From positions 1 to 36,061 of the IMG/VR virus record IMGVR_UViG_3300034759_000105: 36,061 nucleotides of DNA; one strand, given 5' to 3'. Of this stretch, positions 1 to 36,061 are shown piece after piece. Both the position numbers and the translations under genes were made by a program. This stretch comes from a virus. Within the stretch, counting starts at the first letter, position 1. The number at the start of each line of letters is the position of its first letter. Below the pieces are notes generated by a model that saw only the letters and a program-made list of their open reading frames with translations, was not told where the DNA came from and did not search any database.

Positions 1-1
1 A

Positions 2-370
2 GGTTTCTTTTATGATAGTATAATAGGCGGCTATAGAAGTAAAGATACCGGTGTTTGGTATATAATTAGAGATGGAAAAAGGGTTATTCCTAAGGAAGAG
101 TACTATGATACAAACTCGATATATTTATCGCCTGAATTGTTCTATATCGAATATAGGCCAGTTGAATATTATACCATTGACCACTATGAAAATGTGGAAG
201 TAAAGGAAGGGGATACGCTAATTAGGATTGCCCATAGATATTATCCATTGGGTTCTCGGCTCGATGAAAAATCTTACTTAGACGAAATAGCAAGAATTAA
301 CAACATACAAGATACTAATTCCATAAAAATAGGCGATATATTAAAGATTCCAATTTATAAAGAAAAATAG
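2..370 (+). CDS. LysM-domain protein, 5' end cut off by the window
   Basis: The reading frame is open from base 2 to the stop at 370, so the gene begins outside the window; about 122 residues are visible. The last 50 or so residues form a LysM domain: a VKEGDTLIRIAHRYY opening, an ARINNI centre and an IKIGDILKIP close. LysM binds the glycan strands of peptidoglycan, so the protein is probably extracellular or wall associated. The N-terminal part is rich in Tyr and I cannot place it. A TTG at 137 is not a needed start because the frame is open upstream. It lies on the opposite strand to the phage late genes and ends at a strong terminator, so I infer it is host DNA flanking the prophage. It could instead be the last phage gene. 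Confidence 0.7.
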   Translation, partial: GFFYDSIIGGYRSKDTGVWYIIRDGKRVIPKEEYYDTNSIYLSPELFYIEYRPVEYYTIDHYENVEVKEGDTLIRIAHRYYPLGSRLDEKSYLDEIARINNIQDTNSIKIGDILKIPIYKEK

Positions 371-410
371 AGAGCTGCGGAGACGATAAATCTCCGCAGC
401 TTATTTCTTA
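371..410. terminator. Bidirectional intrinsic terminator
   Basis: A perfect 10-bp stem (GCTGCGGAGA at 374-383 pairing with TCTCCGCAGC at 391-400) has a 7-nt loop. T-rich sequence follows on the plus side (ttatttctt) and on the minus side (ctctattttt). It sits between the convergent LysM gene and the SH3 gene and probably ends both transcripts, including the phage late operon. Confidence 0.85.
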
Positions 411-1106
411 CATTGGCCCTACCCAGCTACCAGATCTAAGCTCATACAGAAGAAAATATCTATTGGTCATATCATAATTAGATGGTATATTCGTCCCGGG
501 TTTACAAGCTTTTATTGTAAATGGATAATCTGGCTTTGTATCTCCGGGGTCATTCCCATTGCATCCCCAATACGCCCAGGCAACTGGATTACCTATATCA
601 GAGCGTATAGCCATCCTCTCTGGATAATTTGTACCGCAGTTGAAACATCTTACCCAAGCATCAACTGTATCCCATACCAGATGGAAACCAGATTGGCCGT
701 AATAGGATTTTCCAACAGTAGACCATCCAATCAAATCCCCTGCATCGTTATACTCCATTGTAGAATACCTATCGAACACTAATGTGGAACCCATCAAGAC
801 TAGATTGGGAAATATTACGGGCCAGCCTAAAATAAGCAAATAAAAATCTTTATAACCAAATGTTTCTTGACAGGCAGCATATCCTGCTTTAAATGCTTTT
901 GCAGAAAAATCAAAATATTTTACTCTCCACCATTTATATCCATTAGCATATCCTGCATCACTTAGATACATCATAACAGTACCTTTTGGTACCGTATAAA
1001 CTATAGAAGCATTCGTAGATGCTTGGCTACGAATATTCAAGCTATTAGGATAACTAACTATAAATGGATAATTACCTTTTGGAGCATAATCTGTAAAATT
1101 GCTCAT
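408..1106 (-). CDS. SH3-like (SH3b) domain protein at the end of the lysis module
   Basis: This is a 232-residue protein with no signal peptide. Residues about 15-75 look like a bacterial SH3 domain: an SLNIRSQAS motif, then a VPKGTVM turn and a YKWWRVKYF strand. Such domains bind peptidoglycan cross-bridges in endolysins and wall proteins. The rest is rich in aromatic residues and Cys-Gly (FNCGTNYPE, WGCNGNDPGD), and I recognise no catalytic domain. Its ATG overlaps the stop of the preceding small gene by 4 nt (ATGA), indicating translational coupling. As the last gene of the late operon it may be a lysis accessory protein or a lysogenic-conversion product; which one is inference. Confidence 0.6.
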   Translation of the reverse strand: MSNFTDYAPKGNYPFIVSYPNSLNIRSQASTNASIVYTVPKGTVMMYLSDAGYANGYKWWRVKYFDFSAKAFKAGYAACQETFGYKDFYLLILGWPVIFPNLVLMGSTLVFDRYSTMEYNDAGDLIGWSTVGKSYYGQSGFHLVWDTVDAWVRCFNCGTNYPERMAIRSDIGNPVAWAYWGCNGNDPGDTKPDYPFTIKACKPGTNIPSNYDMTNRYFLLYELRSGSWVGPM

Positions 1107-1267
1107 TTTCTTTCAACCCCTTTGTTCTCTGCAATTTGCAGCAAAATTTTTTGTTCTTTGGTAAGCTCATCATATAATGTCATTTTTCCCGCACATCCTT
1201 CATTTTTAGTTGTGCTATTACCTGATCCTTTAAATTGTTCCCCTGCTAAATATTCTTTGTCAAACAT
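1103..1267 (-). CDS. Small hypothetical protein, 54 aa
   Basis: The ATG at 1267 is preceded by a GGAAAGGAAGG ribosome site. A longer upstream-extended reading lacks one, so I take the short form. The product begins MFDKEYLAGEQF, has a Gly/Ser/Thr-rich stretch, a single Cys and a helical, charged C-terminus (LTKEQKILLQIAENKG). I recognise no family. It lies between the holin and the SH3 gene and overlaps the latter by 4 nt, so it is part of the lysis end of the late operon. Confidence 0.55.
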   Translation of the reverse strand: MFDKEYLAGEQFKGSGNSTTKNEGCAGKMTLYDELTKEQKILLQIAENKGVERK

Positions 1268-1286
1268 AATAATTACCTTCCTTTCC

Positions 1287-1553
1287 TTAATTCTCACTTT
1301 GTTCGCTTTTAACCATCTTCGCAACCTGCTTGCCCGTATCAAACAGGCCACAAGCCGTCAAACCCGCCCCTATGCCAAGCAGCACTTTCATAGACACATC
1401 CGTTTCTACAACAAAAAAGCTCCCGATAACACCGAGAGCCATTGCGATGAACGGTATATACTTGGCTGGAACGCCCACAGCTTTTATTGCCTCACTGATA
1501 CCTACTATAATGGGTATTAGCAGGGTATCCAGCACATCAAATCCAAAGCCCAT
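1287..1553 (-). CDS. Phage holin
   Basis: This 88-residue protein has two or three hydrophobic stretches (LLIPIIVGISEAIKAVG at about 10-27, YIPFIAMALGVIGSFFVV at about 32-49, VLLGIGAGLTACGLF at about 57-71) and a charged, Lys-rich C-terminus (QVAKMVKSEQSEN). This is the usual plan of small Firmicute phage holins. Holins form the inner-membrane hole that lets the endolysin reach the wall. The ATG has a perfect AAAGGAGGTGAT site. It follows the amidase gene across a hairpin terminator, so holin level may depend on read-through. Confidence 0.8.
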   Translation of the reverse strand: MGFGFDVLDTLLIPIIVGISEAIKAVGVPAKYIPFIAMALGVIGSFFVVETDVSMKVLLGIGAGLTACGLFDTGKQVAKMVKSEQSEN

Positions 1554-1574
1554 ACTATCACCTCCTTTTATGGC

Positions 1575-1614
1575 ATAAAAATAAGCTGTTCCGATGTTTC
1601 AACGGAAACAGCTT
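1575..1614 (-). terminator. Hairpin terminator or attenuator between amidase and holin
   Basis: On the minus strand an 11-bp stem with one bulged base (AAGCTGTTTCCG with CGGAACAGCTT, 1583-1614) is followed by ATTTTTATGCC. It begins within the amidase stop codon. The same tail (TATTTTTATGCC) follows a second hairpin near 17155. It probably reduces transcription into the holin, 54-aa and SH3 genes. Confidence 0.65.
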
Positions 1615-2318
1615 TATTTTTCTTCTGTTAGTATCCATGCTTCAAACCCTGCTTTCTTAAGACGCTTGAGCTGGGCCTCTGCATTAGCCCTGTCGCTGAA
1701 ACTTCCTGCTACTACCCTGTATAAGCAGCCATCACTTTTGGTAGATTTATCTGGCTGTTCAGGCTTAGATGGAATGTTAATTTGTACATTTATCACTTTG
1801 CCAATACCTTTAGCTATCGCCAGTGCACATTTATTCTGAAACTCTGCCGATGCAAGCAGCTTCTCTTCATTCGGATTGGATATAAACGCTAGCTCGGTTA
1901 ATGCTGCTGGCATATTGGTTTCGCGCAAAACGTAGAAGTTTCCTTCTTTTACTCCCCGGTCCGTTAGACCGATAGCAGCTATAAGCTCATCTTGGATCGC
2001 TTTGGCCAAGATTTCTCCTTTCCCACCGCGTTTATAACAATAGGTTTCGGTTCCACATGCGGTTGGAGAGGTAAAAGCATTGCAGTGAAGTGATACAAAA
2101 TAGTCTGCACCAAATGAGTTAGCTATTTTAGCTCTATCCTTTAATTCGACATATACATCCGATGTTCTGGTCATCTTCACTGGAATACTTGCACTTTGCA
2201 AGTATTCCGCAACCTTTTTGGCCACCGTTAATGCTACGTCTTTCTCTCTCAGCCCAGATGGCCCCACAGCTCCCGGGTCCTTGCCCCCGTGGCCTGGGTC
2301 AATCGCTATTTTTACCAT
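1614..2318 (-). CDS. N-acetylmuramoyl-L-alanine amidase (Amidase_3) with C-terminal SPOR domain; endolysin
   Basis: This endolysin cleaves the bond between N-acetylmuramic acid and L-alanine in peptidoglycan. The 234 residues hold an Amidase_3 domain (1-177) with the expected zinc ligands His10 (DPGHGG), Glu25 (LREKD) and His78 (SLHCN), and the catalytic Glu142 (LTELAFISN). After a Pro/Lys linker (180-196), residues 199-230 (LYRVVAGSFSDRANAEAQL) form a SPOR domain, which binds denuded glycan. There is no signal peptide, so export depends on a holin. The ATG has a GAGGTGATGAT site and lies 4 bp after the XhlA-like gene. This arrangement is common in clostridial prophages. Confidence 0.92.
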   Translation of the reverse strand: MVKIAIDPGHGGKDPGAVGPSGLREKDVALTVAKKVAEYLQSASIPVKMTRTSDVYVELKDRAKIANSFGADYFVSLHCNAFTSPTACGTETYCYKRGGKGEILAKAIQDELIAAIGLTDRGVKEGNFYVLRETNMPAALTELAFISNPNEEKLLASAEFQNKCALAIAKGIGKVINVQINIPSKPEQPDKSTKSDGCLYRVVAGSFSDRANAEAQLKRLKKAGFEAWILTEEK

Positions 2319-2322
2319 ATCA

Positions 2323-2571
2323 TCACCTCAGAATAAAATTCAAAGCCGTGAATAGTAGGCCCATGCCAGCTATAGCTACTGGCACTATCCACATCAGCGT
2401 GTTTATCTTACCGGATGTGTCCTCAACTTTTTGGCGCAGGCCATTATAGTCCCTAATTATTGCCCTCGTTTCGGCCATCTCTTGCCTCAGTTTATACATT
2501 TCGCTCTCGATGTTTTGAAACATCTCATACAGTTCCTTGTTGTTATACCACTCCTGATTATCGCCCATCAT
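2323..2571 (-). CDS. XhlA-like haemolysin/holin-associated membrane protein
   Basis: This 82-residue protein has an N-terminal coiled coil (residues 12-58, heptad-like LYEMFQNIESEMYKLRQEM) and one C-terminal transmembrane helix (60-80, MWIVPVAIAGMGLLFTALNF). This is the plan of the XhlA/BhlA family, which works with a holin and an endolysin in host lysis (known from Bacillus PBSX). It is the first gene of the lysis block, directly after the tail genes and before the amidase. Confidence 0.75.
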   Translation of the reverse strand: MMGDNQEWYNNKELYEMFQNIESEMYKLRQEMAETRAIIRDYNGLRQKVEDTSGKINTLMWIVPVAIAGMGLLFTALNFILR

Positions 2572-2584
2572 GTCATTCCTTCCT

Positions 2585-5035
2585 TCATATCATTGGCGGC
2601 AGGTACTTGTATACAGCCGGATCCTGCTGTCCCAATGCCCATACGCCTATGCCCTGCAAACGCCATTCAAACTCCGCTCTGTCCATCCAATACTGGTAAT
2701 GGTTCACGTCCGAATAATAAGCTATGCTGGCCCCATCGGCATCGCACAGATAAAGCCTGCTTGCCCATATGCCTATGTCATCGGCTTTTACTGTTACCGC
2801 TAAATCAGAGCTTGCTGTAAAAATATTTGAGTGCAAGTAGTCCCAGTCCATGGATATAGTTTCGCTGCGCGTGTCAGCTTCTTCTGTTCCTGCCGGCACT
2901 CGTATATAGCCCCAAACAGGGTCCCAATCAACGCCCACTCGTGTAAGCCTTCCTAGCTGCTGAATACCTGCCGGCGTTGTGACCGTTATGGCTTCCTGCG
3001 GATACATCCAGTACGCATCTCCGGAGGCCAGCAATGTACAATCTATAGTGGCGTTTGTAGTATATAGCCCGAATTGATTGCTACCCGCAACAGATGCCGT
3101 GATAATCAAACTTGTATTGAGCCATACCTTGCACTCGCTGCCACGCACTCTAACACGCAGGGTATTGCTTCCGGCTGTATTTGCATTGGCTGTAGCTACT
3201 TGTGATCCATTCGCATATAGGACCACCTTTCCGTTTTGCAAACCCACTTTGTTGTTGCCGAATATGATGCCGGCCTCTTGACCCGTAAACGAAAAGGTAG
3301 CCCACACAGCCATGTCCTCAAACGAGCTGTAATTGAGCAGGCATTGTGCTGTAGCGGTCATCGTCTGTTTTAAGTGGCTTGCAAGCCCAGCCGTGCCCTG
3401 GACTATCCACGTTCCGCCGGTTGTGGTGTAGTAGTTGTTAAACAGTGCACTGTTCCACCCTCCTCCTTCCTCCGGCGCATATGATCTGAAATCGTCATTC
3501 CATATAGAGGCATACTCCGGCGTTCTGCGCAGCACCTCCAGCGTGAGCCTGTATCCGTCAGCCGCTTGGACTTCTTGGCCGTTTATGTCCAGATAAGTTT
3601 GAGGCGTGAGCGCCCATTGTGCCTGCCCCGCATCCATTGTGAATGTAAATGACTGGCATATGTTAAATCCATGGAACTGTACTCCATATGCTGTGCTTCC
3701 GCCTTCAAAGCGTATTGTGTGGTTTCCTGCCGAAAGTGAAACGGCCGCCAGCTTCACCCAATGCACGGTTCTCGCTAACGGATACCATTGATTAGGCTGT
3801 GAAACGCTGTAACTTGAACCATCTATGGATATGGTTATATGGTCTTTATCAAACCATGGATAGTTTATCCTGACAGCAATATCGTACGTCCCACTCGTTG
3901 GCACGTTCACACGGTACTCGGCCCAACCCTCTTCTTCATATTCTTCCGAGCCTTCTTCGAGCGGCCTCGGTCGACGTGATGATATATACCCAGCTCCTTG
4001 CGTCAGCGCTCCACCGTGGTCATCGTACTCATCGCCAGCTCTGCTTGCGACACTCCCAATAAATGACGGCACTTGTGTTTTGTGATATGCGGTCATGAAA
4101 GTCCTGCCGCCATAATCGCTCTGGATAAGCGGACTGGCGCTATTGGTTCTGTCCTCCGCTATCTGCATATCGTATATATGAAGCAGCATATATGGGCACA
4201 TATTGTCCTCGTCCCACAGAGCAGCCCACGGTATCAGCGGCTGTGGTGGTCCATCGTCGGTATGGTTGAAATGCCCAAGCATCCACTCGACAGCGGCCGT
4301 ATACAGCCACGAAGTACCTCTGTACCCAGTTGCAGGATGGTCTATCTGCCACCTGTAGCCATAGCCAGGCAGGCCCATATATATCTTTGCAGGAGGGATA
4401 ACCGTTACAGCGTAATTATACACATCTTCCAGCCATCCTCTTGGCGATATAGGCCCCGGTGCGCTCCCTGCCCAAGCATAGCCGTAACTCATAATGGTGC
4501 AGCTGTCGAATATTTGCCCAAGCTGCTGATAATCGCACCAATATTCACCACCCAACGACTGCCTGGGCCCGGTTAAACCCGGCAGATCTGCGTGGAGCAG
4601 CTTACCTCTTGCGTGAACCGCATTTGCTATGCGCTGGAATAACGCCACCGCTTTGGACGTGTTCGCTGAACTGCCGCCCCGCTCCAGGTCTATGTCAATG
4701 CCCGTTGCAAACGGATATTGGTTTATGAGCCTCTGTATCTCTGATATAAATGTGTCCTGAGCACCCCCTGCGTTATCCAGCAGGTCTTGAAAGGCGCTCT
4801 CATAGCCATCATTTCTCACGCACAGATACCACTTGATGTGCGGCCATTTGTTAACCATCTCCATCTCGGCGCTCGGTATGCTTCCGGTTATGGTTCCGTC
4901 CGTGTGCGTACCATTGATATAGTTGACATGGAAATCGAATAGCGACACCATGTAGAATTTGTCGCCATAATCATTTAACTCTTGATACATTCTCGATGAC
5001 TTGGAATAGGTCCATGACATGTACCGTCTCACCAT
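2585..5035 (-). CDS. Tail protein with GH18 hydrolase domain and carbohydrate-binding modules
   Basis: I take the ATG at 5035 (816 aa). It has an AAGGTG site and overlaps the previous stop as ATGGTGA; the alternative GTG at 5059 is weaker. Residues about 1-300 are a GH18 (chitinase-like) barrel: VSLFDFHVNY strand, catalytic signature GIDIDLE with Glu118 as the expected acid/base, then TIMSYGYAW and YMGLPGYGY. The first Asp of the usual DxxDxDxE motif is Thr111. After the barrel come a CBM6-like jelly roll (about 315-460, with YRVNVPTSGTYDIAVRINYP) and a laminin-G/concanavalin-like domain (about 530-670). It is probably a tail-tip hydrolase or receptor-binding protein acting on host wall glycans. 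The exact substrate is not shown. Confidence 0.75.
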   Translation of the reverse strand: MVRRYMSWTYSKSSRMYQELNDYGDKFYMVSLFDFHVNYINGTHTDGTITGSIPSAEMEMVNKWPHIKWYLCVRNDGYESAFQDLLDNAGGAQDTFISEIQRLINQYPFATGIDIDLERGGSSANTSKAVALFQRIANAVHARGKLLHADLPGLTGPRQSLGGEYWCDYQQLGQIFDSCTIMSYGYAWAGSAPGPISPRGWLEDVYNYAVTVIPPAKIYMGLPGYGYRWQIDHPATGYRGTSWLYTAAVEWMLGHFNHTDDGPPQPLIPWAALWDEDNMCPYMLLHIYDMQIAEDRTNSASPLIQSDYGGRTFMTAYHKTQVPSFIGSVASRAGDEYDDHGGALTQGAGYISSRRPRPLEEGSEEYEEEGWAEYRVNVPTSGTYDIAVRINYPWFDKDHITISIDGSSYSVSQPNQWYPLARTVHWVKLAAVSLSAGNHTIRFEGGSTAYGVQFHGFNICQSFTFTMDAGQAQWALTPQTYLDINGQEVQAADGYRLTLEVLRRTPEYASIWNDDFRSYAPEEGGGWNSALFNNYYTTTGGTWIVQGTAGLASHLKQTMTATAQCLLNYSSFEDMAVWATFSFTGQEAGIIFGNNKVGLQNGKVVLYANGSQVATANANTAGSNTLRVRVRGSECKVWLNTSLIITASVAGSNQFGLYTTNATIDCTLLASGDAYWMYPQEAITVTTPAGIQQLGRLTRVGVDWDPVWGYIRVPAGTEEADTRSETISMDWDYLHSNIFTASSDLAVTVKADDIGIWASRLYLCDADGASIAYYSDVNHYQYWMDRAEFEWRLQGIGVWALGQQDPAVYKYLPPMI

Positions 5036-5622
5036 GTAACACCTTCTTTCACGTCCCACTCGGTAATCCGGAAAATAAACCGCGCTGCATCTCTGCCTGT
5101 CATGGTTATCCTGTACATAGCATCACCAGAAGGGCATGTCATTTGCGCCCCAATATAATCAGCAGGATTTGCAGACTGGCTATTCTTATTTACTTTATAC
5201 GTTCCAGCCTCTACGGATACTGTATCTCCTCTTGTTAATATACCAGTATATTTAAATGTTCTTGTTCTGTAATAAGTTTCTAACATGAACATTCCAGTGG
5301 TATTTTTCTGTATTGACGCCTCCCAATCTAAACCAGTAGTTGCGTTACCACGGTTAGGCACCAATATAACAGCTGAACCTCTTATAAGCGCATTAAAATG
5401 CTTTGGTGGTTCTATGTTACCACTGCTGTCTCTGCGTCGTTTTAACATTTCGCTTGTAGCCGGCACCCAACCTGTTAACAGCTTGCCTTCCTGTAACTGC
5501 ACGTCAGTTGCCCGAACCGTACCCGTACAGTCCTTTGCCACCAATTTTATCGTCAGTTTACTAAACCTTTTCTCAAACCCTTTATCTATTTTACTAATAT
5601 ACCGCAGATATTGATTAGCCAT
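5029..5622 (-). CDS. Tail protein of unknown role sharing a half-domain with its upstream neighbour
   Basis: This 197-residue protein starts with a beta-rich segment (KLTIKLVAKDCTGTVRATD, then LQEGKLLTGWVP). It closely matches residues 18-56 of the 63-aa neighbour (KITLKVVVRDAVGTVKITD, then LQGGSMATTWVG). Such segments are the C-terminal half of jelly-roll domains in clostridial phage tail proteins. The remainder (AVILVPNRGNATTGLDWEASIQ..., FKYTGILTRGDTVSVEAGTY) looks like a further beta domain without a name I can give. It overlaps both neighbours by a few bases and is likely a tail-tip component. Confidence 0.6.
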   Translation of the reverse strand: MANQYLRYISKIDKGFEKRFSKLTIKLVAKDCTGTVRATDVQLQEGKLLTGWVPATSEMLKRRRDSSGNIEPPKHFNALIRGSAVILVPNRGNATTGLDWEASIQKNTTGMFMLETYYRTRTFKYTGILTRGDTVSVEAGTYKVNKNSQSANPADYIGAQMTCPSGDAMYRITMTGRDAARFIFRITEWDVKEGVTW

Positions 5623-5806
5623 TATCGAATGACCACCTTATTTCGGAGGGATGCCCCACCCATGTAGTAGCCATGCTGCCGCCTTGGAGCATTATGTCAG
5701 TTATTTTTACTGTACCAACCGCATCTCTCACGACAACTTTGAGCGTTATCTTACATACTCTTGATACTCCTGCCTGCGGGTTGAATGTTTTAGCAAACTT
5801 CTGCAT
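5615..5806 (-). CDS. C-terminal half of a tail jelly-roll domain, separate or frameshifted from the gene upstream
   Basis: The 63 residues (MQKFAKTFNPQAGVSR, then a CKITLKVVVRDAVG strand, ending GHPSEIRWSFDNG) read as the missing end of the domain that breaks off at the C-terminus of the 5811-7190 protein. The two lie in different frames 4 bp apart. A single +1 slip at the GGG TGA of the upstream gene would give a continuous ...FIAIGDIMQKFAKTF.... The ORF also has its own ATG with an AGGGTGA site, so separate translation by reinitiation is possible. It could be a programmed frameshift, a natural split, or a sequencing error. Confidence 0.6.
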   Translation of the reverse strand: MQKFAKTFNPQAGVSRVCKITLKVVVRDAVGTVKITDIMLQGGSMATTWVGHPSEIRWSFDNG

Positions 5807-5810
5807 GATA

Positions 5811-7190
5811 TCACCCTATTGCTATGAATTGAGTTTCACTGGTGCCATCTTCGTATTCAACCGTTACCTCAAATCCTATGCGGCCATTATTCCCCATTTG
5901 CACATTATCCAGCTCTACCTGGGCAGATAATGTATATGCTTCACGATTGGCAACAGAAATGGTTTGAGATATCGATTTTTCAATACCTAGCTGCCCTTCT
6001 GCCACAAAAGCCGCTTTCCCTGAAACACCAGCCGTATTGTCTATAGTCCACCCTTGATTAATCCAATAACTAAAACCATCATCGCCTCGGCTGTTGAACA
6101 AAAGGTTAAACATAACTACATCTTCCATAGCCTGCTGAACAGCATCCGTTACAGATGCTGTACTCGTGCCACCAGTATACACCATTTGGTCAGATAAGGT
6201 TTTGAGTGCCGTATCCAGTTGAACCGATGAGTTATATGGTTCTAATACATTTATTGAGCGCTGGGCTACCCGCATTCTCTGTCGTAAACCAATTTCTTTG
6301 TCATAAACAATCACGACATCTCCCAAGGCCGGTATTTCTCCCCCAAGCAATACTACTTTGACCTCGTACGTAATAGCCGGCCATGATAGCTTGGCCAGTT
6401 GTTGCTCTGCCCATTGCTTCAGGTGATTGGGATTGGTGAACCGTTCATCCTTTACTGTTGCTGAACGTAATTGATGGGGTTTCCCTACTATATCATACCA
6501 ACTATAGTTCTCTATATATTCCTTGCCATCATTTACAGCTGCTACAGTCAGGCCACTTGCTCCATAAGGATATATACGCGTAATAATCCCGCGCGTATCC
6601 ACTATCCGTCTTGCTTCTGAAATGTTCTTTTTGTAGGCAAACAATATGCCGCTATCACGGCCTACTTGCTGCAACAAGTTAACTTTTCTGTTTATGCTGT
6701 CGAACTGAAGCTCGCCACCGTACACAAGCGGTATTTGGCGCAACGCTTCTAGCGGCGATATTGGCTCTGTAATGGAAAAGTATCTAGGTATTGTGATTTC
6801 CACTGTTCCTACAGACCAACCTGTTCCAGCCAATATAGTTTCCATAACAGGCGATGCCCCGGTATTTCTAAAAACCAGATTATTTAGTGGCTCTGGATCT
6901 CCCAGGTCATACCACAGCCCCTCGGCCGTTACTTTTGTAATAAGCTCGCCATCTTGAGCCCGTGCATCTTCTATAATCCTTATTGCAAACTCTCGACCCA
7001 TACATTGAATGTGGTTTTCACTATCTATATATGCTCTCTTATTATCATTAGCTGGTAGGCTGAATTCTAACGTTTCCTGTCCGTTGGTATCAGTTATAAG
7101 CTGGTCAGTTATGGTGGCGTCGAATACTTTTTCTAAAACAGCGACCGGTTCACCGCTGCTATCGACAACTATCGGATAGTTCTGCATCAT
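5811..7190 (-). CDS. Phage tail-associated protein (prophage endopeptidase tail / Tal-like)
   Basis: This 459-residue protein has the N-terminal pattern of phage minor structural/tail endopeptidase proteins: YPIVVDSSGEPVAVLEK, FSLPANDNKR, IDSENHIQCMGREFAIRII, then GIITRIYPYGASG and a KLSWPAITYEVKVV strand. These proteins form the hub below the distal tail ring and hold the receptor-binding parts. The last 100 residues (NLLFNSRGDDGFSYWINQGW...) begin a carbohydrate-binding jelly roll that stops abruptly at FIAIG and appears to continue in the next ORF in another frame. The start overlaps the previous stop (ATGA). Confidence 0.75.
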   Translation of the reverse strand: MMQNYPIVVDSSGEPVAVLEKVFDATITDQLITDTNGQETLEFSLPANDNKRAYIDSENHIQCMGREFAIRIIEDARAQDGELITKVTAEGLWYDLGDPEPLNNLVFRNTGASPVMETILAGTGWSVGTVEITIPRYFSITEPISPLEALRQIPLVYGGELQFDSINRKVNLLQQVGRDSGILFAYKKNISEARRIVDTRGIITRIYPYGASGLTVAAVNDGKEYIENYSWYDIVGKPHQLRSATVKDERFTNPNHLKQWAEQQLAKLSWPAITYEVKVVLLGGEIPALGDVVIVYDKEIGLRQRMRVAQRSINVLEPYNSSVQLDTALKTLSDQMVYTGGTSTASVTDAVQQAMEDVVMFNLLFNSRGDDGFSYWINQGWTIDNTAGVSGKAAFVAEGQLGIEKSISQTISVANREAYTLSAQVELDNVQMGNNGRIGFEVTVEYEDGTSETQFIAIG

Positions 7191-8131
7191 TCCTCAATCC
7201 CTATCGCCGTAATGCCAACGTCCACAGCAGAATTACAAGCAAAACCAAACGTATTCCCAACTAGCGACGTCATCAGTCCTTGCCCGTAATCAATCTCCCT
7301 GACATCCTGCGCCGGAAAACTCATATCAGCCGTAACACCAGTACCACCATCTTTTAACCATGCCCTAATCGGCGCTGTCGCATGATTACTGACAATAAGT
7401 TTCATCAACCTAATTCTTTTACCACTTGCCGGCGTCCAAAAAACCGTGGTAGCACCAGCAGTCGTTTTAATATCTTTTTTTACAACCTGCGTCGGCTCTC
7501 TCTTTCTCTGCCACGTGCTCCCGTTATAAATCAAATCAAAGGCAGCAACAGCCAACGCAGCCTGCTTTGTTTCTTCTACAACATCCTGATACGGAGGTGA
7601 AATGGCATCATTATTCGGATTTACGCACACCGGATGAAAACCGGTTATATCTTTTACATATACCTTCATCACAGGGTTATCGGAGGCATCCGCTTCACCT
7701 TCAATCAGAACCCGCAACCTCCCATCTGCATCAATAGCGATAGGCGCAAGCGTATAAAACGTAACCTGAACACCAGTTAGGTTAGCTGCTGATGTGGTAT
7801 GGCCCGCATCCGTGTATAACGGTATTGTGCCAGCTTTGCCATCAGCTTGGCCCGGATATAACGGGTTATTTGAACTATCCTTAGCGGTTATATCTGTCTC
7901 GTCTATTAACCGTTCTCTAGGTATACCTCCCCCATCTACGACCCAATCATGGGTTATGTCTATGATAGGCTTTTTGCTGGTAGTAAAAATACCGTTTGCG
8001 TCTGTATTTCCAGTCTCGGTTACCTGAACGGCCCCCCACAGTATTATATCTTGTGCATCAGCGCTATCCTGATAACCTACCACAGGTACATTGTTTGTAC
8101 TCGAATCCCTGCGCGTCTTAAAACCCGACAT
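7187..8131 (-). CDS. Phage tail/baseplate structural protein, unassigned
   Basis: I take the ATG at 8131 (314 aa). It has a GAGAGGTGG site and overlaps the Dit stop as TAATG; the GTG at 8140 has no proper spacing. The sequence is beta-rich and low in Cys, with a long N-terminal region (VPVVGYQDSADAQDIILWG, PIIDITHDWVVDGGG). The C-terminal part (FWTPASGKRIRLMKLIVSNHATAPIRAW) looks like a small beta-sandwich seen in virion surface or fibre proteins. Its position between Dit and the tail hub gene points to a tail-tip or upper-fibre component. I do not recognise a named family. Confidence 0.6.
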   Translation of the reverse strand: MSGFKTRRDSSTNNVPVVGYQDSADAQDIILWGAVQVTETGNTDANGIFTTSKKPIIDITHDWVVDGGGIPRERLIDETDITAKDSSNNPLYPGQADGKAGTIPLYTDAGHTTSAANLTGVQVTFYTLAPIAIDADGRLRVLIEGEADASDNPVMKVYVKDITGFHPVCVNPNNDAISPPYQDVVEETKQAALAVAAFDLIYNGSTWQRKREPTQVVKKDIKTTAGATTVFWTPASGKRIRLMKLIVSNHATAPIRAWLKDGGTGVTADMSFPAQDVREIDYGQGLMTSLVGNTFGFACNSAVDVGITAIGIEE

Positions 8132-8952
8132 TATAACCACCTCTCTCTAAATTGAAATACAACTCGAGCGCCAACACCACTGTCATCATGTTCTGTTATG
8201 ATGTTTTCTCCTATCTGCAGTTGTGGGAAATCTCCTTCCCAGTATTGCATGGAATTCTGGCCGTTTTTTCTCACAGTAAACTCCCTCGTGTCTATAATCA
8301 CCTCATCATTGGCTGTTATCTCGCCTGCATATTTCACTGATATCTCCGATATTGTAATAGTTATTCCGGTAACTGATGCTGTATTAGCAGTGCCAGGATT
8401 AGTAGTACCTACACCGGCAGCAGGCATAGTAGCCGCTGTATTGGTAGGTGCATACAGTTTTATTATCAGCGGGCAGTCAACGCCTCCGTTATTCGTTAAA
8501 CTTGTGCTGCCATCATATGGCGCGTCCCATTCTTCTTGCTTAAGTATGGCATTATACATAAAAGGATCCGCCATTTTAAACTGTACGCTAAACCTGCCTA
8601 TGCTACGTATAGAATTATATATTGTTTCTACTTCTGCTCCCTCTGAAGCCTTAACATACCGTATAAAGCCTGGCTCATCATCAAACATCAACGCACGGTA
8701 CCCTAGAAGCGGATTTATAAAGCTCGCAAACTGACGGACTATTCCCCATATAGCTTGTTTATCGCACTCTACTATACCCATCGTTAATGTGAAACTGTTA
8801 GTCCCCAGTTCAGTACCGGCATCATATATGCCATGCCGGCCTGGTATGGTTATCTCGTGTTGCCGCAAGTCAGGCAATACACGCGTCGGTCTCTCTAACA
8901 GGTATATGCCAAATTCACTACAGTGCGTGCCGTCTATGCTAAAGCCCATCAT
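8131..8952 (-). CDS. Distal tail protein (Dit, siphovirus tail family)
   Basis: This 273-residue protein fits the siphovirus Dit family: MGFSIDGTHCSEFGIYLLER, then a HEITIPGRHGIYD loop, TMGIVECDKQAIWGIVRQFASFINPLLGYRALMFDDEPG, and RFSVQFKMADPFMYN, which is a hallmark of the first domain. Dit forms the hexameric ring at the tail tip onto which the hub and receptor-binding proteins assemble. A galectin-like C-terminal domain follows (DCPLIIKLYAPTN...). The location directly after the tape measure gene is the standard one, and the start overlaps the tape measure stop (ATGA). Confidence 0.88.
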   Translation of the reverse strand: MMGFSIDGTHCSEFGIYLLERPTRVLPDLRQHEITIPGRHGIYDAGTELGTNSFTLTMGIVECDKQAIWGIVRQFASFINPLLGYRALMFDDEPGFIRYVKASEGAEVETIYNSIRSIGRFSVQFKMADPFMYNAILKQEEWDAPYDGSTSLTNNGGVDCPLIIKLYAPTNTAATMPAAGVGTTNPGTANTASVTGITITISEISVKYAGEITANDEVIIDTREFTVRKNGQNSMQYWEGDFPQLQIGENIITEHDDSGVGARVVFQFRERWL

Positions 8953-11456
8953 ACAGTTCGCCTCCCTAAAGCCCGTATAACCTTCATATTCTCATTGTAT
9001 ATAGATTGCGAAATTCTATCTATATCCTGGTCATTGCGAACTGTCAGATTTTGCACATACATAATAGGTGCAGATTGTTGATACGTCGCACCACCAACTT
9101 TTCGCATTGCATCAGCCATTAAATCACTCAATCTATCGATTGGCAGCACTGCCTCGCTACCAGCTTCACCCACACCTATTATTTGCGGCTGCGTAAATAT
9201 ACCACCGGTCTTATACCAATCTATATCAACATCTGGTACCGGAAACTTTATCCCCGCAACGCTAATCTGCTTTGAAGAAAACTTAAAATGTGGCAGAGGT
9301 ATGTGCAAGTTTTTGAATGGTGAGAGTATAGCATCCTTGACCTTTCCGAATATGGTCGAAGCCGTTTTTTTCAAACCATTCCATGCATCACTTGCGGCTG
9401 ACGTTATGCCATTCCACACGCCCGACAACAGTCCTTTAATTGTATTTATCGGCGTCATGATGGCTGTCTTTACGCCATTCCACACGCTGCTTGCCGTATT
9501 CTTTATGCCGTTCCAGACTCCCTTCAAAAATCCGGTTATGCCATTCCATACGCTTGTTGCCACATTCTTGATGGCGTTCCAAACAGCAGATAAAATGTCC
9601 TTTATCCCGTTGAATACGGTTTCGGCTACTTCTTTTATGGCATTCCAAGACTTCTGTAAAAACGCTGATACTGTATCCCAGTTCTTCCAAAGCAGGACAA
9701 TGGCAGCTATGAGACCAACGATTGCTGCCACAACCCAGGTTATGGGATTAGCCAAAAGCGCTGCCGTGAAGCTCCATGCCGATGCTATTGCCCCGCCCAT
9801 AGCCGTTACGAATGATGTTATAGCGCTCCAAGCAGTGGTAGCTAACTGGACTGCGAATCCAGATAAGGCTTTCCACGCATCAACGGCTAAATTCACAGCA
9901 AACTTTCCAACTGCCGTGGCTGCTTCTCCGACTTTGCTCCCAAAGTTACTTATGCCGTTTATAACATCTCCTGCCAGATTCTTGCCAAAGTCGAATACCG
10001 CCGTTGCACCTTCTCCTATCTTGGTTGCAAAGTTGCCGATAGCATCTTTGGCATAAAGAGCCTTGAGATATAAAGTGTCAAGCTTTTCAGGGATCCCCGC
10101 TATTCCTTTCACTATCGAGCCACCGAATTTTATTATATTTCCTGCGGCTTTGGCCATATCACCCACGCCCTTTACTACCTTGCCCACACTGGAGGCTAAT
10201 GCGCCAAGCGCCATGAGCGCAGGGCCGGTTGCTGCGGCCAATGCCCCGTATTTGATTATGTTGTCTTGCATCGATGGCGAAAGCGAATCGAATTTGCCTA
10301 CCAGGTCGGTCAGTTTCCCAATCAGCGGTGTTATCTTAGGTAAAAGCTTCTCACCTATTGTTATTCCAAGAGTTTCAACAGTCGATTTGAAGGCTTCCAT
10401 CGAACCGTTAAAGCCTTTCATCTTAGAAGCGGCGACATCCTGAGCGCCACCCGCTTTGTTAACCGCCTGACTCATGCCGTCCCATTTGTCTGCTCCATCC
10501 ACCAATACTATGTTGGCCGCCCGTATAGCGTCCGAGCCGAATATGGTTGCAAGCGCGGCGTTTCTCTGCTCATCTGACAGGCCACCTAACTGGCTTGAGA
10601 ATATCTTAACCAACTCCGGCAATGGTTTCAGCTTCCCATTCGCGTCGTACACCTCTATGCCGTACCGCTTCATGGTCTTGGCAGCTTTGTCGGTTGGGCT
10701 TATGAGGGCCATAAACATCGATTTTAAGCTCGTGCCTGCATCGCTGCCGGTCACACCTGCGTTGGCCATGAGGCTGATAGCTGTTGTGAAATCATGTATA
10801 TTCTGGCCTGCCATATTGGCCACGCTGGCTCCTGCCTGCAAGGCATATGCCATATCGGTTATCTCACCAGCACTGGCGTTTGCGCTGTTTGCAAGAAGAT
10901 CTGCCACCTGTATGGCTTTATCACCGGTCATGCCGAACGCGTTCAGCGCCTGCCCGACTATCGTCGCTGCTTCTGCGTTGTCTATCTGCGCCGCCGCTGA
11001 GAGTTGAAGCGTTGCTTTAACTGCCTTGAACGTGTCGTCTATAGAGAGCCCCGCCTTGGCCAACTCGGTCATAGCGGCCGCTGCGTCGGTGGCCGATGTG
11101 CCTGGGAGCGTTATGTCGTTACCCAGCTCTTTTGCAAGCTGGCTCATCTTCGCCATCTGCTCGCTTGTGGCTCCTGAGACCGCCTGAAAGGTGTATCCCA
11201 TACTCTCAAAGTCTCCAGCTGCTTTGACCGCCGCCACACCCGCTCCCACTATCGGCAAAGATACCGCGGCCGTCAATGTTTTTCCTGTTTTGCTTAACGC
11301 CTTGCCAGCGTTGTCAAAACCTTTGGACACAGAGCTCATGGATTTTTGGAATGAGCTGTCTATTTCGGATATCTGCTTTTGGGCCTCGGTTATGCCTTTG
11401 CGCAGGCTGTCCAGTTTCACCTCTATGCTGAACCAAATGCTGCCCATACTAGGCAT
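8949..11456 (-). CDS. Tail tape measure protein (TP901 type)
   Basis: This 835-residue protein sets tail length and is ejected with the DNA. The N-terminal 350 residues carry the TP901 core (SLPIVGAGVAAVKAAGDFESMGYTFQAVSG, NAFGMTGDKAIQVADLLANSANAS, FTTAISLMANAGVTGSDAGTSLKSM). A membrane-like segment (about 570-593, LLANPITWVVAAIVGLIAAIVLLW) precedes ten or so 11-residue repeats (599-716). The C-terminal domain ends with GEAGSEAVLPIDRLSDLMADAM, typical of this family. By the usual 0.15 nm per residue, the tail would be about 125 nm long, which is an estimate. The ATG has a GGAGGTGA site. Confidence 0.93.
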   Translation of the reverse strand: MPSMGSIWFSIEVKLDSLRKGITEAQKQISEIDSSFQKSMSSVSKGFDNAGKALSKTGKTLTAAVSLPIVGAGVAAVKAAGDFESMGYTFQAVSGATSEQMAKMSQLAKELGNDITLPGTSATDAAAAMTELAKAGLSIDDTFKAVKATLQLSAAAQIDNAEAATIVGQALNAFGMTGDKAIQVADLLANSANASAGEITDMAYALQAGASVANMAGQNIHDFTTAISLMANAGVTGSDAGTSLKSMFMALISPTDKAAKTMKRYGIEVYDANGKLKPLPELVKIFSSQLGGLSDEQRNAALATIFGSDAIRAANIVLVDGADKWDGMSQAVNKAGGAQDVAASKMKGFNGSMEAFKSTVETLGITIGEKLLPKITPLIGKLTDLVGKFDSLSPSMQDNIIKYGALAAATGPALMALGALASSVGKVVKGVGDMAKAAGNIIKFGGSIVKGIAGIPEKLDTLYLKALYAKDAIGNFATKIGEGATAVFDFGKNLAGDVINGISNFGSKVGEAATAVGKFAVNLAVDAWKALSGFAVQLATTAWSAITSFVTAMGGAIASAWSFTAALLANPITWVVAAIVGLIAAIVLLWKNWDTVSAFLQKSWNAIKEVAETVFNGIKDILSAVWNAIKNVATSVWNGITGFLKGVWNGIKNTASSVWNGVKTAIMTPINTIKGLLSGVWNGITSAASDAWNGLKKTASTIFGKVKDAILSPFKNLHIPLPHFKFSSKQISVAGIKFPVPDVDIDWYKTGGIFTQPQIIGVGEAGSEAVLPIDRLSDLMADAMRKVGGATYQQSAPIMYVQNLTVRNDQDIDRISQSIYNENMKVIRALGRRTV
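9315..9650 (-). repeat. 33-bp imperfect tandem repeats coding 11-residue WNGI units in the tape measure gene
   Basis: Successive units read WNAIKEVAETV, FNGIKDILSAV, WNAIKNVATSV, WNGITGFLKGV, WNGIKNTASSV, WNGVKTAIMTP, INTIKGLLSGV, WNGITSAASDA, WNGLKKTASTI and FGKVKDAILSP. The spacing is exactly 11 residues through the whole block. Eleven residues is about three turns of helix, the period expected for a helical rod. Confidence 0.85.
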
Positions 11457-11472
11457 CTCTTCTCACCTCCCG

Positions 11473-12019
11473 CTATAAAACGTTCTCTCCTGCCCATATG
11501 ACATTTTTACCGCCTTTCCTTTGTTTCTCCTGCTCCGCTGCCAACCACAAAGCCGCCGCCTCGTCTATCCAATATGCCTCAAGCCCTGAGAGGCCGAATA
11601 GATAAGAGGACGGCGGCCTGTGCCAGTATTGCGCTATGGTGGCTATGCGCTTGAATCCCTCACTCGCTGCGAAAGGATTGCAAATCTACAACATCCTTCA
11701 TGACATAGTTAAATATAGCAAGTTTCTGTTGTAATGTCAGCGGAGATATAGCCGCTATGTCGTCGTAAGTCGGATTCACGAGAGCCTCTCTCACCATTTC
11801 GTCCAAAAGAGGCAGTATGTCTTTTATCGCTATCTCTTCAGCCGGCTTAGCGCCGTTTTGAACAACTAACGGATTGCCTATGTTAAGTTTCAACAAGTAT
11901 GGCGTCAGGTCCAATGGTTTAACTGCCACATTGATGGTCTTGCCAGGCTTGAAACCTGGTATCTCTATGACCTCCGGCTCGGCCTGATTCCGTATTTCAT
12001 CCAACGATGTTATCTCCAT
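11473..12019 (-). CDS. Tail assembly chaperone GT, frameshift fusion of G with the T extension
   Basis: The G frame stops at 11660, but the frame shifted by +1 (or -2) is open from 11682 to the stop at 11473 and has no ATG, GTG or TTG before its middle. Its product (AASEGFKRIATIAQYWHRPP, SSYLFGLSGLEAYWIDEAAA) is typical of the T part of siphovirus tail chaperones. A likely slip is UUU to UUC in TCC TTT CGC at 11672-11674, which gives ...LQSF-AASEGF... . The predicted fusion is about 181 aa. The T part normally recruits the tape measure protein, and the tape measure gene follows at once. The direction of shift is unusual; most known cases are -1. Confidence 0.75.
11660..12019 (-). CDS. Tail assembly chaperone G
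   Basis: The 119-residue protein is acidic at its N-terminus (MEITSLDEIRNQAEPEVIEI) and contains INVAVKPLDLTPYLLKLNIGNPLV and a C-terminal helix (TLQQKLAIFNYVMKDVVDLQSFRSE). It lies between the major tail protein and the tape measure gene, the fixed place of the G/GT chaperone pair that coats the tape measure protein during tail assembly. The assignment rests mainly on position and on the overlapping T reading frame. The ATG has a GAGGTGATG site. Confidence 0.75.
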   Translation of the reverse strand: MEITSLDEIRNQAEPEVIEIPGFKPGKTINVAVKPLDLTPYLLKLNIGNPLVVQNGAKPAEEIAIKDILPLLDEMVREALVNPTYDDIAAISPLTLQQKLAIFNYVMKDVVDLQSFRSE

Positions 12020-12034
12020 GTCGTCATCACCTCA

Positions 12035-12637
12035 TTACTGCAATTCCTGTGGCAGTTCGTCTACTATCTCTTTTTTGTAAACGCCACCAGTGACATTTGG
12101 ATTCTCCTGTGCCCACACGTTCAGCTCCGGAGTTGCCCACTCTGTATCAGAATGCGTCACATCGCCAACCGTACCTTTGCAGTATTTGAATGCATATTTC
12201 ACATATCCTTCTACCACGCCGTGAGAGTTGTAACTGCGCACGTAAACATCTGCTCGGAATACCGGCTTGTTCTGCTGCTCTTCTATGGTTGGCATTTCCC
12301 AGCCAACTATCTCAGGATTTTCTGGATCTGTATCATCTTCTATCAGCGTTCCGCCCATGATGAGTTCGAGGGCCTGCGCATCGAACCGCGCATCGGTTAG
12401 TGTCAGGTTGACTCCAACAACCGTATCGTCGTCCCTGACATAAGCTAGCAGCCTGTCTCCGCCTCTAAGCTCTCCGGCTTCGCCTTCGATAATCTCATTC
12501 TCTACGCTGATCTCCTGCGCAGTCTTTATGCCATAAGAGGTTGGCGCTGCCATCTCGCTCCCGTCTTTGTTGATAGGTGTGATGACCATGCCCACGACTC
12601 CGCGCAGGTAGCCTTTCTTAATTTGCGTTGCTGGCAT
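12035..12637 (-). CDS. Major tail (tube) protein
   Basis: This 200-residue protein is rich in beta strands and Gly/Glu (KKGYLRGVVGMVITPINKDG, VENEIIEGEAGELRGGDRLLAYV, VGVNLTLTDARFDAQALELIMGG). The GVNLTLTDARFDAQALELI segment is characteristic of Firmicute siphovirus tube proteins. It polymerises into the hexameric tail tube. It directly precedes the chaperone genes. Its start overlaps the end of a 55-aa gene by 20 nt, and its AAGGAGGTAAA site lies in that gene's last codons. Confidence 0.8.
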   Translation of the reverse strand: MPATQIKKGYLRGVVGMVITPINKDGSEMAAPTSYGIKTAQEISVENEIIEGEAGELRGGDRLLAYVRDDDTVVGVNLTLTDARFDAQALELIMGGTLIEDDTDPENPEIVGWEMPTIEEQQNKPVFRADVYVRSYNSHGVVEGYVKYAFKYCKGTVGDVTHSDTEWATPELNVWAQENPNVTGGVYKKEIVDELPQELQ

Positions 12638-12785
12638 TTGGTTTTACCTCCTTCTCTTGTTCTACATAGCCAAGCTTCTTTAACGCCTGCACGGCTTTGG
12701 CAGGCATATCGGGTATTTCCCTGTCATTTTCCAGCTTATACGATTGTCCATCAAACCGTATGATTTTTTTAACCGTCGCTTTCAT
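12618..12785 (-). CDS. Small phage protein, 55 aa, before the major tail protein
   Basis: An ATG at 12785 with an AAAGGAG site 8 nt upstream opens a 55-codon frame: MKATVKKIIRFDGQSYKLEN, then DREIPDMPAKAVQALKKLG and a Lys/Glu tail. It overlaps the tail terminator gene by 17 nt and the major tail gene by 20 nt, tightly packed as real phage genes are. Basic N-terminal strands followed by a PAKAVQALKKLGYV helix resemble small phage proteins often found at this place. Their role is unknown to me. Confidence 0.7.
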   Translation of the reverse strand: MKATVKKIIRFDGQSYKLENDREIPDMPAKAVQALKKLGYVEQEKEVKPNASNAN

Positions 12786-13179
12786 GGCTTCGGCTCCTTT
12801 CCATTATTATCGCTGCCTCAAAATTCACCAGCCTTGCTATCAGCTTGCGCTCATCCTCTGTGTAATCTATGCCCCCTGCTACCCATCTGATATAATATCT
12901 ATTACCGTCGACATCCTGCAACTCAACATCGTTCAAGGCCGCTACCACATCACGCTCGATCGCATCCAAGGCTTTGTAACTCGTCATGTCATTGTATACA
13001 CGGACCTCTACCGGCTGGGTCCCGGCATACCATATGGCTGTGCTTCTCTGCTGCGAGGCCATCTTAACCGTTGCATATGGAGGTGCCGCATTGTGCGGAG
13101 CCAGGAAAGCCTCATATATCCGGCCACCTAATCCTGGAACTGCTTTGAGTTTCTTTATGATAGCATCCCTCAGCATCAT
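12769..13179 (-). CDS. Tail terminator/neck protein, probable
   Basis: I take the ATG at 13179 (136 aa), which overlaps the previous stop as ATGA. The N-terminus (MMLRDAIIKKLKAVPGLGGRIYEAFLAP) and the core (AAPPYATVKMASQQRSTAIWYAGTQPVEVRVYN, ALDAIERDVVAALND) fit the helix-sheet plan of siphovirus tail terminator/neck proteins. These cap the tail tube and join it to the head. The position between the HK97 gp10-like gene and the major tail protein supports this. The family is not certain from sequence alone. Confidence 0.6.
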   Translation of the reverse strand: MMLRDAIIKKLKAVPGLGGRIYEAFLAPHNAAPPYATVKMASQQRSTAIWYAGTQPVEVRVYNDMTSYKALDAIERDVVAALNDVELQDVDGNRYYIRWVAGGIDYTEDERKLIARLVNFEAAIIMERSRSHESDG

Positions 13180-13508
13180 GACCACAGCCTTTCATATGCT
13201 TTATAAACAGCGTTTCTGTTTTTGTCTGCCGTGGGTTTCAATATGGCATACTTGCCATCGTTAGCTAACTCCAGATACACTCCGTAATCAACCGAATGAC
13301 TTACCGTTATCGTTATATTGTCATCGTCAATTGCACTTGACCCCTTCAATCCCTTTCTCGCATTGCCAGTCCGGTCCTGCCATGGTGCATCCTGCTTCAT
13401 TTCTTTTTCAAGCATGCCGGCCAAATCCTGGCCCAATGCTAAAGACGCCGCTATTAGCCTGTCAATATGCCCGTCTATGTTTTTATTTACCTTTTCACTG
13501 CCTGGCAT
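13176..13508 (-). CDS. HK97 gp10-like head-tail protein
   Basis: This 110-residue protein has the HK97-gp10 family layout: an N-terminal helix with ALGQDLAGMLEKEMKQDAPWQDRTGNARKGL, then ITVSHSVDYGVYLELANDGKYAIL. The APWxDRTGNAR motif and the VxYGxYLE strand are diagnostic for the family. It acts in the neck, at tail completion or attachment. The start overlaps the previous stop as TAATG. Confidence 0.85.
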   Translation of the reverse strand: MPGSEKVNKNIDGHIDRLIAASLALGQDLAGMLEKEMKQDAPWQDRTGNARKGLKGSSAIDDDNITITVSHSVDYGVYLELANDGKYAILKPTADKNRNAVYKAYERLWS

Positions 13509-13885
13509 TACATCACCGCCTCCACTTCTGCGTGTTTCGCGTACAGCTCTCCATGATACAATCTTGGTTTGACACTAACTATCCGGTATTTTGTACCATT
13601 TACGGCAAAAGTGTCCTCAACATCGCTGCCGGCCTTTATATCGGCTTCGGGCAATACTATCAGCAGCCAATCAGCCGCCATAAGAGCTCCAGCCTCATTT
13701 CTGTAAACCGCCGGTTTTGTGCCGGCAGGGACAAGGCGGCCGAGAAATGATGGAAGATCAGTCTCAACTTTGTTCCGGCCGCCATTTTCATCTTGTATAT
13801 ATTCGGTCCTGTGAACCTGAATAATGGTAGGATTTTGCGCTATGAGGCTCTCTGTTCCGTATCGCAGCGTTTCCAGCACACCCAT
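13508..13885 (-). CDS. Head completion / stopper protein, probable
   Basis: The ATG at 13885 (125 aa) overlaps the previous stop as TGATG and is preferred to a GTG one codon earlier. The sequence is beta-rich: IIQVHRTEYIQDENGGRNKVET, FLGRLVPAGTKPAV, DVEDTFAVNGTKYRIVSVKPRLYHG. This pattern of a DTF..NGTKYRIVSVKP strand pair is typical of SPP1 gp16-type stopper proteins, which close the head channel below the portal ring. Assignment is by pattern and by gene order. Confidence 0.65.
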   Translation of the reverse strand: MGVLETLRYGTESLIAQNPTIIQVHRTEYIQDENGGRNKVETDLPSFLGRLVPAGTKPAVYRNEAGALMAADWLLIVLPEADIKAGSDVEDTFAVNGTKYRIVSVKPRLYHGELYAKHAEVEAVM

Positions 13886-14253
13886 CACTCACCACCCGTT
13901 CCCAGCACATCCGGCGCGTCAAAGCCCATGACCCTTGAGCGCCCGCCAATTTTGGAGCGTTTGCTGTACATATCAGCCATGCGCAGGCAGTGGTCCTCAT
14001 ACTCCTGCAGCGAAACAAATTTTAGCCGTTCATCGCCAGCCGTGCTTTCCTCGAGCCCGCCACGTTCACTCATGGCCCTGGCCGCTTTTCTAAACCAAGC
14101 CTCCGATGCTGCGACATATATGTCAACAGCGTCAGATAAGATATTATCAAGCTCTACATCTGTAAACCGTGTATCTGCATCTGTACCACCAGCAGGTATC
14201 GTTTCGTCTATTAATAACCTTAGCTTATTTCTCAATTCACCGATAGGCATCAT
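13885..14253 (-). CDS. Head-tail connector (adaptor) protein
   Basis: The ATG at 14253 gives 122 aa with a GGGTGG site. A GTG at 14265 would place the ribosome site too near the capsid stop. The N-terminus (MPIGELRNKLRLLIDETIPA) and FTDVELDNILSDAVDIYVAASEAWFRKAARAMSE are the helical adaptor pattern (HK97 gp6/SPP1 gp15-like). These proteins bind beneath the portal. It follows the capsid gene directly, as expected. Confidence 0.7.
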   Translation of the reverse strand: MMPIGELRNKLRLLIDETIPAGGTDADTRFTDVELDNILSDAVDIYVAASEAWFRKAARAMSERGGLEESTAGDERLKFVSLQEYEDHCLRMADMYSKRSKIGGRSRVMGFDAPDVLGTGGE

Positions 14254-14271
14254 TACAATCGCCACCCATCA

Positions 14272-15327
14272 TTAAGATTCAGATGGCAAGGTGACTTCTT
14301 CCACAGCATCCGCCGGAGATGCATAAACGCCCCGCATGGCATACGCCGCTATGGGCGCTCTGGTCAGTCTGGTTATATCAGGGCTGCCAGTCTCTATGGT
14401 CAAATCCTGCTTTATCAGCTCTATAAAATACCGGCTCGGGTCTATGAGGTACGCTTTATTGGCAGGGACACCACCATATGCGTATGTCTTATCCCCTACA
14501 GTGACACTCCAGCCATCATAAAATATGAGCGTGGTTATCTGCGACAATGCACTGTACTCGGTACCATTCACCACCATTCTGGAAAGAGCGTCCGTTATAT
14601 CCATCTGATTGGCCGAGCTGGCCAACAGCACAGTGGGCTTTCTGACCGCTCCTGTCACATTGTTCTTATCCTGCGCTGCATGTTTCAGGCCGTTGCGGAT
14701 AGTCGCCCTGATTTTCTCAAGATATGTCAACCCCGATGTTGTTACCGCTGCCGTTTTGTTCTTGGCTGCATATGTGTAATTCACAATAGGAGACAGATGT
14801 ATATGGTTTAGCAGCGCATTGTAAGCTTCGCCTATTGCCTGGTTAAACTGATCCAGTCTCCATGTTTCGTCGAACGCGTCGGTTTCAACAGTATAACCGT
14901 CAAACCCGGTGGCATAAACAACAATAGGCACACCGTCACCAGTAGCCATCATGCGGCTGCCAAACTTGACCTCTTCTCCTTCCAGATGTTCCAGGAATAC
15001 CGCTCTCGCCTGGCTAAACTCAGCAATCGGCACCAGCCTTGGGAACCGGGGGTTGCTTATCCTTCGATATATCGGCGTATAAAGCAACGGTACCTGCTCG
15101 CGTCCAAAGTCAACATCGAGAGACACTTTTTGAAGTATCCCGTCCAGCCCTTCAGGAGATGTCAGCATTTCGCCGACCGGCCTGTTAAGCTGCATCAGCT
15201 CCATTTCGCCGTTAGCCATTTTCTTTGCAACAGTCTTTTTTTGTCCATTCAACTCATATGTTAGAGTATCCGTCACCGTCTGTTTCCTCCGCTCTTCAAG
15301 CGCGGTTTTAGTATCCAATATCCTCAT
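14272..15327 (-). CDS. Major capsid protein
   Basis: This 351-residue protein lies between the decoration protein and the first connector, the standard place of the major capsid gene. It begins with a helical, charged arm (LDTKTALEERRKQTVTDTL). The core includes DFGREQVPLLYTPIYRRISNPRFPR, an alpha-beta peripheral domain (IHLSPIVNYTYAAKNK) and the closing TRLTRAPIAAYAMRGVYASPADA. I infer an HK97 fold. It has no in-built protease domain; the separate protease/scaffold gene is two genes upstream. An AGGAGG site lies 9 nt before the ATG. Confidence 0.8.
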   Translation of the reverse strand: MRILDTKTALEERRKQTVTDTLTYELNGQKKTVAKKMANGEMELMQLNRPVGEMLTSPEGLDGILQKVSLDVDFGREQVPLLYTPIYRRISNPRFPRLVPIAEFSQARAVFLEHLEGEEVKFGSRMMATGDGVPIVVYATGFDGYTVETDAFDETWRLDQFNQAIGEAYNALLNHIHLSPIVNYTYAAKNKTAAVTTSGLTYLEKIRATIRNGLKHAAQDKNNVTGAVRKPTVLLASSANQMDITDALSRMVVNGTEYSALSQITTLIFYDGWSVTVGDKTYAYGGVPANKAYLIDPSRYFIELIKQDLTIETGSPDITRLTRAPIAAYAMRGVYASPADAVEEVTLPSES

Positions 15328-15345
15328 CTTTCATTACCTCCTCAT

Positions 15346-15675
15346 TTATACCTGCGGCGCCAGTATAAAGCTGAATACACCATTCGCATCGCTGGCCTGC
15401 GTTGCTATTCCTACCATCCTGTCAGTATTCGTTGTGGTGAACAAGCCGCTTGCCACGTTAAAATAGACTTTATCGCCCACAGCAAAAGCCGTTCCTGTCC
15501 CAACTTGGTTGGTTTCATATTCGGCCTGCTCTATGTCGAGCACCGCTTCTTCGCCCGCTGCAGCTGAATTCAGCACCAACCCGAAGAACCCGTCCACTTC
15601 AGCGAAAGTATCTTTGGTCAGCGCTGCTGCCGCTGTGACTTTCACGCTTTTGCCAAATGAAATTTTTCTAGCCAT
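15346..15675 (-). CDS. Capsid decoration protein, DUF2190-like
   Basis: The 109 residues are small, Ala/Val/Gly-rich and beta-stranded (SVKVTAAAALTKDTFAEVDGFFGLVLNSAAAGEEAVLDIE, AVGDKVYFNVASGLFT, VGIATQASDANGVFSFIL). This is the pattern of DUF2190 proteins, which trimerise on the outside of capsids as cement. Its position between the scaffold and capsid genes is the usual one. The start has a strong AGGAGGTAAAGATAA site. Confidence 0.85.
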   Translation of the reverse strand: MARKISFGKSVKVTAAAALTKDTFAEVDGFFGLVLNSAAAGEEAVLDIEQAEYETNQVGTGTAFAVGDKVYFNVASGLFTTTNTDRMVGIATQASDANGVFSFILAPQV

Positions 15676-15688
15676 TTATCTTTACCTC

Positions 15689-16186
15689 CTATATCCTTGC
15701 TTTGACTATCGCCATGCCGTGATTGGCTTGCTTGCCAGTCATAGGATTTATAATATCCTGCTTGAATACGACTTCCATAGCCTGCTTTATGTCATCCTGG
15801 GCCAGTATCTCACCGATGGCCTTTTTAATATCCTCTTCCTTGGCATCATCCGGCACATTTAGAAGCCGCTTTATAATCGGCCTGGCCGCTTCAACCGCCA
15901 CCATTTCACCTATGACTTTGTCTATCATATTATCCCTCTGTGCCCTCGCTGCCGCCAGCTGCATGTCTCTTGCAGCTTTAACGGCCTTGTTCAGGTCATC
16001 TATGCTGTTTACGCCGAATAATGTTTCCATTTCGCCCACGGCTTTCACAGCCGCCTGCATTTTGCTCCACGCATCATTGTCAGCGTCTTTTGCCACAGCG
16101 TCCAATGACCAGCCCATCTCGCCTATAACCTGCTTTGGCGTCACCGCCATACCTTTCAATGCATTTAATATCTCCTGTAAAGTCAT
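15689..16186 (-). CDS. Nested scaffold protein from an internal start in the protease gene
   Basis: Inside the protease gene, an ATG at 16186 (codon 315, MTLQEILNALKGMAVTPKQV) is preceded by a perfect AGGAGGTGGGAAG ribosome site, coded there as ITGGGK. The 165-aa product is the helical scaffold part alone. This is the lambda C/Nu3 arrangement, in which a nested gene supplies extra scaffold over protease. The strength of the internal site is seen directly; use in the cell is inferred. Confidence 0.65.
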   Translation of the reverse strand: MTLQEILNALKGMAVTPKQVIGEMGWSLDAVAKDADNDAWSKMQAAVKAVGEMETLFGVNSIDDLNKAVKAARDMQLAAARAQRDNMIDKVIGEMVAVEAARPIIKRLLNVPDDAKEEDIKKAIGEILAQDDIKQAMEVVFKQDIINPMTGKQANHGMAIVKARI

Positions 16187-17128
16187 CTTCCCACCTCCTG
16201 TTATATTGGGCCTTTCTATAAAGTCCGTCATCTCGCCAATTGCCACGACCGACGTCGGCATACCTGCCCTGTCGAGCGGTGTCCAGTCAATTGACAGCAG
16301 CTGGTAATCCACCACCTGCGTTTCACCCGATGCCTGCTGCAAAGTAGGCAGTCCATATATGCTCACCTGTTTCACCCTGCCTGCTTTGATCCAACGTTTT
16401 AGGTCCTTTGCCGATGCATCCACCACGCCTCTTATATATGCCTTGCCATTCTGGTACAGCGCACCTACCCAGTGGGTAACGGGCATGGGAAACTGATGAT
16501 CTACATCCTCTGGCTTTTGATGTCCGAGGAATCCGCTCGCGGTCTTGGTGGCCACCTCTCCGGCTATCTTCTGGATCACCTGAGGCGTATAATTCCAGCC
16601 CCTTTTGCTGCGTCCTGCCGGAATTTCAACCACCACTTCCATCGGATCGTCATCGCCGGCTTTGAGCGCATCCAAATCCACTCCCGGGGCCAATGGCACA
16701 TCTTCCACAGCAATTTCACCTGTTATAGTCGCTGTTATGGACGATATCTCTCCAAGCGCCTCCGGAATGGGCAGTTCCAATGTTTCATAATGCCTGCGCA
16801 AATGCCTCTTGGCCTCAGCAACCTGCTCCGGTGTTAAGTCCGGCTCAGCTCTGGCGCCAGCCAGCGCTTGAGCGGCAGCTATCACTCCACCGCGGTTCAC
16901 GACCAACGTGCCGTCTTGCTGGATCTCGTGGTGAGGGCCCCAGCAATCCGCTTCACGAAGGTCCGCATCAACAGGTGCTTTTATCACGGCATACATCTCT
17001 TTTATGGCATCTGCTACTCCACCCGCGCCTTCATCTAATCCGGCCTTGAGTTTTTGCCATATGGAGGACTTATCGACTTCACCCCAAGCCCTGTTCGATA
17101 CTTTTGAATTGTCAATCTTAAAAGGCAT
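15689..17128 (-). CDS. Prohead protease/scaffold fusion (XkdF-like serine protease)
   Basis: The 479-residue protein has three parts. Residues 50-130 (DLREADCWGPHHEIQQDGTLVVNRGGVI, RHLRRHYETLELPIPEAL) are seen at the front of Firmicute phage head proteases. Residues 165-305 resemble the XkdF-like protease domain (MEVVVEIPAGRSKRGWNYTPQV, FLGHQKPEDVDHQFPMPVTHWVGAL, VKQVSIYGLPT), with His in GHQ/VTHW and Ser in VSIYG as likely catalytic residues. Residues 315-479 are helical and charged, as in scaffolds (AAVKAVGEMETLFGVNSIDDLNKAVKAARDMQLAAARAQ). It matures the procapsid. An in-frame start for the scaffold alone lies at 16186. Confidence 0.75.
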   Translation of the reverse strand: MPFKIDNSKVSNRAWGEVDKSSIWQKLKAGLDEGAGGVADAIKEMYAVIKAPVDADLREADCWGPHHEIQQDGTLVVNRGGVIAAAQALAGARAEPDLTPEQVAEAKRHLRRHYETLELPIPEALGEISSITATITGEIAVEDVPLAPGVDLDALKAGDDDPMEVVVEIPAGRSKRGWNYTPQVIQKIAGEVATKTASGFLGHQKPEDVDHQFPMPVTHWVGALYQNGKAYIRGVVDASAKDLKRWIKAGRVKQVSIYGLPTLQQASGETQVVDYQLLSIDWTPLDRAGMPTSVVAIGEMTDFIERPNITGGGKMTLQEILNALKGMAVTPKQVIGEMGWSLDAVAKDADNDAWSKMQAAVKAVGEMETLFGVNSIDDLNKAVKAARDMQLAAARAQRDNMIDKVIGEMVAVEAARPIIKRLLNVPDDAKEEDIKKAIGEILAQDDIKQAMEVVFKQDIINPMTGKQANHGMAIVKARI

Positions 17129-17152
17129 TTCTTCACCTCCTTATAAATTTGG

Positions 17153-17190
17153 GCATAAAAATACCGCCTCGACTTTCACGTTTTGGCGGT
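17153..17190 (-). terminator. Candidate hairpin terminator before the protease gene
   Basis: On the minus strand, ACCGCC (17185-17190) pairs with GGCGGT (17163-17168) across a 16-nt loop, and ATTTTTATGCC follows. It begins right after the stop of the 60-aa gene. The stem is short and the loop long, so it may only attenuate transcription into the capsid genes. The tail is identical to that of the hairpin at 1575-1614. Confidence 0.4.
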
Positions 17191-17373
17191 TCAACCTTTG
17201 CTCTCAGTTACAGGTCTTTCCCTCGCTATCACCGCAGGTCCTGGCGTCGCTTTGCCATTGACATTGATTATACCCTGCCCGGCCACTCTTACTGAGCCGA
17301 TAGGTGCAAACCTGCCATCACTGCCTTTCGCCACAAATGTTTTGCTCTGCGGTGAGAATACTAGTATCGCCAT
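17191..17373 (-). CDS. Small phage protein, 60 aa
   Basis: The ATG at 17373 has a perfect AAGGAGGTGAGGCAG site. The product (MAILVFSPQSKTFVAKGSDGRFA, SVRVAGQGIINVNGKATPG) is beta-like, Gly-rich, with no Cys. No family is recognised. The first 56 nt overlap the end of the next gene upstream in another frame. It sits in the head gene region between the MuF-associated genes and the protease. Confidence 0.6.
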   Translation of the reverse strand: MAILVFSPQSKTFVAKGSDGRFAPIGSVRVAGQGIINVNGKATPGPAVIARERPVTESKG

Positions 17374-17608
17374 CTGCCTCACCTCCTTCTTTTTGGCCCT
17401 CTATGATGAGCGTCAACTTAACTTCCGGCATCATGCCATCTTGCTCTATCACGATACACTCTTTCACGCGGGCCTCCACTGGCAGCATATTAAGGGCCGT
17501 GCGTATGGCCGCGACATAATTGCCATCAGCCAAAGAAATAGGCACCGGTTTTTCCGGTGCCTCATGTTCCTTAATTGGTTCCATGCCTTTAGGCAAATCT
17601 TTCGACAC
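17318..17608 (-). CDS. Hypothetical protein, 96 aa, GTG start
   Basis: The frame opens with a GTG at 17608, with a GAGGAG site 10 nt upstream; an ATG at 17584 has a poor site. The product has a Pro/Glu-rich start (LPKGMEPIKEHEAPEKPVP), then ISLADGNYVAAIRTALNMLPVEARVKECIVIEQDG and a strand (EVKLTLIIEG). It could be an alpha-beta domain; I recognise no family. The last 56 nt overlap the start of the 60-aa gene, whose ribosome site lies within this coding sequence. Confidence 0.55.
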   Translation of the reverse strand: MSKDLPKGMEPIKEHEAPEKPVPISLADGNYVAAIRTALNMLPVEARVKECIVIEQDGMMPEVKLTLIIEGQKEGGEADGDTSILTAEQNICGERQ

Positions 17609-17813
17609 TTTTCATGATCTCCTCTTCTCTTTTCTTTGCTTTACCGTACAGTTTATCTTCTCCCATATCCCGCAACCTGCTGATAAGCTCCGCTCTGTAC
17701 TGAAGAAGCTCATTGCTAATTAAATCGGATTGTAAAGCGGTTAATATATCGGCCACTTCATCTCTGTTCTCCTCATGTTGCAATAAATCGTCAAGTTCAT
17801 ATCCAAACAACAT
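17589..17813 (-). CDS. Helical hypothetical protein, 74 aa
   Basis: The product is strongly helical and charged (LLQHEENRDEVADILTALQSD, LLQYRAELISRLRDMGEDKLYGKAKKREEEIMKSVERFA), with likely coiled-coil character at its C-terminus. The ATG at 17813 has a GGGGTGAAATGAG site. It overlaps the next gene by 20 nt. The function is unknown; the place among head genes suggests a small assembly factor. Confidence 0.55.
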   Translation of the reverse strand: MLFGYELDDLLQHEENRDEVADILTALQSDLISNELLQYRAELISRLRDMGEDKLYGKAKKREEEIMKSVERFA

Positions 17814-17840
17814 CTCATTTCACCCCAAGCCAATGTCGTC

Positions 17841-18053
17841 TCAAGCATTACCATATATAAATCTTATGCGTTCCAGTGAATCTTCACTTTTCGGCGCAAA
17901 TAGCACGCCGTTATCGCCATCATATGGCTTTCTATGATCATAATACTCTAACAATATAGCATCTGGGATGCCATCAGGGAACGCCTTACACGTGTTTTTT
18001 CTTTTTATAAAGTACTTGCAATCATAGCACATCGGTGCCGGCCCTATAGTCAT
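17841..18053 (-). CDS. Small Cys-motif phage protein downstream of MuF, 70 aa
   Basis: The 70 residues begin MTIGPAPMCYDCKYFIKRKNTCKAFPDGIPDAILLEYYDHRKPYDGDNGVLFAP. The CxxC-x8-C pattern with the AFPDGIP turn suggests a small metal-binding or disulfide-free Cys cluster. This type of small protein is common next to MuF genes in Firmicute prophages. Its ATG overlaps the MuF stop as ATGA, so the two are translationally coupled. Because the MuF protein carries a toxin-like C-terminal domain, an antidote role is conceivable, but nothing in the sequence shows it. Confidence 0.6.
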   Translation of the reverse strand: MTIGPAPMCYDCKYFIKRKNTCKAFPDGIPDAILLEYYDHRKPYDGDNGVLFAPKSEDSLERIRFIYGNA

Positions 18054-19834
18054 ATCAATCCCAACCTTTCTCTCAGATTTTGGATTTCTTTAAATGCCCG
18101 CTCTCTAGCTTCCTTGTCTTCAATATCTGTGGCAAACTTGATGCCGTCCTGCCATTTACTTGTATCTGCTAGCTCTTTGAGCACAGCTTTGCCTCTTTTG
18201 ACCAATAACGTATTTCTCTTTAGACCATGATGTATTGCCGTAAACACCTCAGCCCATGCTTCCTCCATGTTTGTTTCAGCATAGCCGCTTATTTTAGCTA
18301 CGGCCTTTTTATCACTTAAATGCTTATCTCGCCATGCTAAAAAAGTATCTCTCACTATGCCTACACCATCTGATCCAACATAAGGCAAAACAGTCTTTTG
18401 CGACTGCATTTGTAGCCAATAGGATAAAGCATGGCCAAATTCATGGGTTAAAATCGTCTCTACATGGTCAGCGCCCTTGGGATGGAATCCCTCCTCTACA
18501 TCATGCCGCAAGAACTTTATAAGCCGTTTGGCATCGCTGTAAAAGCTATTGTTAAACTCAATCACAACATCAAAGTCAGCACCGCGATGCGTAATCACAG
18601 TATGTGCATATACATTTGGATCCAGTTCTGCTGTGTTTAAACTCCTAATATGTTTTACCACATCCGGAAACTGACTGGCTAATTTGTCAAACTCTTTTAA
18701 TGTGGGTTTGATAGCAGTTACATCTGCTCCATCAAAATCAAATTCTATATCAGTGTACTTAGATTTAGCCCAATCAGTGCATTCTTTTAATGTTCCAGCG
18801 TCATCAATATCAATAATATGGTTAACCGATCTGCGGCCGCTCATTGCAAAAGATAATGGCCTATTTATATATCTCGATCCGACAGTATTATACCATCTCT
18901 CAAGTTCATTATCAACGCTGGGATTTTGAGCCCAATTCCTCAATCTTTCCGTAAACGCATCAGGTTTCTCGTGCTTTGGAAGGGCCACACACAGACACTG
19001 TGGATGCGGGAGCGGCGGTTCGCTGCCTTTTGCCCAAAATCCATCGCCATTGTGGCCAGCATAGTCATCACACACATCCGGCAATGGGTGGCTGCCGGAC
19101 AACAGCCATATGATACCCAAATAACTCGGAGCTGATTGGTTGGCCAGTATCGTTCCTTCATGGTACGCATTGCTCATTTCCGTTCTGGCCAGTCTCATGG
19201 CCTCGTAGCTGACATCGCTTCTGACGCCAAGCCTGCGCCGGGTCTCTTTTTTCATCGCTGTCCATTTGCCTGGTTGCATATACTGTTGTATCTGCTTTGC
19301 CAATGTGCGGCTATCCAGTCCCCGGGTTACTGCATCTTCAACTACCGTGTTCAGATTATCGCGGACATGCTCGCCTATGCGCCACACCCTGTCCGACAGC
19401 TTAAGCCCATCCTTGCCTGTTCTGGCTATCAGCGACAGCACTGCCTGCTCGTTTATATCAGCGAACATCCACTTCACACCGGCTCTGTCATACCTGAACA
19501 AGTCCTGCATTATCATCTGTGTTCCTGAGGTCCCATCTGAAACTGATAGCTTTATGCCGTTGTAAATAGCATCAAGCGTTTCAGCGTTCATTGTCCTGGC
19601 CCTGCCTTCAAGCATTTTTTGCAGGCTGGATAGATGATTGTATCTCAGCGTTCCCGGTGTCAAATCTTTTATGTCTCTAGCGATATCTGCCGCGGCCCTG
19701 CTATAGATATTCCTTATCTGCTCAACTGTTGCAGCGTTGTGCTGCAAAAAGCGCCCGCGGGCTTTGAGCAAATACTCCGCATAGCTCGGATCCCCGGCCA
19801 ATTGCCAATCCTTTTTATTCCACACGCTCGGCAT
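18050..19834 (-). CDS. MuF-type minor head protein with C-terminal zincin-like domain
   Basis: This 594-residue protein has two parts. Residues 1-290 are a phage Mu gpF-type minor head protein: helical N-terminus, then SYEAMRLARTEMSNAYHEG, SGSHPLPDVCDDYAGHNGDG and PPLPHPQCLC (205-283). The second part has a link segment (294-318, FTERLRNWAQNPSVDNELER followed by WYNTV) and a C-terminal domain with HEFGH at 464-468 and a downstream glutamate cluster (TNMEEAWAEVF, 521-531). This is the HExxH...E pattern of zinc metallopeptidases. MuF proteins with such added enzymatic ends are known as polymorphic-toxin-like. The protein is probably packed in the head and ejected with DNA; the target is unknown. 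Confidence 0.8.
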   Translation of the reverse strand: MPSVWNKKDWQLAGDPSYAEYLLKARGRFLQHNAATVEQIRNIYSRAAADIARDIKDLTPGTLRYNHLSSLQKMLEGRARTMNAETLDAIYNGIKLSVSDGTSGTQMIMQDLFRYDRAGVKWMFADINEQAVLSLIARTGKDGLKLSDRVWRIGEHVRDNLNTVVEDAVTRGLDSRTLAKQIQQYMQPGKWTAMKKETRRRLGVRSDVSYEAMRLARTEMSNAYHEGTILANQSAPSYLGIIWLLSGSHPLPDVCDDYAGHNGDGFWAKGSEPPLPHPQCLCVALPKHEKPDAFTERLRNWAQNPSVDNELERWYNTVGSRYINRPLSFAMSGRRSVNHIIDIDDAGTLKECTDWAKSKYTDIEFDFDGADVTAIKPTLKEFDKLASQFPDVVKHIRSLNTAELDPNVYAHTVITHRGADFDVVIEFNNSFYSDAKRLIKFLRHDVEEGFHPKGADHVETILTHEFGHALSYWLQMQSQKTVLPYVGSDGVGIVRDTFLAWRDKHLSDKKAVAKISGYAETNMEEAWAEVFTAIHHGLKRNTLLVKRGKAVLKELADTSKWQDGIKFATDIEDKEARERAFKEIQNLRERLGLI

Positions 19835-19840
19835 GGCTCA

Positions 19841-21328
19841 TCACTCCGCAGCCGTTTCCATTGTTTCCCCGGGCTGTCCTGACGTCGTATCTTCGTCAGT
19901 TTCGTCAAATCCACCGCCGTCCTCTACCCTTCGCCTGAAGAGCATCGACTTTGCCACTCGCCGGCGCTCATCATCATCTGCATCCGGATCAGCCCACGGC
20001 AACATGCTGGGCACGAACTCGCGCAGGAACTCGGCCGCTGCATCTATGGACATCAAACCAGATTCAATAGCCGTCGACAAACCGTCCACCAGGGTCTTGA
20101 TTGTATTTGCCACAGTGCTATCATCTTTCGGGCTTATTTCCTCCCAGCCTATATCCACGTCGTAATTGTCAAGCTTCACATTTTCGACTTTGCTCCACAT
20201 ATCCAGATACATGCTGGCCAATTCGCTGTAATACTCTTCAAACATGCCGCGTTTGCGCCGTATCTTCCTGGCCAATGGCACCATCTGCTCCGACACAGAT
20301 GCTTTAGATGATGCCACAGCCGTACCGAATGCGAATTCGGGCGTCTCGCTTACGTCTACTATGCAGTAGAATATAAACTCAAGCAGCGTCGTTATGCCGT
20401 TTAGTCCACTGTCAGCCGTGATGAAACCCGCATCGTCTCCGTCCTGCATGAGGAATATTTCTTTGTCGGCAAATTTAAGCTTGCCCGCATTTATCTCTTC
20501 CTCGCTAAAGTTGTCCTGAAGAAATTTCCCAACATCTTTAAGCTTAAACTTGGCTTTCGGACGGCTAAACAGTTTTGAACCCTGAGCGGCAAAAAGCATT
20601 GTATCATGGTACACTTTCATGAAGGGTTCAATCGCTTCCAAGTCGCTGCTCCCGTAAAGCTGCGCTTCCTCGGCCTCATTCTTGAAGTGCACTACCGGTA
20701 TAAAACCCCACGGATTAGGCTCAGTCTTGTTTTTAGCTATCAGCTCTGCCGGCGCCCTGCTGTCATATTCAATCGTCCTCGCTGTTTGTGTCAATGTTTC
20801 GGTCACTGTATAATCATTCACCACTCGGCCGTCCTTGTCCATGACTGTCACCGGATACCTTATGATAAGCTCTTGGTATGAACCGGTGAGCGGGTCCGGT
20901 ATGGGCGTGATCCATTCTGGCGGTATCAGGCGCAAGTCGAACACCTGCTGCTGCGGGTTGAACTTGGCCGGTATCCTATCTATACGCGCAAAAACGTCTC
21001 CATCACGAAGCACGTTTCGGTTTATGCGTAGCAGTTTTCCTGACCATCTCGACATGGCGGATTCCAAATCGTTGTCCGCCTCCGGATCTGCATGCGTAAA
21101 GTGCGGTACTCCCATAAACCCGGCCGTCGTGTTTATAACTGGCCTGGCAAAGCCAGCACCCAATTTGTAACGGTCGTCCGTGTTGTTATATAATGCCCGC
21201 GCTAACTGATAGTCAACCCTGCTGCTATCAAGCTTATACGGCGCCATATAGGTATAAAAATACGGCACCCAATTACGAAGTGCCGATATCTCGCCTGGAA
21301 CTTTTTTGAATATATTCCATCTAGGCAT
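19841..21328 (-). CDS. Portal protein (SPP1 gp6-like)
   Basis: This 495-residue protein forms the dodecameric portal through which DNA passes. Matching features are ALYNNTDDRYKLGAGFARPVINTTAGFMGVPHF near the N-terminus, WSGKLLRINRNVLRDGDVFARIDRIP, the IPVVHFKNEAEEAQLYGSSDLEAIEPFMKVYHD stem/wing segment and SETPEFAFGTAVASSKASVSEQMVPLARKIRRKR. The C-terminus is acidic. It overlaps the terminase stop by 8 nt and is followed by the MuF gene, the standard order. Confidence 0.9.
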   Translation of the reverse strand: MPRWNIFKKVPGEISALRNWVPYFYTYMAPYKLDSSRVDYQLARALYNNTDDRYKLGAGFARPVINTTAGFMGVPHFTHADPEADNDLESAMSRWSGKLLRINRNVLRDGDVFARIDRIPAKFNPQQQVFDLRLIPPEWITPIPDPLTGSYQELIIRYPVTVMDKDGRVVNDYTVTETLTQTARTIEYDSRAPAELIAKNKTEPNPWGFIPVVHFKNEAEEAQLYGSSDLEAIEPFMKVYHDTMLFAAQGSKLFSRPKAKFKLKDVGKFLQDNFSEEEINAGKLKFADKEIFLMQDGDDAGFITADSGLNGITTLLEFIFYCIVDVSETPEFAFGTAVASSKASVSEQMVPLARKIRRKRGMFEEYYSELASMYLDMWSKVENVKLDNYDVDIGWEEISPKDDSTVANTIKTLVDGLSTAIESGLMSIDAAAEFLREFVPSMLPWADPDADDDERRRVAKSMLFRRRVEDGGGFDETDEDTTSGQPGETMETAAE

Positions 21329-22781
21329 ACAACGATGCCCCCCTTAAAAGTTTTTTTACAGTATCTGATATTGGTTGACCACTGGCTTTTGCAAATGCTA
21401 AAACTACTGCATCTGCCCTGTCCGGTGATCTTCCTAATCGCTTTTTCATATCCTCTTTTGATTCCACTTGAATGCGTCCGCGGGAATCAATCTTATATTT
21501 AACTCCAGATAAGTCGGCCAAAAGTTCATCGTCTGGTGGCAATGCTGCCGGTTTAGGGTTGATCCTAGGATTCGGATCTAGCAGCTCCCTCATATTCCAC
21601 CATAGTTCACTGCGCAGGTTAGCAAACTTTTCAGTGTCAGTTGCAGTCTCAGCTACGTTTATGCCTACAACAGGATAACCCTGTTCTTTCAAGCGGTCCA
21701 CAACACCAGCACCTACACCGATAACATCCACCTTGATTTCGCTTGCCCCAACTTCTCGATGTCCCGTTATTATACAGCCAACAGTCTCCATAGTATCCCG
21801 TTTGGCGTAAACATTAAGGGGTAATACTTTCTGACCACGCCTAACAGCGATGACAGTTTTATCGCTGCCGAACCTGGCCACGTCCACCCCAATTTCAACC
21901 GGCTCGCCTTCTGGTGTATCTTCCCACCTAGCCATAGCCGCCTCTATCCAGGCTAATGGTATAAGCGTGTCCTCACCCTCGGTTGGAAATTGGCCTAAAA
22001 CGCGGGCCTGATAAGCCGGCGAATTTGGCCCCCATTGTTGGTATTTACCAGCTACCCACACCGGCGTGATTAATTTTGGATTTGGTAATGAATTAGTTAT
22101 TTTACTTTCCCAAGTTTCGTTGATTATGTCATCCTCAGTAATCCCAAATGCCGTAAAGTTGGGCGTGTCAAAAGCTGAGATAGATATATTCTCCCAGCCT
22201 GGCGTACGGAATGCATTGTAAAACGTACCGCCAACCGAAGTTGGGTTGCCCAAAAGCAAAAGGCGTGCATGTTCGCTTGTTAATACGCCTTCAATGGCTT
22301 CAAATATTTCCTCCGGCACTCCAGCGGCTTCATCTACCACTACCAGGATATTTTCCTCATGGAAACCCTGGAAACGGTCCGGTTCATTAGTGCTTAAGCC
22401 CACAGCATACCACTCATCCTGTATGATCTGAATCTCAGGCCGCTTCGGTAAAAGATTACCGCCAAGTGGTACCTTGGACCTGCGGTAGCTAGCTCTAACC
22501 TCTTTCCAAATCAGCTTTTCTACCTGACGCCATGTCGGTGCTGTTGAGAGTACTATACTAGGGTAAAATGAATATAAGAACCAAAGAATCACCTGGCCGG
22601 CAATGAAACTCTTCCCTGCACCGTGGCAACTCCGAACAGCCGTTCTTGGATTATCTCTTACTGCTGAAATAATATCAATTTGTTTCTTCCAAGGCCTAGT
22701 CCCTAGAATTTCAATTACAAACCAAACGGGATCGTTTTGCATTTTCTGAGCTAATTGCCTAACCTGGACCTTATCAATCAT
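21321..22781 (-). CDS. terL: Terminase large subunit
   Basis: The ATG at 22781 gives 486 aa and overlaps the small subunit stop. The ATPase domain has Walker A SCHGAGKS (51-58) and Walker B ILVVVDE (Asp150, Glu151). The nuclease domain has EIGVDVARFGSDKTV with Asp300 and Asp307, then KVDVIGVGAGVVDRL, and closes with SPDRADAVVLAFA. These are the expected metal-binding acids of the RNase H-like packaging nuclease. The protein translocates DNA into the procapsid and cuts the concatemer. Upstream Shine-Dalgarno matching is weak, so translation is probably coupled to the small subunit. Confidence 0.93.
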   Translation of the reverse strand: MIDKVQVRQLAQKMQNDPVWFVIEILGTRPWKKQIDIISAVRDNPRTAVRSCHGAGKSFIAGQVILWFLYSFYPSIVLSTAPTWRQVEKLIWKEVRASYRRSKVPLGGNLLPKRPEIQIIQDEWYAVGLSTNEPDRFQGFHEENILVVVDEAAGVPEEIFEAIEGVLTSEHARLLLLGNPTSVGGTFYNAFRTPGWENISISAFDTPNFTAFGITEDDIINETWESKITNSLPNPKLITPVWVAGKYQQWGPNSPAYQARVLGQFPTEGEDTLIPLAWIEAAMARWEDTPEGEPVEIGVDVARFGSDKTVIAVRRGQKVLPLNVYAKRDTMETVGCIITGHREVGASEIKVDVIGVGAGVVDRLKEQGYPVVGINVAETATDTEKFANLRSELWWNMRELLDPNPRINPKPAALPPDDELLADLSGVKYKIDSRGRIQVESKEDMKKRLGRSPDRADAVVLAFAKASGQPISDTVKKLLRGASLYA

Positions 22782-23289
22782 AAGGATCACTGGCCGCTAT
22801 CATCAAATCTACCAAGGACTGCACAGCATCAGCCTTCTTACTTTCTGGATCATCCCCCAGTATTTCCTGCTTCTGCTTAATGGCCTGGCGCATTTCGCTT
22901 TGCAGTTTCTCGCGTAATTGTACTAGCGCCATCGGTGGGTTTTTGCGTTGCTTTATCAAATCTTTAAGCCAAGCTGTAGTTGCCTGGCTTAATTCGAAAT
23001 TGTCAGCAATAGTATCATCCAGTATTTCGATATCGGACAATCGTTTTTCTGCAGCTTTTTGAAATTGCTGTTGGCTCTTTTGATACTGCTCTCTAACTTC
23101 ACTCCTAATGTCAAAATGTTCATTAAGATGCTGCCAAATTGATTTATAACTTATATTTTCGCTATATTTCTCTTTAAGCCTCGCAGAGATCGCTCTCGGG
23201 CTCAATCCCTCTTCTTTAGCCCATTTTTCAATTTCGACCCGATACTGGCTGTTGCATACTTTGCATCGGGAAGAATATTTAGCCGGCAT
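22774..23289 (-). CDS. terS: Terminase small subunit
   Basis: I take the ATG at 23289 (171 aa), with a perfect AAGGAGGTGG site; the longer reading upstream passes through a repeat block. The N-terminus has a CKVCNSQYRVEIEKWAKEEGLSPRAISARLKEKY segment, a likely helix-turn-helix with a Cys pair, followed by a coiled coil (REQYQKSQQQFQKAAEKRL) and a helical C-terminus. Small terminases bind the packaging start site and regulate the large subunit. The assignment rests on this plan and on the adjacent terL gene. Confidence 0.75.
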   Translation of the reverse strand: MPAKYSSRCKVCNSQYRVEIEKWAKEEGLSPRAISARLKEKYSENISYKSIWQHLNEHFDIRSEVREQYQKSQQQFQKAAEKRLSDIEILDDTIADNFELSQATTAWLKDLIKQRKNPPMALVQLREKLQSEMRQAIKQKQEILGDDPESKKADAVQSLVDLMIAASDPYD

Positions 23290-23303
23290 CTGGGCCACCT
23301 CCT

Positions 23304-23346
23304 TGTTGCTGTTACTCTTGTTACTGTTACAGTTGTTACGGTAACA
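23304..23346. repeat. 15-bp periodic TGTTAC repeats just upstream of terS
   Basis: TGTTGC/TGTTAC hexamers start at 23304, 23310, 23319, 23325 and 23334, that is, pairs repeating every 15 bp. An inverted GTAACA at 23341 closes the set as a near-palindrome (TGTTACGGTAACA). The block lies just before the terS ribosome site. It may be the packaging site bound by the small subunit, or an operator. Confidence 0.5.
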
Positions 23347-23350
23347 CCCA

Positions 23351-23374
23351 ATAAAAAAGAGCCCTACGGCTCCC
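23351..23374 (-). terminator. Intrinsic terminator after the AT-rich gene
   Basis: On the minus strand GAGCC (23368-23372) pairs with GGCTC (23359-23363) over a 4-nt loop, and a run of six T follows. It sits directly after the stop of the 152-aa gene and before terS, so that gene can be expressed on its own. The terminase genes would then need read-through or a later promoter. Confidence 0.65.
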
Positions 23375-23388
23375 AATATTAATCTCTT

Positions 23389-23847
23389 TTATTTCGTTAT
23401 CTTGTTGAAAATTTCCTCATATTTTTCAAACATTGTCTTACATTCATTCGATAAAAGCAATTCTTGCCCATTTACTTTAACCAAATATTCGCGATTACTA
23501 TTAAACGCAAATTGATTAAAATCAAGTTCATTAAAATTTACTCCTGGTGTTACACCATCTTCAGTATCTACTCTCTGCCGATTTGTTGTTTTAAAATGCT
23601 TGCCTCTATTGGCGAGATTGTTAAAAATATTATAATTGCTATTATCTAATTCTTTTTCAGCATTTGCTTTAAATTCATCATCTAAAGATGGATCATTTTT
23701 TATCCACTCTCTTAGATGATTTGCTGTAAAGATAAAGTTCATATAATTATCGCTACATTCTTCTTTTTGAAGCTTTTTATAATCTCTCTCTAATTTATGA
23801 TATAAATCAACAGCGCTCTCAAATCCTAATAGCCCTATATTATCCAT
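23389..23847 (-). CDS. AT-rich gene of unknown function (moron candidate), 152 aa
   Basis: The protein is rich in Asn, Lys and Phe, and the DNA is clearly more AT-rich than the terminase genes next to it. It has a helical core (NYMNFIFTANHLREWIKNDPSLDDEF) and an NIFNNLANRGKHFKTTN segment. The pairing of a TANHLREW helix with an LANxxKHF motif resembles a family of small helical proteins seen in mobile elements, possibly HEPN-like. I cannot be sure. It has its own GGGAGGATG ribosome site and its own terminator, and interrupts the usual late order. These are signs of a separately acquired, perhaps prophage-expressed, gene. Confidence 0.55.
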   Translation of the reverse strand: MDNIGLLGFESAVDLYHKLERDYKKLQKEECSDNYMNFIFTANHLREWIKNDPSLDDEFKANAEKELDNSNYNIFNNLANRGKHFKTTNRQRVDTEDGVTPGVNFNELDFNQFAFNSNREYLVKVNGQELLLSNECKTMFEKYEEIFNKITK

Positions 23848-23943
23848 ATTATCTTATCATCCTCCCTGTTAGTCAGAATACTTTCCACTTCTATATTTTA
23901 CACCAATATAAAAATTTCTGCTATGAGAAATAATAAATTCAAA

Positions 23944-23967
23944 GGCCGCCCAAGGGAGCAAGGGCGG
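23944..23967 (-). terminator. Hairpin in the late leader
   Basis: A perfect 7-bp GC stem (GCCGCCC 23944-23950 with GGGCGGC 23961-23967) has a 10-nt loop. On the minus strand it is followed by CTTTGAATTTATTATTTC, only moderately T-rich. It lies about 60 nt downstream of the candidate late promoter, so it could be an attenuator of late transcripts or the terminator of the early operon. Confidence 0.45.
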
Positions 23968-24031
23968 CAAACATAAAATGTAAAGGAGGAATCTATTATG
24001 AATACATTCAGGTACAAATGTCCTTACACAA

Positions 24032-24118
24032 ATTATAGCATAGACACGTCAAAAAATGTGGCCAAAACACGTCAAAAATCCGTCAATTTTACGTCAAAAA
24101 CACGCCAAAATTCCGTCA
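24032..24118 (-). promoter_or_regulatory. Candidate late promoter with 11-bp-periodic CGTCA operator array
   Basis: The minus strand has an extended -10 (TGCTATAAT, core at 24037-24032). Just upstream, CGTCA-type boxes (plus strand CGTCAAAAA) start at 24047, 24070, 24081, 24092, 24103 (CGCCA) and 24114. Five of them are exactly 11 bp apart, about one helical turn, so all face the same side. The array overlaps the last codons of the ArpU-like gene but its period is not a multiple of three. The likely reading is the binding site of the late activator coded next to it. Confidence 0.6.
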
Positions 24119-24491
24119 CCTCATCTTCATGCAAGCCGCTTAAATGCTGGCCTACAACGGATCGTATCTCATTCACTCTTCTTTCAACAGTTTTCGTGCT
24201 CATAAATAGCCTCGATGCGATCTCTTTATATGACATATAAGCACGGTATTTCATCCGGTATATCTTTTTGCAGCGCTTTGGCAAGGCTTTTATACCACTT
24301 TCCGTTGCATCAATGATCATACCAAGAATAACACGGTCTATCGCCACTTTTTCTGTTTTGCTGGAATAACCGCCTGATTGGCGGACCAATACCACTATTG
24401 ATGACGAACCTTCCGGCTCTAAATTGTCATATTGGGCTTTAATCTCAGGTAAATTATACAATAGCTTGTCAATTGCCCAAAAGGGTATCAT
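24072..24491 (-). CDS. ArpU-like late transcription activator (sigma-70-like HTH)
   Basis: This 139-residue protein matches the ArpU/sigma-like regulators found just before the terminase genes of Firmicute phages. The N-terminal half includes AIDRVILGMIIDATESGIKALPKRCKKIYRMKY, and the C-terminal HTH is YMSYKEIASRLFMSTKTVERRVNEIRSVVGQHL (about 89-121), like sigma region 4. Such proteins switch on late genes. Its last codons contain the repeat array described above, so activator and presumed target site are fused in one place. The ATG has a GGTGATGAG site. Confidence 0.75.
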   Translation of the reverse strand: MIPFWAIDKLLYNLPEIKAQYDNLEPEGSSSIVVLVRQSGGYSSKTEKVAIDRVILGMIIDATESGIKALPKRCKKIYRMKYRAYMSYKEIASRLFMSTKTVERRVNEIRSVVGQHLSGLHEDEVTEFWRVFDVKLTDF

Positions 24492-24495
24492 CTCA

Positions 24496-24672
24496 TCACC
24501 ACCCTGTTTGTCTCAAGCGCCGGTTAATGCGTTTCCATTTTGGGTGCCGCATAAGGCTTATTGCTTGCTTGAATGTTATATAAATACCGGCTGGCTTTTG
24601 CCATTTATAAAGCCTCTTAAGCTCTTCTATGATATCCGGCTGCATATAGCTAACGTATTCATATATCGTCAC
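24496..24672 (-). CDS. Small basic hypothetical protein, 58 aa, GTG start
   Basis: The GTG at 24672 has a GGGAGGT site 6 nt upstream and overlaps the RusA stop as GTGA. The product (TIYEYVSYMQPDIIEELKRL, then KPAGIYITFKQAISLMRHPKWKRINRRLR) is helical and basic at the end, possibly DNA binding. I recognise no family. It lies between the resolvase and the late activator. Confidence 0.6.
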   Translation of the reverse strand: MTIYEYVSYMQPDIIEELKRLYKWQKPAGIYITFKQAISLMRHPKWKRINRRLRQTGW

Positions 24673-25025
24673 TCTGCTACCTCCCAAAGTTTAATCTCTA
24701 CTCTTTCGTTTTTATCCTTTAACCTCTGTATCGCTAATGCGGCCACCTGCTTGTCATCTTTATAAGCGATTCCATTCATGCCGTCTAAAATCGCCTTCTC
24801 TAAATTGTCCAAATCTCCGCATTGACCTTTTATATATACCTTTATATCCATAGCCACGTCGCCAACTAGCGGCTCTTTTACTACTTCTTTCGTTTTCCAA
24901 GCAACAAATGTTTCATATTCTTTCGTCCGCCTCGGTGTATACACATTGCCGCTCTTGCCTAATCGCGGCCGGCCTTTCGGGACTGGCCTGCCTGGGATTA
25001 CGATGTGATGCTCCATTTTGCTCAT
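24669..25025 (-). CDS. rusA: Holliday junction resolvase RusA family
   Basis: I take the ATG at 25025 (118 aa), which overlaps the previous stop as ATGA. The sequence has the RusA signature: IVIPGRPVPKGRPRLGKSGNVYTP with a following KEYETF, then GQCGDLDNLEKAILDGMNGIAYKDDKQV. Asp71, Asp73 and Asp90/Asp91 match the metal-binding acids known for E. coli RusA. It is a dimeric endonuclease that cuts four-way junctions and would resolve replication or recombination intermediates before packaging. Confidence 0.9.
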   Translation of the reverse strand: MSKMEHHIVIPGRPVPKGRPRLGKSGNVYTPRRTKEYETFVAWKTKEVVKEPLVGDVAMDIKVYIKGQCGDLDNLEKAILDGMNGIAYKDDKQVAALAIQRLKDKNERVEIKLWEVAE

Positions 25026-25267
25026 CGTTTCATTACCCGCACTTCCCCTAGCATCACATCGGCATATGTGAAACACTCATAGACATTGCCATACTTAACC
25101 TTGAAGTGATAGCCATATTTCTCCATTACTTTGCCTTCTCGCGTTGTGGAACTCACCTTTCCCATCCATGTTGGCTTAAATTTAACAGTCATTCCGCAAC
25201 AGACAGATTTGACAGCTTCGTTATAATCTTTCTTACTCCTAGAGATTGCGATTTCTTCTTGAGTCAT
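25022..25267 (-). CDS. Hypothetical early protein, 81 aa
   Basis: This ORF has a helical start (MTQEEIAISRSKKDYNEAVKSV) and a beta-rich body (MTVKFKPTWMGKVSSTTREGKVMEKYGYHFKVKYGNVYECFTYADVM) that looks like a small SH3-like barrel. The function is unknown. It overlaps the coiled-coil gene upstream by 29 nt and RusA downstream by 4 nt, and is part of the replication operon. Confidence 0.6.
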   Translation of the reverse strand: MTQEEIAISRSKKDYNEAVKSVCCGMTVKFKPTWMGKVSSTTREGKVMEKYGYHFKVKYGNVYECFTYADVMLGEVRVMKR

Positions 25268-25472
25268 TACCAGCCTCTCCTTTCACACATGCTTCCACTT
25301 CGTTATGCCAGCTATCGCATATGCCCATCAGCTGCTTGATGATTCTGTCCTTCTCCTGAGATTCTAACAATAGCTGCGCACATTTGAGCAGCAGCCGGTC
25401 ATGCTCAAGCTTGAGCTGATCTATATAATCAACAATATCCTCACTAAAGTTAAATCTTTTATCGTTCATCAT
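25239..25472 (-). CDS. Coiled-coil hypothetical protein, 77 aa
   Basis: The 77 residues form one long predicted helix (IVDYIDQLKLEHDRLLLKCAQLLLESQEKDRIIKQLMGICDSW) with clear heptads, and a basic C-terminus. The ATG at 25472 has an AAAGGAG site. No family is recognised. It lies between the Zn-finger protein and the barrel-like protein in the replication operon. Confidence 0.6.
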   Translation of the reverse strand: MMNDKRFNFSEDIVDYIDQLKLEHDRLLLKCAQLLLESQEKDRIIKQLMGICDSWHNEVEACVKGEAGNDSRRNRNL

Positions 25473-25846
25473 TTCTCCACTCCTTTTTTTAACTTTATCC
25501 CTCGCGCTTCCAGCGCTTTCACCACATGCTCATCATCTTTATGCCGTTCGTAAAACTCCACGATGTTATCTTTGGCTATCATTTCCGGATCAGCCACTTC
25601 AGCTACCGATGGGATATAATAGCTGGACTTGACCTTACATTGCTGGCCATCATACTCATATTGGTGGCCTTTATCACACGTGCAATGCGCTATATACTCG
25701 TATTCACCCATATCCGTCTTTTTGTGATATATTACCATACCGCTGTCGTTGCATATCCAGCACTCGGGCAGCTCAACATTTTTTTCATCCGGCTGGTCTG
25801 ACTGCCCGGCTTTTAATATCTCAACGTCAAAAGTTACTGGGCCCAT
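25469..25846 (-). CDS. Zinc-finger protein next to the helicase loader, 125 aa
   Basis: The ATG at 25846 has a GGAGGT site; a TTG at 25861 is poorer. Residues 29-57 carry PECWICNDSGMVIYHKK...YIAHCTCDKG, a CxxC...CxC set fit to bind zinc. Such fingers are usually found at the N-terminus of DnaC-type loaders, and here the loader upstream lacks one, so the two may work together. The C-terminal half is helical and charged (NIVEFYERHKDDEHVVKALEARG). It overlaps the loader by 13 nt. Confidence 0.6.
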   Translation of the reverse strand: MGPVTFDVEILKAGQSDQPDEKNVELPECWICNDSGMVIYHKKTDMGEYEYIAHCTCDKGHQYEYDGQQCKVKSSYYIPSVAEVADPEMIAKDNIVEFYERHKDDEHVVKALEARGIKLKKGVEK

Positions 25847-26520
25847 CTTTTTAACCTCCAATCCTCTCCTGATACCTTAACGAATTCGCACATTTCGGCC
25901 AATCTTGAAACTATAGCGTCTCCCTTCTCGCCCAATTTTTTACGAAGAATTGCTGATGAGAAGTTCGTTGTCACTATGATCGGCCTCTCATTCTCGTACA
26001 GCCGGTTGATGATCTGGTATATCACAGTTGTTGAATTTTCCGTTGCATTTTCTTTCCCTAAATCATCGATAACTAAAATATCCACGTTATCCGTGAAGGA
26101 CCTTATCATTTCGGCTTCTGTCAGTTCGGAATCCCTCCGATATGTGCTTTTTACAAGCGTCAATATATCTATCACATTGCCAAATATAACCGAATAAAGT
26201 TTGCTGATAAGCTCATTAGCTATAGCTGCTGCAAGGTGGGTTTTTCCAGTCCCCACCGGGCCGGTAAAAAGCAATCCTTTCTCAACATTTGGAAACTTGG
26301 CGGCAAATTCATACGCCCTTTTGTAAGCATTCAACACCTCTTGGCTCAGATTAGCGGTATCGAAAGTTTCAAACGTTCGTTTTGCAAATCTGCTGCCCAA
26401 ACCGCTTTTATTCAGCAACTCCATCGCCTTGGCCTGTTTCTCTTTCTTGAGCATTTCCTGAGCATTTTGCTCGTTTTGAGCCATGCTTCTGCGAATATAC
26501 TCTGTTAACTCGTCATTCAT
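25834..26520 (-). CDS. DnaC-like replicative helicase loader (AAA+)
   Basis: This 228-residue AAA+ protein belongs to the DnaC/DnaI/IstB-like group. Walker A is GPVGTGKT (87-94), Walker B is ILVIDDLG (148-155), and TTNFSS (sensor) follows. It loads the host replicative helicase at the phage origin. The preceding gene is the replication initiator that carries the candidate origin, the typical pairing in lambdoid-style modules of Gram-positive phages. Confidence 0.88.
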   Translation of the reverse strand: MNDELTEYIRRSMAQNEQNAQEMLKKEKQAKAMELLNKSGLGSRFAKRTFETFDTANLSQEVLNAYKRAYEFAAKFPNVEKGLLFTGPVGTGKTHLAAAIANELISKLYSVIFGNVIDILTLVKSTYRRDSELTEAEMIRSFTDNVDILVIDDLGKENATENSTTVIYQIINRLYENERPIIVTTNFSSAILRKKLGEKGDAIVSRLAEMCEFVKVSGEDWRLKRWAQ

Positions 26521-26537
26521 GGGCTTTGCCTCCTAAG

Positions 26538-27446
26538 CTAAAAAAGATTATCATACACATTGCCGGCCGAGGCCTCATTTGGTCCAGCCCTCGCTTTCTC
26601 GGCCTGCATTTGATACTTGGCGAGCTGCCTTTCCACGACAAGGAGGCTGTCTATCTTGTCATGCCAATATCTATCGGTGAAAAGCCAGTCTATGCAGTCC
26701 TTTATTTCATCGCTGCTTGCCATATTCAGCAACCGGTGCGCGGTAGAATAGTTTTTAAGCAGCCAATCCTTAGGGAAAACGGTCACGCCATTGGATACAA
26801 GCTTATCTTTGAGGTAACATGCAATGGCTTTATCCTCGTCCGAATATTTGGGTTTATGTGCTTTGGCCTTAATGGTGGGTTTGACTTTGGCCTTTGTATC
26901 ATCATTTTGGTGAGCTTGCTCACCATCTACGTTAGTAGATGTAATATATTTATTTAAATCTTTATTTATATATTTATTTAGGCATCCCTCAACGTCAGTT
27001 GTATCAAGGCTTTGAGGGTTGTCAACCCTTGCACAAATAGACAAGGGTACCCTTGCACATTTGTACAACCCTTGCTTTGTCTTTTCGTTCAACCCTTGCA
27101 CATTTATACAACCCTTATACCATTGTTCAACCCTTGTATTAAAAGTGTAGGCGGGCACTTTACCGGGCTCATAACTGGTCCGAATAATTATGTTCCATTC
27201 TATAAGCTGCTTCAGCTGTTTTGAAACATATGACGCAGATGTATCAACAGCTTCTGCGAACTCTTTCAAGGAAATACTATCTTCCTTTATCCCCCAACCA
27301 TAAGTTCGCCGGAATAAAAACATGCATATTCCTTTTTGAACTCCGCTTATTTTTGCCATAGCCAAAGCTTCGAGTATCAAATTGGCAAGCGGTGTATAGC
27401 CATCTTCTATATCTGCTTTTAAAATTTCCCGGTCTCCTTTTGGCAT
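26538..27446 (-). CDS. Replication initiator, O-like N-terminal winged helix
   Basis: Residues 1-110 match the phage replication protein O N-terminal type: YTPLANLILEALAMAKISGVQKGICMFLFRRTYGWGIKEDSISLKEFAEAVDTSASYVSKQL, a winged helix. A Lys-rich middle follows (residues about 165-200), then a C-terminal helical domain (KDWLLKNYSTAHRLLNMASSDEIKDCIDWLFTDRYWHDKI) that probably contacts the helicase loader. The DNA coding for residues 101-150 holds the iterons. The ATG has an AAGGTGGG site, preceded by two competing hairpins. Confidence 0.8.
   Translation of the reverse strand: MPKGDREILKADIEDGYTPLANLILEALAMAKISGVQKGICMFLFRRTYGWGIKEDSISLKEFAEAVDTSASYVSKQLKQLIEWNIIIRTSYEPGKVPAYTFNTRVEQWYKGCINVQGLNEKTKQGLYKCARVPLSICARVDNPQSLDTTDVEGCLNKYINKDLNKYITSTNVDGEQAHQNDDTKAKVKPTIKAKAHKPKYSDEDKAIACYLKDKLVSNGVTVFPKDWLLKNYSTAHRLLNMASSDEIKDCIDWLFTDRYWHDKIDSLLVVERQLAKYQMQAEKARAGPNEASAGNVYDNLF
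26941..27145. other. Candidate phage replication origin: six iterons and an AT-rich stretch
   Basis: Six copies of ACCCTTg(cacatttrta) start at 27025, 27049, 27068, 27092, 27111 and 27130, spaced 24, 19, 24, 19 and 19 bp. The best copies read CAACCCTTGCACATTTATA. About 40 bp away, 26941-26983 is almost pure A/T (gtaatatatttatttaaatc and similar), as a DNA unwinding element would be. All lie within the initiator gene, as with lambda ori in gene O. Confidence 0.65.
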
Positions 27447-27463
27447 TTATATCCCACCTTCTG

Positions 27464-27502
27464 CTCCAAACTCTTTGGAGAGACGGCCAAAACCGCCTCT
27501 CC
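27464..27502 (-). promoter_or_regulatory. Two mutually exclusive hairpins in the initiator leader
   Basis: In minus-strand RNA, GGAGAGGCGG pairs with CCGUCUCUCC (27477-27502, one G-U pair). Alternatively CUCCAAA pairs with UUUGGAG (27464-27480). Both use the same CUCC, so only one can form. The second ends 14 nt before the ribosome site of the initiator gene. The plus-strand version has a mismatch where the minus strand has G-U, which fits selection on minus RNA. Confidence 0.45.
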
Positions 27503-27527
27503 TCTCTGTTCCGGATGAATTCACTTT

Positions 27528-28403
27528 TTAACTGGCCGCGGCTTTAGCTTTAGCCTGACATGCCCGGCATAATGCCTTACCAAACGTGGAATTGCTGTAT
27601 CGGTCTTCCGCTGCCGTTATTGTAACTCCACATTCTGAGCATGTATGCGCCATCCTGTTACCGGATTCATTATGCTGCTCTGATTTTGACTTTTTTGCAT
27701 CAATGATTTTTGTTGCTTCGTTTCTGGTGATCTCATCCCATGCCTTAATATTGCGGCCAGTGATATCAGATATTTCAGAAAGCGACTCATCTTCATTCAT
27801 ATCTTTAAAAAGCATCTTGATGTAATTTATTTGTTTACTGCTGGCCTTTTCAGGCTCTAACCATGGCATATCCTCTATATCCTGCGTAAACATCCTTGAT
27901 GCGCCGGTTGCCTTTAATACGCCGTCAATATATGCTCTTTTAGCGGCCATCTTTATAAGTGTGTTTTGCTGATCCGCTGGTTCAGGATTGAGCATCTTTA
28001 CTTTTTCGCCATTCTGCTCAACGTTGCGGTATTTATATTTAACCTCTTGAGAGTTCGCGCTACCTAATCCTGTGGCTATCAGCGCACCAGTATCTCTGTG
28101 CAATATTGGCAGAGATATGGTGTAGCTTAGTATCCCCTTCTCAAAATCTTCAGTTGAATTTATGATCTTAGGTTCACCGGTAGCTAATCTGAATACTTGA
28201 CATAATAACTCTGCCCCCGGTTTTAATAGCGTTGGCTTATCAGTGCCGGGTATTCTGTCAAAGTCTATTCCCTGCTGCAATAAACTGTTAAAAAGTTTGT
28301 CTAAAGCAGCCCGCATCTGAACCGCCTTTGCTATTTCAGCATCAATATTCCTTGGCATAATATCTACTGTTACTAATGATACTTCCTGAATTTCATCGCT
28401 CAT
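27528..28403 (-). CDS. Phage early protein, candidate ssDNA-annealing/recombination protein
   Basis: The ATG at 28403 (291 aa) has AAAGGAG 8 nt upstream. The N-terminal part contains ALDKLFNSLLQQGIDFDRIPGTDKPTLLKPGAELLCQVFRL, a motif known from uncharacterised phage early proteins, then a beta-rich core with SLPILHRDTGALIATGLGSANSQEVKYKYR and an AAKRAYIDGVLKATGA helix. A helical domain (SSKQINYIKMLFKDM...EATKIIDAKK) resembles the C-terminal domain seen in phage annealing proteins. The end has CSEC and CRAC, a probable zinc ribbon. The role in recombination is an inference from these parts and the neighbouring replication genes. Confidence 0.55.
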   Translation of the reverse strand: MSDEIQEVSLVTVDIMPRNIDAEIAKAVQMRAALDKLFNSLLQQGIDFDRIPGTDKPTLLKPGAELLCQVFRLATGEPKIINSTEDFEKGILSYTISLPILHRDTGALIATGLGSANSQEVKYKYRNVEQNGEKVKMLNPEPADQQNTLIKMAAKRAYIDGVLKATGASRMFTQDIEDMPWLEPEKASSKQINYIKMLFKDMNEDESLSEISDITGRNIKAWDEITRNEATKIIDAKKSKSEQHNESGNRMAHTCSECGVTITAAEDRYSNSTFGKALCRACQAKAKAAAS

Positions 28404-28443
28404 TTTCATTACTCCTTTACTCAATTCGTTAAACATGCTATAA

Positions 28444-28674
28444 TTAATCCGTAATGTTTTTTGTTAATGGCGCTTTTTTAAGCGTCTTTTTTATTGTTTT
28501 CGCCTCATTAATTAAGCCAGCAACTAGCAATGCTAAGGGCAGTACCAGATATTCACCGCCAATGGCAAAGTATCCTCGCGCTGTGTATGCAGATCGGATC
28601 GCTACTGGCGTAAGTATAAGGCCAACGCCGAACGCTATAACATATAGCCAATGCTTATTAAGCCATCGTCTCAT
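28444..28674 (-). CDS. Small membrane protein, 76 aa
   Basis: Two hydrophobic helices are visible (WLYVIAFGVGLILTPVAI at 9-26 and YLVLPLALLVAGLI at 42-55) with a Lys-rich cytoplasmic tail. The start overlaps the upstream coiled-coil gene as ATGA. No family is recognised. It could be a superinfection or membrane-associated early protein. Confidence 0.6.
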   Translation of the reverse strand: MRRWLNKHWLYVIAFGVGLILTPVAIRSAYTARGYFAIGGEYLVLPLALLVAGLINEAKTIKKTLKKAPLTKNITD

Positions 28675-28892
28675 TTCTCCAGCCCCTCTTTCACTACATA
28701 TAAATCGTAGCCGCCTACGTACTCACCAGCTAAATCCTCCAACTGCTTCCGGCATTTTTGTAACTCGGCTTCAGCCTCGTGCCCGATCCGAATCTGGCGT
28801 TCCAGCTCCATCATACGGTTTAATACCGTTGCCATTTGCTCCTCTGTTTTAAGTCTTTCATCCTCATATGTCTCATGTTTGTATATCATCAT
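28671..28892 (-). CDS. Coiled-coil hypothetical protein, 73 aa
   Basis: Residues 8-57 form a long charged helix (ERLKTEEQMATVLNRMMELERQIRIGHEAEAELQKCRKQLEDL). The end (GGYDLYVVKEGLEK) may be a strand. The ATG follows GGTGAGAA. The function is unknown; it lies in the early operon after an excisionase-like gene. Confidence 0.55.
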   Translation of the reverse strand: MMIYKHETYEDERLKTEEQMATVLNRMMELERQIRIGHEAEAELQKCRKQLEDLAGEYVGGYDLYVVKEGLEK

Positions 28893-28895
28893 TTC

Positions 28896-29279
28896 TCACC
28901 TCTTTTTCCTACCCACGACTTCCAGCTGCGGCTCATTCGACTGTTCTTGCTGTTTTTGTTGTAGCCACTCCAACAGCGCTTTCTTTGGTACTCGCACCTG
29001 CCGGCCTATGTGCACCGCTGGAAACCCAACCCAATGCGACATCTCATATGCCTTACTGACACCTATCTGTAGAAATTGAGCCATCTGTGGAATCGTCATG
29101 ACTGTCGGAAAACCGTCATCAGCATCATCTATTTTGGCGTTCATCAGATCAGCTCCAATGGTCTTATCAACATCGGCCTTGGCCTTGAGCAACAGCCTTT
29201 CGTCCTGCCGCTCCTCTGCCGTCAACGACGTAAACTTTGTCAAAAGCTGTATCAATTGGTCTTTCTCTTGGTCTGTCAT
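28896..29279 (-). CDS. Excisionase-family DNA-binding protein
   Basis: The C-terminal half (57-110) is a MerR/excisionase-type HTH_17 domain: VMTIPQMAQFLQIGVSKAYEMSHWVGFPAVHIGRQVRVPKKALLEWLQQ. The N-terminal half is helical (KDQLIQLLTKFTSLTAEERQDERLLLKAKADVDK). Such proteins direct excision by the integrase or act as regulators. The integrase lies far away on the other arm, so a role in excision is a guess from the family. Confidence 0.7.
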   Translation of the reverse strand: MTDQEKDQLIQLLTKFTSLTAEERQDERLLLKAKADVDKTIGADLMNAKIDDADDGFPTVMTIPQMAQFLQIGVSKAYEMSHWVGFPAVHIGRQVRVPKKALLEWLQQKQQEQSNEPQLEVVGRKKR

Positions 29280-29294
29280 AATTTTTACTCCTTC

Positions 29295-29567
29295 CTAATT
29301 CTCGTAAAATGGCCTATCCGATAGTCTTGTAACCGTTACCTTCTCTCCATAGTAGCCTTGCAATACCCTGCCATCAGTAAAGATTAAGCGTATGAACCGT
29401 GAGCCAACACGATTTACGATGCTTGATACTATACCGCGGCCTTTCAATTCGTCTCCGGGCCACACTTCCTCAATGTTTAATACCCATGGGCCATTATCGT
29501 TCAAACGCTTCTTTCTCGTTTCAGCTAGCACCTCTCTCACCTCCTTATGTCGTATTGCTTTTGGCAT
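29295..29567 (-). CDS. Hypothetical early protein, 90 aa
   Basis: The 90 residues start with a basic helix (MPKAIRHKEVREVLAETRKKRL) followed by a beta barrel-like domain (WVLNIEEVWPGDELKGRGIVSSIVNRVGSRFIRLIFTDGRVLQGYYGEKVTVTRL). No family is recognised. The ribosome site is weak (AAGAAAATG). A plus-strand gene begins 44 bp away in the other direction, so its promoter may lie between them. Confidence 0.55.
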   Translation of the reverse strand: MPKAIRHKEVREVLAETRKKRLNDNGPWVLNIEEVWPGDELKGRGIVSSIVNRVGSRFIRLIFTDGRVLQGYYGEKVTVTRLSDRPFYEN

Positions 29568-29595
29568 TGTTCATTTTCTTATTCCATGATAAAAT
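29567..29595 (+). promoter_or_regulatory. Candidate promoter of the plus-strand wHTH gene
   Basis: A TTGTTC -35 (29567-29572) and a TAAAAT -10 (29590-29595) are separated by 17 bp. The start codon at 29611 follows within 20 bp, after AAAGGGAG. The promoter is placed within the divergent gap of the early genes. Confidence 0.4.
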
Positions 29596-29610
29596 CTTCA
29601 TGGAAAGGGA

Positions 29611-29949
29611 GTGGTTATCATATACGATAAAGTCTTGCGCTATCTCATAAAGCGAGAGGAAGAAACATCTACGCTTACTACCGCTCAAGAAATAGCTGAT
29701 ATCTTTTTTAAAGGTTCTTTGCCTAAAGCCATCACTTGCTTAGAATATTTAGCCGATAACAAGTTAGTAATACTTCATCACGTTCTTAATGACCAAGCCG
29801 AAACTTCAATATAATTAACTAGTGCAGGCATCTCATATTTCGTTTCTAAGCGAGTAAAAGCAAAACAACAACTGCACAAAGCCACATGGGAATTATTCCT
29901 TGTTATCATTGGCGCTGTCATCGGCTTTATCCTCGGCAAACTCTTTTAA
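29611..29949 (+). pseudogene. wHTH-transmembrane gene with an in-frame TAA
   Basis: The first ORF (29611-29814, GTG start, 67 aa) looks like a winged helix (LTTAQEIADIFFKGSLPKAITCLEYLADNKLVILHHV). The same frame continues past TAA at 29812 for 44 codons: LTSAGISYFVSKRVKAKQQL, then HKATWELF and a membrane helix FLVIIGAVIGFILGKLF, stop at 29949. The joined product has the usual sequence of a wing strand ending in LTxxGxxYF. A CAA-to-TAA change at 29812 would explain the break. The last 57 nt overlap a convergent minus gene. It could also be two genes, but the second has no start of its own. Confidence 0.6.
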
Positions 29950-30165
29950 CCAAGGATAGAAATTCTTAATTCTTTCCAATGCATGAGATTCGGTTAAAAG
30001 ATCATTAAATGCTATCTCTATAAACTGGTCAGCCAGTTTCTCACCCGTTACATGCTTTATCAGCTTTAGTAACAGGTAGTTTGTCGCCATTTGCTGATGC
30101 ACCATTTCGTCACACCGGCTACAAAGTACTTTTAACCTTTCGTTTTGCTGCTCTGTCCTGAACAT
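29893..30165 (-). CDS. Hypothetical early protein, 90 aa
   Basis: The ATG has a GGAGGTGAGAATAGG site. The protein is helical (QQNERLKVLCSRCDEMVHQQMATNYLLLKLIKHVTGEKLADQFIEIAFNDLL) with a CxxC pair at 15-18 and an acidic tail. No family is recognised. Its end overlaps, tail to tail, the interrupted plus-strand gene. Confidence 0.6.
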   Translation of the reverse strand: MFRTEQQNERLKVLCSRCDEMVHQQMATNYLLLKLIKHVTGEKLADQFIEIAFNDLLTESHALERIKNFYPWLKEFAEDKADDSANDNKE

Positions 30166-30179
30166 CCTATTCTCACCTC

Positions 30180-30329
30180 CTATACCGTATCGATTTCTAA
30201 CTCAAACGCCTTTATATCTTCAAGCGTCTTCGCTAATTCATCAGCCTGCTTTGCTGCTTTGTTAAGTAGTTCTTGCAGCTCGTTGATATTGCTTGTTATC
30301 TTTACGTTTATTGCTTCTATTGATTCCAT
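30180..30329 (-). CDS. Small early protein, 49 aa
   Basis: An ATG at 30329 with a perfect AAGGAGGTGAGAAGGT leader opens a 49-codon frame: MESIEAINVKITSNINELQE, then LLNKAAKQADELAKTLEDIK and AFELEIDTV. It is a single amphipathic helix, with coiled-coil heptads from about residue 15. It lies between the Cro-like gene and the 90-aa gene with 14-bp gaps on each side, which fits a real operon member. Confidence 0.7.
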   Translation of the reverse strand: MESIEAINVKITSNINELQELLNKAAKQADELAKTLEDIKAFELEIDTV

Positions 30330-30343
30330 ACCTTCTCACCTCC

Positions 30344-30571
30344 TTATGCCGTCTCGCTTTTGTTCCCAGCCTCGCTGTTATTATCATGTAAAAAATATGC
30401 TGGATCGATATTTAGCGCATCCGATATTTTACGAAGCGTCGCTATTGAAGGATCGCTTCTATCATGCTCGATATCGCACAAAAAACCATGAGATAGACCG
30501 CTCATGTTTGCCAACTGTCGTAATGTATAGCCACGTTTTCTGCGTATTGTATTAAGCTTTCTGCCGATCAT
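30344..30571 (-). CDS. Cro-like XRE-family regulator
   Basis: I take the ATG at 30571 (75 aa), with AAGGAG 9 nt upstream. The HTH spans residues 2-60: MIGRKLNTIRRKRGYTLRQLANMSGLSHGFLCDIEHDRSDPSIATLRKISDALNIDP. The recognition segment (SHGFLCDIEHDRSDPS) is very close to that of the divergent repressor (SHSFIADIESGRSNPS), so both probably bind the same operators. It is the first gene of the leftward early operon, the place of Cro in a lambda-like switch. Confidence 0.82.
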   Translation of the reverse strand: MIGRKLNTIRRKRGYTLRQLANMSGLSHGFLCDIEHDRSDPSIATLRKISDALNIDPAYFLHDNNSEAGNKSETA

Positions 30572-30620
30572 TATCATCAACTCCTTCTGCGTATATTGTA
30601 TGTTATTTACGACCAAAAGT

Positions 30621-30663
30621 AAAATCGCATAATCGTTCATAGCGACCGATTATATGCGATTTT
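30621..30663 (-). promoter_or_regulatory. Leftward early promoter element within a long inverted repeat
   Basis: AAAATCGCAT (30621-30630) pairs perfectly with ATGCGATTTT (30654-30663), and AATCG/CGATT extend it inside, with a 2-nt bulge. On the minus strand the right arm contains TATAAT (30654-30649), a good -10, though I see no clear -35. The repeat could be an operator or a hairpin in the leader of the Cro-like gene. Confidence 0.5.
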
Positions 30664-30672
30664 CTCACCAAA

Positions 30673-30723
30673 TCTCGTTATATCTCGTGTTTGCGTTGTT
30701 TCTCTTGCTCGTTATAAACGAGC
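30673..30723. promoter_or_regulatory. Candidate repressor operators
   Basis: GCTCGTT-ATA-AACGAGC (30707-30723) is a perfect 7+7 palindrome. Related half-sites follow: TCTCGTTATATCTCGTG (30673-30689) and ACGAAATTAACGAAC (30771-30785). They lie between the divergent repressor and Cro-like genes and match what XRE-family dimers bind. Confidence 0.6.
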
Positions 30724-30755
30724 TTAACAATATGTACTTTACCATCTTAATGATA

Positions 30756-30761
30756 TATAAT
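30756..30761 (+). promoter_or_regulatory. -10 element of the repressor promoter
   Basis: TATAAT at 30756-30761 lies 42 bp before the repressor ATG at 30804. The -35 is poor (TGTACT at 17 bp), so activation or weak basal activity is likely. The ACGAA half-sites just after it would cover the transcription start and allow self-repression. Confidence 0.5.
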
Positions 30762-30803
30762 TAGTGGCGTACGAAATTAACGAACATAGGAGGAGGCGTT
30801 ATT

Positions 30804-31169
30804 ATGGAAAGCATAGGAGCAAGGCTGAAAAACATAAGAAAAAAACGAGGTTTAACGCTTAGAGCATTAGGCAAAGCTGCTAATGTTTCTCACTCTTTTA
30901 TAGCAGATATTGAATCTGGCCGTAGCAATCCCTCCTTGGATACACTTGAAGCATTAGCGAAGGCCTTAGATGTACCTATAATAGATATAATAGGAGATAC
31001 AAATTATGAAAATAAGCAAGAAAGTGTAGATTTAGCAGAAGCAATATTAAAAATGGACGTGATGTTTGATGGTGAGCCATTATCATTGACTGCAGAGGAA
31101 AGGCAAAGCGTTCTAGAATTTATTAAAACTGCTATAAATCTTATAAACCAAAAAGAAACCAAAAAATAG
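30804..31169 (+). CDS. CI/ImmR-like XRE-family prophage repressor
   Basis: The N-terminal HTH (residues 3-62) reads IGARLKNIRKKRGLTLRALGKAANVSHSFIADIESGRSNPSLDTLEALAKALDVPI. The C-terminal 55 residues are helical (ESVDLAEAILKMDVMFDGEP, LTAEERQSVLEFIKTAI). At 121 aa it lacks the self-cleaving LexA-like domain of lambda CI. Induction therefore probably depends on the ImmA-type protease coded next to it, as known for ICEBs1 and phi105. The ATG has a GGAGGAGG site. Confidence 0.85.
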   Translation: MESIGARLKNIRKKRGLTLRALGKAANVSHSFIADIESGRSNPSLDTLEALAKALDVPIIDIIGDTNYENKQESVDLAEAILKMDVMFDGEPLSLTAEERQSVLEFIKTAINLINQKETKK

Positions 31170-31185
31170 AAATGGGTGTAACAAA

Positions 31186-31632
31186 ATGTATGGACGCGAT
31201 GTTGCACATAATATTATATCCAAATATGGTACTAGGGAACCCATAGAATTGGCAGATAGGTTGAACTATATAGTAATAGATTTCCCGTTGCCGGCCGCTA
31301 TAAGAGGAGCTGTTTTACGTTTTAGAGGTAATATAGCAATAGGATTAAATTCAAGTCTAGATAGGCAAAAAAAGCGTGAAACTTTGGCTCATGAAATAGG
31401 ACATGCCATCATGCATAATGGTATTGGTTTCTTTTTTATGGTTGAGCATACATATCAACGCATCGGTTCATATGAACGTGAAGCCAATGAATTTGCCGCT
31501 GAGTTACTTATTCCAGATGAGATATTATGGAATTTACGAGAAGAATCTGTTGAATATGCGGCAAAAACATTAATGGTAAGCAAAGAACTTTTTACTTATA
31601 AATATATAATGCCTAATAACTGTCAGTTATAG
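31186..31632 (+). CDS. ImmA/IrrE-family metalloprotease (anti-repressor)
   Basis: This 148-residue protein has the zinc motif HEIGH (69-73) and the downstream YEREANEFAAELLIPD segment with Glu99, diagnostic of the ImmA/IrrE family. The N-terminus (LADRLNYIVIDFPLPAAIRG) is also typical. ImmA cleaves its partner ImmR repressor and so triggers induction. It lies 16 bp after the repressor, the standard pair. The ribosome site is weak (GGGTG), so translation may be low or coupled. Confidence 0.9.
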   Translation: MYGRDVAHNIISKYGTREPIELADRLNYIVIDFPLPAAIRGAVLRFRGNIAIGLNSSLDRQKKRETLAHEIGHAIMHNGIGFFFMVEHTYQRIGSYEREANEFAAELLIPDEILWNLREESVEYAAKTLMVSKELFTYKYIMPNNCQL

Positions 31633-31675
31633 ATACTTTTTAACAATAAATAAAGTGGAAAGAAAGGGACGAACA

Positions 31676-32170
31676 ATGTTTCGCAAATCAAACAATAAAG
31701 ATAATGAGCAAGCTCATATTCTATCCGACATAGAAGATTGCTCTAACGAAGATTTTATTAAAAGATTAAAAAAATGGGCAAATAATCCTGCAAGCGAGCC
31801 TGAACTTGAAAATTGGTATCAAACCAGGCACAAAAAGAATTTGCCATTTGTTGAATATAAACCTCAACAATGGGAACTGGATCATAAGAAATATTACCCA
31901 ATTTACGAAGAAGCAAGAATACTAGAAAAAAACGGCCAAATAGAAAAAGCATTGCCTCTATATATTGAAATATTAAATAACTATACTCCATGTGGAACAT
32001 CATATTATGAACGACCTGCTATAATATTAGAACGTCTTAATCGATTTGAAGAAGCAATAGCAATTTGCGATAAAGCTATTAATGCCATTAATAATAATTT
32101 TTTTAATGGAGATAAGAGTGCATTTGAAAAGCGGAAAGAACGTCTTTATAAAAAGTTAAATAAATCATAA
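31676..32170 (+). CDS. TPR-like protein with a segment shared with the MuF protein
   Basis: The ATG at 31676 (164 aa) has an AAAGGGA site; an upstream GTG at 31655 is poorer. Residues about 26-50 (FIKRLKKWANNPASEPELEN, WYQTR) match residues 294-318 of this phage's MuF protein at 13 of 25 positions. The second half has two TPR-like helix pairs (YYPIYEEARILEKNGQIEKALPLYIEILNN and RPAIILERLNRFEEAIAICDKAINAI). TPRs bind other proteins. It is the first gene of an AT-rich island after the immunity genes. The function is unknown; a regulator or partner of the MuF part, or of the next genes, is possible. Confidence 0.6.
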   Translation: MFRKSNNKDNEQAHILSDIEDCSNEDFIKRLKKWANNPASEPELENWYQTRHKKNLPFVEYKPQQWELDHKKYYPIYEEARILEKNGQIEKALPLYIEILNNYTPCGTSYYERPAIILERLNRFEEAIAICDKAINAINNNFFNGDKSAFEKRKERLYKKLNKS

Positions 32171-32218
32171 GGAATTAGCCATATATGATCGGGATCAAGA
32201 AGTAGGAGGCATTTATCA

Positions 32219-33085
32219 ATGAATATTTTTAAAAATATACTAGGTTTTAGGTCTGGGGTTCGGTGGAAAAAGTTAATTGCTACAGCTTATTATTTATTTA
32301 GCTTGCTTATACTTATATCGAGTGTTGAAACAGGAATAGTACTTCTTATCTTCCCATTTATAATATTCGGCCTCATAGACAAAATAAAGGCAAAGCGTAA
32401 CTCTAATCAGGCTACTCCTAAAGTAAAACAAATTGATAAGCCTAATGTCGCAACAGAAAGGCCAAAACAGCAGTCTGCTCCTGCACCTGTCTTAAATACA
32501 CAATCAGTAAATCACCGAATAAATATTAATACCAAAAAGTGGCTTAATGCTTGCAATGAATTTGTGGCTATCGACTTGGAAACAACTGGTCTTAATCCAA
32601 TAAACGATAAGATTATTGAAGTGGCCGCAGTAAAATTTAAAGATGGACAAATTATTGATAGATTTACAACTTTAATTAATCCAGAAATACATATACCATC
32701 AGGAATTACAAGAATAAACCATATAACAGATGAGATGGTTAAAGATGCTCCAGTATTAGCTGAAGTCATGCCATGTTTAGTGAATTTTATCGAAGATTCA
32801 ATCCTTGTTATGCATAATGCTTCTTTCGACTTAAAATTTTTAAAACATCATGCAATGAATTTTGGGCATGACATTAATAACTCATATATAGACACACTTC
32901 CCACTTGTAGAAACATATTCTCTGGACTTGAAAATTACAAATTACCTACTATTGCAAGCCATCTCGGTATATGTGGCGATTCTTTTCATAGAGCATGTAA
33001 TGATGCAGAAATATGTGGCCAAGTATTAATTAAATGTATTGAAACGGCAAAGGATAGAAGCAGTCAAGGAGCCAGTCTTATATGA
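32219..33085 (+). CDS. Membrane-anchored DEDDh 3'-5' exonuclease (DnaQ-like)
   Basis: The 288 residues begin with two membrane helices (LIATAYYLFSLLILISSV at about 19-36, GIVLLIFPFIIFGLI at about 39-53). A basic, Pro/Gln-rich linker (55-105) follows, then an exonuclease domain from residue 113. Exo I is FVAIDLETTG (Asp119, Glu121), Exo II is HNASFD (Asp204), Exo III is HRACNDA (His257, Asp262): the full DEDDh set. It should degrade DNA or RNA from 3' ends at the inner face of the membrane. Usual proofreading DnaQ subunits have no membrane anchor. Good AGGAGG site. It lies in the AT-rich accessory island. Confidence 0.82.
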   Translation: MNIFKNILGFRSGVRWKKLIATAYYLFSLLILISSVETGIVLLIFPFIIFGLIDKIKAKRNSNQATPKVKQIDKPNVATERPKQQSAPAPVLNTQSVNHRININTKKWLNACNEFVAIDLETTGLNPINDKIIEVAAVKFKDGQIIDRFTTLINPEIHIPSGITRINHITDEMVKDAPVLAEVMPCLVNFIEDSILVMHNASFDLKFLKHHAMNFGHDINNSYIDTLPTCRNIFSGLENYKLPTIASHLGICGDSFHRACNDAEICGQVLIKCIETAKDRSSQGASLI

Positions 33086-33159
33086 AGCAGCCTGCGGTAA
33101 GGATATTTTTTAACATTATGTATATAAATGAATAGACAATAGGGGGTTGGAGAATTAAG

Positions 33160-33912
33160 GTGCAAACCAAGCTGCCTTTAGTACATGTATATTGCGATGA
33201 AAGTTCGCAAAGTTGTAATAAATATTTAGTTATAGGCGGAATATGGATACCAGCTGAAAATGTCGGTAATATTGGCGCTAAGTTTATTGAATTTAGGAAT
33301 AATAATCATATGCTAAATGAACTAAAGTGGGGTAAAGTGTCTAATGGAAAGTTAAATGAATACAAAAAATTCATTGATGAGGTTTTCGACGGTATATATA
33401 AACGGTATTTAGCATATCGTTGCATAATTGTTAATATGGAACAATATGACAATAAAACATATAACAATGGAGATAAAGAGCTTGGCTTTTACAAGATTTA
33501 TTATCAACTACTGCTTCAAAATTGTATGCTAGGTCACAGATATATAATATATCCTGATGACAGGAAAAATTCATACAAACATAGACTTGAGGCGTTAAAA
33601 ATTATACTAAATAGAGGAATGCGCAAAAAATATGGGATCAACTACGATGCTATTAGAAATATTGAAGCACGTGATTCCCATAATGAAGATCTTATACAAG
33701 CGGTAGATATAATTACTGGTGCGATAGGATATAGATGGAATTGTAGACATTTGAACGATAACGCTAGCGCCGCAAAGATACAATTATCAGAATACATAGC
33801 ACAAAAAGCTGGACTTCAAACATTGGCTACATGCCATAAGAAAGGGGAACATGTTTATTTTAATATCTGGTATATGGACATGAGTAAATCCAATAAACGA
33901 AAAACAAAATAG
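33160..33912 (+). CDS. DUF3800-family protein, predicted RNase H-like nuclease
   Basis: This 250-residue protein has the DUF3800 signature: VHVYCDESSQSCNKYLVIGGIWI (Asp13, Glu14), ELKWGKVS, YIIYPDDRKN (Asp133, Asp134) and DSHNEDLIQAVDIITGAIGY (Asp177, Asp183). The spaced acidic residues suggest an RNase H-like nuclease, though the family is not characterised. Genes of this family occur in prophages and mobile elements, some with structured RNAs beside them. A strongly structured region starts within its stop codon here. The GTG start has GGAG 7 nt upstream. Confidence 0.8.
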   Translation: MQTKLPLVHVYCDESSQSCNKYLVIGGIWIPAENVGNIGAKFIEFRNNNHMLNELKWGKVSNGKLNEYKKFIDEVFDGIYKRYLAYRCIIVNMEQYDNKTYNNGDKELGFYKIYYQLLLQNCMLGHRYIIYPDDRKNSYKHRLEALKIILNRGMRKKYGINYDAIRNIEARDSHNEDLIQAVDIITGAIGYRWNCRHLNDNASAAKIQLSEYIAQKAGLQTLATCHKKGEHVYFNIWYMDMSKSNKRKTK

Positions 33913-34048
33913 CGCCTTGAGTCCTATTCTTTCGAATGCGCTGCACGGCTTGGTGCAGGTTTCGGATATCAATGGCGCTATCTCAATTACCTCTATAGCT
34001 AGGTACTTTACGTACACACGGCATGAAGCCGACTTTCGCCTATAGAGG
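33909..34048 (+). ncRNA. Candidate structured RNA downstream of the DUF3800 gene
   Basis: Two multi-stem elements lie in tandem. The first is closed by ATAGCGCC (33909-33916) with GGCGCTAT (33974-33981) and holds hairpins ATTC-TTTC-GAAT (33926-33937) and CTGCAC-GGCTTG-GTGCAG (33941-33958). The second is closed by CCTCTATAG (33990-33998) with CTATAGAGG (34040-34048) and holds GTAC-tttac-GTAC (34003-34015) and CGGC-ATGAA-GCCG (34019-34031). Each would form a three-way junction. The region has no ORF and is far more GC-rich and structured than its surroundings. DUF3800-associated RNA motifs have been described by comparative genomics; whether this is one of them I cannot check. Confidence 0.55.
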
Positions 34049-34251
34049 ACTTATATTTAATGTGTCAATATTATCTCTAGTTCATTTACATTATACGCTA
34101 TTTCGTAACTTTTAGTCAATGATTAAAATTTGGTAATTTAATATTGGGAGGATCTTGATATGCGAGGATACATGTAACGTAAGATAGCCTGAATAGTACC
34201 CACATATTAAGCGGTTTACACATAAACTAAATTATAGAAAGAAGGAAAAAG
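34049..34251. other. Intergenic AT-rich stretch with a remnant integrase start
   Basis: With the structured region, 33913-34251 is a 339-bp stretch without a credible gene. After the RNA-like part it is AT-rich and carries no ORF I would trust. It contains one copy of the 21-bp integrase start repeat at 34147-34167, which here leads into MRGYM and a stop. The GAAGGAAAAAG before 34252 is the ribosome site of the membrane protein. Confidence 0.6.
34147..34167 (+). repeat. 21-bp direct repeat, copy 1 (remnant of the integrase start)
   Basis: The 21 bp from GGAGGATC to TGCGAGG are identical to 34735-34755, which holds the ribosome site and first codons of the integrase. Similarity fades afterwards (ACATGTAACG against ACATACGAAA). 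In this copy the frame ends after five codons (MRGYM). Confidence 0.85.
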
Positions 34252-34746
34252 ATGAAGTTAACAAATTTACAGCGGATTATACTAGTTGTGTATGCCATCG
34301 TGATCATCAATATATGTATCTTCTTTGCGCCTAAATCATTCTTTGCGCGTTCGGATGGCGTTAATATAATACAACATATTGAATATTCGCCTGTGTGGCG
34401 TAATTCTCATTATTTTAGAACAAGGGCAATCAAGCAGAACGCATCACCACAAGATGTTAACAATGCTGGAGAATTGGATTGGTATATCCGCATTGATTAC
34501 TATCGCATGTTTGTAGAAATATTTGTTGCTACCGTTATTGCCAGTATATTATTCGTGCTCTCTATGTTCCCAAAAGAAAAACTCGCAAAAGTTAATGTGG
34601 ATGCAACACCTTTATCTCAGGTTACACAAAAGAAAAAGATACCGTGGTGGGGATGGATGTTAATATCATGGGCCATCTTCCCCGGAGCAGTTATTGTTAT
34701 TGCATGGATCGCTGATTTAATCTCAAAAGTAAAAGGAGGATCTTGA
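34252..34746 (+). CDS. Membrane protein between the integrase start repeats, 164 aa
   Basis: Three hydrophobic helices are visible: IILVVYAIVIINICIFF (about 9-25), FVEIFVATVIASILFVLSMF (about 87-106) and WWGWMLISWAIFPGAVIVIAWIADLI (about 132-157). Between the first two lies a soluble loop of about 55 residues (SDGVNIIQHIEYSPVWRNSHYFRTRAIKQNAS), and a short Lys-rich segment precedes the third. No family is recognised. The gene ends 1 bp before the integrase ATG and is flanked by the 21-bp repeat, as if inserted. It may be a superinfection-exclusion or conversion protein, which is a guess from place and topology. Confidence 0.65.
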   Translation: MKLTNLQRIILVVYAIVIINICIFFAPKSFFARSDGVNIIQHIEYSPVWRNSHYFRTRAIKQNASPQDVNNAGELDWYIRIDYYRMFVEIFVATVIASILFVLSMFPKEKLAKVNVDATPLSQVTQKKKIPWWGWMLISWAIFPGAVIVIAWIADLISKVKGGS

Positions 34747-34755
34747 TATGCGAGG
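34735..34755 (+). repeat. 21-bp direct repeat, copy 2 (integrase ribosome site and start)
   Basis: This copy supplies the GGAGG ribosome site and codons MRG of the integrase gene, and also the last codons and stop of the membrane protein gene. Copy 1 lies 588 bp upstream. Confidence 0.85.
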
Positions 34756-35863
34756 CCACATACGAAAAAGAGGATCGACTTACAGTATCGTCGTAGACGT
34801 CGGAAATGACGAAAATGGCAAGCGCAAGCAAAAATGGTACAGCGGCTACAAAACCAAAAAAGAAGCGGAGAAAGCATTGGCCGATATAATTGCCAAAATA
34901 GAAAAAGGTGAGTATTTTGAGCCGGAAAAGATGTCGTTGGCAACCTATTTAGACTACTGGTTGGGAAACTACGCTAAAACCAACGTAGCAGCAAGTACTT
35001 ATAAACGATACACTGAGTTTGCGGCTCATATAAAAACAAATTTAGGTAGCATCATGTTGCCGAAATTAAAGCCAGCGCATATCCAAAGCTTTTATTCAAC
35101 GCTATTGGAGCAAGGATTAAGCAAAAGCACCGTTTTAAAAGTACATCGAATGCTCCATCTAGCCTTGAAGCACGCTGTGAACTGGCAAATAATAATTTCT
35201 AATCCGGCCGATGCTGTAACACCACCCAGACCTGATAAAGTAGAAATGCATGTATGGGATATGAATACGGTTAACCAGTTTTTAAACGATGTCTCAGATG
35301 AGCCTATATACATGCCGGTCCTGTTAGCACTGCAAACGGGTATGAGAGAAGGCGAGATTTGCGGCCTCAAATGGGAAGATGTGAACTTAAAACAGGGTAC
35401 CTTGACGGTAAAGCAAGCATTGCAACGTATAAACGGTATACTTACTATAAAGGATACAAAGACGGCCAAATCGAAGCGAACGATAGCTCTGATGGATTAC
35501 ACTGTTCAAGCTCTTAAAGAGCATAAAAAGCAGCAGAATACGGTCAAGCTCATGATGGGTCCTGCAGCATATCATGACCAAGGGTTCGTCTGTGCGTGGG
35601 ACGATGGTAGACCCTATGATCCGCATTATGTTGGTGAAAAATTCACTGAACTAATCGATAAGTTAGACTATCCCAAAATACGTTTTCACGATCTCAGGCA
35701 CACACATGCTACCATGCTTCTACAGCAAGGCGTAAATCCTAAAATAGTGAGCGAGCGCCTCGGCCATAGCCAAGTCTCAATTACACTTGATACTTACAGT
35801 CATGTCTTGCCCAATATGCAAAAAGAAGCAATAACCAAATTAGACGAATTGTTTATAAAATAA
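34748..35863 (+). CDS. int: Tyrosine recombinase integrase
   Basis: The 371-residue protein has the three usual parts. Residues 1-55 are an arm-binding AP2-like domain (HIRKRGSTYSIVVDVGNDENGKRKQKWYSGYKTKKEAEKAL). Residues 62-155 are the SAM-like core-binding domain (LATYLDYWLGNYAKTNVAASTYKRY). Residues 165-365 are catalytic: Arg200 (TGMREGEICGLKW), Lys in TKTAKSKR (238-244), His314-x-x-Arg317 (HDLRHTH), His340 (LGHS) and nucleophile Tyr350 (LDTYSHV). It integrates and excises the phage. It is adjacent to the 3' end of a tRNA-Arg gene, its likely attachment site. Confidence 0.95.
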   Translation: MRGHIRKRGSTYSIVVDVGNDENGKRKQKWYSGYKTKKEAEKALADIIAKIEKGEYFEPEKMSLATYLDYWLGNYAKTNVAASTYKRYTEFAAHIKTNLGSIMLPKLKPAHIQSFYSTLLEQGLSKSTVLKVHRMLHLALKHAVNWQIIISNPADAVTPPRPDKVEMHVWDMNTVNQFLNDVSDEPIYMPVLLALQTGMREGEICGLKWEDVNLKQGTLTVKQALQRINGILTIKDTKTAKSKRTIALMDYTVQALKEHKKQQNTVKLMMGPAAYHDQGFVCAWDDGRPYDPHYVGEKFTELIDKLDYPKIRFHDLRHTHATMLLQQGVNPKIVSERLGHSQVSITLDTYSHVLPNMQKEAITKLDELFIK

Positions 35864-35870
35864 ATCTCAC

Positions 35871-35890
35871 GTTTGCAAAATGTTTGCAAA
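35871..35890 (+). promoter_or_regulatory. Candidate arm-type integrase binding sites
   Basis: GTTTGCAAA occurs at 35871-35879 and again at 35882-35890, 11 bp apart, so both face the same side. TTTGCAAA is itself palindromic. They lie between the integrase stop and the tRNA, where arm sites are expected. Confidence 0.4.
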
Positions 35891-35923
35891 TGCACCATTT
35901 CTGAAACCGCAGCACAAATAACG

Positions 35924-35953
35924 AAGGCCGGAATGTTGAATTTCCGGCCTTTT
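35924..35953 (+). terminator. Intrinsic terminator after the integrase
   Basis: AAGGCCGGAA (35924-35933) pairs perfectly with TTCCGGCCTT (35942-35951) over an 8-nt loop, and TTTT ends it. It closes the rightward transcript just before the tRNA. On the minus strand it would also stop transcription running out of the tRNA gene. Confidence 0.85.
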
Positions 35954-35954
35954 A

Positions 35955-36030
35955 TGGTGCGCCCGAGACGAATCGAACGTCCGGCACGCGGTTTAGGAAA
36001 CCGCTGCTCTATCCGCTGAGCTACGGGCGC
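35955..36030 (-). tRNA. tRNA-Arg (anticodon CCU)
   Basis: A full cloverleaf reads on the minus strand: acceptor GCGCCCG with CGGGCGC, D arm GCTC-AGCGGATA-GAGC, anticodon stem GCGGT with ACCGC and loop TTCCTAA (anticodon CCU, plus-strand 35995-35997), variable GTGCC, T arm GGACG-TTCGATT-CGTCT. The 3' ACCA is encoded (35955-35958), 76 nt in all. It reads AGG. The 3' end faces the prophage, as for phages that integrate into tRNA genes. Confidence 0.96.
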
Positions 36031-36061
36031 ATTTACGCTTATATTATAGGATAAATTTTCT

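Follow-up and report, generated by a model that had tools for sequence, protein, structure and literature searches.

In the prophage-like stretch of viral DNA analysed here (36,061 nt; the window), two structured elements next to a DUF3800 gene very probably make up one sRNA gene of about 185 nt, which lies on the minus strand and is convergent with DUF3800. Judged from their sequences, the elements are distinct, conserved RNA domains that share a single promoter-like site. The main new point is that the RNA takes the very position in which sister genes have a toxin-like RNase, and that the two never occur together. Rfam lists DUF3800-associated RNAs but assigns them no function, and no function is assigned to the DUF3800 protein either, which is found in phages, in defence islands and at Cas12a2 or VI-F loci. 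An RNA type missed by the Rfam model and an unlisted second domain are added here, with strand and gene limits fixed. A vague association of DUF3800 with RNA becomes testable in this way, as binding of the RNA to the nuclease and as blocking versus switching on. The features of the locus are as follows.

33160..33912, plus strand: DUF3800 gene, GTG start, 250 aa, predicted RNase HII-like nuclease
34090..34119, minus strand: promoter-like site of sigma70 type, TTGACT-18-TATAAT (11/12); predicted sRNA start near 34083
33986..34053, minus strand: element 2, the 5′ RNA domain, with a closing stem and two hairpins and the core GCGAAAGUCGGCU-N-CAUGCCGU...CCUAGC; not in Rfam
33907..33983, minus strand: element 1, the 3′ RNA domain, with a long stem, an invariant GAA / UA core and two hairpins; supported by model R1, covariation and G-U bias
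33900..33909, minus strand: U-rich 3′ end TTTTGTTTTT, terminator-like, directly past the closing stem and overlapping the region of the DUF3800 stop codon, as in homologues

The DUF3800 coding sequence (33160-33912, plus strand) matched PF12686 in Pfam (E = 1.2e-14) and the PADLOC profile PDC-M04A (E = 3.8e-45). For its AlphaFold model (pLDDT 91.8), the top PDB match was RNase HII, 1eke (Foldseek E = 1.6e-5; Z 11.8 over 169 residues, rmsd 6.2). Among the acidic residues D13-E14, D133 and D183, the first three were invariant and D183 nearly so in alignment A8. As judged by residue identity, this conservation fits the acidic set of RNase HII. The modelled protein is predicted to be an RNase HII-like nuclease with an RNase H fold, in which strand 1 carries DE and two more acidic residues are present. 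DUF3800 has been termed an RNase H-fold nuclease in publications (PMC10910872, PMC12669027), and Anantharaman 2013 (PMC3710099) predicted that the RNase H-fold domain of NamA/RlfA is likely an RNA-cleaving toxin.

The prophage-like character of the record is seen in an integrase gene (34748-35863) and a tRNA-Arg(CCT) gene (36030-35955, minus strand). The neighbours of DUF3800 are an RNase_T gene, an ORF without a Pfam match and the integrase gene. Comparison of the window DNA with phages and plasmids gave chance matches only. Just upstream of DUF3800, the stretch 32219-33085 encodes an N-terminally extended protein with a DNA polymerase epsilon-like RNase_T/DEDDh 3′-5′ exonuclease domain.

The closed stems of 8 and 9 bp that the earlier note had described, each around two smaller hairpins, were confirmed at 33909-33916/33974-33981 (element 1) and 33990-33998/34040-34048 (element 2). 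The stem of element 1 includes the TAG stop codon of DUF3800. That note also saw no ORF in the area, and none of at least 80 aa covers the two elements. Compared with dinucleotide shuffles, folding gave z = -3.78 (element 1) and -3.85 (element 2) on the plus strand, and -5.40 and -3.00 on the minus strand. The note had placed the elements after the DUF3800 gene. They are real and do adjoin it, but they are encoded on the minus strand. We assigned this strand from the closest relative of the window locus, where a minus-strand DUF3800-VII takes the position of element 2 (L022, see below), from promoter-like sites and U-runs in homologues, and from the pairing asymmetry. Minus-strand pairs included 57 G-U against 16 A-C, although part of this excess may be due to the alignment having been fitted to pairs.

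Given the promoter-like site at 34119-34090, a single transcript of about 185 nt would run through element 2 and element 1 to the U-run. The best promoter scores upstream of 22 homologous RNAs averaged 9.2, compared with 7.7 in shuffles. TTGACA-17-TATATT stands just before the RNA in L023, L028 and L112, and a U-run follows the closing stem in homologues when they are read on the minus strand. A Bacteroidota genome (L029) has TATCTTTG in the promoter position instead, which fits the Bacteroidota -7 element. The overlap between the RNA and the DUF3800 gene has a median of only 5 nt (range -6 to +32).

Element 1 was found beside DUF3800 genes in many phyla. In Moorella phage OR602863, whose DUF3800 protein is 39-40% identical, it lies right past the stop codon, and the inner sequences are the same while the closing stem is composed differently. 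A two-protein alignment scan of genome contigs yielded 80 loci, and in many of the closer ones the element came directly past the stop. A covariance model built from five other sequences with the window left out (R1) detected the window at 33983-33907 on the minus strand (E = 0.003 in 528 kb). Its true matches were all (14/14) directly 3′ of DUF3800 and on the opposite strand. A fifteenth match (L003; E = 6.5, 26 nt) was rejected as a chance match. A second model from 13 sequences (R2) detected the Moorella phage copy, which was outside its training set, with E = 2.9e-5. Exact patterns of the window's element 1 and element 2 gave no hit in viral contigs.

Covariation among homologues, a check named in the earlier note, was found in both elements. 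In the alignment of 24 distinct element 1 sequences, 92.4% of pair cells were paired, and both sides had changed in 30 of the 33 pairs. Cells changed on both sides numbered 202, compared with 58.7 in shuffles and 22-40 in slid controls; since this alignment was fitted to the model, the absolute covariation values lean upwards. At the inner end of the long stem (alignment A6), an unpaired GAA was present in all 24 sequences and UA in 23. The core hairpins number two in the window and three in L023-L029.

The same core, CGAA...UGUAGG with unpaired GAA and UA, occurs together with a long closing stem in DUF3800-VIII (RF03075), which is likewise convergent and directly 3′ at the DUF3800 stop. Moreover, R2 recognised the DUF3800-VIII members L158 and L161 (E = 0.0015-0.0017). 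From the shared core and this recognition, we conclude that element 1 is a relative of DUF3800-VIII with several hairpins, which escapes detection by the Rfam model. It differs in having two or three hairpins in 76-95 nt, whereas DUF3800-VIII has one core hairpin in about 64 nt, and its DUF3800 genes form a different subclade. The Rfam model of DUF3800-VIII requires 40.2 bits and left element 1 undetected. When the window was searched against Rfam at gathering scores, and its positions 33850-34260 at E <= 10, neither element had a match. The DUF3800-associated and HEARO models, with which the earlier note had suggested searching, also found nothing in the window.

Element 2 matched no Rfam family. 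Its core, GCGAAAGUCGGCU-N-CAUGCCGU, was found in three relatives (L157, L166 and L167), two of which have a DUF3800-VIII-type RNA in tandem with it. In the Bacillota genome L157, it precedes a DUF3800-VIII RNA beside another DUF3800. The other two are virus contigs and came from a degenerate element 2 pattern in viral contigs. In L166, the core precedes a DUF3800-VIII-like RNA that scores 29.7 bits, below the gathering score. In L167, element 2 stands alone at 253-322, about 70 nt past a tRNA gene, and is followed by a U-run; no DUF3800 match was found in this 7.1-kb contig. Among the four sequences, 98.4% of pair cells were paired and both sides had changed in five pairs. A third model (R3) scored the window's element 2 at 83.5 bits, with the window itself in the training set.

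The locus closest to that of the window (L022; 64-66% protein identity) is also in a prophage, with integrase and tRNA adjoining. It carries DUF3800-VII in the element 2 position, in tandem with element 1. DUF3800-VII (RF02967) resembles element 2 in its convergent 3′ position, but its model, which requires 36.2 bits, did not match element 2, and the core sequence differs. Thus the order of one domain followed by an element-1/VIII-type domain was seen in four lineages, with element 2 in the window, L157 and L166, and DUF3800-VII in L022. DUF3800-VII and DUF3800-VIII of Rfam share the same convergent position next to DUF3800. The suggestion in the earlier note of two different folds in tandem is borne out, in that two distinct, covarying, DUF3800-associated RNA domains are present.

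We then compared what lies downstream of related DUF3800 genes. Among 101 loci, 80 had a PBECR2-like gene, 20 had the RNA and none had both. The 20 RNA loci comprise 19 found by model and one (L095) that R2 misses and that was recognised by eye. The sole locus with neither partner (L017) is a truncated match. R2 found nothing at E <= 1 in 436 kb of protein-partner loci. Folding of the opposite strand 3′ of DUF3800 also separated the two groups, with a median z of -3.46 at RNA loci and -0.27 at protein-partner loci (Mann-Whitney P = 1.6e-8). On the DUF3800 tree, which was made by a quick method and has some long branches, RNA versus protein partner needed one change, compared with a mean of 19.3 in shuffles (0/500), and the RNA side had an SH-aLRT value of 82. 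The earlier note had counted homologous DUF3800 genes in the same context without the structures against its reading. The reading withstood this check, apart from the sister clade, which has a protein gene there instead.

In 299 evenly drawn Bacillota genomes, DUF3800 had the protein partner in L149, L151, L152 and L153, an RNA of element 1 type in L145-L147, and DUF3800-VIII in L154, L156-L159 and L161; L148, L155, L160, L162 and L164 were left unclassified. No DUF3800 locus in these genomes had both a protein partner and an RNA. In viral contigs, a first protein scan gave no match, and the A1 and A7 scans returned protein-partner loci only, plus L017.

The PBECR2-like partner gene corresponds to PADLOC PDC-M04B, and its DUF3800 to PDC-M04A. 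The PDC-M04 system (DUF3800 with a PBECR2-like protein), which includes the phage P1 pair rlfA-rlfB, has the same DUF3800 family as the window. It differs in that the PDC-M04B gene is absent downstream in the window and in all RNA-type loci, where the RNA occupies that place. In the AlphaFold model of the PBECR2-like protein (pLDDT 86.4), the closest structures were colicin D tRNase (Z 6.0) and toxins of the RelE/YafQ/BrnT type; the Z values are modest, though the list of matches is consistent. This exclusivity of RNA and protein next to the nuclease suggests that the RNA is the working partner of the nuclease, and we consider it likely that the sRNA is a partner of the DUF3800 protein.

The RNA was sometimes kept where the gene had decayed. 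An RNA-only search of 299 Bacillota genomes found six with the RNA, in which DUF3800 was intact in two, frameshifted in one, reduced to C-terminal remnants in two and not seen in one. An Ignavibacteriales genome (G007; L112, L113) has three element 1 copies with 0-3 differences in 95 positions, all in one loop. One copy adjoins DUF3800, with a type I methyltransferase gene on one side and psyrT/psyrA on the other; another lies by a 12-residue DUF3800 remnant, and the last has no DUF3800 trace. Over 95 nt, this last copy shares 100% of positions with one of the other two and 97% with the other. Its 40 nt upstream are 72% identical, with the promoter hexamers kept, while the flanks are about 40-53% identical. 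Such conservation suggests that the RNA itself is under selection and acts in trans. An RNA that outlasts its protein shows the asymmetry expected of an antitoxin, but small target size could explain part of it. An RNA of 90 nt offers mutations a smaller target than a gene of 750 nt does, which makes survival past gene decay weak evidence. A gene for a REP-associated tyrosine transposase is present in the interval of the G007 paralogous locus without DUF3800.

Neighbours of the loci included prophage integrases, type I and IIG RM systems, PsyrTA, cas6, Avs2-like genes, KAP-NTPase and HerA; some RNA-bearing loci (L023, L029, L038) had housekeeping neighbours. Of the 13 genomes or records that the element 1 model matched at E < 0.01, 12 contained a single copy.

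Of the three possibilities raised in the earlier note, the ribonucleoprotein unit is the one we favour, from the covarying DUF3800-associated RNAs and the predicted nuclease; a guide RNA or an mRNA-end element is unlikely. An autoregulated mRNA end is hard to reconcile with an RNA on the other strand that has a separate promoter-like site and only a short overlap with the gene. A mobile RNA-guided element would resemble HEARO / OMEGA systems, in which a nuclease also adjoins a structured RNA. However, the window has no IscB or TnpB, no HEARO match and no guide segment. The RNA extends from promoter to U-run without room for an outside guide, its loops are of a few bases, and it is nearly always in single copy.

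As a whole, we tentatively prefer to read the locus as a nuclease module of prophages and defence islands with an sRNA partner, which may restrain the nuclease in a manner like type III toxin-antitoxin (TA) systems, though this falls somewhat short of an even chance. The sRNA would work in trans as the dedicated partner of the RNase HII-like DUF3800 nuclease, filling the position held in the sister clade by a gene for an RNase of colicin-D/RelE fold. Less firmly, the RNA may bind the nuclease through the conserved GAA/UA core and may hold it inactive, to be released when a phage infects or the RNA is lost. The module would then consist of a protein toxin and an RNA antitoxin, working like a type III TA system with unrelated parts. 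Type III TA systems (ToxIN) also pair a nuclease with a structured RNA in prophage and defence contexts. Their toxin has the ToxN fold, which is MazF/Kid-like, and their RNAs are normally tandem repeats upstream in the same operon. The best structural matches of the window's nuclease are to RNase HII. The RNA of the window, in contrast, is no upstream repeat array but lies downstream of the nuclease gene, in convergent orientation and behind a promoter-like site of its own.

That the sRNA restrains rather than enables the nuclease is by itself a little less than an even call. Against restraint, the partner in the sister clade resembles an RNase toxin and not an antitoxin, and the logic may be that of two effectors or of an RNA cofactor. 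The main rival, which we hold to be rather unlikely, makes the sRNA an obligatory cofactor or scaffold that activates or directs DUF3800 as a defence RNP effector. It predicts the same anatomy and the same strict coupling of RNA and DUF3800, and it is at ease with a position otherwise taken by an RNase and by no antitoxin-like protein. DUF3800 proteins are also known to accompany the RNA-guided Cas12a2 and VI-F systems (PMC10910872, PMC12669027). The copies retained without an adjacent intact DUF3800 speak against a cofactor, as does the RNA itself, which has no variable guide segment between promoter and U-run and varies in short loops only.

The remaining readings seem less probable still. 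Convergent transcription meeting at the stop codon would suit a cis-antisense or transcription-interference regulator of the DUF3800 mRNA, but we regard this as improbable in view of the small and variable overlap, the conservation of structure and not of complementarity to the gene, and the copies kept without an intact DUF3800 alongside. It is about as improbable that the RNA serves the prophage as a decoy or anti-defence agent to block DUF3800-type nucleases, whether the host's or those of rival phages, with the adjacent DUF3800 only aiding its maintenance. Almost every RNA-clade gene from the DUF3800 searches has its own RNA, although a decoy would account for element 2 in the virus L167 without DUF3800, for the L166 elements with no DUF3800 in the available stretch, and for the DUF3800-VII of L022, which adjoins a DUF3800 of a different clade. 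A structure acting as DNA (a hairpin target, a transposon end or a REP-like repeat) is very improbable: closed stems and the three near-identical G007 copies, one of them near the transposase gene, would agree with it, but the G-U/A-C asymmetry, the promoter and U-run on one and the same strand, and the single copy in 12 of 13 genomes or records argue otherwise.

Taken further, the restraint reading would define a class of RNA-gated RNase HII-like nucleases, which we put forward as a possible but doubtful generalisation. The toxin-like RNase partner (colicin D/RelE fold) would have been swapped for a modular sRNA of interchangeable domains, with DUF3800-VII or element 2 followed by element 1 or VIII, giving a TA or defence system unrelated to ToxIN and spread by prophages and defence islands across many phyla.

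Several minor observations were made along the way. For the phage P1 gene rlfB (L142, 1477-2645), annotated as a replication protein, the profile of the PBECR2-like partner gave a match (E = 3e-11). The pair rlfA-rlfB therefore seems to consist of a DUF3800 and an RNase gene and not of replication genes. Both rlfA and rlfB are non-essential for P1 growth (PMC10695390). In the window, a 27-nt direct repeat (93%) at 34147-34173 and 34735-34761 contains the ribosome site and start of the integrase gene. Between the repeats lies a 164-aa ORF (34252-34746) that matches nothing in Pfam or PHROG. It looks as if it had been inserted, with the integrase start duplicated in the process. In L141, by eye, the DUF3800 gene and a DUF3800-VII RNA lie between the apparent hsdM and hsdS genes of a type I restriction system. 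Finally, in L148, L155 and L160 the strand opposite DUF3800 carries, on the 3′ side of the gene, closed-stem elements without a match to R2 or Rfam; more DUF3800-linked RNAs of unlisted types are therefore likely.
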